Assembly (NCBI RefSeq): GCF_034092395.1
Contig: NZ_CP139301.1
Span: forward strand, 1,116,001-1,180,000
Reading direction: 5' to 3'
DNA: 64,000 nucleotides
Source: Prochlorococcus sp. MIT 1307
GTDB taxonomy: Bacteria > Cyanobacteriota > Cyanobacteriia > PCC-6307 > Cyanobiaceae
Position numbers and translations under genes: made by a program. Below, in pieces: positions 1 to 64,000 of this stretch (position 1 is the first letter of the stretch; every line of letters begins with the position of its first letter). Below the pieces are notes generated by a model. It was not told where the DNA came from and ran no database searches. It worked only from the letters and a program-made list of their open reading frames with translations.

Positions 1-2
1 CA

Positions 3-272
3 CTTTGGGACCAGGCTTTATATAAGCTCACGAAAACTCGATACGAACTCAGACTGAATGGATTCGACTGGGTTATTGATTGCTTTGAAGATCAAAATGC
101 TCCATTAGTAATAGCCGAGGTGGAGTTAACTTCACATAATCAAGCAATAGAAAAACCAAATTGGTGCTACCAAGAAGTCACAGCTCTCCAAAAATTAAGC
201 AATGCTGCGTTAGCTCAAGACCCAGTATCTAATTGGTCAATCGAAAATCGGTTAGCAATAAATCTCAACTAG
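3..272 (+). CDS. CYTH-domain protein, C-terminal part (cut by window edge)
   Basis: The reading frame is open from the left edge to a TAG stop and gives about 89 residues of a C-terminus. It contains an E-V-E-L strand followed by an alpha-helical end with W-C-Y-Q-E-V, which resembles the last strands and C-terminal helix of CYTH proteins (triphosphate tunnel metalloenzymes). That family acts on triphosphorylated substrates such as inorganic tripolyphosphate; in bacteria the exact substrate is often unknown. Charged residues in the E-x-E style and the position of the helix are the evidence. The N-terminal metal-binding half lies outside the window, so activity cannot be judged. Confidence 0.65.
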   Translation, partial: LWDQALYKLTKTRYELRLNGFDWVIDCFEDQNAPLVIAEVELTSHNQAIEKPNWCYQEVTALQKLSNAALAQDPVSNWSIENRLAINLN

Positions 273-368
273 CAGGCCAAGCAAGCGCCTCGCTCCTTTA
301 GATTCTCTTTATATTTTCTGCTTCTCTTTCGGGCTGGCAGGAAATCATTTCTATAGGAGTTCCAGCCT

Positions 369-554
369 TTGTATGGTTTATACGATACCGACGGGATTCT
401 CCGCTATATAGGCGGAGATCGTGAAGCTTGCTTGGCATATGCAGAACTATTTGAGATGCCATCAATTGATTGCTCCTTAATTTCTCTTCCAGAGCCAAGT
501 GCCTTAGGGATCAGTGATCGGAAGAAATTTCATCGGGCAATGAGCAGCAATTAA
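369..554 (+). CDS. small conserved cyanobacterial protein of unknown function
   Basis: A 61-residue protein starting with L/M-Y-G-L-Y-D and containing G-x-D-R-E-A-C-L-A-Y-A-E-L-F. I recognise this as a small conserved type in marine picocyanobacteria but know no function. The start is TTG; an AGGAG at 355-359 lies nine bases upstream and a stop codon just before it rules out a longer protein, so the TTG is well supported. Its 3' end overlaps the 3' end of the convergent LuxR-type gene by 44 bases. The antisense ORF over the same stretch looks like a shadow. No membrane segment is visible. Confidence 0.6.
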   Translation: MYGLYDTDGILRYIGGDREACLAYAELFEMPSIDCSLISLPEPSALGISDRKKFHRAMSSN

Positions 555-789
555 ATCCATCACGACAAATCTTTCCATGATCCATCGCCCAGTTGAGCAA
601 AGCTACTCGGTTCTTGGATCCCGTTTTAGTAAACATATTGCTGACATGGTTATCCACTGTTCTTTTACTGATCGTTAACCGCTCAGCAATTTCCTGATTA
701 GTAAGCCCATCTGCCACTAATTCGATAATCTCCATTTCCCTCGCCGAGAGGTTCATGTGAGCCGCATTGGAGACTTCGCCTGTGGCCAT
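511..789 (-). CDS. pedR: small LuxR/GerE-type DNA-binding regulator, PedR-like
   Basis: A 92-residue protein that is essentially one GerE helix-turn-helix: L-S-A-R-E-M-E near residue 14, then G-L-T-N-Q-E-I-A-E-R-L and S-K-R-T-V-D-N-H-V as recognition helix. It lacks a receiver domain. Size and architecture match PedR (Ssl0564 of Synechocystis), a redox-linked regulator that responds to photosynthetic electron transport. Cysteines at 75, 81 and 82 lie in the C-terminal tail, the region where PedR is reported to carry its redox-active cysteine; this equivalence is by position only. It is transcribed away from metF, with an 87-base spacer between the starts. Confidence 0.75.
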   Translation of the reverse strand: MATGEVSNAAHMNLSAREMEIIELVADGLTNQEIAERLTISKRTVDNHVSNMFTKTGSKNRVALLNWAMDHGKICRDGFNCCSLPDEISSDH

Positions 790-876
790 AATCTCCCTCT
801 CAACTCCTAGGTTTCATAGTAGGCAGACTAAAGGTACATCGATATTCCATAGTTAGTACTCTTCGAGCAAAAAAAT

Positions 877-1770
877 TTGCGGTCAGTTTTAGAACGCTCT
901 CTCTCATCAGAAGGAGTGACAATTACAGCTGAGATAATGCCCCCACGAGGCGCAGACCCATCACGGGCCATTCAAAAGGCCCAAAAGCTTGCAAAGCATG
1001 TTCATGCACTAAATGTGACAGACGGCAGTAGAGCTGTGATGCGAATGAGCAGTCTGGCCTTGTGCAAATTGCTCTTAGACATCGGACTTGATCCTGTGTT
1101 ACAAATTGCTTGTCGAGATCGAAATCGTATAGCTCTTCAAGCTGACCTACTCGGGGCGAATGCGCTAGGGATTAAAAACGTTCTATGCCTTACAGGTGAT
1201 CCTGTGCGCGTGGGCGATCAGCCAGATACAAAACAAGTTAGTGAATTCAATTCTATTGGTTTACTCAAACAAGTAACTTCGCTTAACAAAGGAGAAGACC
1301 CAGTATCTGGAGAACTAGCTGATGGGCCAACAAGCTTGTTTCCAGGAGCCGCAGCAGACCCAAATTGTCCGAGTTTTAATAGTTTGCGTAGACGGCTAGA
1401 ACAAAAAAGGGATGCTGGAGCACGTTTTCTTCAAACACAAATGGTGATGGACCCTAAGGTCTTAGAAAACTTTTGCAATGAAGTCGCTAATCCGTTGGAA
1501 TTACCAGTACTTGCAGGAGTTTTCTTATTAAAGTCAGCAAAGAATGCCTTATTTATTAATCGGGTGGTTCCTGGTGCATGCATCCCCAATTCAATTGTTA
1601 ATCGTCTTGAACAGTCCACCGACCCAGCTAACGAAGGGATTGCTATCGCAGCAGAACAAGTCCAAAGATTTCTTGGTTTAGCAAAAGGTGTTCATGTAAT
1701 GGCTATCAAGGCAGAAGAAAGGGTTGCTGAGATACTCGAACGAGCTGGAGTTAGTTCGCTGCAGCAGTGA
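877..1770 (+). CDS. metF: methylenetetrahydrofolate reductase (MetF)
   Basis: A 297-residue cytosolic flavoenzyme that reduces 5,10-methylene-THF to 5-methyl-THF for methionine synthesis. The N-terminus carries the family's T-A-E-I-M-P-P-R-G strand with the likely catalytic Glu at residue 19, then N-V-T-D-G, a Q-I-A-C-R-D-R-N-R motif and L-T-G-D-P around residue 105, all typical of the TIM barrel. Length equals the bacterial norm. The start is a TTG at 877: an in-frame stop at 850-852 prevents extension and no ATG precedes the first strand. There is little Shine-Dalgarno. The 3' end overlaps the convergent nucleotidyltransferase gene by 20 bases. Confidence 0.92.
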   Translation: MRSVLERSLSSEGVTITAEIMPPRGADPSRAIQKAQKLAKHVHALNVTDGSRAVMRMSSLALCKLLLDIGLDPVLQIACRDRNRIALQADLLGANALGIKNVLCLTGDPVRVGDQPDTKQVSEFNSIGLLKQVTSLNKGEDPVSGELADGPTSLFPGAAADPNCPSFNSLRRRLEQKRDAGARFLQTQMVMDPKVLENFCNEVANPLELPVLAGVFLLKSAKNALFINRVVPGACIPNSIVNRLEQSTDPANEGIAIAAEQVQRFLGLAKGVHVMAIKAEERVAEILERAGVSSLQQ

Positions 1771-2929
1771 GATCAGTACCAAGTAATTCAGCCATAGCTT
1801 TTTGCTGGGGAGATGGTTCACCTAAGTCTTGTCTTCTGGAATCAGTAATCAACCAATCAAGAGCAGCTTCTTGAAGATCAAAATGATTGCCATTTTTACC
1901 GACACAATAAGTACCAAAAACCAATTTCTCTACCAGTTGTACTCCTGGACCAATTCGGGAATAATCAAAGATAATTGAATTATCTATTGTTGCCCCTTCA
2001 CAGATACAACAACTAGGGCCAATCATTGAAGGTCCTATAATAGTTGCACCATCCTCAATTCGGGTCATTCCACCAACATACACAGGCCCTTTAACATTAA
2101 TTTTATCCCAATTAGCTGCAACATTTAAACCTGCATAAATCCCTGGTCTTACTTGCTTTCCAGGGATGCCCACCTGACGAACCTCCCCTAAAAGTACATT
2201 ACGAATAGCCCTCCAATAATCAGGAACCTTGCCTATATCTACCCATTCAAAATCCATAGGGAGGGCATAAAATGGGGCCCCCATTTCTACCAATTTAGGA
2301 AACAAATCTGACCCAATATCAAATGGAGTATCAGAAGGAATATGTTCAAATACTTCAGGCTCAAAAAGATATATTCCGGTATTAATCGTGTCACTCAAGG
2401 CAACATCAACTGAAGGTTTTTCTTGAAAGGCCTTGACCCTATCATCCTCATCAGTCACTACTACTCCATAACTACTTACCTGATCTTTAGGAACTCTTTT
2501 AGTTATTAAGCTAGCCAAAGCTCCCTTTTCTCTATGTCGCCTAACAGCCTCAGTTAAATCAAGGTCTATGAGGGCATCCCCACAAAGCACAACAAAAGTG
2601 TCATCAAAAAATTCTTGAAAGTCTTGAATTTTTTTCAATCCGCCTGCAGAACCAAGAGCGTCCCCAATTAACTCCCCATCTTCAATTCGACCTTCAAAGC
2701 TATAAGCAATTTCCACACCAAAACGCTGACCATCTCGAAAATAATTTTCAATTTCTTCAGCCAGGTGTGAAACATTCACCATGACTTCCTTGAACTGATG
2801 TTCCTTCAACAATTCCAGCAGAAACTCCATAACGGGTTTCTGAAGAATTGGGATCATTGGCTTTGGGATAACGTGCGTAATAGGTTGTACACGCGTTCCT
2901 TTGCCTGCCGCTAGGATCATCGCCTTCAT
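1751..2929 (-). CDS. sugar-phosphate nucleotidyltransferase (mannose-1-phosphate guanylyltransferase type)
   Basis: A 392-residue two-domain enzyme that would make an NDP-sugar from NTP and a sugar 1-phosphate, feeding cell-envelope glycans or compatible-solute synthesis. Residues 1-230 are a nucleotidyltransferase fold with the signature M-I-L-A-A-G-K-G-T-R at 4-13, K-P-M near residue 23, and L-C-G-D-A-L near 115. After residue 260 there are hexapeptide-like repeats (G-P-V-Y-V-G, G-A-T-I-I-G, C-E-G-A-T-I), i.e. a left-handed beta-helix. The substrate (glucose or mannose phosphate) is not decided by sequence. ATG start. Its tail overlaps the metF tail by 20 bases. Confidence 0.85.
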   Translation of the reverse strand: MKAMILAAGKGTRVQPITHVIPKPMIPILQKPVMEFLLELLKEHQFKEVMVNVSHLAEEIENYFRDGQRFGVEIAYSFEGRIEDGELIGDALGSAGGLKKIQDFQEFFDDTFVVLCGDALIDLDLTEAVRRHREKGALASLITKRVPKDQVSSYGVVVTDEDDRVKAFQEKPSVDVALSDTINTGIYLFEPEVFEHIPSDTPFDIGSDLFPKLVEMGAPFYALPMDFEWVDIGKVPDYWRAIRNVLLGEVRQVGIPGKQVRPGIYAGLNVAANWDKINVKGPVYVGGMTRIEDGATIIGPSMIGPSCCICEGATIDNSIIFDYSRIGPGVQLVEKLVFGTYCVGKNGNHFDLQEAALDWLITDSRRQDLGEPSPQQKAMAELLGTDLTAAAN

Positions 2930-2984
2930 TGGCGTTGTAAGCCTCAGCTAATAAAACAACATAGACGCCCTTTTACTTCAGAAT

Positions 2985-3878
2985 CTATGCCGCAGCCGGC
3001 GAAGCATCTGGCACGTTCAAAGTCTTTAATGGAAGTTGTGTAATCGTACCTGGAGAAAGAATTCGTTTAACACTCAATGGAGCGTATAAAGAACCGACTT
3101 GTTGAAGTTCAATTTTCCCCTGCGAGCACAAGAAAAGTAACGCCCAAAAAACCCCTACTCGATCAGTATCCAAATCAGGATTAGCAGCACCCTCCCAATG
3201 TCTAACAAGCAATTCAAAGTCCATCCAATGCAAAGCTGGTTCCAAAGTATTTAAAAAAACTCCTAATGCAGCTGTTGTCTCTGGCAACTTTTCTCTATGG
3301 GCTAAAGCATTGACTTGTGAGATCACCTCCCTTTCGGTAAATCGCTTATGAGGGCGACGCTTACGGTTCTGCAATTCATCTGAATCAATTTGTTCGGCAA
3401 TAGCTTCAAGCTGCTCTATAAGCTCTCCTAAGGTCACAGGCCTCCTTAGTGGTGGTGGAGCCACAGGCCTTCTTAAAAGATGCTGTTCTGGGCGCAAAGG
3501 GATCACAAAGCTCGAATCCAGCCAACCTTGTTCTGAAGAATCAAATTCAAAACTCTCTTCAGGCTCACATTCACTCGGGAATGTCTCAGCTTCGAGTACT
3601 TCAGCCTTCAAACCAACTAAAACAGAAGCAGCTAAGAAAGCTTCACTACTTTCAGCTAGGTCCCGTTCAAATGTTCCACCATTACGTTCTAATTGCTCTG
3701 AAATTTGTCTAGGGACCTCAATTCTCTGACGCAGTTGATCAAGAAAACCGTCCACAACAGGAATTACATCAACATCCCAAGGATCCAGTTCTCCCTTCTC
3801 TGCTGCATCTTGCAACAGACGGATAGCTAGGCGGGCGCCGCCTGAATCAACACCCAGTTTCAAAGGGTGATCATGCAA
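2985..3878 (-). CDS. scpA: segregation and condensation protein A (ScpA kleisin)
   Basis: A 297-residue kleisin-type subunit that bridges SMC heads in chromosome condensation. The opening L-A-I-R-L-L-Q-D-A-A and the segment E-L-D-P-W-D-V-D-V-I-P are family hallmarks, and the C-terminal F-W-A-L-L-F-L-C-S-Q-G-K-I-E-L-Q-Q winged helix binds SMC. The centre is acidic and low in complexity. No scpB lies nearby, which is common in cyanobacteria. The start is TTG at 3876-3878, preceded by an AGGAGG at 3891-3896, about 12 bases upstream; no other in-frame start lies near it. Confidence 0.88.
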   Translation of the reverse strand: MHDHPLKLGVDSGGARLAIRLLQDAAEKGELDPWDVDVIPVVDGFLDQLRQRIEVPRQISEQLERNGGTFERDLAESSEAFLAASVLVGLKAEVLEAETFPSECEPEESFEFDSSEQGWLDSSFVIPLRPEQHLLRRPVAPPPLRRPVTLGELIEQLEAIAEQIDSDELQNRKRRPHKRFTEREVISQVNALAHREKLPETTAALGVFLNTLEPALHWMDFELLVRHWEGAANPDLDTDRVGVFWALLFLCSQGKIELQQVGSLYAPLSVKRILSPGTITQLPLKTLNVPDASPAAA

Positions 3879-4024
3879 TGGGAATGTGAACCTCCTGGCA
3901 AGGTATCAATCTTGAAGACCAGACGCCAGGGGGGAGGGAAATATTTTTGATTTACTAATTGCGCTCATTCAAATTCTTGCTATTTATAAATAGTTCTGAT
4001 TTAAACTTAGCTGCCTGAATGAAT

Positions 4025-5701
4025 TTAACTCTTCAAAGTTATGGGGAAATGAAACCTATCAGAAGACAAGATTGCAGGAGTAAGATTAACCTTTTCAACA
4101 GAAGATGATGACAGCCTATTCAATCTTTCCATAGCATCAAGATCTCTTTCAACTAAAGCTTCTATTGATGCCCTGTAGCTATCAGTCATAAGTCTTGGAT
4201 ATAAACCAATCCCAATTATTGGTACTAGCAATGAGCTAATAATATAAACTTCACGTGGTTCAGCATCTACAAGATTTGTATTGGAAGTTAGGTTTGTATT
4301 CTCTTTTCCAAAAAAGATTTCTCTCAACATCGAAAGCAAATAAATTGGTGTAAGGATTACGCCTACTGCCGCTAAACCAGCCATAACAATCCTAAAAGGC
4401 AACGTATAAGCCTCATCAGTTACAAAACCAGCAAATACCATTAATTCCGAAACAAAGCCACTCATACCTGGCAAAGCAAGGGAGGCAAGAGAACAAACAG
4501 TCCACAAAGCAAACATAATTCGCATTTTTTGTCCAACTCCACCCATCTCATCGAGTTGAAGGGTGTGCGTTCTGTCATAAGTAGCTCCAACAAGAAAGAA
4601 AAGGCTTGCTCCAATCAAACCATGGCTAATCATTTGCAACATCGCACCACTTGTACCAAGAGCACTAAAGCTTCCTATCCCAATTAAAACAAAGCCCATA
4701 TGACTAATAGAGCTATACGCAATCTTGCGTTTAAGATTCCGCTGAGCAAAAGAAGTTAGAGCAGCATAAATAATATTTACTACTCCCAAAACTATTAAGA
4801 GTGGAGCAAATTCAGCATGGGCTTCAGGTAAAAGTTGAGCATTAAAGCGTAATAGTGCATAACCACCCATCTTCAAAAGTATTCCTGCCAACAACATATG
4901 AACTGGAGCAGTAGCCTCTCCATGAGCATCAGGCAACCATGTATGCAAGGGAACTATCGGGAGCTTGACACCAAAAGCAATTAAAAGGCCCGTATAACAG
5001 AGGACTTGAAAGCCTGTCCCAAAACTTTGCTGAGCAAGATGTGTAAATTCAAAATTTGGAGGACCTTCCCCAAAGAAACCCATTGCAAGTGCTGCTAAAA
5101 GTATAAATAAGGAACTTCCAGCTGTATAAATGATGAATTTCGTAGCAGCATATTGACGTTTTTTACCTCCCCAAATGGCTAATAAAAGATATACAGGTAA
5201 AAGCTCCAGCTCCCAAGCAAGAAAGAAAAGCAACATGTCTTGAACCGCAAAAACCGCAATCTGACCTCCATCCATGGCCAGTAATAGAAAGAAAAAGAGC
5301 TTTGGCTTATAGGAAACTGGCCAGGCGGCTAAAACTGCTAAAGCAGTAATAAAGCTGGTTAAAAGAATCAGGGGCATTGACAAGCCATCTGCCCCAACTG
5401 CCCAAGAAAGGCCTAGGTCTGGCAGCCAATTCAATCTTTCGGATAATTGCAGACCTTCTTGACTCGGGTCATAACCTTCTAAATAAGCAGCAACTGTGAT
5501 CAGAAAAGTTACCAATGCGATCCCAAGCGCAAACCATCGCACTTGTTTACCTTCCCCCTTATCAGGGAGAAATGGCACAAATAAGGACCCCGCAATTGGG
5601 AACAGAATCGAGGTGCTTAACCAAGGGAAATCTGCGCTCACCTGATCTATGACCATCTCTGTAACAGGGAAAAAGGTTGCATCAAAAGCAAACTCGAACA
5701 A
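4025..5701 (-). CDS. ndhD: NAD(P)H-quinone oxidoreductase chain 4 (NdhD1 type)
   Basis: A 558-residue integral membrane proton-pumping subunit of cyanobacterial NDH-1 in the thylakoid. It has about 14 hydrophobic helices, with family motifs such as [24 protein letters not shown] and the [13 protein letters not shown] loop. It sits 89 bases downstream of ndhF in the same direction, so the two are probably one operon. Together they form the distal pump arm of respiratory/cyclic NDH-1. The reading frame begins at TTG 5701; an internal ATG at 5656 is an alternative, but the longer N-terminus resembles relatives I know. Confidence 0.95.
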
Positions 5702-5790
5702 TTAAAAGGTGGGGCACATGTGAAGTGTAGAAATACTGAGCTTTCTGACACCCTCTCTATAGGCGTTGACACACAAGGAGAAAAATTAAA

Positions 5791-7809
5791 TCAAGCTGGA
5801 GGTGGTGTACCTAGTACCCCAAAAAGAGCCACTAGAGCAATTACACCACCAAAAACTATAAGGGCATAAAACTGAGCGCGACCCGTCTCGAAATATTTAA
5901 GTCCTTCTCCACTTCCTAACGTTAGAAGGCCAGTGAGATTAACCACGCCATCAACAACCTTTGCATCTACCTCAAGCACTTCACGTGCAAGTTTACGACT
6001 ACCTTGAACAAAGATTTTTTCATTTATATCATCTAAATACCACTTATTTATTAGAAACTCATTAATTTTGGGGAACCTTGCTGCTATCAATTTCCCAAGA
6101 TCAATACGATGAAGGTAATACGCAAATACCGCAAGAGATATCCCAGCACTTGAAATAGCTACAGAAGCTCCAGCAAGTGGAAGAAAATCCAACCAAGAAA
6201 AAGCGTCTTTCATTTCAAGAGCTTCCAAAGGGTTCAAAAGATTTGCAAAGCGGCTATTCCATGGAGTTCCAAGTAAACCAATTAATATCGATGGCACAGC
6301 CAATACCGCTAAAGGGAGAGTCATTGACCAAGGAGATTCATGTAATTTGCCTTCTTGATGATGTTCCTCCTCTTCGTCGATAACTTTTCCTGCTTCCTGA
6401 AGCAATTGGAGACGAAGCTTGTGATCTTCGCCCCTAAAAGTTCCTTCAAATGTAAGGAAATAAAGACGGAACATATAAAATGCAGTCATCCCAGCAGTGA
6501 TAAATCCAATAAGCCAAAGATAAGGAAAGGTATTAAATGCTTGACCAAGGATTTCGTCTTTACTCCAAAAACCTGCAAGTGGAGGAATCCCGCTAATTGC
6601 AATACAACCAACAAAAAAAGTAATTGCCGTGATGGGCATTTGCTTTCGCAGGCCCCCCATAAGTCTCATATCCTGAGCAAGGATAGGTTCATGACCGACC
6701 ACCTCTTCCATTGCGTGAATAACAGACCCTGAACCCAGAAAAAGCATCGCTTTAAAGAAAGCATGAGTCACTAAATGGAACATGCCTGCTACAGGAGCCC
6801 CACAACCCATTGCCAGCATCATGTAGCCGAGTTGTGAAACCGTGCTATATGCCAAACCTTTTTTAAGATCCATTTGGGTTAAAGCTATTGAGGCCCCAAG
6901 GAAACAGGTAATTGTTCCAACTACAGCAATAACCAAACCCACCATTGGGAATTGGCTATACAAAGGTTCTAGTCTGGCCACAAGAAACACACCGGCTGCA
7001 ACCATAGTTGCTGCGTGAATTAAGGCTGAGATTGGGGTAGGACCTTCCATTGCATCTGGAAGCCAAACATGGAGAGGAAACTGAGCAGACTTTGCCATTG
7101 GGCCCATGAAAACCAACAAACACAATGTGAGAGCCGCCCACATAGGAACTGTTCCTGAACTAATCGCATCAGATAGTCCTTCAGAAATACCCTGAAAATC
7201 AAAACTTTCAGTAGCCCAAAACAATCCCAGAATGCCCAATAAAAGTCCAAAGTCGCCAACTCTATTAACTACAAATGCTTTCTGCGCTGCATGAGCAGCA
7301 CCATCTCTGTCATACCAAAAACCAACTAACAAGTATGAACACATCCCAACTAATTCCCAAAAAACATATATCTCAAGCAAATTCGGACTAACAATTAGAC
7401 CAAGCATTGAACTACTAAACAACGCTAGGTAAGTAAAAAAACGTACGTATCCCTTGTCATGGGCCATGTAGCCATGGGAATAGATCATCACCAGTAATGC
7501 AATAGTGGTGACCAAAGACAACATCACAGCTCCCAATGGGTCTATCAAATAACCCATTGGAAGAGTGAAGCTTCCTGCACTTGCCCAAACAAAAAGATGC
7601 TCTACAGGAGCAGCCCCTCTTAATTGCTCAACCAATACTGCATAACTCAGTACAGCCGATATGCCTAAACAAGTTAAAAGCAATATGGCTACTGGCTTCC
7701 TTAAGCGATTTATGGCTGGATTAAAGCTTATTAATCCCAACCCCGTAACCAAAGCTCCTAAGAGCGGAAGCACTGGGATTAACCAGGCGAGTTCAGCAGC
7801 CGAAGGCAT
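5791..7809 (-). CDS. ndhF: NAD(P)H-quinone oxidoreductase chain 5 (NdhF1 type)
   Basis: A 672-residue membrane subunit of NDH-1 with roughly 16 transmembrane segments. Motifs include F-W-E-L-V-G-M-C-S-Y-L-L-V-G, the P-L-H-V-W-L-P-D-A-M-E-G-P-T loop, and S-T-V-S-Q-L-G-Y-M. An acidic soluble insertion (E-E-E-E-H-H) near residue 480 precedes the last helices. Normal length for the family. ATG start at 7809, 37 bases beyond the stop of the NnrU-like gene. It is first in an apparent ndhF-ndhD unit. Together with ndhM, ndhO and the CRR7-like gene elsewhere in the window, it shows a complete plant-type NDH-1. Confidence 0.96.
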   Translation of the reverse strand: MPSAAELAWLIPVLPLLGALVTGLGLISFNPAINRLRKPVAILLLTCLGISAVLSYAVLVEQLRGAAPVEHLFVWASAGSFTLPMGYLIDPLGAVMLSLVTTIALLVMIYSHGYMAHDKGYVRFFTYLALFSSSMLGLIVSPNLLEIYVFWELVGMCSYLLVGFWYDRDGAAHAAQKAFVVNRVGDFGLLLGILGLFWATESFDFQGISEGLSDAISSGTVPMWAALTLCLLVFMGPMAKSAQFPLHVWLPDAMEGPTPISALIHAATMVAAGVFLVARLEPLYSQFPMVGLVIAVVGTITCFLGASIALTQMDLKKGLAYSTVSQLGYMMLAMGCGAPVAGMFHLVTHAFFKAMLFLGSGSVIHAMEEVVGHEPILAQDMRLMGGLRKQMPITAITFFVGCIAISGIPPLAGFWSKDEILGQAFNTFPYLWLIGFITAGMTAFYMFRLYFLTFEGTFRGEDHKLRLQLLQEAGKVIDEEEEHHQEGKLHESPWSMTLPLAVLAVPSILIGLLGTPWNSRFANLLNPLEALEMKDAFSWLDFLPLAGASVAISSAGISLAVFAYYLHRIDLGKLIAARFPKINEFLINKWYLDDINEKIFVQGSRKLAREVLEVDAKVVDGVVNLTGLLTLGSGEGLKYFETGRAQFYALIVFGGVIALVALFGVLGTPPPA

Positions 7810-7846
7810 CCTGTATTTTCAGGTTCATGTGAGTGTAGGCATTTCA

Positions 7847-8581
7847 TCAAAGGAGTTGAGGGAAATGAAATGAGAGAAATGCTTCACTCGCATTTGAAAT
7901 AAATTGATGTGCCCACCAAAAAACACCAATTGCAATACAAATTCCTAGTTGCGATGGTCTAAGAAATTCATTCCATTGCAATTTTTGTCGCCCGTCAATT
8001 ACTGCTAAAAATGGAAAAACGGATGTAGTTCTTCGCAATTCATCAAACGAATCACCGAATTTTGCTTTAAGGCGACGGTCACCATGCCATACAGCAAATA
8101 AATGATGACATATCAGTCCTACGCAAGTAACCATCATGAAACTGCTCCCAATCCAAAGTCCATGGGTAAAGCACCAAAGAACTTGACCAACTGCTTGGGG
8201 ATGTCGGCTTATCCGAATAATTCCTGTTGTATAAAGCCTTACTTCTGGTTTCCTTACAGCAGGAATTTCTAGCAGGTTATAAGTAGCCGGATAAAGGAAA
8301 AGAAAGCTAATAGCAGTAAGAACAAAAATTATTGGTACTACCCCAGATACACCCTGAATATTCCACAGACGTACTCCGTCATAACGATGAGCAAGAAAAT
8401 ATCCGATCAGGACAACTGCAGAAGGAATACTGGTTCCAGCAAAAATCAATCTCCAAGCTCTAGCGCCGATAAGAGATTCGGCACGAGCACGAATAGCCGC
8501 GCCTCCACTATGAATAAAAGCAAAAATGATTAATAAACCCATCATCACCAAAGAACTCTGATGTAGGCCTAATGGAAACAT
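7847..8581 (-). CDS. NnrU-family membrane protein, likely 15-cis-zeta-carotene isomerase (Z-ISO-like)
   Basis: About 244 residues with six or seven hydrophobic helices. It contains G-I-I-R-I-S-R-H-P-Q, V-G-Q-V-L-W-C and H-G-D-R-R-L followed by R-R-T-T-S-V-F-P-F, a pattern I know from plant Z-ISO, the haem-dependent isomerase acting between phytoene desaturase and zeta-carotene desaturase. Several histidines (F-I-H-S-G, R-H-P-Q, C-H-H-L-F, W-A-H-Q-F) could be haem ligands. crtP, crtB and crtQ lie within the same window, which fits. I start it at ATG 8581 with an AGGTGG about six bases upstream; a GTG at 8590 would add three residues. NnrU itself has a denitrification-linked role in other bacteria, so function here is an inference. 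Confidence 0.75.
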   Translation of the reverse strand: MFPLGLHQSSLVMMGLLIIFAFIHSGGAAIRARAESLIGARAWRLIFAGTSIPSAVVLIGYFLAHRYDGVRLWNIQGVSGVVPIIFVLTAISFLFLYPATYNLLEIPAVRKPEVRLYTTGIIRISRHPQAVGQVLWCFTHGLWIGSSFMMVTCVGLICHHLFAVWHGDRRLKAKFGDSFDELRRTTSVFPFLAVIDGRQKLQWNEFLRPSQLGICIAIGVFWWAHQFISNASEAFLSFHFPQLL

Positions 8582-8661
8582 TTGTGCCACCTGATCTCTT
8601 TATTAATTATTAGGCCTCACCCACCTGGTAGTTAGGTCTTAGAGTTTTTCAATGTCTTTGA

Positions 8662-8673
8662 TGCCGGTCGGCA
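8662..8673. promoter_or_regulatory. GC-rich perfect inverted repeat just before the LysR gene start
   Basis: TGCCG-GT-CGGCA, a perfect 12-base palindrome ending seven bases before the ATG at 8681. In this AT-rich DNA it stands out. It could be a hairpin in the leader that limits ribosome access, or a binding site for the regulator itself. Neither is shown. Confidence 0.4.
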
Positions 8674-8680
8674 CGTCCAA

Positions 8681-9637
8681 ATGGCCGATCTGCCGTTCAC
8701 ACTCGACCAATTAAGAATTCTCCGCGCAATAGTCAAAGAAGGAAGCTTTAAAAAAGCTGCAGATAGCCTTTATGTAACCCAACCGGCCGTAAGCCTACAA
8801 ATTCAAAATCTGGAAAAGCAATTAGAAGTATGCCTTTTTGATCGTGGCGGTCGCAAAGCACAATTAACTGAAGCAGGAAAAGTTCTAGTCAATTACTGCG
8901 AAAGCATTCTTAACCAATGCCAAGAAGCGTGTCGCGCAATCGAAGATCTTCAACAGCTAAAAGGCGGCTCGTTGGTTATAGGAGCAAGTCAAACCACTGG
9001 TACTTATTTAATGCCTCGAATGTTGGGCCTATTTCGACAGAAATACCCTGAAGTAGCTGTGCAATTACAAGTTCATAGCACTAGGCGAACAGGCTGGAGC
9101 GTAGCCAATGGTCAAATAGACCTAGCTGTTATTGGAGGTGAGCTGCCCACTGAATTAAATGAACTCCTTGACGTAAAACCTTACGCAACAGATGAACTTG
9201 CCCTTGTACTTCCAATGAAACATCCATTAGCAAAATCAAATGAGCTCAATAAGGAAGATCTTTACCGCCTTGATTTTGTAACTCTGGATGCCCAGTCAAC
9301 AACGAGAAAAGTACTAGACCAGCTATTGGCAAGTGCTGGATTAGATGTACAACGTTTGCGTATTGAAATGGAGCTCAACTCTCTTGAAGCAATAAAAAAT
9401 GCAGTTCAATCAGGTTTAGGAGCAGCATTACTACCTGTCGTTTCAATAGAAAGAGAAATAGCTGCTGGAACACTTCATAAACCTTTAGTTGTTGATCTTG
9501 AGGTGCGCAGAGAACTAAAGTTAATAAGGCATCCAGCCAGATATTGCTCTAGAGCAGCTGATGCATTTCTCAACGAGATTTTACCTCTTTTTTCGACTAA
9601 AAGCAATCAAACAAGTGACAAAAAAAATATCAAATAA
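8681..9637 (+). CDS. rbcR: LysR-type transcriptional regulator, RbcR/NdhR type
   Basis: A 318-residue regulator: winged helix-turn-helix in residues 5-65 ([27 protein letters not shown]), then a periplasmic-binding-type effector domain from about residue 95 ([12 protein letters not shown]). This is the cyanobacterial and plastid RbcR (Ycf30) subgroup, related to CcmR/NdhR, which controls Rubisco, carbon-uptake and NDH genes in response to carbon status. It is divergent from the Z-ISO-like gene and the ndhF-ndhD unit, with 99 bases between starts, a place typical for a LysR target. ATG start. Confidence 0.85.
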
Positions 9638-9667
9638 CCATTAACTTCTAGGCTTAGATTTAAATAT

Positions 9668-10309
9668 TTAGAATTGAATAGCTTCTTGGTTTACTCCAAC
9701 TGCATCGTCCGCATTACCTTTAATGATGAATTTATTTTCACTTATATCAGCCTGATAAACGCATCTCACAACTGGATTATCCCGAATTGAACCTATATAA
9801 GCAAATGTATTCATACGTTGCTTACATTCTCTGACATCATCATTAGTAATTGCGCCCTGCTTTTGCAATACTGTCCAGTTCTCTCTTCTAATAACACATC
9901 CAGGCTGTAGAGCTGGTTGGGTAACGAAACTAGTAGAGGGATTGAGAGTGGTGTACATTTCGACATCAATAACAAAAGCACTAGCTCCCCACTGTCTACA
10001 AAATTCAGGGTCAGGAACCGCCATATCCAGTTGCTGTTGACTAGCAATATTTCCCTGCCCCCCTTGAGTTGTGCTTGTAATTGCACTCCCTATACCAACG
10101 CCCACAACCAACACCCCAGCAAGGACAGCAATGGTTCCTGTATTCATTTTGATTCCTCCACCCCCTCCAGGGGGTGGAGAATTAGAGCGAGAACCTCTTG
10201 AATAGTCTCCCCGTTGAGAAGGGCCCCTTCCTGGGTATCTAGATTGTCGATCTGATGGACCGCCCAAGCTTCTACGTCCAGGTTGTCGATTGTAAGGAGA
10301 ACGAGTCAC
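9668..10309 (-). CDS. DUF3172 conserved cyanobacterial membrane-anchored protein
   Basis: A 213-residue protein of unknown function with the DUF3172 layout. The first 50 residues are rich in Arg, Gly, Ser and Pro with a five-glycine run, then one transmembrane helix at about residues 58-78, then a globular domain with four cysteines ([28 protein letters not shown]) in the lumen or periplasm. It begins with GTG, whose four bases GTGA include the ndhM stop, so the two genes are translationally coupled. A TGAGG precedes the start. The link with ndhM hints at a thylakoid role but nothing more. Confidence 0.75.
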
Positions 10310-10659
10310 AAAGCCTCAGTAGTGCGTGGAAGTCCCATGGAATAATTCAAAGCTCGGCATTCTGGGTTATAGCTAAGTTCACCAGCTTGAAGTAATTGTC
10401 GAATAGTACCTTCGAGCTCAGAACCAATCTTTCGAAGGTTGTAATCAGTCAGCTCCATTCCTGCCTGCAAAGCAATCAATTCACGAAATCGACTTTGAAC
10501 TTTATCTATAACAGCCTCATTCCAAAGAAATTCATTGTCCGGGTCAAGGTCAAGAGTGAGATGGTCTAGGTCAGGAACCAGAGCATTTTTCTCAACCTTT
10601 GCTGTAAATAAACGTACGTGACGTGTTGTACATTTCAGCAAAGTGTCATTCATGACCAT
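10306..10659 (-). CDS. ndhM: NAD(P)H-quinone oxidoreductase subunit M
   Basis: A 117-residue soluble NDH-1 subunit found only in cyanobacteria and plastids. Typical sequence features are [12 protein letters not shown] at the N-terminus, the L-D-L-D-P-D-N-E-F-x-W-N-E block, [13 protein letters not shown] and the final N-Y-S-M-G-L-P-R. It belongs to the peripheral arm of the complex. ATG at 10659; an ATG two codons later gives the more usual N-terminus. It is followed with a four-base overlap by the DUF3172 gene and is divergent from crtP. Confidence 0.93.
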
Positions 10660-10726
10660 TAGCCGTTGCAGCCAAGGGAATTTTCAATAGATTAAAGAAC
10701 TTTTAGGACAGATGGGTAGGGGCTGA

Positions 10727-12178
<1,452 letters not shown>

Positions 12179-12181
12179 CCC

Positions 12182-13123
12182 ATGACGCTGGGATCATCTA
12201 ACTCGCCAATAATGGGTACTAAGGCTTCTGAAAGTCTTGAGGTTGCTTATGAAATCTGTCGCAAAGAAACAGCCCAATGGGCTAAAACTTTTTACTTAGG
12301 AACTCTTCTACTTCCACCAGTTAAACGCAAAGCAATTTGGGCAATTTACGTTTGGTGCAGAAGAACAGATGAGCTGATGGACAGTCCAGAAGCAATGCAA
12401 CGTCCAACAAACGAGCTGTCAGAGCGTCTAGATCAATGGGAAGAGAGAACCAAAGCCCTATTTGCTGGGCAAGTAAAAGATGAACTTGATGTAGTGATGG
12501 TAGATACATTGAAACGCTTCCCTCAATCCATCAAGCCATACCTAGACATGATTGAAGGGCAGAGAATGGATCTGAATAAAACTCGATATGCAACATTTGA
12601 GGAGCTAGAGCTGTACTGCTACAGAGTCGCAGGAACAGTGGGTCTGATGACTCAAGGTGTAATGGGGCTGGATCCTGCATATACCACAGCCCCTTGGAGC
12701 GTAGCTCCAGACCCTTCAGAAGCTGCTATTGCTCTTGGTATTGCCAATCAATTAACCAACATCCTTCGAGATGTAGGTGAAGATAGAGGGCGTGGTCGCA
12801 TTTATCTTCCCCAAGAAGATTTGAAAAGATTTCACTACACAGAATCTGATCTAATGGCTGGGGTTATGAATGATCAATGGAAAGCATTGATGGCCTTTCA
12901 ATTACAACGAGCTAGAGATTGGTTTGAGAAATCAGAAGCTGGGGTCCGCTGGCTATCTGGAGATGCACGTTGGCCAGTATGGACGTCATTAAGGCTCTAT
13001 AGAGGCATCCTCAATGCTATTGAAAGACTTGACTATGACGTTTTCAATAATCGAGCTTATGTAACCCGTTTAGCCAAATTTGCTGAACTTCCACTTTCAT
13101 ATTTAATTGCCCAAACACGTTAA
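12182..13123 (+). CDS. crtB: phytoene synthase (CrtB)
   Basis: A 313-residue prenyltransferase that condenses two geranylgeranyl diphosphates to 15-cis-phytoene, the first carotenoid step. The two aspartate-rich magnesium sites are visible as D-E-L-M-D at 63-67 and D-V-G-E-D at 197-201. Y-V-W-C-R-R-T-D at 56-63 and G-I-A-N-Q-L-T-N-I-L-R-D at 186-197 are family signatures. The ATG lies three bases after the crtP stop, so it is transcribed with crtP. A second ATG at residue 11 is possible. Confidence 0.96.
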   Translation: MTLGSSNSPIMGTKASESLEVAYEICRKETAQWAKTFYLGTLLLPPVKRKAIWAIYVWCRRTDELMDSPEAMQRPTNELSERLDQWEERTKALFAGQVKDELDVVMVDTLKRFPQSIKPYLDMIEGQRMDLNKTRYATFEELELYCYRVAGTVGLMTQGVMGLDPAYTTAPWSVAPDPSEAAIALGIANQLTNILRDVGEDRGRGRIYLPQEDLKRFHYTESDLMAGVMNDQWKALMAFQLQRARDWFEKSEAGVRWLSGDARWPVWTSLRLYRGILNAIERLDYDVFNNRAYVTRLAKFAELPLSYLIAQTR

Positions 13124-13176
13124 GGATTACATGCCAAACAAAAAATACAGCAATTCAATTAATGATTATGGCTCTT

Positions 13177-13608
13177 TTATACAGGCGTTTTTTGATTAGC
13201 AAGAAGTTCTTTTAGTTTAGCCAACTCCCCTGCCCAACGTGGATCAGGTGCTTCTTCATTAGGGGCATCGCTATGAACTACTTTTTTTGTTTGCTTGCGT
13301 TTGCTATGGGAATTTCCGTTTGATGAATTTGAGTTCCTACGTCCTCCACCATTATTAGATTCACGTCTTTCAGAACGTTCAACCCGCAAATTATTCCCAT
13401 TAAATTCACGACCATTCAATTGCTCAATAACAGCATTTGCAAGTTTTTCATCTTCAACATTGGCAAAACCAAATCCCCTACATCCGCCAGACTCTCTATC
13501 GAAAACAGGTTTGAAGCGGATCCCTTTACCAATAGCAGCAAAGAGTCCTTCCAACTCTTTGCTATCAAAAGTTTGGGGCAAGTTTCCGATGTAAAGGCGA
13601 ACGCTCAT
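13177..13608 (-). CDS. RRM-type RNA-binding protein
   Basis: A 143-residue protein with one RNA recognition motif in residues 2-80: RNP2 is L-Y-I-G-N-L and RNP1 is R-G-F-G-F-A-N-V. The rest is a Gly/Ser/Asn/Arg-rich linker and a basic stretch (K-R-K-Q-T-K-K) with an acidic end. This is the Rbp family of cyanobacteria, some of which are cold-induced or bring photosynthetic mRNAs to thylakoids. The leader just before the ATG carries an eight-C run on the coding strand. It is convergent with crtB, 53 bases apart. Confidence 0.88.
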   Translation of the reverse strand: MSVRLYIGNLPQTFDSKELEGLFAAIGKGIRFKPVFDRESGGCRGFGFANVEDEKLANAVIEQLNGREFNGNNLRVERSERRESNNGGGRRNSNSSNGNSHSKRKQTKKVVHSDAPNEEAPDPRWAGELAKLKELLANQKTPV

Positions 13609-13616
13609 GAAAAAGA

Positions 13617-13624
13617 GGGGGGGG
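13617..13624. repeat. G8 homopolymer in the leader of the RRM gene
   Basis: Eight G in a row on the plus strand (C8 on the sense strand of the RRM gene), 9 to 16 bases upstream of its ATG. It replaces a Shine-Dalgarno sequence. A tract of this length can vary by slippage. Confidence 0.5.
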
Positions 13625-13687
13625 AAAGGAATGATCCGGTCAGGATGATGAAAATCTCCACTTGCATGCAGTTAATCACAGCAAGGC

Positions 13688-14920
13688 CTAATTATGTTGT
13701 AACCAGTGACGTGCCTCTTTAAGAGTTTCCTCTAAAGTTTGCAACCTGTCAAATGCTTTTTCATGAGATAGATGGTTCATAAGAGCTCCTAGTTTAGGGC
13801 CTTGAGGAAGGTCAAAAATATCTTGAAGAGTATGACCGTCTACGGGAGATGAAGGATGAAAAAGTGGATCTTTAAAATCTCTCCAACGATTAATCCAAAC
13901 TTCTTGATTCTTAGCTGAAAGCTGAAGAATTAAAGCAGGCAGATCTTCCTCTAAATCTTTATGCAACTGCAAGCGATCCCCTTCATTTAGTGTCTCAAAA
14001 TCATTGCCATCATTGCACTTTTGCCATTTTCTTAATAGCTTACAGCGTTGTTGTTGTCTTTTGCTAAATCGTAAAGATTCCAACCCAGCATCACTCAATA
14101 AATGCGTAAGCCGAACCAAAGGCAAAGCCACAGACAATTCCTTATTTTTGAGAAAATTATGATTATTCCAAGGTAACAATGTGCTGAGATAAGACTCATC
14201 TTGATTGCCCCAAAAATCTAGTAAACCTATTTCTTTTGTCAGTTCTATTGCATCATCAGCATGCTCCGCACAAACGATACGCTGCACTTCTGATTGAATT
14301 CTTTCAGGAGCAACCTTTAGAAGAAGACCTGCATAAGTGTTTATAAAAGTTCTTGTTTGAGGATCAAGGGAAAGATTTAATTCACCAATAAATCTCATAC
14401 CCCTTAAAGTCCTCAGAGGGTCTTCAAAAAAATTCTTCTCTCTAACAGCTACAAGCTTTTTCTGATGTAAGTCTTGAATACCTCCCGTTGGGTCAAAAAT
14501 TTCCGGAGAAGGTCCCAATGTCAACGCTATTGCATTAATCCTGAAGTCTCGCCGCCATAGATCCTCCTCTAAATCGAAACCAATCTGCTTAGCAATATCA
14601 ATTGTCCAACCTTTAAGTACCACTCTAGCCATATCCCTATCAGCATCCAAAACAACAAAAGTTGCATCTAATTCTTTCGCAAAATCTTGGGAGATTTTTA
14701 TTGCATTATTTGGAACCACTAAATCCAAATCTGGCTTCTCTTGAAGCCGATTCAACAACCCATCTCTAACTGAACCGCCAACCAAAGCTGTGCCAGCTGG
14801 CAGTTGAGCCAATGAAAATGGCCATGTATCAGGTTTAAGCCTGCTCCAAAGCAATTGAGCCAAAAAACTATCATCACCATCCAGAATGGTGGAATCAGCA
14901 GAGGTAAAAGAAATGTGCAT
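13688..14920 (-). CDS. cca: tRNA nucleotidyltransferase / poly(A) polymerase family (CCA-adding type)
   Basis: A 410-residue class II nucleotidyltransferase that adds or repairs the tRNA CCA end (cyanobacteria may split CC- and A-adding activity between two such proteins). The catalytic core is G-G-S-V-R-D-G-L-L near residue 48 with D-L-D-L-V-V-P as metal-binding aspartates, then R-D-F-R-I-N-A-I-A-L and E-D-P-L-R-T-L-R-G-M-R-F, which form the nucleotide pocket. The C-terminus is helical. The start codon overlaps that of ycf34 on the other strand by eight bases. No Shine-Dalgarno is seen. Confidence 0.87.
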   Translation of the reverse strand: MHISFTSADSTILDGDDSFLAQLLWSRLKPDTWPFSLAQLPAGTALVGGSVRDGLLNRLQEKPDLDLVVPNNAIKISQDFAKELDATFVVLDADRDMARVVLKGWTIDIAKQIGFDLEEDLWRRDFRINAIALTLGPSPEIFDPTGGIQDLHQKKLVAVREKNFFEDPLRTLRGMRFIGELNLSLDPQTRTFINTYAGLLLKVAPERIQSEVQRIVCAEHADDAIELTKEIGLLDFWGNQDESYLSTLLPWNNHNFLKNKELSVALPLVRLTHLLSDAGLESLRFSKRQQQRCKLLRKWQKCNDGNDFETLNEGDRLQLHKDLEEDLPALILQLSAKNQEVWINRWRDFKDPLFHPSSPVDGHTLQDIFDLPQGPKLGALMNHLSHEKAFDRLQTLEETLKEARHWLQHN

Positions 14921-15164
14921 ATGTGTGGACTGCCGGTGGGTTGATCGCTGTAAGGCCTATCACGCAGTAGAGCGACAACATGGTGTAAGCCATCTAACAT
15001 CCACTCCCGATATAGAGCCTGAAGATCCAGTGATTCATATCAACGTGATGAATGTTCTTAATGATGAGGCTGGTGTCGAATGGGATGTAAGAGCTTGCAA
15101 AAGTTTTCTTGAAGACAAAGGGCGTTGGATGAGGTTGTGCCCTGGCAAGGAAATTCCAATATGA
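14913..15164 (+). CDS. ycf34: Ycf34 family protein
   Basis: An 83-residue protein conserved in cyanobacteria and red-lineage plastids. It begins M-C-I-C-V-D-C-R-W-V-D-R-C and has another cysteine in D-V-R-A-C-K-S-F; the Synechocystis protein binds an iron-sulfur cluster and affects photosynthetic electron transport. The ATG at 14913 has GAGG at 14901-14904, eight bases upstream, and places the cysteine motif at the N-terminus as expected; a longer frame from 14886 is open but less likely. The stop overlaps the start of the next gene as ATGA. Confidence 0.88.
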   Translation: MCICVDCRWVDRCKAYHAVERQHGVSHLTSTPDIEPEDPVIHINVMNVLNDEAGVEWDVRACKSFLEDKGRWMRLCPGKEIPI

Positions 15165-15835
15165 AGAAGGAAAATTTAAAGGGAGAAGTTAATGACACTG
15201 GCAACTTGCTGCTCGCTTTACATAGCTGCTCAACAAGTCTTGGTATAGCAATCCTGGACTCTCGATCACCAGAAACAAGTTTAAGTAGCAAGATATTTCC
15301 ACTTGGGCGAAGCCTCTCTAACCAAATCATTAGTTGTATTGAAGAAGTTTTGCCATCTTCTTATTGGTATCAACTGGGTCGTATTTCAGTTGCTGTTGGC
15401 CCAGGAGGATTTACAGGGACGCGATTAACTGTTGCAATGGCACGCACGCTTGCACAGCAATTAAATTGTGATCTAGACGGAATCAGTAGCTTTGCACTAA
15501 TGGCTCCAAGGTTATCGAAAAATTTGAAGCCTAAGGATAGATATGAGCCATTTTGGATTGTCGACAACTTATCAAGAAAAGGTATTGTTGGAGGGAGGTA
15601 TCAAATAAAAGAAAGTTCACAATCAAATAGTTTTGCAGAAGCATTAGAATTAGAAAAGCCTCAATTATTAGGATCTAAAATCACAGCAAAACCATCAATA
15701 AATGCATCAGATGATGTTGCTCAAGATGTAGTCCAACTTCTAAATATTTCTTTATTAGCAAAGCAAATGGGTAAAAAAAACTACTGGGATGAGGTCTTGC
15801 CTATCTACCCAACTTCACCAGTTAAAGAGTGCTAG
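15161..15835 (+). CDS. tsaB: tRNA threonylcarbamoyladenosine biosynthesis protein TsaB-like
   Basis: About 224 residues of the YeaZ/TsaB family, the partner of TsaD in making t6A on ANN-decoding tRNAs. The ATPase-like core shows L-L-A-L-H-S-C-S-T-S-L-G at the start and the characteristic V-A-V-G-P-G-G-F-T-G-T-R-L-T-V-A-M-A-R. The C-terminal half is divergent, as usual for cyanobacteria. The ATG at 15161 overlaps the ycf34 stop (ATGA) with AAGGA about 10 bases upstream, so coupling is likely; an open frame back to TTG 15125 exists. Confidence 0.8.
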   Translation: MKKENLKGEVNDTGNLLLALHSCSTSLGIAILDSRSPETSLSSKIFPLGRSLSNQIISCIEEVLPSSYWYQLGRISVAVGPGGFTGTRLTVAMARTLAQQLNCDLDGISSFALMAPRLSKNLKPKDRYEPFWIVDNLSRKGIVGGRYQIKESSQSNSFAEALELEKPQLLGSKITAKPSINASDDVAQDVVQLLNISLLAKQMGKKNYWDEVLPIYPTSPVKEC

Positions 15836-15878
15836 CTAATGAGGAAAGTAAATATTATTAGAATTTATTATTTAACTT

Positions 15879-16547
15879 CTAAATCCCCTTATCAAGCATC
15901 AAATTAATACTTTTTTGAAGTTCTTCAGTAGTCAACTCTAAATCAAATTTACGACGACTAGACGGCGGAGGGATAGGCCGGCCAATGCGCAAATGTATAG
16001 GCACTAAACGTGGCCAAAAAGTTCCTGACCCGAAAGCTCTATGACTATTGACTATTGCCACGGGAAGCAAAGGCGACCCGCTACGTGCTGCTAATAAAGC
16101 AGCCCCAGCTAAGGGACTATTAACACGCCCATTTCGCTGACGTGTCCCATCAAGGAAAACTCCTATTGCCCAGCCTTCATCTAGTCGAGAGGTAGCAGTT
16201 CTAATAGCTTCACGATCACTTGCGCCTCTTTTTACTGGATAGGCAGCACACATTCGAATGATTTGACCCAACAAAGGAATGTTAAAAAGCTCTTCCTTGG
16301 CCATAAAAGCTACAGGCCGTCCCAAAGCATGACCTAATAAAGGCGGGTCTAAGTGAGACCCATGGTTTGCCACTACAACTAAAGAGCCCCTTTGAGGAAC
16401 ATTTTTCTTACCATAAACGCGCCCTCTAAATAACAGTCTAAAAGCAGGGAATGCTATGAGATAACTAACTAGAAGATAAATAAAGGTTGGCCTTGGAGTG
16501 GGCTGAGCTAAAAGGTCACTCTCAGAAGCAAGCTTTAAATCATTCAA
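15879..16547 (-). CDS. plsC: 1-acyl-sn-glycerol-3-phosphate acyltransferase (PlsC family)
   Basis: A 222-residue membrane-associated acyltransferase that converts lysophosphatidate to phosphatidate. The H-x4-D catalytic motif is at residues 62-67 (N-H-G-S-H-L-D-P-P), and the acceptor-binding block is F-L-D-G-T-R-Q-R-N-G-R. A hydrophobic stretch at 22-40 may anchor it. It lies three bases after fabD in the same direction and completes a run fabH-fabD-plsC near plsX, so it is probably read with them. Confidence 0.88.
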   Translation of the reverse strand: MNDLKLASESDLLAQPTPRPTFIYLLVSYLIAFPAFRLLFRGRVYGKKNVPQRGSLVVVANHGSHLDPPLLGHALGRPVAFMAKEELFNIPLLGQIIRMCAAYPVKRGASDREAIRTATSRLDEGWAIGVFLDGTRQRNGRVNSPLAGAALLAARSGSPLLPVAIVNSHRAFGSGTFWPRLVPIHLRIGRPIPPPSSRRKFDLELTTEELQKSINLMLDKGI

Positions 16548-16550
16548 AAT

Positions 16551-17444
16551 TCAATGCCCCAAATCTGTTGCATTTGATACTTGACTAATAGTTATATCTT
16601 TTAGCGAACGTTTTGCAAGACCGCTTAATACATTTCCTGGACCTATTTCAACCAAAGTATTTATGCCTTTTTGAGTTAGTTCATTCATAGTCTCTCTCCA
16701 ACGGACGCCTGAAATCATTTGCTTCTTTAACCTCTCTTTCAAAAGTTTGGGATCACAACTAGGAATGGGATCTGCATTGCTTAATACAGGAATAAGAGCC
16801 GTTTTAAAATTCACCTCATCAAGCTCAGCAGCAAATGATTGTGATGCTTCTCCCATATAAGGGGAATGAAAAGCTCCAGACACCTGAAGTGGAATAGCTC
16901 TCTTACAGGTCAAAGTATTGCTCACTTCTTGAACCGCCTTAGGTGTTCCAGATAGCACAACTTGAGCAGAACTATTGTCATTAGCAATAACAACTCCTTC
17001 CGTAGTACTAACAAGCTCCTCCAACTGTTTCCTGTCAAATCCAATCAATGCTGTCATTGCTCCGCCACCTGCACCTGCCATAAGCTCTGACCGCCGCTTT
17101 AACAAACGCAAAGCAGTTTTTGCATCAAATACCTGGGCGGCATAAAGAGCAACAAACTCACCTAGGCTATGGCCCGCAAGTAATGAAGCTGTTCTCCCTT
17201 GTCTCAGCAGTTCATCTACTAACAATGACTCGACCACAAATAAAGCTGGCTGTGTATTCCTTGTATCATTCAGGTCAGGAAAATCCTCATTATTTTCACT
17301 ATCACGGCAAATCTTGAAAAGATCACGACCTAATAACTGAGAGGCAAAATTGAAACGCTCCTCCGCACCTGGCAAAGCAATCACATCCTCTGCCATGCCA
17401 AATTTCTGAGAGCCTTGACCTGGAAAAACCCACGCAATCGTCAT
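16551..17444 (-). CDS. fabD: malonyl-CoA:ACP transacylase
   Basis: A 297-residue enzyme that loads malonyl groups on acyl carrier protein for fatty-acid elongation. The nucleophile serine is in G-H-S-L-G-E at 91-96 (Ser93), the partner histidine is in A-F-H-S-P-Y-M at 191-197 (His193), and the N-terminus has F-P-G-Q-G-S-Q. Length matches the family. ATG start; it follows fabH by 27 bases and precedes plsC by three. Confidence 0.95.
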   Translation of the reverse strand: MTIAWVFPGQGSQKFGMAEDVIALPGAEERFNFASQLLGRDLFKICRDSENNEDFPDLNDTRNTQPALFVVESLLVDELLRQGRTASLLAGHSLGEFVALYAAQVFDAKTALRLLKRRSELMAGAGGGAMTALIGFDRKQLEELVSTTEGVVIANDNSSAQVVLSGTPKAVQEVSNTLTCKRAIPLQVSGAFHSPYMGEASQSFAAELDEVNFKTALIPVLSNADPIPSCDPKLLKERLKKQMISGVRWRETMNELTQKGINTLVEIGPGNVLSGLAKRSLKDITISQVSNATDLGH

Positions 17445-17471
17445 AAATAATTTTCAACTATTAAATCAAGC

Positions 17472-18473
17472 CTAGGAGGGACCTTGCCAACGAAATAATG
17501 CTGCTCCCCAACTCAACCCAGCTCCAAAACCACTACTTGCTATCAAATTCCCTGGCTTTACCCGCCCATCTCGAACAGCTTCATCCAACATTAAGGGAAT
17601 AGTTGCTGCAGATGTATTCCCATATTTAGATAGGTTGCTTAACACCTTCTCCTGTGGAATAGAGAATCGGTCAGCAACGGAATCAAGAATGCGCTGATTT
17701 GCCTGATGAAGAAGTAACCAGTCCAAAGAGGTCGGAGAAATTTCATTTGCAGTTAATACTTCGTTCAAAATCAGAGGCACTTCTCGAACTGCGAACTTAT
17801 AAACCTCTTGCCCATTCATTTGTATAGGAGAAAACCCCCCTTTCTGATGTGTAACACCATCGACTAAAAGCAAAGACTCATCGACCTGATTTAAATTCAA
17901 GCAATCTCCACGACTACCATCAGATTTAAGCTTAAAGCCAATCAATCCATCATTCTCGAGACTAGTAGCTTCAAGAGCGACAGCTCCCGCACCATCTCCA
18001 AAAAGAACACAACTTCTTCGATCATCCCAATCGACCCATCTGCTTAGTTGATCAGCACCTATCACTAATACTCTTCGCATTGCACCACTGCGCAAATATT
18101 GAGCAGCGGTTATGAAAGAAAATAAAAAGCCACTACAAGCCGCTGTCAGATCAAAAGCAACTGCTTTTGACGCTCCTAGTTTGGCCTGCACTTTTGGAGC
18201 CGTTCCAAACAAATCATCAGGAGTTGAAGTGGCTAATAAAACCAAATCAATACTGCTTGGTTCCCAGCCAGCCATTTCCAATGCTGCAGAGGCAGCCCTT
18301 TGACTCAACAGAGCTAGCGTTTCTTCAGACCCACAAACACGTCTTTCAAAAATCCCTGTCCGACTGCGAATCCATGAATCATTTGTCTCGACCCTTAGGC
18401 CAAGCTGATCGTTGGTAATCCGCTGGCTAGGAGTGGCACTCCCACTTCCTACCAAAGCTATTCCTACTTCCAT
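17472..18473 (-). CDS. fabH: 3-oxoacyl-ACP synthase III
   Basis: About 333 residues. It starts fatty-acid synthesis by joining acetyl-CoA and malonyl-ACP. The catalytic triad is visible: Cys in A-A-C-S-G-F-L (residue 113 from this start), His in L-L-H-Q-A-N-Q and Asn in Y-G-N-T-S-A-A. G-F-G-A-G-L-S-W-G near the end is typical. I use the ATG at 18473, giving M-E-V-G-I-A; an open frame reaches back to TTG 18491. The next gene upstream is plsX. Confidence 0.94.
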   Translation of the reverse strand: MEVGIALVGSGSATPSQRITNDQLGLRVETNDSWIRSRTGIFERRVCGSEETLALLSQRAASAALEMAGWEPSSIDLVLLATSTPDDLFGTAPKVQAKLGASKAVAFDLTAACSGFLFSFITAAQYLRSGAMRRVLVIGADQLSRWVDWDDRRSCVLFGDGAGAVALEATSLENDGLIGFKLKSDGSRGDCLNLNQVDESLLLVDGVTHQKGGFSPIQMNGQEVYKFAVREVPLILNEVLTANEISPTSLDWLLLHQANQRILDSVADRFSIPQEKVLSNLSKYGNTSAATIPLMLDEAVRDGRVKPGNLIASSGFGAGLSWGAALFRWQGPS

Positions 18474-18546
18474 TGGGGGCGAATCTGCCAAAAGCTATTA
18501 AATGTCAAGTTGAGTCAGTCAATCACAGCCCATAACTATCCATAGT

Positions 18547-19881
18547 TCAAACATTAGAAAAAGAAGGTTTTTGAAGCTGAGCCAAATCATCCATCACTCC
18601 ATGATTGGCGGCAGAATGAGCAAGACGAAGTGCGCTCACAACTGAGAGAGCCTTACTGCTCCCATGACCAATGACACAAATACCATTCACTCCAAGCAAA
18701 AGTGCTCCACCATGTTCAGCGTGATCCAAACGTTTCTTAATCCTTTTTAGATTTGTGCGTAGGAATGCTGATCCAACCTTGCCACGTCTTCCTCTTGGTA
18801 ATTCAGCACGAAGAACACCCAACAAAACACTACCTACAGACTCGAGGAATTTAAGTAATACATTCCCTGTAAATCCATCACAAACAACAACATCAAACTC
18901 CCCTGAAAGGACATCTCTACCTTCACAATTGCCCGCAAAGTAAAAACGTTCTTCTTGGTTTAACAATTCATACGTCTGAAGAGCAAGGTCATTACCTTTA
19001 CAAGATTCCTCCCCAATATTTAACAAGCCGATGCGGGGTTTACTTACTTGCAGAACATCCCTCGAATAAATATTCCCAAGCAATGCAAATTGATGCAAAT
19101 AAGTTGGTTTGCAGTCCATATTTGCTCCAACATCAAGCACTAATACTGGTTGACCAGGATCTTTTGTAGGGAAAAGTGCCCCTATCGCAGGGCGATCTAT
19201 GCCTTGTAAACGACCTAAGCGAAAAATCGCCGAAGCCATTAAGGCTCCAGAATTTCCAGCGGAATAAACAGCCAAAGCCTCTCCCTTTTTCACAAGATCC
19301 ATTGCAACGTTGATACTTGCATCACGCTTTCGTCTCACAGCAGTGGCTTCTTCGTGCATTTGAACTGACGGGCCGCTTCCTATGACTTCCAAATGACCTG
19401 CTTGTATTGCAGCCTCAAAAACATCATTAAGCTCCATTTCCTTAGCAGCCGTAATAATCCTTTCAGATTCACCCACAAACTTGATTCGAATCGGGAGTCG
19501 CTGCAATGCCTGAAGACAACCATCAAGTATTTGACCAGGGGCGTTATCACCCCCCATGCCATCAACGGCTATCCAAAGCCGTTCAGAGTTGTCGATGGTC
19601 GATTTACCTAAAGCACTATCTCCACCCTGTAATCGTCGCAGCGGATCAAAAACAAGTGGTTGCAACACATTGCCGGCCATAGAGCCTGCACTAGTAACTA
19701 CTGAACCTGCAACATTTCCAGCTGCCGAAGCAGAATTTGCTGCAGTATCAACAATTGTTGTTACTGCAGCATTCCTGCGATACCAAATCACCAAACGCCT
19801 AATGGCCCTTGGACGATTGGTCTTGATCCTCAGCCCAAAGGCGGAGGATATTTCAGAGTCCTTCTGAACCAATGGAATCAA
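18547..19881 (-). CDS. plsX: phosphate acyltransferase PlsX with an N-terminal extension
   Basis: A 444-residue protein. The catalytic part from about residue 102 (I-A-V-D-G-M-G-G-D-N-A-P) makes acyl-phosphate from acyl-ACP for phospholipid synthesis and contains the typical Y-S-A-G-N-S-G-A-L-M and D-G-F-T-G-N blocks. Ordinary PlsX is about 330-350 residues. Here some 95 residues precede it: a basic R-L-V-I-W-Y-R-R-N segment, then an Ala/Gly/Ser/Val-rich amphipathic stretch. The first start is TTG 19881, overlapping the rpaB end by 29 bases; later TTG/GTG codons are also possible, so the extension length is uncertain. Confidence 0.9.
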   Translation of the reverse strand: MIPLVQKDSEISSAFGLRIKTNRPRAIRRLVIWYRRNAAVTTIVDTAANSASAAGNVAGSVVTSAGSMAGNVLQPLVFDPLRRLQGGDSALGKSTIDNSERLWIAVDGMGGDNAPGQILDGCLQALQRLPIRIKFVGESERIITAAKEMELNDVFEAAIQAGHLEVIGSGPSVQMHEEATAVRRKRDASINVAMDLVKKGEALAVYSAGNSGALMASAIFRLGRLQGIDRPAIGALFPTKDPGQPVLVLDVGANMDCKPTYLHQFALLGNIYSRDVLQVSKPRIGLLNIGEESCKGNDLALQTYELLNQEERFYFAGNCEGRDVLSGEFDVVVCDGFTGNVLLKFLESVGSVLLGVLRAELPRGRRGKVGSAFLRTNLKRIKKRLDHAEHGGALLLGVNGICVIGHGSSKALSVVSALRLAHSAANHGVMDDLAQLQKPSFSNV

Positions 19882-20602
19882 CTATGCGCTGGAACAAATA
19901 GCCCGTGCCCCTTGCGGTAAGAATGAGCTCAGGGTTTGCAGGGTCGTCTTCCAGTTTGGAACGCAACCTTGAAATATGCACATCCACCACCCTTGTATCT
20001 ACATGACGCTCTGGGGTATAGCCCCAAACTTCCTTAAGTATTTCTCCTCGACTGAAGGGCTCTCCTGATCTGCTAACTAGTAACTCCAACAAACTGAACT
20101 CCATCCCAGTCAAGCGAATACGCTCATCTCCACGAAAAACCTTGCGCTTATTGGTATCAATACGCAAATTTGTCACTTGAATAACTCCAGAATTAGGTAT
20201 TCCAGCAATGTGATCTTTCTCCACACGACGAAGAACACACCGAATACGAGCTTCTAATTCCTTAGGGCTAAATGGCTTTACTACATAATCATCAGCACCT
20301 AATTCGAGCCCAGTAATTCGGTCTGCAACATCTCCCAGCGCAGTAAGCATCACAATGGGTACATCAGACTCCTTGCGCAATTCCTGGCAAACACCATACC
20401 CATCAAGCTTCGGCATCATCACATCAAGAACTACTAAATCAGGTTCAGAATTCCTGAAAAGCGCAAGTGCTTCATTCCCATCACAAGCAGTGACCACTTG
20501 GTACCCGATCATTGATAAGCGGGTTTCAAGTATCCGTCGAATGCTGGCCTCATCGTCAGCCACGAGGATGGTTTCCTTAGATGCTGAACTGTTGCCCGTC
20601 AT
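19853..20602 (-). CDS. rpaB: OmpR-family response regulator RpaB
   Basis: A 249-residue two-domain regulator: receiver domain in residues 10-125 with phospho-acceptor D60 (V-V-L-D-V-M-M-P) and the conserved V-K-P-F lysine, and a winged-helix output domain ending R-G-T-G-Y-L-F. The C-terminal sequence T-P-E-R-H-V-D-T-R-V-V-D-V-H-I-S-R-L is that of RpaB/Ycf27, the essential cyanobacterial high-light and redox regulator that binds HLR1 sites. ATG start. It overlaps plsX by 29 bases, so the lipid gene may share its transcript. Its usual kinase gene, nblS/hik33, is not in the window. Confidence 0.93.
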   Translation of the reverse strand: MTGNSSASKETILVADDEASIRRILETRLSMIGYQVVTACDGNEALALFRNSEPDLVVLDVMMPKLDGYGVCQELRKESDVPIVMLTALGDVADRITGLELGADDYVVKPFSPKELEARIRCVLRRVEKDHIAGIPNSGVIQVTNLRIDTNKRKVFRGDERIRLTGMEFSLLELLVSRSGEPFSRGEILKEVWGYTPERHVDTRVVDVHISRLRSKLEDDPANPELILTARGTGYLFQRIVDSIGSEGL

Positions 20603-20708
20603 GTCTTCTATGGCTGTGGCGGCAAAAGCGGCTCAATCTTAGATAACCCTCTAGAAGGCCCCAAAAAGGTCATCCTTATTCAAGCAAAGCCAACCCTACT
20701 TACTTTAA

Positions 20709-22106
20709 GTGTCTCGCCTTGCATCCATCTATATCTGTCAAAGCTGTGGAGCCCAAACTCGACAGTTCTTTGGTCGATGTTCCAATTGCGGAGATTGGAA
20801 TTCAATAGTTGAACAAGCTGTCTCTTCGGTTAACAGTAAGAGCAATCAAAGAAAGCCTCATTCTTTCAAAGACCCACGGCCACAACTATCTGAACCAATT
20901 GGTGCCCTTAAAGAAAAAGCATTAGATCGCCTCACGAGTGGATATGGCGAATTCGATCGTGTCCTTGGTGGAGGCTTAGTCCCTGGCTCACTTGTCCTTG
21001 TGGGAGGTGATCCTGGTATCGGTAAGAGCACACTTCTTTTACAGAGCGCAACAACCATGGCGCTTCAGCAATCAGTTCTGTATGTGAGTGCCGAAGAGTC
21101 AGCACAACAAGTGCGATTGCGCTGGAAGCGACTGCAAGGGCCTGAATCCAATCTTCAATTACTTGCAGAAACAAGCTTGGAACTAGTTCTTCAGGAACTT
21201 GAGGCCCTTCAGCCAGCAGTAGCCATCATCGACAGTATTCAAGCCTTACATGATGAACATCTCTCTGGAGCACCAGGCTCCGTTGGGCAAGTTAGGGAGT
21301 GTTCATCTGCATTACAGCGATTAGCAAAACAACAAAACACTTCCTTATTGCTCGTTGGACATGTAACGAAAGAAGGAATGCTTGCTGGCCCAAAAGTTCT
21401 GGAACATTTGGTTGACGTGGTGCTGACTTTTGAAGGAGATAGATACGCAAGCCACAGATTGTTACGAGCTGTAAAGAATCGTTACGGAGCAACTCATGAG
21501 CTTGGAATTTTCGAAATGCAGGGCAATGGACTAATCGAAGTAACAAATCCCAGTGAAATATTTCTCAACAGAAAATCCGCAGCTGGAGTTGCCACCATTG
21601 TGGCTTGTGAAGGGAATAGATCACTAGCTGTCGATCTGCAAGCCCTAATAAGTGCAACTACTTATGCCAGCCCAAGAAGAACTGCAACAGGAGTGGAAAC
21701 AAACAGACTTCATCAGATCTTGGCAGTACTTGAAAAACATATGGGTTTAGCTTTATCTCGACATGACTGCTATCTCGCAGTGGCAGGAGGGTTAGAAGTC
21801 GAAGAACCTGCCGCAGATCTTGGAATCGCAACAGCAGTTATATCTAGCTACAGAGATCTGATCCTGCCGGAGGGCACTGTTCTGATTGGTGAACTCGGAT
21901 TAGGAGGTCAATTACGTCCAGTTGGACAAATTCAACAAAGACTTCAAGAAGCAGAACGTCTTGGTTTCCAAAGAGCTGTTTTCCCAAAAGGGAGTGGGTT
22001 GGAGCAAATGCAAACTGAAGTCAAATTGCAGTGTTTTGAAGCATCAAATATCAGTGAGGCACTAGTAATGGCGTTAGGTGTAGATCTAGAGAATGATCAA
22101 AATTGA
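20709..22106 (+). CDS. radA: DNA repair protein RadA/Sms
   Basis: A 465-residue RecA-related helicase that extends recombination intermediates. Order of domains: C4 zinc finger (C-Q-S-C-G-A ... C-S-N-C-G-D-W) in residues 10-32, RecA-like ATPase with Walker A G-G-D-P-G-I-G-K-S-T, the K-N-R-Y-G motif near residue 258, and a Lon-protease-like C-terminal domain. The GTG at 20709 puts the zinc finger at the expected distance. It is divergent from rpaB (106-base spacer) and convergent with ycf3, ten bases apart. Confidence 0.95.
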   Translation: MSRLASIYICQSCGAQTRQFFGRCSNCGDWNSIVEQAVSSVNSKSNQRKPHSFKDPRPQLSEPIGALKEKALDRLTSGYGEFDRVLGGGLVPGSLVLVGGDPGIGKSTLLLQSATTMALQQSVLYVSAEESAQQVRLRWKRLQGPESNLQLLAETSLELVLQELEALQPAVAIIDSIQALHDEHLSGAPGSVGQVRECSSALQRLAKQQNTSLLLVGHVTKEGMLAGPKVLEHLVDVVLTFEGDRYASHRLLRAVKNRYGATHELGIFEMQGNGLIEVTNPSEIFLNRKSAAGVATIVACEGNRSLAVDLQALISATTYASPRRTATGVETNRLHQILAVLEKHMGLALSRHDCYLAVAGGLEVEEPAADLGIATAVISSYRDLILPEGTVLIGELGLGGQLRPVGQIQQRLQEAERLGFQRAVFPKGSGLEQMQTEVKLQCFEASNISEALVMALGVDLENDQN

Positions 22107-22116
22107 GAACATGGAA

Positions 22117-22635
22117 TTAAATAATGTCAATTTTGCTTCGACCAGTTGTTTTAAGCCAGTTTTCAATTTCTAAATAACCACCCGGATAAAGCCTCACTGC
22201 CTTAGTCCAAACTTCTGCAGCCTGGTCGAACCATCTATCTGATTCATCCTGATTACCAGCTTCTTGCTCCTGACGGCCTCGTTTTTCATAAATAAGACCC
22301 ATATTCTTCAAACAAGAAGGTTGCTTAGGGTTTTCATCTAGAGCTTTCTTATACGTCTCCAAAGCTAGATCCTCATCTCCATTACTCATATAAATAATTG
22401 CCATGTTTTTGAGCGTCTCGCTTCTATCAGCTGGATTCTCCTCAAGCCTCAGACTTTCTTCATAATTCTCCAGAGCTTCTGAATAATCCCCATCATTCTG
22501 GGCTGATAAGCCATCTCGGTAATAGACATAGGCTTTCTTTTGTTGAGAATCGATCGGCATCATTTTGACAATCATCTCTGCCATCACTGTGAAGGCCTTA
22601 TCGATTGGATTGTCTTGTTCTCGACTACGAGGCAT
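22117..22635 (-). CDS. ycf3: photosystem I assembly protein Ycf3
   Basis: A 172-residue protein built from three tetratricopeptide repeats ([36 protein letters not shown]). It is a thylakoid-surface chaperone for PSI assembly. Length and sequence match cyanobacterial and plastid Ycf3. ATG start at 22635. It is divergent from the P-type ATPase gene. Confidence 0.95.
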
Positions 22636-22718
22636 GACCGCGGTAAATCAACAATTTGTTTAACCATCCTGCCGCTATTCAAAGCTGGTTGGTTAAGCAG
22701 GCTTAGTTTTTTGATGAG

Positions 22719-22736
22719 GAGATGTATATATATCTC
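22719..22736. promoter_or_regulatory. AT-rich inverted repeat between ycf3 and the copper ATPase gene
   Basis: GAGAT, eight bases GTATATAT, then ATCTC: an imperfect operator-like palindrome centred in the 137-base divergent spacer. It may include a -10 box for either gene. A copper-responsive operator is possible but untested. Confidence 0.3.
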
Positions 22737-22772
22737 TCGATTCACTAATTTGTAAAAGCATCTCACCAAGCC

Positions 22773-25088
22773 TTGAGCATTAAAAATCGCTCTAATCAAA
22801 ATTCCCTGCTACTAGATGTAGAAGGCATGAAATGCGGTGGCTGCGTCAGCTCCGTAGAACGATGTCTTCTTTCACATCCGAGCATTGCAAAAGCGAGTGT
22901 GAATTTGGTTAATCGAACCGCTTGGATTGATCTCAAAGATGCTGGACAAGAACTTGATCCCATCCTGAAATCTCTTTCTGATCTTGGTTTTCCCTCTAAG
23001 CCAAGATCAGTGTCACCTTTAGCAATACCTGATCCATCAGAACTTAGTGCAATTGATAAATGGTGGAGTCAATGGCGCCAACTGATCGTAGCGATGTTTT
23101 TGCTACTGCTTTCAGTTCTTGGGCACCTTGCAGATGGAGGCCAACTCCATCTACCAATATTGGGCTCACTACCCTTTCATGCAAGTCTTGCAACATTTGC
23201 ACTAATAGGTCCAGGACGACAAATTATTAAAGGAGGGGCGAAGGCAGCAATGGCTTTAGCTCCAAGTATGGATACGTTGGTTGGCCTAGGAGTAAGCAGC
23301 GCATACTTCGCGAGCCTTGTTGCATTGATCTGGCCAAATGTTGGTTGGCCATGCTTTTTCAACGAACCAGTAATGCTTCTTGGTTTTGTTCTGTTAGGAA
23401 GGTTTTTAGAAGAGAGAGCCCGTTTTAGAACAAACCTTGCAATCAAACAATTAGCCAAACTTCAACCAGAAACAGCAAGACTTATTGTTGGAAAAGACGA
23501 AACCCGTGAAGTCAGAGTTGGTGCATTAAGACCTGGAGAGAAACTGCAATTACTGGCAGGGGATCGAATACCAGTGGATGGAATTGTTATTGAAGGTAAT
23601 TCCGCCGTAGATATTTCAAGCCTCACTGGTGAGCCATTGCCATTAGAAGCATCTAAAGGAACAGAACTTCTCTCTGGAAGCTTGAATCTAGAGGGCAACC
23701 TAATAGTGGAAGTACAGCGAATAGGGGCTGAAACAGCCTTGGCTCGCATTATTGGTTTAGTAGAAGAAGCACAAGCCAGAAAAGCACCTATTCAAGGTTT
23801 AGCTGATCGTGTGGCAGGCAAGTTTTGCTATGGAGTTGTAGGCCTAGCAGCCACAACATTTCTTTTCTGGTGGCAAGTTGGCGCACGTATATGGCCAAAA
23901 GTTCTTTATGCGTCAGGGCAAGGTTTTTTACCTGGGCATGAGCATGGACTCCATTCAACCCTAGGAAGTAATGCAGAAAGCCCATTAGGTTTGGCGCTGC
24001 AATTAGCAATAGCTGTTCTCGTTATCGCTTGCCCTTGCGCACTAGGCCTAGCCACTCCAACAGTAATAACAGTGGCCTCGGGACAAGCAGCCCGTCGTGG
24101 ATGGCTCTTTCGAGGAGGAGATGTAATTGAAATGGCCGCATCTCTTAATCAGATTGTATTCGACAAAACAGGCACTCTCACCATTGGAAGGCCATTAGTG
24201 AAGGGCTTTGTTAACTCAAAGAATCAAAGTCAAATGTTGCAACTTGCTGCCAGTCTGGAAGAAAGTAGTCGACATCCTCTTGCGCATGCAATCCTTCAAG
24301 AAGCACAAAGACAAAATATAAAGCTGCTGAGTTCACGCAATATTCGTACTTTTCCAGGTAAAGGATTATCAGGAGAGTTACATGGCATTGATGGCACTAT
24401 TCGTCTTGGAACACTCGAATGGCTAGAAAGTGAAGGAGTTAAATGGGATTTTGATATTAAGGGAAAAAATATTAAAGAAGAAACAGTTGTAGCTGTTTCT
24501 CAAGGGACAAAACTATTGGGTCTAATACTTATTAATGATCAAGTTAGAAAAAATGTAGATGTTGCACTTAATCGCCTTAGAAACAATGGATTGATCTTGC
24601 ACATGATGAGTGGTGATAGAAAAGAGGCAGTGCAAAAACTTGGTGAACAACTCTCTTTTCATTCAAATCAACTTTCTTGGAAACTTCTACCAGATCAAAA
24701 ACTAAATAAACTGGAGGAGCTTAAAACAAATGGTTCCATTGCAATGGTTGGTGATGGAATCAATGATGCCCCTGCACTGGCAGCCTCTGATCTAGGGATT
24801 GCCATAGGAACTGGGACACAAATAGCCCAAGAGTCTGCTGACCTACTTTTATTAGGAGATCGTCTTGAAGATTTACCCGATGCTCTCTTATTAGCCAGAA
24901 AAACAATGAATAAAATCAAGCAAAATCTTAGCTGGGCTTTTGGTTATAACTTAATCGCTTTGCCAATTGCTGCTGGAGTATTGCTCCCTAAGTATGGATT
25001 ATTACTATCTCCTCCAATTGCAGCACTTTTAATGGCTATTAGTTCAATCACAGTAGTTCTAAATGCTTTATCATTACGTACATCATGA
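22773..25088 (+). CDS. copper-transporting P1B-type ATPase (CtaA/PacS family)
   Basis: A 771-residue membrane pump. An N-terminal heavy-metal domain has the G-M-K-C-G-G-C site (Cys 21 and 24). The phosphatase loop T-G-E is at 285-287, the membrane metal site A-C-P-C-A-L at 419-424, the phosphorylated Asp464 in D-K-T-G-T-L, then the R-H-P-L motif and G-D-G-I-N-D-A. The C-P-C motif indicates Cu(I). In cyanobacteria such pumps supply plastocyanin and cytochrome oxidase; whether this is the plasma- or thylakoid-membrane form is unclear. The TTG start is required to keep the metal domain. The stop overlaps tmk as ATGA. Confidence 0.92.
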   Translation: MSIKNRSNQNSLLLDVEGMKCGGCVSSVERCLLSHPSIAKASVNLVNRTAWIDLKDAGQELDPILKSLSDLGFPSKPRSVSPLAIPDPSELSAIDKWWSQWRQLIVAMFLLLLSVLGHLADGGQLHLPILGSLPFHASLATFALIGPGRQIIKGGAKAAMALAPSMDTLVGLGVSSAYFASLVALIWPNVGWPCFFNEPVMLLGFVLLGRFLEERARFRTNLAIKQLAKLQPETARLIVGKDETREVRVGALRPGEKLQLLAGDRIPVDGIVIEGNSAVDISSLTGEPLPLEASKGTELLSGSLNLEGNLIVEVQRIGAETALARIIGLVEEAQARKAPIQGLADRVAGKFCYGVVGLAATTFLFWWQVGARIWPKVLYASGQGFLPGHEHGLHSTLGSNAESPLGLALQLAIAVLVIACPCALGLATPTVITVASGQAARRGWLFRGGDVIEMAASLNQIVFDKTGTLTIGRPLVKGFVNSKNQSQMLQLAASLEESSRHPLAHAILQEAQRQNIKLLSSRNIRTFPGKGLSGELHGIDGTIRLGTLEWLESEGVKWDFDIKGKNIKEETVVAVSQGTKLLGLILINDQVRKNVDVALNRLRNNGLILHMMSGDRKEAVQKLGEQLSFHSNQLSWKLLPDQKLNKLEELKTNGSIAMVGDGINDAPALAASDLGIAIGTGTQIAQESADLLLLGDRLEDLPDALLLARKTMNKIKQNLSWAFGYNLIALPIAAGVLLPKYGLLLSPPIAALLMAISSITVVLNALSLRTS

Positions 25089-25738
25089 AGGGCCGTTTTC
25101 TCGTTTTTGAGGGAATAGATGGTTGTGGAAAAAGCACACAAATAAATCAACTTATCAACTGGCTTCCAACTAGTGGCTTAATGCCTCAAAATTCTGTCCT
25201 ACACGTCACACGTGAGCCAGGAGGAACTGCTCTTGGAAATGCACTAAGGGAATTACTACTTCACCCACCAAAAGAAATTTTACCTGGTTCGTTATCAGAA
25301 TTATTATTATATTCAGCAGATCGTGCACAACATGTTTTAGAAGTAATTACCCCAGCTCTAGAAAATGGAGATTGGATCATTAGTGACCGTTTTAGTGGCT
25401 CTACCATCGCCTACCAAGGTTATGGAAGAGAGCTAAATCTTGATTTAATACTTCAGCTCGAAAAAATCGCCACACAAGGTTTAGTTCCTGACATAACTTT
25501 TTGGCTCGATTTATCAGTTGAAGAAAGTCTGGATAGACGAAAAAATACCAATCATGATCGAATTGAATCAGAAGGTGCAACTTTCTTAGGCAGAGTGGCT
25601 AATGGTTTTGATGTCCTAGCCAAAGAGCGCAATTGGACAAGGGTCCCAGCCAACCTTCCCAAAGAGGTAGTTGCTAAAAAAATCAAAGAATCATTATCTA
25701 TAAAGATCACTGGGAAAAGGATTAGTTCAAATGGTTAA
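25085..25738 (+). CDS. tmk: thymidylate kinase
   Basis: A 217-residue kinase that converts dTMP to dTDP. The P-loop is F-E-G-I-D-G-C-G-K-S-T, the D-R-F/Y motif is S-D-R-F-S-G-S-T-I-A-Y-Q-G-Y-G-R, and T-R-E-P-G-G-T lies near residue 42. ATG overlaps the stop of the ATPase gene by four bases, and the 3' end overlaps holB by eight, so the three are co-translated. Confidence 0.95.
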   Translation: MKGRFLVFEGIDGCGKSTQINQLINWLPTSGLMPQNSVLHVTREPGGTALGNALRELLLHPPKEILPGSLSELLLYSADRAQHVLEVITPALENGDWIISDRFSGSTIAYQGYGRELNLDLILQLEKIATQGLVPDITFWLDLSVEESLDRRKNTNHDRIESEGATFLGRVANGFDVLAKERNWTRVPANLPKEVVAKKIKESLSIKITGKRISSNG

Positions 25739-26711
25739 AGAACTATCCCAACAACTTTTTGATGATGTCATAAATCAAAATACAGCTGTTTCATTATTAA
25801 GTGTTGCTCTAAAAAAAAATCAGATTGCTCCAGCATATTTATTTAGCGGGCCTAGCGGCGTAGGACGAAGTCTTACAGCACGTCGTTTTCTAGAGGGGCT
25901 AATTACAGGAGGTATTCCTGAAATACGCGAGAGAAGGCGTGTGGAAGCATTAAATCATCCTGATCTCATTTGGATTGAGCCTACTTATCTCCATCAAGGC
26001 AAATTAATACCACAATCTAATGCCAGCAATGAGACAATTAGCCGACGCAACCCACCTCAAATAAGGTTAGAGCAAATAAAAGCAATAAAGGCCTTTCTTA
26101 GCAAGAAACCCTTAGAAGCAGATTTAGGCATGGTTGTAATTGATGCATTCGAAATGATGAACGAATCTGCATCAAATGCACTGCTAAAAACTCTTGAAGA
26201 GCCTAGAAACGGAACATTAATCTTAATCACAGAAAAACCCGAAAGTATACTTGATACAATTAGATCACGGTGTCAGATAATACCATTTAACAGATTAAAT
26301 AAAGAAGCTATTGAGAAAGTTTTGTCCAAAATTAAATCGATGAAAATGCCTGATATTGAGTATGCACTTCAACAGAAAGAATTAATTAATCTTTCCAATG
26401 GTTCACCAGGAGCATTAATAAAGAACATAGAAATTTGGCAAGAATTCCCTCAAGAACTTTGGGATTCCCTAAAAACCCTCCCTCAACAACCAATAGAAGC
26501 ATTATCACTAGCCAGGGATATAACCGACCAACTGGATATTCAGCAACAACTCTGGTTAATTAATTGGCTGCAATATTATCTTTGGCGTCAAAATAATGAT
26601 GCGATACCTATCAGGAAACTAGAGATTCTTCGCTCACAACTTAATTCTTTTGTTCAACCACGATTAGCATGGGAAGTTACGCTGCTAAGAATAATTCAAG
26701 CAATTACTTAA
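25731..26711 (+). CDS. holB: DNA polymerase III delta' subunit
   Basis: A 326-residue clamp-loader subunit. The N-terminus has an AAA-type P-loop-like motif ([10 protein letters not shown]) and the later S-R-C sensor motif (I-R-S-R-C-Q). [15 protein letters not shown] is characteristic of the HolB/DnaX fold. It overlaps tmk by eight bases, and its stop shares four bases with the convergent rpaA stop. Confidence 0.9.
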
Positions 26712-27496
26712 GCGCTAGCTCGCTCTTCTTCCTCTTGACGTTCTTTACGAGTTTTCGCTAATAAATCTTGTATGTCTTTAATCTCTGCTCCTGTAGGTAA
26801 TTCAAGGCAATATCCAGCACCGTAAACGGTTTTAATAAAGCGTGGCTTACGAGGGTCAGGCTCTAATTTGGTACGCAAATGCCTTACATGTACTCTTATG
26901 GTTTCAATATCATCATCAGGTTCATATCCCCAAACTTCTTTCAGTATTAAAGACGGTGCAACTGTCTGTCCATGTCGCTGAAGCAAGCAATGAAGTAATT
27001 CAAACTCAAGATGAGTCAACCTCACGGGACGCTCAAACCAAATTGCTTCAAACCTTTCTGGAACAAGGGTTAATGGACCATAATTAAGTATCTCCTGATG
27101 GGTACTACTTCCTATAGGTGCTCTATCTGTTCTGCGTAAAAGTGCTTTGATTCTGACTTGTAATTCTTCTAAATCAAAAGGCTTTGTTAAATAATCATCA
27201 GCTCCAGAATTAAATCCACTGACCTTATCTTTCGTGCCGCCCAAGGCAGTCAACATAAGAATTGGAATACCAGAAGTTCTTTCGTCTCTCCTCAAACGCT
27301 GACAAAGCGTAAGGCCATCTACTTTAGGGAGCATCAAATCAAGAACGATCAAGTCAGGTGAATACTGAAGCGCAAGAGCCTGACCTTTAATTCCATCTGC
27401 TGCACTCTGAACATCAAAACCACTGTGTACTAAATGACCTGTCACAAGATCACGCATGTCTTGGTCGTCTTCGATCAGCAAGATGCAAGGCTTCAT
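26708..27496 (-). CDS. rpaA: OmpR-family response regulator RpaA
   Basis: A 262-residue regulator with receiver domain (phospho-acceptor D53 in V-L-D-L-M-L-P-K) and a winged-helix domain whose end reads [15 protein letters not shown], then [10 protein letters not shown]. That sequence and the 20-residue acidic/basic tail identify RpaA, the output regulator of the KaiC clock through SasA. In Prochlorococcus the clock is reduced (no KaiA), but RpaA is kept. ATG start with a 278-base upstream region before tRNA-Asn. Confidence 0.93.
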
Positions 27497-27519
27497 TAGA
27501 TCGGAGTCTGGGCTGAATG

Positions 27520-27543
27520 AGTAACAAGCAAAATGCTGTTACT
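27520..27543. promoter_or_regulatory. inverted repeat upstream of rpaA
   Basis: AGTAACA and TGTTACT, 7-base arms separated by 10 bases, 24-47 bases before the rpaA ATG. The GTTAC core resembles half of an RpaB-type HLR1 element but the arrangement is inverted rather than direct. The rest of 27544-27738 shows nothing I can name; a 65-codon plus-strand ORF there looks accidental. Confidence 0.3.
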
Positions 27544-27738
27544 TGTACTTTTACAGATTCTCTCAAGGTGTGTGTTGCCATGCAGAATTGACTTCGAGCT
27601 CACGATGTCTAGAAAATCGAGTGCAAGTCTTTCACTGACAAGGTTTTTGTCTTATCAACAACAACAGCTCATACGCTCTCTCTTTAGAAAGTCTTCCAAA
27701 TCTGTCCATGGTCTGTTGTGGATTTGCTGAACTTAAAA

Positions 27739-27770
27739 ACAAAACCACAGTTTTTAAACTGTGGTTTTGT
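27739..27770. terminator. strong hairpin after tRNA-Asn
   Basis: A perfect 15-base stem (27739-27753 with 27756-27770) and a two-base apex, with A-runs on one side and T-runs on the other. It lies five bases past the 3' end of tRNA-Asn and fits a terminator, possibly acting in both directions. Confidence 0.8.
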
Positions 27771-27774
27771 AAAA

Positions 27775-27846
27775 CTCCCCGGGCGGGATTCGAACCTGCG
27801 ACCAATCGATTAACAGTCGACCGCTCTACCGCTGAGCTACCGAGGA
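27775..27846 (-). tRNA. trnN: tRNA-Asn (anticodon GTT)
   Basis: A 72-base cloverleaf on the minus strand. The acceptor stem pairs TCCTCGG with CCGGGGA (one G-T pair) and the discriminator is G. The D-loop contains AGCTCAGCGGTAGAGC, the anticodon loop ACTGTTAATC gives GTT, and the T-arm is GCAGGTTCGAATCCTGC. CCA is not encoded. It lies only 22 bases after the ABC ATPase gene, so a shared transcript is possible, and a hairpin follows. Confidence 0.97.
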
Positions 27847-27868
27847 TGGAACGGGTTGAACCTAGCCC

Positions 27869-28582
27869 TCATACCCTCCGCCCTGCAAGTGGCTTTAAAC
27901 GTTGAATTAGTAAATGACCAGAAAGCCAAGGTCCCACTTGGCCTTTCTCCATCCTTGCTGCACCATCACAATACGCGAGCTCCTCAAGGCGGTGGGTGAT
28001 CCAAAGAGCTGTAAGTGGATTCTTCCTTCGTTTGCACAGCTTGCTGACGGTTCTTAAAACAGATTTTTGACTATCAGGATCCAATAATGCTGTTGGTTCA
28101 TCCAATAAAAGTAAATTTGCATCACTCGCGAGTGCACCTGCTAACGCTAAGCGTTGTTTCTGCCCCCCACTAAGAGTATGAATAGGTCGCGATTCCATAT
28201 CTGCCAAGTCAACCTGCTCCAAAACATCCTGGATAAGTTCATGTCTTTGCAAAAGCGTTAATTCTCTTGGAAGGCTAAGGGAAAGGTCACTACCACAACT
28301 TGGCATAAGCAACTGGTGATCTGGGTTCTGAAACATCAATAATGGCTTTAAGTTGCAATAAATTTCTCCAGATTTCGGTTGCAGCATTCCGCTAATTAAT
28401 CGAAACAAAGTGCTTTTTCCACTGCCATTAGAACCAACGATCATCCACAACCCTGGACCAGGTATAGATAAGGTGCACTTATCTAAGATATCGGTTCCGT
28501 TAGGCCATGAAAAGCAAACTTTGTTAAGGCATAGAGAAGAAGGGCCATCGCTAAATAATTGATAAAGCTTTGATCCTTCCAT
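27869..28582 (-). CDS. ABC transporter ATP-binding protein (CbiO/ECF-like, no adjacent partners)
   Basis: A 237-residue ATPase. Walker A is V-G-S-N-G-S-G-K-S-T, the Q-loop is in F-Q-N-P-D-H-Q-L, the signature is L-S-G-G-Q-K-Q-R, Walker B is L-L-L-L-D-E-P, and the switch histidine is in W-I-T-H-R. The F-Q-N-P-D-x-Q motif is typical of cobalt/nickel/ECF-type ATPases. No membrane or substrate-binding component is adjacent, so the substrate is unknown. Three bases separate its ATG from the stop of the small gene upstream. Confidence 0.85.
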   Translation of the reverse strand: MEGSKLYQLFSDGPSSLCLNKVCFSWPNGTDILDKCTLSIPGPGLWMIVGSNGSGKSTLFRLISGMLQPKSGEIYCNLKPLLMFQNPDHQLLMPSCGSDLSLSLPRELTLLQRHELIQDVLEQVDLADMESRPIHTLSGGQKQRLALAGALASDANLLLLDEPTALLDPDSQKSVLRTVSKLCKRRKNPLTALWITHRLEELAYCDGAARMEKGQVGPWLSGHLLIQRLKPLAGRRV

Positions 28583-28585
28583 TAA

Positions 28586-28867
28586 TTAAGCCTCAAATGA
28601 GAAACCAGGTCTCTTCGTACCACCGGTAGCTGCGGTCTTCTCATAAATTTGCACTGCCAACACCTCCTGAACTAAAAAGGTCACCTTCTTGTCTTCGACT
28701 TTTTCGCAAGTTAATTCAAGAGTTCTGGGCTGACCTTGTTCAATGCACTGGCAAACTTTCCTATATAGGGCTTGTGCATCTCCTAGCTTTTTACGCTGTA
28801 CTGACAACGGCAAAGGACTGAATTTCAATGCCAGTTCGATTACGTACACAAAAAGTTCTGAAAGCAC
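28586..28867 (-). CDS. conserved small protein of unknown function
   Basis: A 93-residue protein beginning (GTG) [20 protein letters not shown] and ending [11 protein letters not shown]. It looks like a conserved picocyanobacterial hypothetical but I know no function. It has one moderately hydrophobic N-terminal helix, then a mixed alpha/beta segment rich in V-Q-E-V-L-A-V-Q. Three bases upstream of the ABC ATPase, so the two may act together. Confidence 0.7.
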
Positions 28868-29052
28868 TTAATCATTCTTACCAATTACTAGCCCTCTTTG
28901 CCCCTTTACATCTATTTGCCCATAACTATCAAGAACACTAATTTTCCGTTAGGATTTTTTTGCTTTGGCAATAGCGATGTGACTCTGTTAATTGCTTAAC
29001 AGTGGTCGAACGCTTCGTGAGTTGTCTTTATTCCCCAAAGGAGGAGGTGTCA

Positions 29053-29106
29053 ATGATTGAGAGCTGTATGAACCAGGGTCTGCTGATCGCGGAGAACGCC
29101 GACTGA
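29053..29106 (+). CDS. possible 17-residue leader peptide with near-perfect Shine-Dalgarno
   Basis: ATG at 29053 opens 17 codons, M-I-E-S-C-M-N-Q-G-L-L-I-A-E-N-A-D, then TGA. AAAGGAGGAGGT ends five bases before the ATG (29037-29048), far stronger than any other ribosome site in the window. This suggests that the peptide, or its translation, matters within the candidate RNA. It is too short for family recognition. Confidence 0.35.
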   Translation: MIESCMNQGLLIAENAD

Positions 29107-29161
29107 TTTCGGCACCTGTTCCTTGATCAAACGGTTCCGTGACATAGCGAACCCGGCAAGA

Positions 29162-29197
29162 GCCCCTGATCTTTTTCAAGGTCAGGGGCATTGTTTT
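29162..29197 (+). terminator. intrinsic-terminator-like hairpin
   Basis: GCCCCTGATCTT pairs with AAGGTCAGGGGC (one G-T pair) around a four-base loop, followed by ATTGTTTT. On the opposite strand the loop is GAAA, a GNRA-type loop. Directly after it, 29190-29207 is the perfect palindrome ATTGTTTTATAAAACAAT. Confidence 0.6.
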
Positions 29198-29261
29198 ATA
29201 AAACAATCTCCATTTCTAAAAGTTAAGATGCAAAGATTTATTTTTAGCTATTAAATAAGTC

Positions 29262-30851
29262 CTAGTTGATCAACTTCTTCAATGGTATGAAGTATGTATA
29301 GTTAGGGGGATTTGGACAACCAGACAATTCCTTATTACAATTAAACTTTTCAATAAGATGATTTCCTTCTGACTCCTCTAATTTGATATATGTTTCTTGC
29401 CATTTTAAACTGCCAACAATATATTCTGCCCCTTGATTATACCAATAATTCAGATTATCTTTGTTGACTTTTTTTGCCGAGGTTAACCATCCTTGACGCC
29501 TTGCTAAATTTAGCAAAGTAGGGTCAAGTCCTGTCACCGATACTATGCGAGATTGAGGCTGTACCTCCTCTCGAATATTGTTAGCTAATGGCATCCAGAT
29601 TGCAGCCTGACTTCTTTCAACTAAATAATAGTCAAAAGAAAGTACTACTAAGCTAATGGCAGTTATCAATGCAAGAACTAATTGCAAAAATACCTTAGAG
29701 AGTCTTCTGTAACTCAACAAACTCTCAAAACAGATCCAACCGCGTCCCATCAAAGGGCAAAGAAAAAGTTGTAGTGGTAATTGATAATATTCATGCACTG
29801 AGCTTGATCTCATTGCAAAAACTGTACAAATAAACATCCCAACTATTCCTGCCTGCAAAGTTTGCCCTTTTGCTTCTTGTCTACAGCTCATAAAGCCAAA
29901 AACAACCAAAGGCAAACCAAAAATAGATAGATTTCTCAAAGTTATTCTTAACAAGAGATTAGACCAAACCTGAATATCAAATAACATAGTTAGGCTGAAT
30001 CTATCAGTATCTTTACCCCATAGAAAAAAGCTAAAGCCGCTTGTGGAGCCAAGTCCATATGAATATCTAAACCAAATCAAGCAAATCACAATTGCACTTA
30101 ACCCAAAACACCATACATAAGGTGAACTCAACAATAGATAAAAACGTCTATAGACTTCTATTTTTGGTCTTTTATGATTCTTGTCCAAACCATACAAGTG
30201 CAGTGCAAGTAATGGTAATCCGAGCCAAAAAATAGGTAGTAGTTTAATCAAGCAAGCCAGGCAAAATGCAAGCCAGCTAAGAAGTAGAGATAAGAATTTC
30301 GATTCACTTTTCCAATCTAATAAGCGATCAATACTTATAGCAGCCAAAAGAATAAGTAATGACTCTGCTTGAAAGGTTCTTCCATAGTAAATATTCAATG
30401 GCAATATCGCAAAAAATAAGCCGCCCCACCATCCACTCTGTGGATCAAATATACGTGTACCAATACGAATTACTAAAAAGATTGTCAGAATGCTGAAGAA
30501 AATTGAAAGACCTCTCCCAATCCATTCATGCAAACCAAAAAGTTTATAAAGTTGACCTACTAAATACGGATAAAGTGGAAATTCACAGTCGACATAACCT
30601 GCACTAGCACCAGCCCAATCAATCTGAGGAAGCCATATAGGTGTTCCCTCTAAAGCAAAATGCCTGGCCATCGCGGCTGTATCTGCTTGCCGCCAACTAT
30701 GAATACCTACTATGGGTGCTTGAACATTAATTAATCTAAATAAGAGTCCTATTAGTATTGGGAACCAATATAAATAATTAACTGTAGAGTCTGTTTTCTT
30801 CACAATCAATGTGTATGCCAAACAAAACGAGAAGAAGCGACATAATTCCAA
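29262..30851 (-). CDS. membrane glycosyltransferase, GT-C fold (GT39/ArnT-like)
   Basis: Up to 529 residues with about 11 hydrophobic helices. The first external loop has H-S-W-R-Q-A-D-T-A-A-M-A-R, the position of the catalytic acidic residue in protein mannosyltransferase and ArnT relatives, which move sugars from polyprenyl-phosphate carriers to envelope acceptors. A periplasmic C-terminal domain follows the last helix. The frame opens at TTG 30851, overlapping the previous gene by 46 bases; a GTG at codon 17 may be the true start. Second of three clustered membrane glycosyltransferase genes. Confidence 0.75.
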   Translation of the reverse strand: MELCRFFSFCLAYTLIVKKTDSTVNYLYWFPILIGLLFRLINVQAPIVGIHSWRQADTAAMARHFALEGTPIWLPQIDWAGASAGYVDCEFPLYPYLVGQLYKLFGLHEWIGRGLSIFFSILTIFLVIRIGTRIFDPQSGWWGGLFFAILPLNIYYGRTFQAESLLILLAAISIDRLLDWKSESKFLSLLLSWLAFCLACLIKLLPIFWLGLPLLALHLYGLDKNHKRPKIEVYRRFYLLLSSPYVWCFGLSAIVICLIWFRYSYGLGSTSGFSFFLWGKDTDRFSLTMLFDIQVWSNLLLRITLRNLSIFGLPLVVFGFMSCRQEAKGQTLQAGIVGMFICTVFAMRSSSVHEYYQLPLQLFLCPLMGRGWICFESLLSYRRLSKVFLQLVLALITAISLVVLSFDYYLVERSQAAIWMPLANNIREEVQPQSRIVSVTGLDPTLLNLARRQGWLTSAKKVNKDNLNYWYNQGAEYIVGSLKWQETYIKLEESEGNHLIEKFNCNKELSGCPNPPNYTYFIPLKKLIN

Positions 30852-31912
30852 ATAAAAACTACAAAAATCCCTGCCATTTGTGCCAATAGAGTGTCTCTAG
30901 CTATCACATTATAAAATGCTGTTGCTAATCCAATGTTTGCCATTACTGGTAAAGAGGCTACCAACAGAAACTTCAACAAGCCTCTTAGCAGAGATAACCC
31001 ACCAAGTCGCTTATCTCTAAAAGTTAATGAATTATTAATAAGGTAATTAGATGTAGCGGCAAGCAATACTGAAATAGGCAAAGCCTCCTCAAAATTAAAC
31101 TGAAATGCCTGCAAAAGTAACTGAGTAGAAACCAATTGAATAGCTACACCTGTAGTTCCCACAATTGCAAAACTTATTGCACGTCTAGGTAATAATCGAA
31201 ATGTAGAAGTATGTAGGAAAGAAATTAAAAAATCCCATAGAATTGACAAATCAAGTTTAGATTTTCCATACAAGCGTGGTTGGAAAGTAAGTGCTACCTC
31301 TTCGACATTTAATTGTCCTTGGCTAACTGAAAGTAACTCATAGAAAAACTTAAAGCCATTAACATCAACATTATAAATAAAAGGTAGGCATGCCTTTAAA
31401 TCGATAGCAAGGCAACCGCTCATATAATCCGTTAAGTGACTATATGCACCTGGCAAACTTAAGCCTGCTAAGCGATTAGCAAAAGAAGATCCCCCTGTTC
31501 TTCTTTGACTTAGTCCTCGAATTTTTGCCTGGTCCAAGAATCGACTTCCAGCAACTAAGTCAAGGTTCTCATCCTTCAGTTTGCGAACAGCTTTAAGAAC
31601 ATCCTCAGGCCTATGTTGTCCATCGGCATCCATAACAACAGCAAAGTCGCCTGTTGCATTTAAAAGTCCTTCTTTAATTGCACTAGCTAATCCCGCCCTA
31701 CCTACTCGCCTAATTAAGCGTATTCGAGAGTCTCGCTGAGCAAAATTCTTGACGAGCGAATGAGTACCGTCTGTGGAGTCATCATCGACTATCAAAACTT
31801 CCAACTCATCTGATTGGTCCAGCGAAAGTAATGATTGAAGCAGAGGGCGAATATTTTCGCGCTCATTAAATGTTGGTAAAACTATTGAAAGGCGTTCTTG
31901 CATCTGTTTCAT
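30806..31912 (-). CDS. polyprenyl-phosphate sugar transferase (GT2, DPM1-like) fused to a GtrA domain
   Basis: A 368-residue fusion. Residues 1-235 are a GT2 glycosyltransferase: V-L-P-T-F-N-E-R-E-N-I, V-D-D-D-S-T-D-G-T and the metal-binding D-A-D-G-Q-H-R-P-E-D. Residues 240-368 hold four transmembrane helices of the GtrA flippase family. Such a protein would charge polyprenyl phosphate with a sugar and help turn it across the membrane, supplying the neighbouring GT-C enzymes. ATG start with a 45-base gap after the upstream gene. Confidence 0.85.
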   Translation of the reverse strand: MKQMQERLSIVLPTFNERENIRPLLQSLLSLDQSDELEVLIVDDDSTDGTHSLVKNFAQRDSRIRLIRRVGRAGLASAIKEGLLNATGDFAVVMDADGQHRPEDVLKAVRKLKDENLDLVAGSRFLDQAKIRGLSQRRTGGSSFANRLAGLSLPGAYSHLTDYMSGCLAIDLKACLPFIYNVDVNGFKFFYELLSVSQGQLNVEEVALTFQPRLYGKSKLDLSILWDFLISFLHTSTFRLLPRRAISFAIVGTTGVAIQLVSTQLLLQAFQFNFEEALPISVLLAATSNYLINNSLTFRDKRLGGLSLLRGLLKFLLVASLPVMANIGLATAFYNVIARDTLLAQMAGIFVVFIWNYVASSRFVWHTH

Positions 31913-31957
31913 TGATGAAAGGCTCTCACAGATAAGGTCCTTAGGGCTTAGGAATGA

Positions 31958-33580
31958 TCACTTGACCTTGCAAGACATTAGAGCCCATTCATCTCTTTCT
32001 TGAATGAGACGACAATCTTTATCAGAATTCTCAGCCATGAAATTAGAAGGGTTTCTTGACAAAATCCAACCTGAATTTGGGAAAGCTTTAACACCACTAA
32101 TTACTTGGTCTGTATACCAATTCAAACTGGGGCGTTCATGGTTCCCTTCAATAAATACTGGAAAGGCTTTTTCTGTTGTAATCATTTCTGCAACTGGTTT
32201 AACTGGCCAACTTTCATTCAGTTCCCATAACCAAAAGCCTGATTCCATGAGGATTAATAAAGAAATAAAGCTCCCTAGAAAAACTGCAATACCTCCACAT
32301 AACCGTTGCTCCTTTAATGAACGTGTCAACAGCCATCCCCCTAAAAACCAACCAATTCCTGCAGAAAGAGAAATGCCACTATAAATACGAAAATTAGCTA
32401 AAAAACCTAAAGTACTTCCAAAAGCAAAAATAATAAGCCCACTTCCAATGATCATCAACAAATAAGGTACACGAGACAAAAGAGCTTTTGAAGGTTCATT
32501 TTGATACCTATCGCGGCTAATAAGCCATGCAAATGGAACTCCACAAATCAAAGAGAAAGGTAGCCAGAGTGGATGGCTATACCAGGGAAGTTGGGTTTTT
32601 AAAGGTAAAATTGTAAAGGCCAAAGCTAATTGTGTGGCAAGCACCCATTGCCCCCATCGAGTATTACGTTCTTGCAAGGCCCAGAAGAAACCAATAGGCC
32701 ACAAAAGTAACCATGGCCACCCTCCCTCAAATATCTCTATCACTGGTACTAGAAAGCCCAGATCACTTCCTTCTCCAGTAGAGAAAAGAACTCTTGCAGC
32801 ACCATCCCCACCCCAAAGCCAAAGTGCATCAGAGCCTCTTTGAAGTCCATGCCATATATGCCAACCGATCCCAGGGGAAAGCCCTATAGCAAAAAAAATC
32901 GATAAAGAAGCAAACGAAAAACCCTTTATCTTTTTGCCTAAAAAAATTGGTATGAGTGCTGCTACTAGTGCCGGTATCAAAAAGGGAGCTTTCAACAAAA
33001 GCAAAAAACTACTTACGAGGCCTGCAAAAAATGCACGTATTTTGTCTAAATAGCTTTTATCAAAAGACACCAAAATCAACCACAACAAAGCCATTGCACT
33101 TAATTGTGATCCATCAAGCATGGCCAATCTGCCATGCCTAGCTATAGGCAATATTGTCAAGAGAATAGCTGCGGTTGCAAGACTAGTAGTCGTTTCTCTT
33201 GGTCTTAAAGACCACTGAATAAGACCTCCTAAGGGCACTACCAATGTGGAAAGTAAGGCTGGTGCAAAGCGAACTACAAAGTCGGATGGGAATTGCTCAA
33301 ATTGGAAAAAGACATTTCGACTGAGCTTGATTACTGCTGCAATAAGCAAATGAAGACCAGGAGGTTTATTTATATAATCAGCACCCCACAACGTTGGAAG
33401 CAACTGCTCCATCCCTTCTTTATTACTGATCTCCAAAGCCACCCTCGCCACTGTTGCTTCATCAAAGTCCCTCAAAGGAAGATCACCTAAACCCACTAAA
33501 GCCAAACAACAGGCAAACAGCCAAATTACAAACAACCCCACGTAAGGGGCTTTAGAAATAGACAAGAGATCCTTATTCAA
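31958..33580 (-). CDS. membrane glycosyltransferase, GT-C fold (GT39/ArnT-like)
   Basis: A 540-residue polytopic protein. After the first helix comes L-P-L-R-D-F-D-E-A-T-V-A-R-V-A, the acidic D-F-D-E loop typical of ArnT/PMT-type enzymes, and later N-K-P-P-G-L-H. About 12 hydrophobic segments and a small C-terminal domain. It heads the cluster of three envelope glycosylation genes read leftwards. The frame starts at TTG 33580; no good ribosome site is seen. Acceptor and sugar are unknown. Confidence 0.78.
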   Translation of the reverse strand: MNKDLLSISKAPYVGLFVIWLFACCLALVGLGDLPLRDFDEATVARVALEISNKEGMEQLLPTLWGADYINKPPGLHLLIAAVIKLSRNVFFQFEQFPSDFVVRFAPALLSTLVVPLGGLIQWSLRPRETTTSLATAAILLTILPIARHGRLAMLDGSQLSAMALLWLILVSFDKSYLDKIRAFFAGLVSSFLLLLKAPFLIPALVAALIPIFLGKKIKGFSFASLSIFFAIGLSPGIGWHIWHGLQRGSDALWLWGGDGAARVLFSTGEGSDLGFLVPVIEIFEGGWPWLLLWPIGFFWALQERNTRWGQWVLATQLALAFTILPLKTQLPWYSHPLWLPFSLICGVPFAWLISRDRYQNEPSKALLSRVPYLLMIIGSGLIIFAFGSTLGFLANFRIYSGISLSAGIGWFLGGWLLTRSLKEQRLCGGIAVFLGSFISLLILMESGFWLWELNESWPVKPVAEMITTEKAFPVFIEGNHERPSLNWYTDQVISGVKAFPNSGWILSRNPSNFMAENSDKDCRLIQERDEWALMSCKVK

Positions 33581-33924
33581 GAGAAAAGTCCATACATTTT
33601 CTTTGCTTCCAAACTTCTAAAATAAACCTTATTTAATAAAGCGCATTACTGACTTTTAACTTGATACAGCTCATCCAAGGCTTGCAAATGAAGCTCGAAA
33701 GCAAAAAAATGATTCCTTATAAAGCTAATAGATATCGAAAAAAGAATTTAGCAAAAAACTTATTTTGTTAGTCCCGCTACCAATTTGAAAGGACAAAGCC
33801 ATTACCTTATAAATCCAATTTCTTAATCGGTCATTAGTTTATCTGTCACATTGCTAGGTATCAAATGATCATTTTTGATTAAAAATTGGATACGCTTTTT
33901 AGCGTTTTCTTGCGTGAGGAATCA
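33581..33924. promoter_or_regulatory. 344-base divergent spacer with porin leader elements
   Basis: No gene is seen. It holds a perfect 12-base palindrome AAATGATCATTT (33863-33874) within ATCAAA...TTTGAT arms, and a hairpin ACGCT-TTTT-AGCGT at 33892-33905 followed by T-rich sequence, 20 bases before the porin ATG. Transcription probably starts just before the hairpin, but no clear -35 is visible. Confidence 0.45.
33912..33922 (+). promoter_or_regulatory. porin ribosome-binding region complementary to the Yfr1 motif
   Basis: GCGTGAGGAAT, directly before the ATG at 33925. It pairs with the conserved single-stranded motif of the cyanobacterial small RNA Yfr1 (ACUCCUCACAC) at nine of eleven positions, with seven in a row (GTGAGGA). 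In Prochlorococcus MED4, Yfr1 is reported to repress outer-membrane porin mRNAs by such pairing. The Yfr1 gene itself is not in this window. Confidence 0.55.
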
Positions 33925-35418
33925 ATGAAACTTTTCCAGCAACTGCTGGTGGCACCTGCTGCATTGGGGCTAATGGCTCCTGTAGCAGCAACCGCTGCAG
34001 AGCTCAATGTCAATGGAGTCTCTGAATACTCCAACCCAGGTCAAGTAGAGAGCATCTCTAACTTTTCTGACGTACATCCAAGCGATTGGGCCTTCCAGGC
34101 TTTAAACAATCTTCGCCAGCGTCATGGTTGTGCAGCTGCAAATCCAAACAGCAGCATGACTCGTTATGAAGCAGCTGCCCTTCTGAACAAGTGCCTTGGC
34201 AATGTTGCTCAGGTAAACGAAGAGGAGCAGTCACTAATTGACGAGTTCGGTGCTGAGCTTGCTGTTATCAGAGGCCGCTTAGACGTACTAGAGAATGACA
34301 TGGACGGCATTGAAGCCGGTGTTTTCTCTACTACAACTAAGCTTTCAGGCTCAACAACATTCGTGATTGGTGGCATTGGCACCAATCGTGGTACAGGTAG
34401 TCACCACGGCACAGCAGGAACAGCAAACAGTCCTGAGCAACACGAAGCGGTCGTCTTTAATTACGACACGAAGATTGCCCTAGAAAGCAGCTTCAATGGT
34501 GACGATTTGTTCGTAAACAGGATTCGTGTTGGCAATACTACAGCCGCAGATCCTTTTGGTGCTAATGGAGTCGCCGCACTAGAAAGTGCTTCTTCTACTG
34601 CTGATGCACTGCAAATAGATCGTAGTTACTACCAGTTCCCAATTGCTGATGATTGGACGGCAACTATTGGTGCCAGGGTTCGCCAAGACGACATGCTTGG
34701 TGTTTGGCCCAGTGATTACCCAAGTGATTCAGTACTAGACGTATTGACCTATGCAGGTGCTAACGACACTTACAACCTAGCTTTGGGTGCTGGTGCTGGT
34801 GTGACCTGGACAAACGACAACTTGGTAGCAAGTACTCTGTTTGTATCAGAAAACGCCGATAACGCTTCTTCTCAAGAAGCTACAGCTGGTGGTGTGTTAA
34901 CTGCCCAAGGTGCTGACACCGTCACAACCCAGCTTGCTTGGGTAGAGGACAACTTCACTGTCGCAGCTGCATACACTTCCGACGACAACGGAAACTGGAA
35001 TGACAGCATCGACGAGGGTGATTACAGTGCATGGGGACTCAGTGGTGTCTACCGTCTAGACAACGAAAATGAGTGGGTTCCTTCATCCATCAGTGCTGGC
35101 TATGGCTGGAAGAGTGTCGACAATGAAGACCCAACTGACAGCGCAGCCAACAGAATAGAAGACTCAACCACATGGAGCCTTGGTTTCTTGTGGAATGATG
35201 CCTTCACTGACGGCAACAACCTCGGCTTAGGTCTTGGAACTGCTGAAGGTCATAGAGATGACACTGGTTATGACGATCCATTAGCATGGGAAGTCTTCTA
35301 CCAAATGGCTGTTAGCGACAACATCACTGTTACTCCTGCAATCTTTGTCATTCAAAGAGATAGCGAGCGCAATGATGATGTAACTGGTGCTTTGGTTAAA
35401 ACAACCTTCACCTTCTGA
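33925..35418 (+). CDS. outer-membrane porin with SLH domain (Som type)
   Basis: A 497-residue precursor. Signal peptide M-K-L-F-Q-Q-L-L-V-A-P-A-A-L-G-L ending at A-T-A-A. An SLH domain follows (F-S-D-V-H-P-S-D-W-A-F-Q-A-L, then M-T-R-Y-E-A-A-A-L-L-N-K), then a coiled segment and a beta-rich, Gly/Asn/Asp-rich barrel ending in T-F-T-F. Such porins anchor to peptidoglycan-linked polymer and pass small solutes. The ATG has GAGGA four bases upstream; the frame is open to TTG 33886 but that would destroy the signal peptide. Higher GC and regular codons suggest high expression. A terminator follows. Confidence 0.92.
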   Translation: MKLFQQLLVAPAALGLMAPVAATAAELNVNGVSEYSNPGQVESISNFSDVHPSDWAFQALNNLRQRHGCAAANPNSSMTRYEAAALLNKCLGNVAQVNEEEQSLIDEFGAELAVIRGRLDVLENDMDGIEAGVFSTTTKLSGSTTFVIGGIGTNRGTGSHHGTAGTANSPEQHEAVVFNYDTKIALESSFNGDDLFVNRIRVGNTTAADPFGANGVAALESASSTADALQIDRSYYQFPIADDWTATIGARVRQDDMLGVWPSDYPSDSVLDVLTYAGANDTYNLALGAGAGVTWTNDNLVASTLFVSENADNASSQEATAGGVLTAQGADTVTTQLAWVEDNFTVAAAYTSDDNGNWNDSIDEGDYSAWGLSGVYRLDNENEWVPSSISAGYGWKSVDNEDPTDSAANRIEDSTTWSLGFLWNDAFTDGNNLGLGLGTAEGHRDDTGYDDPLAWEVFYQMAVSDNITVTPAIFVIQRDSERNDDVTGALVKTTFTF

Positions 35419-35453
35419 TCAAGTAGTTCGTTCTCAGAACTCAACTTGCATGA

Positions 35454-35484
35454 ACACCCACCACTTCGGTGGGTGTTTTTTTTA
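35454..35484 (+). terminator. rho-independent terminator of the porin gene
   Basis: Nine-base stem ACACCCACC/GGTGGGTGT with a five-base loop, followed by a run of eight T. It lies 36 bases after the porin stop. From here to cysK (35485-35673) I see nothing further. Confidence 0.92.
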
Positions 35485-35673
35485 TGGCAATACCAGTACC
35501 ATCCCTAAAAATTCATATAGAAGTTTGCCGATTTCATCCAACTGAAAATTATTTCGAATAAACAATCACCCAGGAACAAAAAAAGACAACTCATGACTCT
35601 GCAAACAATATAGATTTGTTGACTAGTCCTGTGTTTATTTAGATGGCCTCATGGTCATTTTTAGCCATCATCC

Positions 35674-36609
35674 ATGACCATTGCCTCTGACATAACTGCA
35701 CTAGTAGGTCAAACGCCCTTAGTGAAGCTAAGCCGTTTACCAAAAGCATTTAATTGCCGTGCAGAGTTGTTAGCCAAATTAGAAAGCTTCAATCCGACAG
35801 CATCCGTTAAAGATCGAATAGCTGGGGCAATGGTTCAAGCTGCAGAGGAAGAAGGAACTATTCAACCGGGTCAAACTGTTCTAATAGAACCTACAAGCGG
35901 CAACACAGGCATAGCTCTGGCAATGGTTGCGGCAGCAAAGGGGTACAGGCTAATACTCACCATGCCTGACACAATGAGTCAGGAAAGAAGATCCATGCTC
36001 CGCGCATATGGAGCAGAACTACAACTCACTCCAGGAGAGGAAGGAATCCAAGGTGCTATTGATTTAGCTAAAGAATTAGTAACTTCTACTCCCAATTCCT
36101 ATCTACTTCAGCAATTTGACAATCCTTCAAACCCACAAGTTCATGAAGCCACAACAGCACAAGAAATTTGGAAAGATTGTGAGGAGAAACTTGATTGCCT
36201 CATTGCAGGAGTTGGGACAGGTGGAACTATCACTGGATGTGCAAGAGTCTTAAAGAAAAAAAATCCAAATCTTGTTGTAATTGCTGTAGAACCTGCATCC
36301 AGTCCTGTGCTTTCCGGAGGCCAAGCAGGCCCCCATCGTATTCAAGGCATTGGTGCTGGATTTATCCCCAGTGTTCTAGACAAATCATTAATAGATGAAA
36401 TTCTTCCAATCAGTGACGATGAAGCCATGGAAATTGGTAGACGATTAGCCAAAGAAGAAGGTTTACTGAGTGGTGTCAGCAGTGGTGCAGCCGTTGCCGC
36501 TGCCCTCAAGATTGGAGCCCGTGAAGACATGCAAGGAAAGCGACTTGTTGTGATCCTTCCAAGCTTTGGTGAACGTTATCTCTCTACCTCCATGTTCAGT
36601 GGCATCTAG
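35674..36609 (+). CDS. cysK: cysteine synthase A (O-acetylserine sulfhydrylase)
   Basis: A 311-residue PLP enzyme forming cysteine from O-acetylserine and sulfide. The PLP lysine is K46 in N-P-T-A-S-V-K-D-R; the substrate loop is P-T-S-G-N-T-G near residue 73, and the phosphate loop is G-V-G-T-G-G-T. S-S-G-A-A near the C-terminus closes the PLP site. Length is at the short end of the CysK range. ATG start; stands alone between the porin and the J-domain gene. Confidence 0.94.
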
Positions 36610-36667
36610 ATCACTAACTCAACATCTCAATGGAGAAATGGAAACCCGCTAATTTCAACCGGCTTAT

Positions 36668-37363
36668 ATGTCCATAGATCATTATCAAACCCTAGGCATT
36701 AGCCCAAGCGCTAGTTCAGCAGAAATTAAAGCAGCCTATAGGAATTTAGTTAAACAACATCACCCCGATACAGGAGGAGATCAACAAATTATTCTTAAGC
36801 TCAATGCTGCTTGGGAGGTTCTAGGAGATCAAGAAAACCGTCTTGCCTATGACAAACAAGCTTTCACCTCCCTTAATCAAGAAGCTCAAGAACGAGAAAT
36901 AAGAAATGCTCGTGCAAGCACTGCAGCCCAAAATGTCCAAGGGCAATCAGCTGCAGCTAAAGATGCACTAAGCAAATGGTTGAATGAGGTCTATACCCCT
37001 ATAGATCGATTACTCGGGCAAGTAATAAATCCCTTTTCATCAAAACTGCGCGATCTTGCAGCTGATCCATATGACGACGCCCTCATGCAAGAGTTTTGCC
37101 GCTATCTAGAGCAAAGTCAAAAAAAGCTTGAAAAAGTTGAGCAGATATTTCAATCAAGACCAACCCCTATTCCAGCACAAAGCTTTGGTTTAAGCCTTTA
37201 TCACTGTCTGTCTCAAGTGCAAGATGCTTTAAATGAACTTGAACGATACACAATGGGCTATGTCGATAGCTATCTCCATGATGGACATGAGATGTTGAGA
37301 GAAGCAAAAAAAAGACGCTCAGGACTTCAAACAGAGCGCAGAAGATTCAATATCAATTCATGA
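36668..37363 (+). CDS. J-domain (DnaJ-class) co-chaperone
   Basis: A 231-residue protein with an N-terminal J domain (residues 4-65) and the H-P-D motif at 32-34, which stimulates an Hsp70. There is no Gly/Phe or zinc-finger region, so it is a type III J protein. The remainder is helical and charged, with E-R-Y-T-M-G-Y near the end; client unknown. ATG start, 58 bases after cysK. Confidence 0.88.
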   Translation: MSIDHYQTLGISPSASSAEIKAAYRNLVKQHHPDTGGDQQIILKLNAAWEVLGDQENRLAYDKQAFTSLNQEAQEREIRNARASTAAQNVQGQSAAAKDALSKWLNEVYTPIDRLLGQVINPFSSKLRDLAADPYDDALMQEFCRYLEQSQKKLEKVEQIFQSRPTPIPAQSFGLSLYHCLSQVQDALNELERYTMGYVDSYLHDGHEMLREAKKRRSGLQTERRRFNINS

Positions 37364-37394
37364 TTATTTCGTCTTAACCTTTGCAATCTCTGAA

Positions 37395-37679
37395 TCAGGA
37401 CCAGGCTTCTAATTGGTCGATTCTTAGCCAAACATCTGGAACAGGCCTTCTCCAACGCACTTGACCATAATCACCTTTAATGGATAAAAGCTCTCCAGGG
37501 CCTTCCAAAATGTAGTCTGGCAACAATGGGTCACTGGCTTTTGACTCAAGGCTATTTTGATATGCCAGGCGGTTCACTTTTACCAAAGCACCTTTTCTAA
37601 AACTTCTTGAAGAGTTAGAAGAACCAATTTCCTCAACCATAAGAGAAATTTCATACTCCTTAAGGTTAAAGCCTGTCAT
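37395..37679 (-). CDS. ndhO: NAD(P)H-quinone oxidoreductase subunit O
   Basis: A 94-residue soluble NDH-1 subunit. After a variable 28-residue N-terminus comes F-R-K-G-A-L-V-K-V-N-R, then N-S-L-E-S-K-A-S-D, L-P-D-Y-I-L-E-G-P-G-E, G-D-Y-G-Q-V-R-W and P-V-P-D-V-W-L-R-I-D-Q-L-E, matching NdhO of cyanobacteria. The fold is a small beta-barrel on the peripheral arm. The ATG at 37679 may be later than needed: the family usually starts about 15 residues before K-G-A-L-V. Confidence 0.85.
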   Translation of the reverse strand: MTGFNLKEYEISLMVEEIGSSNSSRSFRKGALVKVNRLAYQNSLESKASDPLLPDYILEGPGELLSIKGDYGQVRWRRPVPDVWLRIDQLEAWS

Positions 37680-37798
37680 GAAGAAAGGTGTTTCAGCTCA
37701 TAAGATGTTTTAACCCTAGCCTTCAAGACATTTTCCATTAAGGCTGAGTCAAAGAAGCTGAAATCGCCTTAATCTCCAATCAAGACACTACTTGATAA

Positions 37799-38743
37799 AT
37801 GCGTCTGCTACTGATTGGCTGCACAGGATTTATAGGTCGTGAATTAGTCCCTCAGCTCTTAAGCGCTGGGCACCATGTCACCTTAGTAAGTAGAAAAGAT
37901 CAGAAAGGTTTTGATCAAAACCTTTCATCTCATCAATTAATTTGGTTGCAACAAAATCCAGCAGAATTAATTAACTGGGAACAAGGTGAACTTTGGACTG
38001 CACTTAATAAAGCAGATGGTGTAATTAATCTTGCAGGGGAGCCAATCGCTGAGAAGCGTTGGACAGCCACTCATTGTCAAGAAATAAAAAATAGTCGCCT
38101 AAATACAACAAACGGATTGGTAAATGCTTTGGGGCAACTTAGAAGACCTCCTCGAGTGCTGATAAATGCATCCGCTGTGGGCTATTACGGTACAAGCCAA
38201 GATGCTCTATTCAACGAAAACAGCATTAATGGCAACGATTTCTTGGCCAAGCTTTGCAACGAATGGGAAGCTACAGCAAACAAAAAACCACGATCATCAA
38301 GACTAATAATATTCCGAATAGGAATTGTTCTTGGTCCAGATGGAGGCGCTCTAAAGAAAATGCTTCCTGTCTTCAAAGCTGGCTTGGGAGGCCCGATTGG
38401 AGATGGAGATCAATGGATGAGTTGGATCCATCGCACTGATCTCTGTCAAATGATCCAACAAGCTTTAACAAACAAATCTTGGTCTGGAGTAATTAACGCT
38501 GTTTCCCCATCAGCTGTATCGATGAGCAAGTTTGCTGCTGTTCTAGGAAAAAGCCTTGGACGACCAAGTCTTTTGCCAGTGCCTGGAGCTCTTCTAAAAC
38601 TGTTGTTAGGTGATGGAGCACGAGTAGTACTTGAAGGACAACAAGTTGAATCAATCCGACTAAATCAAATTGGTTTTAAATTTCAATACGCCAAACTTGA
38701 TCAAGCACTTGCCGCAATAATTAACCCCGTTAAAGATCAATAA
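37799..38743 (+). CDS. NAD(P)-dependent sugar epimerase-like protein (TIGR01777/YfcH family)
   Basis: A 314-residue short-chain dehydrogenase-like protein. The N-terminal Rossmann motif is L-I-G-C-T-G-F-I-G-R, S-A-V-G-Y-Y-G provides the tyrosine region, and the C-terminal DUF1731 segment starts near L-G-R-P-S-L-L-P-V-P. The family is sometimes named cell-division inhibitor after SulA-like phenotypes; no substrate is established. ATG start, alone between ndhO and the LpxB-like gene; the 135 bases after it show no clear terminator. Confidence 0.85.
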   Translation: MRLLLIGCTGFIGRELVPQLLSAGHHVTLVSRKDQKGFDQNLSSHQLIWLQQNPAELINWEQGELWTALNKADGVINLAGEPIAEKRWTATHCQEIKNSRLNTTNGLVNALGQLRRPPRVLINASAVGYYGTSQDALFNENSINGNDFLAKLCNEWEATANKKPRSSRLIIFRIGIVLGPDGGALKKMLPVFKAGLGGPIGDGDQWMSWIHRTDLCQMIQQALTNKSWSGVINAVSPSAVSMSKFAAVLGKSLGRPSLLPVPGALLKLLLGDGARVVLEGQQVESIRLNQIGFKFQYAKLDQALAAIINPVKDQ

Positions 38744-38878
38744 ATATAAGTTGCAATCTTAATTAAAACTAAAGCCAGCTCCTCTCAGTGCCAATAATTA
38801 TTAGCTCTCAAAAGTACTACAATCAACTAGCCAGAACGAACAACAAAAGCTTTTTACAAAAAGTACCCAAGAGGGCAA

Positions 38879-40087
38879 TTAATAATATTCAACAAGTAAT
38901 TTTGTTATTGCATTCGCGATACGTTTCGATCCTCCTCCCTCCCCTAATCTTCTTTTAGCTTGCTTCTTACACTCTTTTTTTAAGGAGGAATCATATTTAC
39001 TTCTTTCAAGTAAATCCAAAATCAACTTATATGTACTCCTAAAGTTAACTTCTTCGCCTGCATTACCAGGACCACAAAATATCGTAGTGCCTAGTAATCG
39101 CCTCTGGGCATCAGCAAAGCAATCAGTAAATTGTGGTCCATAGCCTACTAGTTGTACAACTGGCTTACCAAGACCTACCGCTTGCTCAGTTGCAGTACCA
39201 GCCATAGAAAGCAAAACATCGCTGCACTGCAATACTTTTGCAAATGAATTACGATGAATATTAATATTGCAATTGTTTCTCACTAGTTGCGAAGGGTTGG
39301 ACCCTTGAGAAGAACCTATTAGCTCCCAACCCTTAGAAGAAGCCAAATGCTTAAGTTCTTCATCTCCTAATGAAGTTACTAAAGCCAAATCAAAACTTAT
39401 CTCTGAACTTGATAACCTTGCTTCAGAGAAGAGTTCCACAACACTAAGAATTAAAAGAAGGTTTTCATCTAATTCCGGCCTTCGACTCCCGGGCAAGATA
39501 CCCAAGCGATACATAACATTTGGTAAGTCTGATTTATTTGTTAAAACAGAATCCATAAAAGGATTTCCCAGAAAGTAAACATTTCTCAAGAGCTGTATTG
39601 TTAAATCATCAGAAGTAAGTTGATCCCTTGTATAAATGCCTAGGAATCTTTTACTGGATAAGCAACTCGCACAAAGCCAAGGAAGTTTTAACTTGCCTTC
39701 ATAGTGACTAGAATAAGCAACCAAATAAGTAACCACTGGTAATCTTGTTAGCCAAGCTGCAATGACGGGAACAACATCTCCAATGACCACCAAAAGATCA
39801 TAATTACTGCAAACAGCAAGCAAATTGAACAGGCGTCCCAAAAGGTAAACCAATTGGCCCTGCACAATTTCAGTGATTCGCCCAGATAAAGTTGTATAAC
39901 CCAATCCACCAGTGCTGAATTCCTTTGTCTTTCCCAGAACTCTGATACCTGTTGTTAAATATGATTTTCCATGACCAACTAACGGGAAAGCATCAACTTC
40001 ATGATCAAATTGGTTAAGAGCTTTCCCTATAAGAGCTCCAGAAAGATCTTCTCCATGACCATTGCTCAGAAGAAGGATTCTAGCCAA
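38879..40087 (-). CDS. lipid-A-disaccharide synthase-related glycosyltransferase
   Basis: A 402-residue GT-B protein related to LpxB. N-terminus L-L-L-S-N-G-H-G-E-D-L-S-G, central G-D-V-V-P-V, and the donor domain with L-P-G-S-R-R-P-E and M-A-G-T-A-T-E-Q-A-V-G-L-G-K-P-V. It is a cyanobacterial subgroup distinct from true LpxB, so the product may not be lipid A. One base separates it from the TPR gene upstream, so they are co-transcribed. Confidence 0.78.
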   Translation of the reverse strand: MARILLLSNGHGEDLSGALIGKALNQFDHEVDAFPLVGHGKSYLTTGIRVLGKTKEFSTGGLGYTTLSGRITEIVQGQLVYLLGRLFNLLAVCSNYDLLVVIGDVVPVIAAWLTRLPVVTYLVAYSSHYEGKLKLPWLCASCLSSKRFLGIYTRDQLTSDDLTIQLLRNVYFLGNPFMDSVLTNKSDLPNVMYRLGILPGSRRPELDENLLLILSVVELFSEARLSSSEISFDLALVTSLGDEELKHLASSKGWELIGSSQGSNPSQLVRNNCNINIHRNSFAKVLQCSDVLLSMAGTATEQAVGLGKPVVQLVGYGPQFTDCFADAQRRLLGTTIFCGPGNAGEEVNFRSTYKLILDLLERSKYDSSLKKECKKQAKRRLGEGGGSKRIANAITKLLVEYY

Positions 40088-40088
40088 A

Positions 40089-40508
40089 TCAAAGCTCCAG
40101 CCAATTCTTGATTTTTTTCAAAGACTGCCAATCAGGCTTTCTTGTGAAACCATCTTCTATTGAGTTTTTTAGTTCTTTTTCAAGGTCTGGAACAGCTACT
40201 AAAACTCTTTGGAGGAACTCAATATGATCTCGAACCCCCTTCGACTTCGTCTCTAATAATGCCAAGCAAAGATTGATTCTAGATTGAGGATCTTGTCTAT
40301 TTAGCTTGACGGCTCTTCGAGCCGATCGAAGTGCTTCCTCGTTCTGATTGCAAAGCAATTGAAGCCAAGCCAGACAAGTCCAACCTGCCGACTGATTTGG
40401 AGCTGTTGAGGTAATCGCCTCAAAATCCTTGATCAATTCAATAGCATCTGTTCCAGACTCATATCTAGCCATCGCCTGATCAAAAAGGCTTTCTTCGGTG
40501 GACTCCAT
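40089..40508 (-). CDS. TPR-repeat protein of unknown function
   Basis: A 139-residue helical protein with two tetratricopeptide-like repeats (G-W-T-C-L-A-W-L-Q-L-L-C-N-Q-N-E-E-A, A-V-K-L-N-R-Q-D-P-Q-S-R-I-N). It probably serves as a protein-binding partner; nothing identifies the partner except its neighbour, the LpxB-like gene one base downstream. Confidence 0.7.
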   Translation of the reverse strand: MESTEESLFDQAMARYESGTDAIELIKDFEAITSTAPNQSAGWTCLAWLQLLCNQNEEALRSARRAVKLNRQDPQSRINLCLALLETKSKGVRDHIEFLQRVLVAVPDLEKELKNSIEDGFTRKPDWQSLKKIKNWLEL

Positions 40509-40568
40509 TAGGTTAATAAGAACTGAAAAGAATCTTTGAGCTGCCTCATTTGAAAAGTTTTCGGTAGT

Positions 40569-40961
40569 TCATACAGCAAAAGAGCTTCCACACCCACAAG
40601 TTTGAGTCGCGTTGGGATTGCTGAAATTAAACCCCCCACCAATTAGATCCGTGCTGAAGTCCAATTGCATCCCATAAATATAAAGAAGGCTTTTAGGATC
40701 GCAAACAACTTTGAACTCAGCACCATCAGGAGAGGTGTAGTCATAAACCTCATCATCCTTTCTAATGTCTGAAGTAAGGACAAAGTCCATGGTGTAACTC
40801 ATACCACTACATCCACCAGATCGCACACCAACTCTGAGTAACTTACCGTCACCCTGCTCTCGGCAAAGGCGAGTTAGTTGCTGCATGGCAGTCTGAGTAA
40901 TCACAATGCCCTTGCCGTCTACGGCAGTATGCGTATCTTTTTGGATATTTGGAATACTCAT
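40569..40961 (-). CDS. iron-sulfur cluster assembly protein (IscA/SufA/HesB family)
   Basis: About 130 residues. The three conserved cysteines are in S-G-G-C-S-G-M-S-Y and T-C-G-C-G-S-S-F, which ligate an Fe-S cluster or iron for delivery to apoproteins. F-x-F-x-N-P-N-A upstream of the last pair is typical. I start at ATG 40961; the frame also opens at GTG 40985. Divergent from crtQ with about 100 bases between. Confidence 0.92.
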   Translation of the reverse strand: MSIPNIQKDTHTAVDGKGIVITQTAMQQLTRLCREQGDGKLLRVGVRSGGCSGMSYTMDFVLTSDIRKDDEVYDYTSPDGAEFKVVCDPKSLLYIYGMQLDFSTDLIGGGFNFSNPNATQTCGCGSSFAV

Positions 40962-41067
40962 AGTTATTCGTATGCTTTCAGACACTTTATGAAGGGATAT
41001 TGAATTTTATCTTCAGGAACTCTGTACGTCATATTCCTAGAGTTAGGAAGTTCTTTTCTGAAAAAGG

Positions 41068-42528
41068 GTGCAAGTTGCAATAGTTGGAGCTGGGCTTGCA
41101 GGATTAACTGCGGCTATAGACCTTGTCGATGCAGGTCACAAAGTTGATCTCTATGAAGCAAGACCTTTCATAGGAGGCAAGGTAGCCAGCTGGGAAGATC
41201 CAGAAGGAAACCATATTGAAATGGGTCTACATGTTTTCTTCTTCAATTACTCCAATCTTTTTGCATTAATGCGAAAAGTTGGTGCAATAAACAATCTACT
41301 TCCAAAAGATCACACTCATTTATTTGTAAATCACGGCGGAGACCTACGATCATTAGATTTTCGTTTTGCACTTGGTGCTCCTTTCAACGGGCTGAAAGCT
41401 TTTTTCACAACTCCTCAGCTGGACTGGATTGACAAATTGCAGAATGCACTGGCTTTAGGAACAAGCCCAATAGTCAGAGGGCTTGTTGATTACGAGGGAG
41501 CAATGAAAACAATCAGAGCACTGGATTCAATCAGTTTTCAAGAGTGGTTTCTTAACCATGGTGGCAGCATAAACAGCATCAAACGAATGTGGAATCCAAT
41601 TGCTTATGCATTAGGTTTTATCGACTGTGAGGCAATTTCAGCTCGCTGCATGCTCACGATCTTCATGATGTTTGCTTCAAAGACTGAAGCGTCCAAACTA
41701 AATTTACTAAAAGGCTCCCCTCATCGATGGCTTACCAAGCCAATTTTGGATTACATACTTGAGAAAGGGGGCCAACTACATTTACGCCATCGTGTACGTG
41801 AAATTCATTTTGAAGATGGTGATTCACCTCGTGTAACTGGCTTAGAACTCAGCACGCCTAATGGAAATATGGAAATTGAAGCTGATCAATATCTTGCAGC
41901 ATGCGATGTACCTGGAATTCAAAGAATGATCCCGAAAGCTTGGCGCCGTTTCCCTCAGTTCGAAGGAATCAACAAGCTAAAAGCAGTACCAGTAGCAACT
42001 GTTCAATTGAGATATGACGGGTGGGTCACGGAAATGAATGACACTGCAGCGATGATGAATCTTGAAAACCCAACTGGATTAGACAATTTGTTATATACCG
42101 CTGATGCAGACTTCAGTTGTTTTACAGACTTAGCTCTAAGCAGTCCTGTGGACTATCGCATCGAAGGCCTTGGATCTTTGTTGCAATGTGTACTGACCCC
42201 AGGAGATCCATGGATTACAAAATCCGTTGAAAAAATTGTTGAGCATACTGATGCCCAAGTGAAATCACTTTTCCCATCTTCTCGTTCTTTAAAACTTATT
42301 TGGAGCAATGTAGTCAAACTATCTCATTCTCTTTATCGAGAAGAACCAGGCATGGAACCATACAGACCTGATCAATCCACTCCTATCATAAATTTCTTTT
42401 TAGCAGGCAGTTACACACGTCAGGACTACATCGACTCTATGGAAGGTGCAACTATGAGTGGTCATCTGGCGGCTGCAAAAATGCTTAGCAAATCAGCTGA
42501 GCCTTCAACAAATTCATCTGTTATCTGA
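41068..42528 (+). CDS. crtQ: zeta-carotene desaturase (plant-type CrtQ)
   Basis: A 486-residue FAD enzyme that turns zeta-carotene into lycopene precursors. N-terminus [14 protein letters not shown], then [24 protein letters not shown] and the C-terminal [17 protein letters not shown] are diagnostic of CrtQ rather than CrtP. Starts at GTG 41068, directly after a GGG. The SRPBCC gene follows one base later. Confidence 0.95.
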
Positions 42529-42529
42529 C

Positions 42530-43000
42530 ATGGGACGCTGGCTGGATCACACTGTCACTTGCGATATCCAAGCACCTGTTGCCCAGGTATGGAGGGTATG
42601 GTCTGACCTAGATGCAATGCCTCTATGGATGAGTTGGATTGAATCAGTAAAAACAATTGATGCCCCAACAAAAACACTCCCCGACCTAACTGAATGGACA
42701 TTAGCTGCGAATGGATTTCGCTTTAAATGGCAAGCAAAAATCAACGAACGTATTGAAGCACAAAAGCTTCAATGGGAATCAATTGGGGGATTACCTACCA
42801 AGGGTTCTGTTCGATTCTATCCAGAAGAGGAGAGTCGAACTATTGTTAAGCTATCAGTTACTTATGAGTTACCTAGAATATTAGCGCCAATTATGGAAGC
42901 TAATATTCTAGGCGGCATGGTTACCAATGAACTACAAGGCAATCTAGATAGATTTAAAGATCTTGTTGAAAGTGGTTATGGAGCAATTAATAGTAAATAA
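42530..43000 (+). CDS. SRPBCC-fold (cyclase/dehydrase-like) protein linked to crtQ
   Basis: A 156-residue helix-grip protein with a hydrophobic cavity fold: I-Q-A-P-V-A-Q-V-W-R-V-W-S-D-L near the start and a long C-terminal helix. It could bind a lipid or carotenoid-like ligand. The ATG at 42530 lies one base after the crtQ stop. The same neighbour order is known for slr0940-slr0941 in Synechocystis, supporting a role connected to zeta-carotene desaturation. No enzymatic activity is known. Confidence 0.82.
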   Translation: MGRWLDHTVTCDIQAPVAQVWRVWSDLDAMPLWMSWIESVKTIDAPTKTLPDLTEWTLAANGFRFKWQAKINERIEAQKLQWESIGGLPTKGSVRFYPEEESRTIVKLSVTYELPRILAPIMEANILGGMVTNELQGNLDRFKDLVESGYGAINSK

Positions 43001-43114
43001 AAAAATTAATTATTTCTAAGAAGAAGATAAAAACATATATAAAAATCCTTATTTCATCTTTTTAATTATTAATAGGCAATGTTTTTTATCTGCTATTAAC
43101 TAAAGCCAAATAGA

Positions 43115-43915
43115 TCATCTCAATGCGGAAATACATGCCTTGAGAACGCCATCAAGGTCATGAGGGTCTGCCTCTTGATCAACCCGCTGGAAATGATTCT
43201 GACAACTACGACTGGTTTGAGGACCTATTGAAATCAATTTCACTCCACAAAAGTTTTGTTGCCAATCAACTCCAAACCGTTGCATCATCAACTGAGCGGT
43301 ATGCCGAACTGTTTTTCCACTAGTAAACACAATGGCATCAACTGCTTTTTGCTTAAATGCATTTGCAGTTACCTCTGGCATATGTTTTGGACAACAGGAT
43401 TCATATGCTGCAACTTCAACAACCTCCGCACCTGCTTGCGCAAAAGCATCTGCCAAGATTGTTCGACCTCCTGATTGAACTCTTGGGATAAGAATCCTGA
43501 GTCCTATTCCAGAAACTGGGAAATTCTCAATAAGGCTATCAGCTACAAACTTTGGTGGAACAAAATCTGGGATAACGCCAAGCTTTTCTAGGCAAAGCGA
43601 AGTTTTTCTTCCAACAGCAGCGATTTTTAAAGTATTTGGTTTACTCATCAAGTTGCTTCGAAGCTTCTGCAACCTTCGCTGTACTGCTTGTACACCATTA
43701 CTACTCGAAAATAAAATCCAATGAAAACTATTTAGCTCATTTAATGCATCATCAAGAGGTTCCCATCGGTCAGGCGGTCCAATGACCAGTGCGGGCAAAT
43801 CTAAAACTCTGGCCCCTATTCCCTGAAATAGTCGATGAGCTTCACTCTGCTGATCTTGAGCACGAGTCATTACTATTGTCTTTCCAATTAAAGGCATATC
43901 AAGCTCGCAACTCAT
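43115..43915 (-). CDS. hemD: uroporphyrinogen-III synthase
   Basis: A 266-residue enzyme that cyclises hydroxymethylbilane for haem, chlorophyll and cobalamin. This family is poorly conserved; the evidence is N-terminal V-M-T-R-A-x-D-Q, W-I-L-F-S-S-S-N-G-V-Q-A-V, V-E-V-A-A-Y-E-S and I-V-F-T-S-G-K-T-V-R, all at the expected spacing. ATG start. The DNA downstream (43001-43114) is AT-rich without a recognisable element. Confidence 0.85.
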   Translation of the reverse strand: MSCELDMPLIGKTIVMTRAQDQQSEAHRLFQGIGARVLDLPALVIGPPDRWEPLDDALNELNSFHWILFSSSNGVQAVQRRLQKLRSNLMSKPNTLKIAAVGRKTSLCLEKLGVIPDFVPPKFVADSLIENFPVSGIGLRILIPRVQSGGRTILADAFAQAGAEVVEVAAYESCCPKHMPEVTANAFKQKAVDAIVFTSGKTVRHTAQLMMQRFGVDWQQNFCGVKLISIGPQTSRSCQNHFQRVDQEADPHDLDGVLKACISALR

Positions 43916-43954
43916 AACTAAACCTCATCCAATCCAAGATGCAGAATATATAGG

Positions 43955-45607
43955 TCAGTCCGTAAAGTCAGATATTTTTTGAGGTGGCAAGTCTTTATTG
44001 GAGTTGACGGGTTGAAACAAGGAAGCAAGGACCATACCTTGAGCTTGTTGCATCTGCGCAGGGCTATAAGCAGCGGGTATGGAAGAATCAAGATTTCTAA
44101 TAAGTTCATCCCATAAATAAGGGCTGCCATAAATAACTATTCCAGAGAGCCGATTATGTTGTTCCAGTTGACGAACTGCAGCTACCCAAGGTTCCCTGTT
44201 ATTTAAATCACCACGAAATGGGTTGCCTCTCAAAAAAAGCTGGAGAAAAAAAGAACCATTGCCAAATCTATCCAAAGCCAAAGGTTCATTGAGATCATCT
44301 TGCCAAGGGTTAACCCCCAACTGATGGCAAAGTACTGTTCTATAGCCTGCTTCCTGAGGCACCGAAATTGCTGGTGACGTTTGCGTCAAAAATGAGCAAG
44401 GTAGAACTCCATCTACTCGCAACAAATTAATACCACCTTGACTAACTCCTAAATCCTTTTTCTCCTGATTTCGAACTTTTATTGAAAGGCTAATCAATTC
44501 TTCAGCAAAAAGTTGGTCCTCCGCACGCTCTACTTCAAATAAATCGTCTTTAGCTTTATATGTGGGCAATGTCGATCTCAAAGAATCAACTTTTGCTAAT
44601 GCTTGTTTGCGTCTCTGCAAAGATTGTTGAAGTCTTTCCATTGGAATTCTTCCAGAAAGCAAGGCTTGGCAGATCGCGTCAATAGCCTCATCAGGATTCT
44701 CTGGCATCATCAACAAATCAGCTCCTGCTTTGAATGCCATCACAGCAGCTTCTCCCCCGCCATAACTCTTTTTGATGGCCTCCATCACCAAAGCATCGGT
44801 AACCAACAGTCCATCAAAACCAATTTCTTCGCGCAAACAATTAAGAACAATTGGAGAAAGGGTCGCTGGGTAATTCGGATCAATTTGTCGCAACAAAACA
44901 TGGGCAGACATCACACTGTCGACTCCAGAGGCAACAACTTCCTTAAAAGGCAAAAGTTCTATTTCCTGAAGCCTATTTAAATCATGGTCAAGAACTGGTA
45001 ATTCCAAGTGGGAATCAACAGAGGTGTCCCCATGCCCAGGAAAATGTTTTGCACATGTCAAAACTCCTTGCGAAGAAAGGCCTCTTTGAAACGCAATTGT
45101 GAGAGCTGACACCGTAAAAGGATCCTCACCCCAAGCCCTCATATTGATCACAGGGTTATTAGGGTTGTTATTGATATCGCATACTGGAGCAAGTACCCAA
45201 TTAAGCCCGCAAACCCGAGCCTGAAAACCAGTACAAATCCCATATTTTTCTGCAAGCAATAAAGCCTTTTCAGGATATTTACGATGTATTTGTGCAATCC
45301 CCAAAGGGGGCACCAACAATGAACCACCTATAAAACGTTGACCTAAGCCTTCCTCAACATCAGCACATAAAAAAAGTGGTTTTGCTGCCCAACTTCGCAA
45401 GATTTTAGAGCGTTGCTTTAATTCAGAAACGCTCCCGCCAACAAGAATCACTCCTCCAACGCCTCTACTCAAAAGCCTTTTAAGGTCACTGTTTTTCAAT
45501 TCCCATTCAGGGTATTGACGTTGAGAATCAAAAAGGTGTCCACTGGCACGTATGACCAATAATTCAGGTACAAGTTGACTTAAATCACTTTGGTTCAAAT
45601 CAATCAA
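43955..45607 (-). CDS. glycoside hydrolase family 3 protein (NagZ-like beta-N-acetylhexosaminidase)
   Basis: A 550-residue enzyme that probably releases N-acetylglucosamine from peptidoglycan fragments. The GH3 catalytic His/Asp motif K-H-F-P-G-H-G-D-T is present, and the nucleophile aspartate is in L-L-V-T-D-A-L-V-M. The C-terminal 200 residues form an additional domain not found in short NagZ. The start is TTG, overlapping the rbfA stop as TTGA. Confidence 0.88.
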
Positions 45608-46002
45608 GACTCCAAACTCTGATCAGAAACCACTTCTTTTCTGCCATTTCTTTCTTTCTTCAAACGTTCCAAAAGATTTAGTACCGAAGTTCCCTTTTCT
45701 ATTCCTTGGTCTAAGTAAAAAACAATTTCTGGAGCCCTTCTTAACTGCAAATTTCTTCCTAATTCCCCTCTCAGGAAACCACTGGCATCATTCAAACCAG
45801 TCATAACAAGGTTCTTCTGACTTTCTTCGCCATAGATACTCACAAAAATTTTGCAGTGCTGCAAATCTCCTGAGACCTCTACCTTTGTAATTGTGACCAT
45901 ACCTAGATGCACTCTTTCATCTCGGATGCCATTTATTAATAACTGACTAATTTCACGGCGAATGAGTGCAGCCACTCTTTCAACTCGGCGTCCATGTGTC
46001 AT
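45604..46002 (-). CDS. rbfA: ribosome-binding factor A
   Basis: A 132-residue KH-fold protein needed for 16S rRNA 5'-end maturation and cold adaptation. Sequence: [17 protein letters not shown] near the start, then [13 protein letters not shown] and [13 protein letters not shown] start two bases after the DUF751 gene; coupled to the GH3 gene by a four-base overlap. Confidence 0.95.
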
Positions 46003-46004
46003 AA

Positions 46005-46211
46005 CTAACTAATTGGGACGGGGAAAACCATTGCTCGCAAAATATAAGTAAGAGTTAGCAAACCACTAATCAATGCCCCAATAAGTGAAATCGCTGTTAT
46101 GGGATTACTACTGCGCCGAACTAATGGATCAAGAGATGCCGCAAAAACACCAAGAACAATGGTTATAAGGTATTTGGGATACCTAAGCACATTCGAGAAA
46201 AATTCACCCAT
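46005..46211 (-). CDS. DUF751 small membrane protein
   Basis: A 68-residue protein with two hydrophobic helices (residues 15-30 and 40-60) and the N-terminal F-x-x-N-V-x-R-Y-P-K-Y pattern of DUF751, conserved in cyanobacteria and algae. Function unknown. It heads a DUF751-rbfA-GH3 run with two-base and overlapping junctions. ATG start. Confidence 0.82.
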
Positions 46212-46270
46212 TGCATTAGCTAGTTGAAAAGATTAATGGCTACTCTGCCTGTCTTTGAGTAAGACGGTAA

Positions 46271-46981
46271 ATGTTGGAACTAAATCAATTTCGTCATTCA
46301 GCTTTCTGTCTAAAGGTAAGGATGGTTTTGGGTGCAAAGAAGCTTAGTTACAGAGTTGTTGACATTGCACCTGGCAAAGACCAACTAGGGGTCTTCCGCA
46401 AATCTGGTCAAAGAAAAGTTCCGGTACTGATTGATGGAGATAAAGTTATACATGATTCCAGCGCGATTATTAGACATTTAGAAGCTGAGCATCCAAAACC
46501 AAAATTAATACCAGATAACCCTCAGCAAGAAACACAAGTGCACCTCATTGAAGATTGGGCCGACACAACCCTTGCAAAAGGTGTTAGTAAAACTCTACTG
46601 AATGCTGCGGCATTAAACCCTGAATTACGCATTTCTCTCATACCCGAAGAACTCCCAAGGCCTATTAAAGAATTAGTAAAAGGTTTACCCGCCGAATTTG
46701 TGAGAGTTAGCACAAAGCTTCTAAATGACAATGAAACGCAGGAGCTCCTAAAAAGCATTGAAAAAATTTCTAAACTCATAGAAAGCTCTCATTGGCTTGT
46801 TGGTGATCAAATGAGCTTGGCTGATATTGCTGTGGCAGCACAATTGTCCCTACTCCGATTTCCCAAATCTGCCGGTGAGCCGCTAGCAGGAAAAGGTTGT
46901 CCTGGTTTTAGTGATCATCCACAATTTCAAGCTCTTTTTAATTGGCGGGATGCATTAGAAATGATTTGTCTTAATGGCTAA
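46271..46981 (+). CDS. glutathione S-transferase-like protein
   Basis: A 236-residue two-domain protein: a thioredoxin-like N-terminal domain with R-K-V-P-V-L-I-D-G and D-S-S-A-I-I-R-H-L-E (glutathione-binding cis-proline and serine region), and a helical C-terminal domain with L-V-G-D-Q-M-S-L-A-D-I-A-V-A. Substrate unknown. ATG start, divergent from DUF751 with 59 bases between. Confidence 0.85.
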   Translation: MLELNQFRHSAFCLKVRMVLGAKKLSYRVVDIAPGKDQLGVFRKSGQRKVPVLIDGDKVIHDSSAIIRHLEAEHPKPKLIPDNPQQETQVHLIEDWADTTLAKGVSKTLLNAAALNPELRISLIPEELPRPIKELVKGLPAEFVRVSTKLLNDNETQELLKSIEKISKLIESSHWLVGDQMSLADIAVAAQLSLLRFPKSAGEPLAGKGCPGFSDHPQFQALFNWRDALEMICLNG

Positions 46982-47113
46982 AGATCTAAAGTTGTCGCCT
47001 GGGCCTTGATAAATAGCTTGCCATTCTTCTCCACCAATGTCTGGAGGAGTTAAATTCACCTCATTCAGCAACTCTGAGGAATCAACTTGCTGATTTGATT
47101 CCAGAATGAACAA
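46955..47113 (-). CDS. possible small protein antisense to the GST end
   Basis: A 52-codon frame beginning at TTG 47113 and ending at TAA 46955. The segment L-N-E-V-N-L-T-P-P-D-I-G-G-E-E-W-Q-A-I-Y reads like real coding sequence. Another frame starting at ATG 47142 encodes a signal-peptide-like M-K-S-L-L-L-L-L-F-V-C-S but stops after 25 codons; a frameshift could join the two. It may be a small secreted protein, a decaying gene, or chance. Confidence 0.35.
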   Translation of the reverse strand: MFILESNQQVDSSELLNEVNLTPPDIGGEEWQAIYQGPGDNFRSLAIKTNHF

Positions 47114-47140
47114 ACAAATAGTAATAGGAGCAAACTTTTC

Positions 47141-47404
47141 ATGTCAGACCCTCTCATTCGAGCTTGTGATGACTACGTAGTGTTGGAACCAGGTCAACCA
47201 GAAAAATTCCTTAATGCAAAAGAAACTCATGCCTGGTTAATGCATTGGCTAGAGAACTTAGATCAACTCCCCGAAGATCTTCAAAGCCAAACTTCAATAG
47301 CTGCTGCAGCTCAGCGTTTAATTGATACGGCATGTGATCTAGAAATCAAGCCTGGCTTCATCTTGCAGTGGTTTGCGGTGCGTTTGGAGCCTCCGGCCCA
47401 TTAA
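47141..47404 (+). CDS. CRR7-like protein (DUF3571), NDH-complex-associated family
   Basis: An 87-residue acidic protein: D-D-Y-V-V-L-E-P-G-Q-P-E-K-F-L-N-A-K-E-T, L-P-E-D-L-Q-S-Q, L-I-D-T-A-C-D-L-E-I-K-P-G and Q-W-F-A-V-R-L-E. This is the pattern I associate with CHLORORESPIRATORY REDUCTION 7, needed in plants for NDH accumulation. AGGAG about 11 bases before the ATG. Its 3' end overlaps the aroK end by 47 bases. Assignment is from remembered family pattern only. Confidence 0.62.
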   Translation: MSDPLIRACDDYVVLEPGQPEKFLNAKETHAWLMHWLENLDQLPEDLQSQTSIAAAAQRLIDTACDLEIKPGFILQWFAVRLEPPAH

Positions 47405-47954
47405 GCATTGCTAGCAAGTCTTGCAAGATTTGTTTTGCAACTTGTTGAGGAGATTCATCAGCGACCTTCAAATGCAGATCAGCTTCTAAATAAAATTTTT
47501 CTCGTTCATCAACAAGCCCATATAAAGCAGTACGAGAATTTGTGTGCTTTAGCAAAGGTCTTTCGCCAGGGTCCGCTTCTAATCTGGAAAACAGCCTTTC
47601 TCGTCCAGGGTCCAACCAAATGACAATCCCTTGATGTAACACCCCCCAGTTTTCTGGTTCTGTGACCAAACCTCCGCCAGTAGCAACAACTAATGAGTGT
47701 CGTTGACCAATAGCTTTCAACACCTCTTTTTCAATAGTCCGAAAACCTTTTTCACCCTCATTTTCGAATATGAGTGAAATAGATTCGTGACAAACCTCCT
47801 CGATTACTTTGTCCGAATCAACAAAACCATAACCAAGTGCTTCAGCCACATACGGTCCTGAAGAAGTCTTACCAGCCCCCATCATTCCTACAAGGTAAAG
47901 ATTGCAACCACATAACCTTTCCTTAACGAGAGAAGAGGTAGAAGAATCAGACAT
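47358..47954 (-). CDS. aroK: shikimate kinase
   Basis: About 198 residues. Phosphorylates shikimate in aromatic amino-acid synthesis. Walker A is G-M-M-G-A-G-K-T-S, substrate-binding D-S-D in V-D-S-D-K, and the G-G-G loop in A-T-G-G-G-L. I use the ATG at 47954 (M-S-D-S-S-T); the frame extends to TTG 47978. Tail-to-tail overlap of 47 bases with the CRR7-like gene. Confidence 0.94.
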   Translation of the reverse strand: MSDSSTSSLVKERLCGCNLYLVGMMGAGKTSSGPYVAEALGYGFVDSDKVIEEVCHESISLIFENEGEKGFRTIEKEVLKAIGQRHSLVVATGGGLVTEPENWGVLHQGIVIWLDPGRERLFSRLEADPGERPLLKHTNSRTALYGLVDEREKFYLEADLHLKVADESPQQVAKQILQDLLAMLNGPEAPNAPQTTAR

Positions 47955-48006
47955 AGAAACAGAAGCTATTAAAGACAATTAAGATGGAGGCAAGCCAGTC
48001 CCTGAT

Positions 48007-48927
48007 ATGACTGAAACCTCCATCAAGGCTCAGCATGGTCAAGGCCGAAACTGTGTTATCACCCGACGTGCATGCTTCAGTTCTAGCCACCGTTATTGGC
48101 TTCCAGAATTTTCAGCGGATGACAACGCTGCTTACTTTGGTGCATGTTCACTAGCTCCTGGACATGGGCACAATTATGAATTGATCGTCTCAATGTCAGG
48201 TGAACTCGATGCAGATGGCATGGTGCTGAACCTCTCAAATGTGAAACGATCCATCAGTGATGAGGTTACTGATCAACTTAATTTTCGCTTCCTAAATGAT
48301 GTTTGGCCAGAGTTTGATCTCACTAAAGCCGAAGGTTGCTTACCAACAACTGAAGCTTTAGTAAGAATCATTTGGAACCGACTAGAGCAACATTTGCCAC
48401 TTGTAGCTCTTCGCCTTTATGAACACCCTCGCCTTTGGGCAGACTATCTAGGAAATTCTATGGAAGCCTACTTAACTATTCGAACCCATTTCGCAGCTGC
48501 CCACCGATTAGCAAGAAAGGAGCTTAGCCAAGAAGAAAACGAAAAAATCTACGGGAAATGTGCCAGACCAAATGGACATGGACATAACTATCTGGTGGAT
48601 GTCACCGTCCGGGGCTCCATTGATAAGCGGACAGGTATGGTTTGTGACTTATCGGCTCTGCAATGTTTAGTAGAGGATTTAGTAGTGGAACCTTTTGACC
48701 ACACAAACCTCAATCTAGACATCCCTTATTTTTCTACTTGCGTTCCCACAGCAGAGAATATTGCTCTTCACATTTCTGATCGTCTTAAGCAACCTATAAA
48801 AGCGATTGGAGCAAGCCTGCACAAAATACGTTTACAGGAAAGTCCTAATAATGCAGCTGAGGTTTATGCAGAAACGACCCAATTAGATTCAATTTCAGAC
48901 AATTTGGAGGCAGTCGCAATGAATTAA
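48007..48927 (+). CDS. tandem-domain 6-pyruvoyl-tetrahydropterin synthase (PTPS)
   Basis: A 306-residue fusion of two PTPS domains. Normal PTPS is about 140 residues. Domain 2 (about 155-290) is complete: zinc ligands H166, H191 and H193, catalytic C185, D231-H232 and E278. Domain 1 (about 15-150) keeps H28, C47, H53, H55 and E139, but the Asp-His pair is replaced by N-F-R-F at 92-95, so it may be inactive or have changed chemistry. The enzyme would form 6-pyruvoyl-tetrahydropterin for glycosylated pterins, or a related intermediate. ATG start. A RibD_C-type reductase gene follows seven bases later. Confidence 0.88.
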   Translation: MTETSIKAQHGQGRNCVITRRACFSSSHRYWLPEFSADDNAAYFGACSLAPGHGHNYELIVSMSGELDADGMVLNLSNVKRSISDEVTDQLNFRFLNDVWPEFDLTKAEGCLPTTEALVRIIWNRLEQHLPLVALRLYEHPRLWADYLGNSMEAYLTIRTHFAAAHRLARKELSQEENEKIYGKCARPNGHGHNYLVDVTVRGSIDKRTGMVCDLSALQCLVEDLVVEPFDHTNLNLDIPYFSTCVPTAENIALHISDRLKQPIKAIGASLHKIRLQESPNNAAEVYAETTQLDSISDNLEAVAMN

Positions 48928-48934
48928 AAAACAT

Positions 48935-49615
48935 TTGAAAACTCCTTGGGTCAGACTTGTATTAGCTATTAGCCTTGATGGACGCATTGCTCTACCTCAT
49001 GGAGGCAAAGCCCACCTGGGCGGGAAGGGAGATATTCGAGTATTAGAAGAAGCTCTTGCTTGGTCTGACGGAACACTTATCGGAGGAGGAACTCTACGTT
49101 GTCATTGCCAAACATGCCTAATACATAATGATGATTTACTGAAAAAACGACAATCCGAAGGGCGATCTCCTCAACCGGTTGCTGTTGTAGTAAGTAGCCA
49201 AAAAAAATTTTGTTATAGCTGGCCTTTTTTTCAGCAGCCAATCGAACGATGGCTGGTTAATACAAGCCATCTTCCCCAGCAGAGTGCAGAGTCTGGAAGA
49301 TATGAGCGTGAATTCCTTCTGCAACCCAACTGGTCAGAAACACTTGCTGAACTTGCCTATGCAGGATTGTCGCGTTTAGTTCTACTTGGTGGTGCACAAC
49401 TAGTTGGTTCTTTATTGCAAGCTGATGCGGTAGACGAGTTACAACTCACCATGACGCCAAAGATCATTGGAGGAAACTTCAATTGGGTACCTAATGATTT
49501 AAATAATCTCCCATTACGCCTTGCGGCAGATAATGCTTGGTATCTCAAAGGCAATAAATCACTCGAGGGCAATGAATTACTAGTCCAATACATACGCAAT
49601 CGTTCTTCCCATTAA
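48935..49615 (+). CDS. RibD C-terminal-domain reductase (DHFR-like fold)
   Basis: A 226-residue NAD(P)H-dependent reductase: A-I-S-L-D-G-R-I-A at 12-20, L-I-G-G-G-T-L-R, L-L-G-G-A-Q-L-V-G-S-L and D-E-L-Q-L-T-M-T-P-K-I-I-G-G. It lacks the RibD deaminase domain. The family reduces pyrimidine or pterin-type rings. Its placement after the pterin synthase suggests a pterin role; a riboflavin role is the other possibility. Starts at TTG 48935. Confidence 0.78.
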   Translation: MKTPWVRLVLAISLDGRIALPHGGKAHLGGKGDIRVLEEALAWSDGTLIGGGTLRCHCQTCLIHNDDLLKKRQSEGRSPQPVAVVVSSQKKFCYSWPFFQQPIERWLVNTSHLPQQSAESGRYEREFLLQPNWSETLAELAYAGLSRLVLLGGAQLVGSLLQADAVDELQLTMTPKIIGGNFNWVPNDLNNLPLRLAADNAWYLKGNKSLEGNELLVQYIRNRSSH

Positions 49616-49734
49616 ATCAATCAAGTATGTTCAATCTGAATGATCCAACAAAATTGTTCAACTTAGTCTTTTGAACACACTTAAATACTTTGGGTAGTTA
49701 TTTTATTGCTATTAGCTCTTAAAGCTGCCCTTCA

Positions 49735-50919
49735 ATGGCCAACCTCATAGCTCGTTGGCACCAATCTCTCAATGAAATCCCAGAGCATCATTGGGAAGAT
49801 CTTGTGGGCAATCACATTAATCCATTCTTTCGATGGAAATGGCTTAGTGCACTAGAAACATCTAACAGTATTTGTGCTCGGCAGGGTTGGCAACCATTAC
49901 ATTTAGTGTTGTGGCGTGAAGAAACCCCTATTGCAGTTGCCCCTCTATATCTCAAAGCACACAGCTATGGAGAATTTGTTTTTGATCAAGTCTTTGCAAG
50001 GTTAGCTGAGGAACTAAGCCTCAACTATTACCCAAAATTAATAGGAATGAGCCCATTAAGTCCTGTAGAAGGCTATCGTTTTTTTTACGCCCAAAATGAA
50101 AATACTCAAGAACTAACAAATCTAATGATGGAGACAATCGATAGATTTGCTATTAGCAATGGAATCAATAGCTGCAATTTTCTTTATGTAGATTCAGCAT
50201 GGAGAGAATTAGCCGAAGCTACAAATTGTGCTAGATGGGTCAACCAGAAGAGTCTTTGGCTCGCAGAAGGGAGCAAGAGCTTTTCTGAATATCTGAAAAA
50301 ATTTAATTCAAATCAAAGACGGAATATAAAAAGAGAAAGAAAAGCTGTTGAAAATGCTGGAGTAAAGGTTGAAGTCATTACTGGGGATCAAATCAATAAG
50401 CCAATTATGGAACTTATGCATAACTTTTATGAGCAACATTGTGCCAGATGGGGAGCTTGGGGTAGCAAATATCTTTCAAAAAATTTTTTTGAAGAACTCT
50501 CAACTCCAGGCCTAAAAAATTACCTTGTACTGTTCAATGCACATCAACATGATTCAAAAGATCCAATCGCTATGTCCTTATGCATTAAAGATAGAAACAT
50601 GTTATGGGGGAGATACTGGGGGAGTAAGAAAGAAATTGATTGCCTACACTTTGAGGTATGTTACTACTCACCAATTAGCTGGGCTTTAAAGCAAGGTATA
50701 ACCCACTTTGATCCAGGGGCAGGTGGAAGTCACAAGCGAAGAAGAGGCTTCATTGCACAAGAAAATATAAGTTTACATCGTTGGTATGATAAAAGAATGG
50801 ATACTTTGATTAGACCCTGGCTAAAAAAAGTCAATAAGATCATGGCACTAGAAATCGAATCTCAAAATAATGAATTACCATTTAGAATTGATGCCCCAAC
50901 ACTATCAGCTAAAAATTAA
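49735..50919 (+). CDS. DUF482 / GNAT-like acyltransferase (FemAB-related)
   Basis: A 394-residue protein of the peptidogalycan-biosynthesis (DUF482) family. N-terminal N-P-F-F-R-W-K-W-L-S-A-L-E, a basic stretch (N-Q-R-R-N-I-K-R-E-R-K-A), and the conserved H-F-E-V-C-Y-Y-S-P-I-S-W-A and F-D-P-G-A-G-G-S-H-K-R-R-R-G-F blocks. The fold is of the acetyltransferase type and an amino-acid or acyl transfer to an envelope molecule is likely. ATG start. The 240 bases that follow are AT-rich with no clear element. Confidence 0.82.
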   Translation: MANLIARWHQSLNEIPEHHWEDLVGNHINPFFRWKWLSALETSNSICARQGWQPLHLVLWREETPIAVAPLYLKAHSYGEFVFDQVFARLAEELSLNYYPKLIGMSPLSPVEGYRFFYAQNENTQELTNLMMETIDRFAISNGINSCNFLYVDSAWRELAEATNCARWVNQKSLWLAEGSKSFSEYLKKFNSNQRRNIKRERKAVENAGVKVEVITGDQINKPIMELMHNFYEQHCARWGAWGSKYLSKNFFEELSTPGLKNYLVLFNAHQHDSKDPIAMSLCIKDRNMLWGRYWGSKKEIDCLHFEVCYYSPISWALKQGITHFDPGAGGSHKRRRGFIAQENISLHRWYDKRMDTLIRPWLKKVNKIMALEIESQNNELPFRIDAPTLSAKN

Positions 50920-51159
50920 ATTCATAATTAACAAAATCAATTATCATCATTGCAGAAAACCTATAGAAGTTTTATAGCCGATCCAAAATAGTAGATCTAA
51001 GTCACAATAAAGGCACAAATCACCAAGACAATAGTTTGTATTTAAATATCTATGCTTTGCAATAGAAAATATTTTGCCTATAACTATTATAAAAGATGTA
51101 TTAAGACTATGGAGCCAATACTTATACTAATTGAATGCATGACACTCTAAACTGAATCA

Positions 51160-51564
51160 ATGGCCTCAAAGCAAATCACACTTCAAGAGGCTGTTGATCG
51201 AATTCAGATACTGGACGAAAAATTATCACATCGACTCATCTCCCTTGACCCAAGTGGTTATTTTATAATCAAGTTAGATCACGCCTCTAAAGAGATTGTG
51301 GTCGAACATTACTCAAACGATATCGACGATCTCGGCAGAGCAATTGATCCCGAAACAGGAAAGCCCCTTGACTGTAAAGGAGAGAGAAAAAGAATGCCAA
51401 GTAAGACGTTTAGAGGAAAAAGTGCCAAAGAGATTGGCATACACCTTACAGAAGGTGTTGGCCCATACTTAGTAAGCAAATTAGACCATGCCCTATATCT
51501 TGGCAGAGAACTCCAAAAAGCTGAAGGATGTCTTCTAAATACAAAGCAATACATTCAGGATTAA
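51160..51564 (+). CDS. DUF4346 cyanobacterial protein
   Basis: A 134-residue protein of unknown function. Features are G-Y-F-I-I-K-L-D, I-V-V-E-H-Y-S-N-D-I, D-P-E-T-G-K-P-L-D-C-K-G, F-R-G-K-S-A-K-E and L-V-S-K-L-D-H-A-L-Y-L-G-R-E-L-Q-K-A-E, a signature I know from cyanobacterial DUF4346. ATG start. The small petL-like gene follows 67 bases later. Confidence 0.78.
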   Translation: MASKQITLQEAVDRIQILDEKLSHRLISLDPSGYFIIKLDHASKEIVVEHYSNDIDDLGRAIDPETGKPLDCKGERKRMPSKTFRGKSAKEIGIHLTEGVGPYLVSKLDHALYLGRELQKAEGCLLNTKQYIQD

Positions 51565-51631
51565 GAAGGGGGTTTTAAGGACCTTTTGAGCGAGTCATCT
51601 GATGTAATAGATAAGTATATATTTTTTTTCA

Positions 51632-51724
51632 ATGGGAATCGTTTTTTACCTAGGAATTGTTCTCAGTGGCCTCGTCGCTGCTTTTACCATAAATAAAATC
51701 CTCAAAACCATTAAATTAATCTAA
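51632..51724 (+). CDS. petL: probable cytochrome b6-f complex subunit PetL
   Basis: A 30-residue single-helix protein, M-G-I-V-F-Y-L-G-I-V, then L-V-A-A-F-T-I-N-K-I and K-T-I-K-L-I. One transmembrane helix and a basic K-x-I-K-L-I end match PetL, a small cytochrome b6-f subunit. It was too short for length filters. The leader (51600-51631) has no obvious ribosome site. Other tiny membrane proteins are not excluded. Confidence 0.62.
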   Translation: MGIVFYLGIVLSGLVAAFTINKILKTIKLI

Positions 51725-51866
51725 GCTGAAATTAGTTTTTTTTGAATTAATCGAAAAACAAATCACAAGAAGTTTTCGAGCTAAATAGCATGTGGGAGCC
51801 CTCCTGATCACCAAAAGGAATAGTCAGGAAAAAATACAAATTAATTTTTTAGATCAATTTCTTTAA

Positions 51867-53285
51867 TTAGTTTTGATCACGAGCCGCATTAACCATTTCT
51901 TCTACACCCACTAAATGTCCAGTTAAGTCATAAACATCAGCACCAGTAATCAAAGCAGTAAGCATCATTCCCTCTTTTACATTAAATTCACCTACTCCAG
52001 GCTGTAAAAAAACTTCTCCATCCACTTCAGGTGCAAAGCGACTACAACGTCCAATCATTTGTCCAGATTGTGAATTAACCTTTTCAACCAAAATATCCAC
52101 TGTCCGACCTACCCAACTGCGATTCTTTGCTTCAGCGATGGGTTGCTGAATAGTCATTATTTTATCTTTACGTGCTTGTGCAACTTGAGGAGAAACTTGA
52201 GCAGAAAGAGTGGCAGCTTTTGTCCCTTCTTCAGCAGAAAAAGTAAAAACACCGACATGATCAAAACATTGCTCCCCTACAAAACCAGCAAGGTGATCAA
52301 AGTGAGCCTCCGTTTCACCAGGGAAGCCAACAATCAACGTGGTTCTCAAAACTGCATCAGGCAACTGGTCACGAATTTGATCAAGCAGCAAAGAATTCAC
52401 ATCCATTTGCCAAGGACGATTCATAGCCTTCAACAAATCGGGGTGACTATGCTGCAAAGGTAGATCAAGGTATGGCAATACATTGGGTACTTCTTGATAA
52501 GCAGCCAAGACATCCGAAGTCAGTCCCGTAGGGTAGGCATAATGAATACGTATCCAAGGGATATCTACTTCTCCCAGTGCTCTTAAAAGCTTGGCAAGAG
52601 AAGGCTCGCCGTACAAATCTATTCCGTAGTTAGTAGTGATCTGACTTATCAAAATCAATTCCTTTACTCCCTGATAAGCCAGTTGATGAGCTTCTGCAAC
52701 GATTGACTCTATTGAACGACTTCTTTGGTTTCCACGAAGTTTGGGAATAATGCAAAACGAACAACGATAATCGCATCCTTCAGCAACCTTTAAATATGCA
52801 ACTGCTTGACCTGTAGTACGAAAACGTGGCAGATGCTCGTCACCAACAAAGGTTGGCGTCTGACTCACTTGATTGACTATTTCACCTAACTCAACTCTTT
52901 GCAGTACGTCAACAATATGTTGATAGTCACCTGTTCCAACAATTGCCTTAGCTTCTGGGAGCGATTGCAAAAGTTCTTCTTGAAAATGTTGAGCTAGACA
53001 GCCAGCAATAATTAATTGTTTGCCTTGATCTGCAAAATCAACAAGAGTGCGAATTGATTCCTCTCTAGCTTCTTGGATAAAGCTACATGTGTTGACGACC
53101 ACAACAGCCGCATCCTTTGTATTAGCACTTACCCCATATCCCGCTTCTGATATCAAGCCCAGCATGTGCTCGGTATCAACCCGATTTTTTTCGCAACCTA
53201 AATGTGCAAAAGCTACGGAAGGTTTTCGTTGATTTAATGCAGTTTGATTTCTCGGAAGGCTAGGCCGAGAGTCAGGAGTTGTCAT
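51867..53285 (-). CDS. rimO: ribosomal protein S12 methylthiotransferase
   Basis: A 472-residue radical-SAM enzyme that adds a methylthio group to an Asp of ribosomal protein S12. N-terminal UPF0004 domain with its three cysteines (L-G-C-E-K-N, N-T-C-S-F, A-G-C-L-A-Q), radical-SAM core C-D-Y-R-C-S-F-C, and a C-terminal TRAM domain. R-I-H-Y-A-Y-P distinguishes it from MiaB. ATG start. Confidence 0.94.
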
Positions 53286-53394
53286 AGAAAAAGAGAATCA
53301 AATTTGTGGCGCACAAAAAAATTGCTTTGATTAAAAATATAGGTAAGCGCTGCCTTCCCAAAACTGTCAGAATTAAGAAATCTCTAACTAGGAC

Positions 53395-54339
53395 ATGGGC
53401 ACAACACGCCTTAAAAGTCGCAGACGCCAAGACCAGGGATTGAAATGGCCCAGAATCACTATGGCGATTCTGGCAACCATTGGCGTTATTGATACTGGTT
53501 CAATCACTTTTAACAGATGGGGCTGGATTGGATCCCTTTCTTGTCCTGGAGGAGCCGAAGGTTGCGACAAAGTTTTAAATAGCCCATGGGGCTCAGTCTT
53601 ACTTGGGAATGGTTTTGAAATTCCCTTGTCATTATTTGGTTTGTTTAGTTACCTGGCCATACTTTTAATGGCAATAGTGCCTCTATTGCCAGGCCTTACA
53701 GAAAATAAAGCAGATCTCTCAAGAAAAACATGGTGGGGCTTGTTTTTAACTGCCTGCGTTATGGCAGTTTTCAGCCTCATTCTTATTTGGTTAATGATCT
53801 TCAAGATCAAAGCCTTTTGTTTCTTCTGCTTTGTATCAGCATTTATTTCCATAACTATTTTTGGATTAACTCTAATAGGGGGCGGTTGGGATGATTTTGG
53901 AGAACTTCTGTTTCGTGGATTTATCCTTGGAATTGCTGTTCTATTAGGTGGATTGATTTGGGCTTCAGCTGCCGATCCAAAACAATCACCACTCGTCAAC
54001 AGTCTTGAAGTTGGTATTTCTCCTGCTGTTAAAACCCAAAGCACTCCAGATTCAATTTCGCTAGCAAAGCATCTAAAAGCTTCTGGAATAGTTCAATACA
54101 GTGCTTATTGGTGTCCTCATTGTCATGAGCAAAAAGAAATGTTTGGGAAGGAAGCAGTATCAGAATTAAAAATCGTCGAATGTGCAGAAGATGGGAAAAA
54201 TAGTCAGCGTTCTCTTTGTGAAGCGAAAGGAATTACTGGCTACCCTTCTTGGGAAATAAATGGAAAGCTTTATTCAGGAATTCAACAACTACAAGACTTA
54301 GCTGATTTAAGCGGCTATCCAGGCACAAGGAATTTTTAA
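53395..54339 (+). CDS. VKOR-thioredoxin fusion (oxidative folding enzyme)
   Basis: A 314-residue membrane protein. A vitamin K epoxide reductase domain (residues 20-190) has loop cysteines C50 and C57 and the active C-F-F-C at 142-145; after a linker, a thioredoxin-like domain has W-C-P-H-C (C240, C243) and T-G-Y-P-S with the cis-proline. It makes disulfides in the periplasm or thylakoid lumen by passing electrons to quinone. This domain order is the usual cyanobacterial one. ATG start; convergent with nadB, three bases apart. Confidence 0.92.
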   Translation: MGTTRLKSRRRQDQGLKWPRITMAILATIGVIDTGSITFNRWGWIGSLSCPGGAEGCDKVLNSPWGSVLLGNGFEIPLSLFGLFSYLAILLMAIVPLLPGLTENKADLSRKTWWGLFLTACVMAVFSLILIWLMIFKIKAFCFFCFVSAFISITIFGLTLIGGGWDDFGELLFRGFILGIAVLLGGLIWASAADPKQSPLVNSLEVGISPAVKTQSTPDSISLAKHLKASGIVQYSAYWCPHCHEQKEMFGKEAVSELKIVECAEDGKNSQRSLCEAKGITGYPSWEINGKLYSGIQQLQDLADLSGYPGTRNF

Positions 54340-54342
54340 TCT

Positions 54343-56001
54343 TCAGTCCTTAACTGGTCTAGTGGAAATAGCTTGACCACACTTTTGCTGAGAGTGGCAT
54401 TTCCAATAAGGTAATGATTTAGGGGAATCAGTTCTAAAATGTCCTCCCCTACTTTCACAACGAAAAATACAAGCCTCAAACAATAATGAACTTGTGAGTT
54501 GGCGATTACTTAAATCCAACAGCAAGTTAATGTCTCTACGGGAAGTTTCATCAAAACGAATAGATAAATTTTTGGCTTGTTTATGCATCAACTGAAGTAA
54601 TGGTTGTTTAACTAATTGGTCGGCAGCCTTACGAATTGAGTTCAAACCCTTTTGCATACCTTTCAATGAACGATTAACGCCAACTTCTTGCCAACAAAGT
54701 TGGCGCAAATCTTGAATTGATTTAGATAAAGACTCTGCTGTTTCTATGCCAGATAAACGTAATGAACAATCAATAGAAGAGGTTTCTTGTAAGTTCCTAC
54801 TAGTCAGGGCATTATCCGTTAATTCAATAGTTGACATTTTCCTCGCGAAAACGAGGCATTCCATTAATGAATTACTTGCAAGTCTATTTGCTCCATGCAA
54901 GCCACTAGAAGCAATCTCTCCAACCGCAAAAAGTCCTTTAAGTGTTGTTTCTGCACGCAAATTAGTCGCAACTCCTCCCATCCAGTAGTGAGCAGCAGGA
55001 GCCACTGGAATTAGATTTTTTAGGGGGTCTAAACCTAATTCTTTGCAACGCTGAAGAATTGAAGGGAAATGAGCCTCGACCTGAGAAGGAGGAATTGACT
55101 TGATATCCAGTTCCATATGATTAACCATTTGTCTTTCCATAGCTTGAACAAGTGCTCTACTAACTTGATCTCTAGGGGCAAGGTCGGCACCATCCAAGTG
55201 CGCAACAGGACTTTGTCCCCATTTGTCCACAAGGACCGCACCCTCACCGCGCAATGCCTCTGAAATTAAAAAGCATGGGCCATTATCTAAATGCAAGGCA
55301 GTGGGGTGAAACTGAACAAATTCCAGATCTTCAATCAACGCACCAGCACGCCAGGCCAAAGCAAGTCCTTCTCCACATGCTTGTGCAGGGTTAGTCGTAT
55401 TAGAGAATAAGTGCCCCCCTCCGCCACTAGCCAGAACAACTGCCCTGGCTGAAATCCAACGCAGAAAAGGGCCGTCCAGAATTTGAACACCAAGACAAGC
55501 GTTGGACTCAACCCATAACTGAGTAACTCGCACGCCTCGACGATGGACAAGGTTTGGACGTTGATCAACTTGCTCTTCAAGCACCTCAACAAGAGCTCTT
55601 CCAGTGCGATCCTGCACATGAAGAACACGCCTAAAACTATGGGCAGCCTCAAGAGTTGTAGCTAACTGATCGCAATCACGATCAAAATCCATCCCGATCT
55701 TTTCAAGCCTTTGAATACATTGAGGTGCTTCCTCAACAAACATTCTTACTGCATCTCCATCGCACAAGCCTGCCCCTGCCTTCATAGTGTCTTCCGCATG
55801 ACTTTGAAAACTATCCTCAGCACGAGTCACTGCCGCCATTCCACCCTGTGCCCACCGACTCGAAGAATGTCTACTGGTATTCCTATTCAGCAGCAAAACC
55901 TTCAAATGAGCAGGCAACTCAAGGCATGACATCAAGCCTGCGGCTCCTGCTCCTATGACAACTACATCCCAAGGGCCTCCAGGGATTGAGCTAGTTTGCA
56001 T
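54343..56001 (-). CDS. nadB: L-aspartate oxidase
   Basis: A 552-residue FAD enzyme producing iminoaspartate for NAD synthesis. FAD motif V-V-V-I-G-A-G-A-A-G-L-M at the N-terminus, S-S-R-W-A-Q-G-G-M-A-A-V, the active-site F-V-Q-F-H-P-T-A-L-H, and L-H-G-A-N-R-L-A-S-N-S-L-M-E. I choose the ATG at 56001, which has GAGG eight bases upstream; another ATG at 56016 adds five residues. Confidence 0.94.
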   Translation of the reverse strand: MQTSSIPGGPWDVVVIGAGAAGLMSCLELPAHLKVLLLNRNTSRHSSSRWAQGGMAAVTRAEDSFQSHAEDTMKAGAGLCDGDAVRMFVEEAPQCIQRLEKIGMDFDRDCDQLATTLEAAHSFRRVLHVQDRTGRALVEVLEEQVDQRPNLVHRRGVRVTQLWVESNACLGVQILDGPFLRWISARAVVLASGGGGHLFSNTTNPAQACGEGLALAWRAGALIEDLEFVQFHPTALHLDNGPCFLISEALRGEGAVLVDKWGQSPVAHLDGADLAPRDQVSRALVQAMERQMVNHMELDIKSIPPSQVEAHFPSILQRCKELGLDPLKNLIPVAPAAHYWMGGVATNLRAETTLKGLFAVGEIASSGLHGANRLASNSLMECLVFARKMSTIELTDNALTSRNLQETSSIDCSLRLSGIETAESLSKSIQDLRQLCWQEVGVNRSLKGMQKGLNSIRKAADQLVKQPLLQLMHKQAKNLSIRFDETSRRDINLLLDLSNRQLTSSLLFEACIFRCESRGGHFRTDSPKSLPYWKCHSQQKCGQAISTRPVKD

Positions 56002-56169
56002 AAAAGGAGACCTCATAAATCTATAAGCAGTCCGTAAAAACGCAAGATTGCTAATTGAGATTGTTTAGAAGGAAAACGCTTTTAATTGCATTGACCAAGA
56101 ATGGATTGAATCTACAAGTTCACTGAGCAATTCCCACTAGATTTAGATCAACGTCTTTACCTACACTTT

Positions 56170-56874
56170 CTAAATCAATCCACTAAACGTTGGATGGATA
56201 AGTGCTGTTAAAAAAAAGAGGCCATCAACCCAAAGAGTTGTCATCAAGGCTGCGCTAGCAACTAGCCATGCACTTCCTGAAGGTAAATGTATCAGTGCCC
56301 TCTCTTTCATCAGATTTGCGATCAGAACTATAACCACTCCAGCAATTAATAACAGGAGAATTGATTGAGGTTTAAAAAGCTGCTCAGCTGTTTCATGAAG
56401 TAACTGAGGAGCATCTAACAAAGAAGCTTTTACAACATCTGGCCAAGAATGCATTACTCCTGTGAACAACATCATGAGATCAGTAAAAGCAGCTCCAAGT
56501 AAGCAAGACAAATAAAAACTTGCTCCAATTCGCCATCGCGTCTCAAGGCCGACAAAAGCCAAAGGTAAAGCTATTGCTTCTACCGGCAGATGCATTACAG
56601 GATATTCACGCAACCAGCCCCAAAACAAACAACCTCCTAACCAGCTTCCACTAACACCAACCAAAAGTGAAGCGGCCCTAGCCCATTTTTCACCTCCAAA
56701 GCGTGAAAGTATAAATCCACAACCTAAAAGTACAAAAGTAAACAAGCAAGCTGAAATTGGATGAAAATGCACCCATGGAGCCTGCAAGAAAACTGGAAGC
56801 ACAACCAAAGCACTTGCCCAAAATTGCAAAGTCCTAGGATTGGTTAGATAACCTTCTGAAAATTCTGAAGGCAC
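56170..56874 (-). CDS. DUF3120 cyanobacterial membrane protein
   Basis: A 234-residue integral membrane protein with six or seven hydrophobic helices and L-F-W-G-W-L-R-E-Y-P-V-M-H-L-P-V-E-A-I-A-L-P typical of DUF3120. Function unknown; the family is limited to cyanobacteria and some plastids. ATG start. The 168 bases after it toward nadB show nothing I can name. Confidence 0.8.
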   Translation of the reverse strand: MPSEFSEGYLTNPRTLQFWASALVVLPVFLQAPWVHFHPISACLFTFVLLGCGFILSRFGGEKWARAASLLVGVSGSWLGGCLFWGWLREYPVMHLPVEAIALPLAFVGLETRWRIGASFYLSCLLGAAFTDLMMLFTGVMHSWPDVVKASLLDAPQLLHETAEQLFKPQSILLLLIAGVVIVLIANLMKERALIHLPSGSAWLVASAALMTTLWVDGLFFLTALIHPTFSGLI

Positions 56875-56925
56875 TTTGATTGGGAGAGAGTTGATCAGAG
56901 TTGCTTAAGGAAAAAGGTTGTTTTG

Positions 56926-57042
56926 ATGGAGGACACTTTTCTGAATGAACTAATAAGGCACACCCCCTCCATTTGGAACTAATTCAATAAACCTTAGAAG
57001 ACCATCACGCTCTAATGGACTTTTGAAAGTATTTGATGGTCT
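56926..57042. repeat. two inverted repeats in the leader of uppP
   Basis: ATGGAGG (56926-56932) pairs with CCTCCAT (56966-56972); AGACCATCA (56999-57007) pairs perfectly with TGATGGTCT (57034-57042). The second ends 32 bases before the uppP ATG. Both could be hairpins of a regulated leader. An 18-codon ORF starts at 56926. Confidence 0.35.
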
Positions 57043-57074
57043 GCAATAGCTTGCTGATGTGGTAAAGAGATTAA

Positions 57075-57938
57075 ATGCCTGAAATCGCAAATAACAATGA
57101 GCTGCTTGAGGCTTGCTTTAAATATTTGATACTTGGCATGGTACAGGGACTAACTGAATTTTTACCTATCAGCAGTACTGCCCACCTTAAAGTTGTCCCA
57201 ATGATGTTGGGTTGGACAGATCCAGGGCTCTCTATCACGGCAGTAATCCAATTAGGAAGCATATTGGCGGTCATCACTTACTTCAGGAATGATCTTAAGG
57301 AGGTACTCAAGGGCATTAGCTTGGCTTGCACAAATGACCAATGGAGAGAAAAAAAAGCACGCTTAGGAATTGCAATTTGCACTGGGACTCTTCCGATTCT
57401 TTTGACAGGAATGTCAATAAAGCTTTTCTGGAGTGACTTTGAAAATTCTTTGTTCCGCAGCATCCCTTTTATTGCCTTAATTTCTATTTTCATGGCATTT
57501 TTGCTTGCTATAGCGGAAAAACTAGGGGATCAAAGCAAACAGCTAGAAAAGATATCTGGCCAAGATGGATTAGTCATTGGTATTGGCCAAATATTTTCCA
57601 TCATCCCGGGTGTTTCTCGTTCTGGCATCACATTAACAACTGCTTTACTACATGGTTGGAAGCGAGAAGATGCTGCAAGATTTTCCTTTTTAATTGGTAT
57701 CCCTGCTATTAGTTTGGCGGGTGCAGCAGAACTAAAAAATACATTTCATGCTATCCAATTAACTAATGAGTTTCTTCCTCTAATTATTGGTATCTCTTCA
57801 GCAACAGTTGTCTCATGGATTGTAATTGACTGGCTTCTAAAATACCTTCAAAAAAATAGCACTTGGATATTTGTTATCTATAGATTGATATTTGGCATAA
57901 CCTTGCTGTTGAGATGGTGGGTAATAAGATCAAGCTGA
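57075..57938 (+). CDS. uppP: undecaprenyl-diphosphatase
   Basis: A 287-residue membrane enzyme that recycles the lipid carrier of peptidoglycan and O-antigen synthesis. Motif 1 G-L-T-E-F-L-P-I-S-S-T-A-H-L near residue 24 and motif 2 P-G-V-S-R-S-G-I-T near 178 form the active site. Seven or eight helices. ATG start. Confidence 0.95.
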   Translation: MPEIANNNELLEACFKYLILGMVQGLTEFLPISSTAHLKVVPMMLGWTDPGLSITAVIQLGSILAVITYFRNDLKEVLKGISLACTNDQWREKKARLGIAICTGTLPILLTGMSIKLFWSDFENSLFRSIPFIALISIFMAFLLAIAEKLGDQSKQLEKISGQDGLVIGIGQIFSIIPGVSRSGITLTTALLHGWKREDAARFSFLIGIPAISLAGAAELKNTFHAIQLTNEFLPLIIGISSATVVSWIVIDWLLKYLQKNSTWIFVIYRLIFGITLLLRWWVIRSS

Positions 57939-57959
57939 GGTAAATTAAACTATGCAATT

Positions 57960-59342
57960 GTGTGGAATAAATCTTCCGTCGATGTTGCGGTGTCAGAACT
58001 AAAAAAGGAGTCTACAGCTAGCTTTCCAAAGCCTGCTGTGGTGAAATCAATTGCACCTGGTTCAATCGGAGAAGAATTAGGATTTGAACCAGGTGATCAA
58101 CTTCTAAAAATTAACGGTGTGAGGCCGCGGGACCTTATCGATTATCGATTTCTGACTGTTGAAGAAGAACTACACCTTGAAATAATGGATTCTGCAGGAA
58201 CTATCCACTATGTTGATCTTGAAAAAGAGGCTGATGACAGTCTTGGCTTAACTTTTACTGAAGCATTATTTGATGGATTACGTCAATGCAATAATCAATG
58301 TCCATTTTGCTTTATTGATCAACAACCTCCAGGGCATCGTGACAGTCTCTACCTAAAAGATGATGACTATAGGCTTAGTTTCCTGTATGGTTCATACCTC
58401 ACACTTACTAATCTCAAAGACTCAGATTGGAAAAGAATTGAATCACAACGTCTATCTCCTCTATATGTATCTGTTCATGCAACCCAACCTGAACTAAGGG
58501 CGCAATTACTGCACAATTCCCGAGCAGGGCTGCTTATGCAACAGCTAGATTGGTTTGCCCAACGTAACCTACAAATACATGCACAAGTAGTAATTTGCCC
58601 TGGTCTTAATGATGGCAAAGCCTTAGATAACACACTGCAAGATCTTGCGATCCATGCCAAAGGTGATTGGCCTGTTGTTCTTTCAACAGCCATAGTGCCA
58701 GTTGGGTTAACACGTTTTCGTCCACAAAATGATGGATTAATTCCTATCGACACGAAATGTGCTCGCCAAGTTATCGCTCAAGTAGAGCTACTACAAAAAA
58801 AATTCAAAAAAACTATTGGATCAAATTTTGCCTGGCTTTCCGATGAATGGTATCTAATTGCTCAAAAACCTCTCCCAGCCCGTAGTGCTTACGAAGATCT
58901 GCCTCAACAAGAAAATGGTGTAGGGAGCATCAGAGCATTTTTAGAAAATATGGATATTGCTACTGCGAACCTTCCAAGCAAGATTCAAAAGCCAAAAAAA
59001 TGTAGTTGGGTTGTGGGCCGACTTGTAGAAAAAGCATTAATTGCTGCTTCGAACAAACTTAATGAAGTGGAAGGTTTGACACTGCACATATTTGGTCTCC
59101 CAAGCGCATATTGGGGCCAAGATCAAGTGGTCACAGGTTTACTAACAGGCGCAGACCTCATCGAGGGATTAAAAAACAAAGATCTTGGAGAGCAGCTATT
59201 ACTACCATCTGTAATGCTGAAACACGGTGAGGATGTTTTCCTAGATGACATGTCCTTAAAAGAACTTTGTGAAACACTTCAAGTACCAATCAGAATTGTG
59301 CATGGAGCAGATGACATCGTGGCTGCAGCAATAGAAGATTGA
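57960..59342 (+). CDS. DUF512 radical-SAM-like protein with PDZ domain
   Basis: A 460-residue protein. Residues 20-85 are PDZ-like (S-I-A-P-G-S-I-G-E-E-L-G-F-E-P-G-D-Q-L-L). The iron-sulfur motif is C-N-N-Q-C-P-F-C-F-I-D near residue 110, and the DUF512 end follows. The family is conserved in cyanobacteria and clostridia but the reaction is not known. GTG start at 57960, and 21 bases after uppP. Confidence 0.83.
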   Translation: MWNKSSVDVAVSELKKESTASFPKPAVVKSIAPGSIGEELGFEPGDQLLKINGVRPRDLIDYRFLTVEEELHLEIMDSAGTIHYVDLEKEADDSLGLTFTEALFDGLRQCNNQCPFCFIDQQPPGHRDSLYLKDDDYRLSFLYGSYLTLTNLKDSDWKRIESQRLSPLYVSVHATQPELRAQLLHNSRAGLLMQQLDWFAQRNLQIHAQVVICPGLNDGKALDNTLQDLAIHAKGDWPVVLSTAIVPVGLTRFRPQNDGLIPIDTKCARQVIAQVELLQKKFKKTIGSNFAWLSDEWYLIAQKPLPARSAYEDLPQQENGVGSIRAFLENMDIATANLPSKIQKPKKCSWVVGRLVEKALIAASNKLNEVEGLTLHIFGLPSAYWGQDQVVTGLLTGADLIEGLKNKDLGEQLLLPSVMLKHGEDVFLDDMSLKELCETLQVPIRIVHGADDIVAAAIED

Positions 59343-59381
59343 GACAAAGTTCTCTAAACTCATATAAGTTTCTCAATTCCA

Positions 59382-61073
59382 GTGCGAGGGAATACTGCAA
59401 AAATCGTATTTGTAGTCTGCGTGCTACTTCAAGGAACTAATTCGATCAAAGCTGCTCAATCTCAATCCACTTCATTTGTCAAGAAGACTGTTGAGCATCC
59501 TTTTTACGGGAAGAGTCTCAATTCCACAACCTTTTTAAATTCTAATTGGCCATTAAAAAAGGCTGATACAAATAAAAGGCTTCCCAATATTAAAGCTACG
59601 AATAGCAGAAAGCCTCTTACCAAGTCAAAGACGGTTTTACCTTCTGATCTTTTATTTAATCTGACTTCTCCAGACAATCTCTCCCTACCTAGAAAAACAT
59701 CAGAAATAGAGAAAAGAAATCTATATCCTTTAGAAATAACAGATCTTGAAAAATTAGTGGAAGCAAATAACCCAAAGCTAGAAGTTTATAGAAGGCAAAT
59801 AGAGCAACAAAAATATAATCTTAAACAATCCATTTCAACTTGGTATCCAACTATAGATTTAGGAGCTACTCCACAATACTTAGATGGTAACAATTACAAC
59901 GATGCTCGACCTAACACCAGCAGTGACCAATGGAAAACAAGCCTTTCAGTAGACATCAATTGGAATCTGATCGATCCATCTAGAGCACCAGAAATTAATG
60001 CAGCTAAGGATACTTATGAAAAAGCAAAAGCGTCTTATTTAATCGAGTTAAGAGACTTAAAATTAGAAGCATTAAATGCTTATTTCTTACTACAAAAATC
60101 AGATGCAGGTGTTCGAATAGGAAAGGAATCCGTCAGAGCCTCACAACTAAGTCTTAGTGATGCAAAAGCTCGCTTCGACTCAGGACTAGGCACAAGACTA
60201 GAAGTGCTAGAAGCAGAAACTCAGCTGGCCCGCGATAATAGGCTTCTCACTAATAATCTAGGGGAGCAAAGTATTAACCGCAGCTCATTGGCGATAATAC
60301 TCAACTTGCCTTTATCGATTATCCCCGTGGCAGCAACACCTCCAGAGATAATCGGTGTATGGGAATCTTCTCTTGAAGAAAGCATCATCTCTGCTTACTC
60401 CTTTCGAGAAGAGCTAGAAAATATTAGGCTTGATATATCAATAAATAACAGTAACGCAAATGCAGCCCTAGCAAGTGTTCAGCCCAAGTTAAGTATTTTT
60501 AATACTTTTAACAACTCCTATACTGAAGGTAAATTATCTTCTATTAACAGCGATGGTTCCGCAAGCAGTAATACTGTTGGATTAAAGGCAACATGGCGAG
60601 TTTTCGATGGTTTAAACGCACAGTCAAGATACAATTACAACAAAGAAATAGTAAAAGTTTCAGAAGCAAAGTTTGCTGAGAAAAGAAATAACATACGCCA
60701 AGAAATTGAACAAAGTTTTATTAAATTAAGAACAGCAAGTAAAGATATTATGAGTAGCACTCGGGAAGTTATAGCAGCTAGAGAATCTTTAAGATTAGCG
60801 CGTTTAAGGTTTCAGTCAGGTATCACTACTCAACGAGAAGTAGTAAATAACCAACGGGATCTCACACAAGCCGAAGTTGAGTACACAGAAGCAATAACTG
60901 CTTATAATACAAGTATTGCAAAACTTCAGAGAAGTACAGGAGTTGAACATGTACAAGCATGTACCTCTCCTAAGATAATGTCTAATATTGTTGAAGACAG
61001 TGACCCTAGTAATATCCCAATTGATCCATTTCCAGTAATAAAAGCCTGCCCAAAATCAAATTCGAGTAAATAG
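59382..61073 (+). CDS. TolC-like outer-membrane efflux protein
   Basis: A 563-residue precursor with a signal peptide (residues 1-24, A-K-I-V-F-V-V-C-V-L-L) and a 90-residue low-complexity linker, then two coiled-coil OEP repeats, each with L-E-V-L-E-A-E-T-Q-L-A / Q-R-E-V-V-N-N-Q-R-D-L-T-type periplasmic helices. It would connect inner-membrane exporters to the outside. GTG start at 59382. Two bases before the phosphatase gene. Confidence 0.88.
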   Translation: MRGNTAKIVFVVCVLLQGTNSIKAAQSQSTSFVKKTVEHPFYGKSLNSTTFLNSNWPLKKADTNKRLPNIKATNSRKPLTKSKTVLPSDLLFNLTSPDNLSLPRKTSEIEKRNLYPLEITDLEKLVEANNPKLEVYRRQIEQQKYNLKQSISTWYPTIDLGATPQYLDGNNYNDARPNTSSDQWKTSLSVDINWNLIDPSRAPEINAAKDTYEKAKASYLIELRDLKLEALNAYFLLQKSDAGVRIGKESVRASQLSLSDAKARFDSGLGTRLEVLEAETQLARDNRLLTNNLGEQSINRSSLAIILNLPLSIIPVAATPPEIIGVWESSLEESIISAYSFREELENIRLDISINNSNANAALASVQPKLSIFNTFNNSYTEGKLSSINSDGSASSNTVGLKATWRVFDGLNAQSRYNYNKEIVKVSEAKFAEKRNNIRQEIEQSFIKLRTASKDIMSSTREVIAARESLRLARLRFQSGITTQREVVNNQRDLTQAEVEYTEAITAYNTSIAKLQRSTGVEHVQACTSPKIMSNIVEDSDPSNIPIDPFPVIKACPKSNSSK

Positions 61074-61075
61074 GG

Positions 61076-61918
61076 ATGAACTTCTCAACTTTGCCAAATA
61101 GTCTAACTAAGCTACAGATTAGCAAGGTCAATGAGCTACTAGATCTAGTTGCAAAGAGACAACTTGAAGATTTTGGAAATATCACATCTGATATAAAAGA
61201 TGATGGCACACTAATAACAAGCTGTGATCGATGGAGTGACTCAACTATTGTCAAAAATCTTGGCGAAATTTCCCCAAAAGAAGGAGTCCTAAGTGAAGAA
61301 GGTTCCAAAAAAGTTCCAGATTCAAATGCATATTGGGTGGTTGACCCACTGGATGGCACGACAAATTTTTCCGCTGGAATACCTTATTGGGCAATATCAA
61401 TAGCACGTTTTGCAAATGGAAAGCCAGATACAGCTTTTTTAGATTTACCTGCCCTTAAAAAACGAATCCTTGCAATCCGTGGTCAGGGAGTTTGGCTAAA
61501 CGGCAAGAAACTAACAAAAAAAAGTAGGCTTACTTCAAATAGTGCTTGTGTTTCTCTTTGCAGTCGTTCTATTCGAATTCTCCAAAGACGGCCAGATAAA
61601 CCTTTCCCAGGCAAAATTCGTCTATTAGGAGTTTCAAGTTTAAACATGGTTGGTGTTGCCATAGGGCAAACAATCGCAGCGTTAGAAGCCACACCTAAGA
61701 TCTGGGATCTTGCATCTGCCTGGCTGATTCTTTCAGAGCTAGATTGTTCTATTAAATGGTTAGATATTGATCCATCAGAACTTAAGGCTGGTCAAGACTT
61801 AACTAAAGTAAATTTTCCACTTCTTACAGCTAGCTCTTCCACTGAACTAGAGAAGCTGTTGCCCTGGGCAGAAGTTTTAATGCATAGCTGGATTGATATT
61901 CAAGACAACATTAAGTAG
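61076..61918 (+). CDS. inositol monophosphatase-family phosphatase
   Basis: A 280-residue Mg-dependent phosphatase. Metal motif D-P-L-D-G-T-T-N-F near residue 98 and the second W-D-L-A-S-A-W near residue 208; E-E-G upstream. Substrate may be inositol or histidinol phosphate (HisN) or another sugar phosphate. ATG start two bases after the TolC-like gene, same transcript likely. Confidence 0.9.
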   Translation: MNFSTLPNSLTKLQISKVNELLDLVAKRQLEDFGNITSDIKDDGTLITSCDRWSDSTIVKNLGEISPKEGVLSEEGSKKVPDSNAYWVVDPLDGTTNFSAGIPYWAISIARFANGKPDTAFLDLPALKKRILAIRGQGVWLNGKKLTKKSRLTSNSACVSLCSRSIRILQRRPDKPFPGKIRLLGVSSLNMVGVAIGQTIAALEATPKIWDLASAWLILSELDCSIKWLDIDPSELKAGQDLTKVNFPLLTASSSTELEKLLPWAEVLMHSWIDIQDNIK

Positions 61919-62041
61919 GCAATCTAGTTAGTCGAAAATCCTTTAATAATTAAAAAACTGTAAAAACAAACATCTTCTTAATGTAAAGAAGTCAATAGGT
62001 GTCGCAAGCGTTATAAATAGTCTTGTTTAGGTAATAGCAAA

Positions 62042-62974
62042 GTGGGATTTCGTTTAAGACGTAAAGCACGGTTTCTTCTTACAAGTTTGTGGCGTGCCTA
62101 TGAACGTTGGGCACATTGTGATTGTGTTGACCTAAGTGCAGCATTTGCTTATTACACGCTTCAATCCTTCTTCCCAATTTTATTAATATCTCTTTCAGTA
62201 GCCTCCTGGTTTCTAGGTAGGCAAAATGGACTTGACCAACAAATCATAAATTTTGCAGCCCAAATTCTTCCTCCGTCAGTAGTTGGGCTAGTCGATACAA
62301 CCTTAGTCAAACTAGTCAATCAAGGTTTTGGTGCGGGAATACTTGGCGCAATGTTCCTTATGGTTACTGCTGGGAATGCTTACCTAACTTTACAAAGAGG
62401 TACCGATCGACTTTGGGATGATGTTTTACCTCCGCAAAAATTCCCAACAACATTCCAAGTGCAAGCCTTAAAGTTTATTCGCAGCAGAATAGAAGCTTTT
62501 GTTGTTGTACTTCTAGTAGGAATACTAGTTGTGATTGATCAAATCAGTGCAAATGTTCGAATGATCCCTGGAGCTGTATTAGAAGACTTAAGCAGAACAG
62601 TTCCTTTGCTTGCAAAGTCATTATCAAGTTTTCCAGTCATACAAGTTGGTCAATTTATTATTCCCTTAATGGGGCTCTCAATAATGGCCTTATTGCTACA
62701 GGCATTACTTCCAAGTAGAAGAGTTCCTATTAAACCTCTAGTACCAGGCGCATTCATGATTGGAACTTTGTTAACTATCCTGAATTTAACTGTAAGTCGA
62801 AGTATTCTTTCATTAGGCGCACGTTTTCAAGCATATGGATTTATTGGTGGAGTTTTAGTATTAACACTTTGGGTATGGATGATAGGTGTAATTATTTATT
62901 TTGGACAATGTTGGAGCGTTGTTCTAGCCAGTACGCCTCGCAAGCGCCTTCCATTGAATTCCTATTATCCTTAA
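62042..62974 (+). CDS. YihY/BrkB-family membrane protein
   Basis: A 310-residue inner-membrane protein with six helices. The opening L-S-A-A-F-A-Y-Y-T-L-Q-S-F-F-P and later R-F-Q-A-Y-G-F-I-G-G match YihY/BrkB. Function is unclear despite older names. GTG start at 62042; a TATAAAT at 62010-62016 upstream is a plausible -10. Confidence 0.85.
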   Translation: MGFRLRRKARFLLTSLWRAYERWAHCDCVDLSAAFAYYTLQSFFPILLISLSVASWFLGRQNGLDQQIINFAAQILPPSVVGLVDTTLVKLVNQGFGAGILGAMFLMVTAGNAYLTLQRGTDRLWDDVLPPQKFPTTFQVQALKFIRSRIEAFVVVLLVGILVVIDQISANVRMIPGAVLEDLSRTVPLLAKSLSSFPVIQVGQFIIPLMGLSIMALLLQALLPSRRVPIKPLVPGAFMIGTLLTILNLTVSRSILSLGARFQAYGFIGGVLVLTLWVWMIGVIIYFGQCWSVVLASTPRKRLPLNSYYP

Positions 62975-63022
62975 TGTATGCACTAGACTAAATTCAAACG
63001 CAATAATTTATTCAGTGTCGAG

Positions 63023-63379
63023 ATGACCAGGCTGCCTCCTTTGCTCTGGTTTGCTCTTATAGTTTTAATACTATTGCCCTCTACAGCTGGAAGATTCTTA
63101 CTAGATCTGGCAGGTGGGTTAATACTTACTTTATTAGCACTCCCACTATTACTAACTGGCGCTGGTTGGCTTGGCTGGCGTTTCCTTCAATCAAAACTTA
63201 TACAGTGCGAGTTTTGTGGTGCAAGCATAATTAAAGATTCAATACTTTGCCCTGCATGTGGAGAAGAATTATCTAAAGGAAATCAAGGTAATAAAAAAAT
63301 ATTTAGCGTAGACAACTCTATCCCTGCGAGTTCAGCAACTATAGATATAACAGCACAAGATGCCGACAATACAAATTAA
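63023..63379 (+). CDS. small membrane protein with a zinc ribbon
   Basis: A 118-residue protein: two hydrophobic helices (residues 6-26 and 28-50), then a C-x2-C ... C-x2-C zinc ribbon (C-E-F-C, C-P-A-C) and a Ser/Thr/Asp-rich tail. Function unknown. ATG start, 48 bases after the YihY-family gene. Confidence 0.72.
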   Translation: MTRLPPLLWFALIVLILLPSTAGRFLLDLAGGLILTLLALPLLLTGAGWLGWRFLQSKLIQCEFCGASIIKDSILCPACGEELSKGNQGNKKIFSVDNSIPASSATIDITAQDADNTN

Positions 63380-63409
63380 ATAGTTATTTATTTTTCAAGT
63401 AAGTCATGA

Positions 63410-63730
63410 TTATTCCAAATACTCCTTCATGTTTTCTGCTTTCAATTCCACAACTTCTTGCTCAACATCTTTCAACAAATTCTCACAATGCTCGAGATAC
63501 ATTTTACCTTTTAAATAAAATTTTTGCAGGTCTTCCACAGGTACTCTATCATCCTGCAAACACTCTAAAAGTCTATCTAGCTCTATTAATGATTCCTCAT
63601 AAGATAACAAGCTAATCTCATTATTCCATTTCTGAATTTTGCTCGTAAGTGAAGATGATTCAATTGAATTATCATATATTTGATTGCTAAAGTTAGAAGC
63701 GCTTTGATAAGATGAGTTATTTTGTTTCAT
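63410..63730 (-). CDS. xseB: exodeoxyribonuclease VII small subunit
   Basis: A 106-residue, all-helical subunit; S-Y-E-E-S-L-I-E-L-D-R-L-L-E-C-L and V-P-V-E-D-L-Q-K-F-Y-L-K-G-K are family marks. It pairs with XseA, encoded upstream with 11 bases between. ATG start. Confidence 0.92.
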   Translation of the reverse strand: MKQNNSSYQSASNFSNQIYDNSIESSSLTSKIQKWNNEISLLSYEESLIELDRLLECLQDDRVPVEDLQKFYLKGKMYLEHCENLLKDVEQEVVELKAENMKEYLE

Positions 63731-63741
63731 TGTAAAGCTAG

Positions 63742-64000
63742 CTATAAATAAATTTTATCTACAATTGAAGCAACATGTCCATCACTAAGTTCAATCATTA
63801 ATCTTTCACCCTTAGAAAGCTCCTGAATACTGTTAACAGGTCTTCCAAGACGGTTACGCACAATGGCAAAACCACGCATCAATACTCGGTCGGGTGAAAG
63901 AGCATTTAATAATTGAGACTTGTTTTGGAGATCTTCCTTCTTCCTTTGAATTAAAAGTAAAGGTTCTTTAGTTTTCCATAACTTCTTTCTGTCTAATAAT
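63742..64000 (-). CDS. xseA: exodeoxyribonuclease VII large subunit, C-terminal part
   Basis: The reading frame leaves the right edge. The visible 85 residues include L-N-A-L-S-P-D-R-V-L-M-R-G-F-A-I-V and L-S-K-G-E-R-L-M-I-E-L-S-D-G, the conserved C-terminus of XseA, ending in K-I-Y-L. The catalytic core lies outside the window. Confidence 0.88.
   Translation of the reverse strand, partial: LLDRKKLWKTKEPLLLIQRKKEDLQNKSQLLNALSPDRVLMRGFAIVRNRLGRPVNSIQELSKGERLMIELSDGHVASIVDKIYL

Follow-up and report, generated by a model that had tools for sequence, protein, structure and literature searches.

A structured small RNA of Prochlorococcus, with orthologs across Cyanobacteriia, may be selected for translation of its mini-ORF rather than for the encoded peptide

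We identified a structured RNA element on the plus strand of a 64-kb stretch of the Prochlorococcus sp. MIT 1307 genome (hereafter, the window), in the gap between two minus-strand genes (28586-28867 and 29262-30851). Comparative sequence analysis identifies the element as an independent gene for a small RNA, predicted to be transcribed as one RNA, and as the picocyanobacterial ortholog of an RNA family that occurs in single copy in almost all Cyanobacteriia. We lean towards a model in which this structured RNA is selected for being translated, not for its peptide, with the ribosome driving a switch between alternative folds. The features of the element are listed in Table 1.

Table 1. Predicted features of the RNA element, in window coordinates
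Feature	Position	Strand	Description	Basis
Whole RNA	28962-29199	+	~238 nt, both ends inferred	Alignments and covariance models R1 and R2
-10-like box TAGGAT	28950-28955	+	TAnnnT across homologs; predicted transcript start ~28962	
5' hairpin P1	28967-29026 (28967-28984 with 29004-29026)	+	Inner loop CGAA conserved	RNAalifold, 38 sequences
Ribosome-binding sequence AAAGGAGGAGGTG	29037-29049	+	13-nt tandem; AGGAGGTG nearly invariant among homologs	
Mini-ORF MIESCMNQGLLIAENAD	29053-29106	+	17 codons and TGA	Open in 106/107 distinct homologs
Helix A, 5' strand	29076-29101 (29076-29084, 29088-29093, 29098-29101)	+	Inside codons 8-17	Pairing across 119 homologs
Helix A, 3' strands	29132-29155 (29132-29141, 29146-29154)	+		Pairing in homologs
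Hairpin B	29132-29140 with 29147-29155	+	Alternative pairing of helix A 3' strands	Predicted fold
Terminator stem	29162-29173 / 29178-29189 (part 29155-29199)	+	12 bp	Strong two-sided changes
Terminator stem extension	GGCAA 29155-29159 / TTGTT 29191-29195	+	Followed by U-rich end	Homolog alignment

The 17-codon ORF, the Shine-Dalgarno (SD) sequence, the hairpins, and the 12-bp stem with ATTGTTTT directly 3' of it, all reported in a first-pass annotation of this DNA, are present in the sequence. The description of the element as GC-richer holds for the RNA itself (49% at 28962-29199, versus 41% in the window) but not for the full 394-nt gap, which has a GC content of only 41%. The folding energy lies below that of all 200 dinucleotide shuffles (z = -4.0, 0/200), and the element is far beyond chance because it is conserved in more than 100 genomes. 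The TAnnnT motif occupies the -10-like position in 114 of 139 homologs, compared to 44 after shuffling, and a search for a two-hexamer sigma-70 promoter at this box yielded no match. Together with the covarying stems and the conserved terminator stem, the promoter-like box backs the earlier suggestion of a ~235-nt small RNA; a dual function of this RNA is only a possibility.

The ribosome-binding sequence had been singled out as the strongest in the window, which is correct only in part. With the assumed anti-SD AUCACCUCCU, the predicted pairing energy of the site is -14.0 kcal/mol, and six other places in the 64-kb window, to which this ranking applies, are lower (-15.2 to -16.3 kcal/mol). 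Most of these places have no ATG at ordinary spacing, the exception being 56697 on the minus strand, and the 13-nt tandem in front of the ATG stands out as exceptional. The 16S-end pattern GGATCACCTCCTTT was searched in the genome without a match, and the anti-SD was therefore used by assumption.

At the DNA level, the element matched 115 of the 201 genomes of the family, two of the weakest matches being confined to the far end of the gap, outside the RNA. The element is single-copy in its own genome and essentially so in the others (one copy per matched genome, two in one genome). An exact 22-mer is common to 104 stretches, among which the named records belong to Prochlorococcus, Synechococcus, Cyanobium, Vulcanococcus, and Aphanothece; one contig containing it (L096) is labelled as a Bifidobacterium breve MAG and is presumably a misbinned cyanobacterial contig. 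Both the stems and the mini-ORF, which the first-pass annotation had proposed to compare across relatives, are kept. Covariance model R1, which scored 168 bits in the own genome, gave weak full-length matches in other families when searched over the class. Eleven of these distant matches were aligned separately to obtain model R2, which contains no picocyanobacterial sequence, matches 327 of 390 Cyanobacteriia genomes in 146 of 160 genera, and recovers the window copy with unchanged coordinates (38.7 bits, E = 9.8e-11). In a scan of the phylum, none of the matches listed lay outside the class, which is a weak negative given that the size of the non-class sample is unstated. The R2-matched genomes presumably include Gloeobacter violaceus, G. 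kilaueensis, Thermosynechococcus BP-1, and S. elongatus 6301. We take one matched genome to be that of MIT9313 and an unmatched one (G010) to be that of SS120; no match was found in the sampled g18 genomes, which look like high-light Prochlorococcus. Two kinds of divergent copies were noticed: a second, degenerate copy (L060; G034:C1:2023817-2023976) located ~5 kb from a good one, with the ribosome-binding sequence lost (GAAAATTGG) and the ORF disrupted, and a small group (L041, L062, L064, and L065) with TAG stops and a shortened post-stop region in which the inner arms are missing.

The 107 distinct picocyanobacterial ORFs start with ATG (64) or GTG (43) and end with TGA (100), TAG (4), or TAA (2), one being frameshifted. 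Stops are absent from the variable codons, versus a mean of 19.6 in permuted columns, and 1.4% of the permutations reach zero. In these alignments, selection keeps the stems, the start, the frame, and the stop. Among single changes in the free (unpaired, variable) codons, 74% are nonsynonymous (0.74), compared to 76% (0.76) expected, as estimated from nearest neighbors and not by a full tree-based test, so that the peptide in the variable codons looks unconstrained. The conserved half of the ORF, whose nucleotides hardly vary and are paired, is constrained as RNA. Distant members carry AGGAGGTGAT as the ribosome-binding sequence and encode similar peptides (M..SS..MG..V..RLCAGAVL), mostly of 23-24 aa (n = 51), with 16-17 aa in six of the 51, S. 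elongatus-type members included; their stops are 30 TAA, 18 TAG, and 3 TGA. The window member, with 17 codons and TGA, resembles the member in the presumed S. elongatus genome. Overall, the length of the peptide varies from 16-17 to 23-28 aa, and the short forms terminate at a point past which the long forms continue.

The cyanobacteria-wide family to which the element belongs is very likely ncl0160, matched here by its published profile and not by sequence. This RNA, named in Synechocystis 6803 and reported with homologs in 83 cyanobacteria in a study of predicted small RNAs of Nostoc, likely encodes a 23-25-aa peptide behind a ribosome-binding site, with ATG or a few GTG starts and 47 TAA, 34 TAG, and 2 TGA stops (PMC4734099). 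The identity is likely because the distant family has the same profile of ORF length, ribosome-binding site, and stops; both are phylum-wide RNAs with a ribosome-binding site and a short ORF. The window form differs in having 17 codons, TGA, the 5' hairpin P1, and the tandem AGGAGGAGG, and the low number of TGA stops, only two, suggests that picocyanobacteria are absent from the published homologs. If the family is ncl0160, this cyanobacterial RNA and its mini-ORF have been described once already in the literature; the picocyanobacterial variant, the single-copy phylum-wide status, the anatomy of the switch, and the linkage to psbD (see below) appear to be new.

Several other candidates were considered and rejected. 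Yfr103, which like the element is found in picocyanobacteria and has a strongly conserved structure, is 290-328 nt long, has several paralogs in each marine Synechococcus genome (seven in CC9605), and is present in SS120 (PMC5069720). Compared by description, the element occurs essentially once per genome and is unmatched in the presumed SS120 genome. Yfr6 is similar in length (~240 nt) and also contains a short central ORF (33 aa), and is found in MED4 and SS120 with no signal in MIT9313 (PMC1242208); the element shows the opposite pattern, absent from the presumed SS120 and present in the presumed MIT9313. The cyano_tmRNA model matches elsewhere in the genome (1229942-1230226). The covariance search that the first-pass annotation had recommended matched no Rfam family: with Rfam 15, there was no gathering-score match for the window copy or for six distant loci, the sole such match within the window being a tRNA gene at 27775-27846 on the minus strand. 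A cyanophage origin was dismissed after no matches were found in viral contigs or phage records. Codon-level conservation of the opposite strand, named earlier as a possible refutation, did not materialize, any given minus-strand frame remaining open throughout in just 7-18 of 151 homologs.

Folding of 38 picocyanobacterial sequences with RNAalifold revealed compensatory changes in 25 of 52 predicted pairs, above all in P1 and the terminator stem; P1 was seen in picocyanobacteria and was not recognized in distant members. Helix A, which joins ORF codons 8-17 to 29132-29154, is paired in 98-99% of the cells across 119 homologs, versus 9-66% for slid registers, with 14 double-change cells, two-sided changes being few because the sequence barely varies. 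Hairpin B is 87% paired, one constant mismatch included, requires a shifted register in the window copy, and is the predicted fold of the 3' part once the ORF half is omitted. Among the 35 distant members for which the two motifs were both located, GGGUC can pair within the start-codon hairpin in 32 and with a downstream GACCC in 27, both pairings being available in 25; this start-codon hairpin is mostly lost in the window copy. Mutually exclusive pairings thus recur in picocyanobacterial and distant members, in different forms.

Under the model we favor, ribosomes would load onto the mini-ORF and translate it, and the act of translation would be what selection keeps. A ribosome passing or stopping on codons 8-17 would open helix A, freeing its 3' strands to form hairpin B, and the RNA would thus exist in two shapes, translated and untranslated. 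As a conjecture, the shape would set the stability of the RNA or expose a 3' segment to an RNA or protein partner.

A simple mRNA encoding a functional micro-peptide, with stems that only stabilize the transcript, would explain the conserved frame, start, and stop, the strong ribosome-binding site, and the resemblance among the distant peptides. We nevertheless consider it unlikely, because the amino acids in the free codons change at a neutral rate, the length of the peptide shifts among members, and the conserved half is nearly frozen as nucleotides and base-paired; the neutral drift in the free codons makes a peptide function in the conserved half less probable. The dual-function RNAs SgrS/SgrT and SR1/SR1P, likewise structured small RNAs that also hold a small ORF, act through the encoded peptide itself, whereas the free residues of the element drift neutrally. 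It is similarly doubtful that the element is a trans-acting base-pairing small RNA whose mini-ORF merely controls turnover: the longest nearly invariant stretch belongs to a helix and an ORF and not to an open seed, even though the anatomy resembling an independent transcript, the terminator, and the conserved loops would suit such a function, as would the place of the distant family among predicted Nostoc small RNAs (PMC4734099), if it is ncl0160.

The gene neighborhood bears on another alternative, in which the element acts in cis as a leader or an attenuator or derives from the psbD 3'-UTR. Distant genomes often have the codirectional order psbD, RNA, pterin-4a-carbinolamine dehydratase (PCD) gene, with psbD stand-alone, and in two S. 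elongatus-type genomes the order is 93-aa gene, psbD, RNA, PCD, a relative of the 93-aa gene lying upstream of psbD. Some relatives have the 93-aa gene on the minus strand, psbD and the RNA on the plus strand, and a PMT_2-type gene on the minus strand, and the window has the 93-aa gene (minus), the RNA (plus), and the PMT_2-type gene (minus). The 93-aa gene (28586-28867, minus strand), for which no Pfam match was found, has stayed close to the RNA in genomes ranging from the S. elongatus type to Prochlorococcus. The window genome contains only one full psbD, which does not adjoin the RNA; thus, the RNA-adjoining copy appears to have been lost in this genome, and the RNA, if active, acts independently of psbD adjacency. 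Although psbD upstream and PCD downstream in many distant genomes fit a cis-acting role, this role is highly improbable: in the window, psbD is not adjacent, the downstream neighbor is convergent, and no downstream gene is suited to attenuation, and the RNA retains a TAnnnT box and a terminator stem of its own across many different neighborhoods.

Returning to the translation-driven switch, the psbD neighborhood hints at a connection to photosystem II. Quite speculatively, the RNA could be a sensor of ribosome activity, in which translation of the mini-ORF, whatever its peptide, switches the RNA from one conserved fold to the other and thereby signals the translational state to some other process, perhaps expression of photosystem II (psbD).

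The RNA had no match in the most streamlined Prochlorococcus sampled. As it is retained singly across most of a photosynthetic class, presumed Gloeobacter included, a general role of this RNA is likely and, if our reading is true, the combination of a conserved frame with drifting free residues would offer a clean case in which to test selection of an RNA for its translation instead of its peptide.
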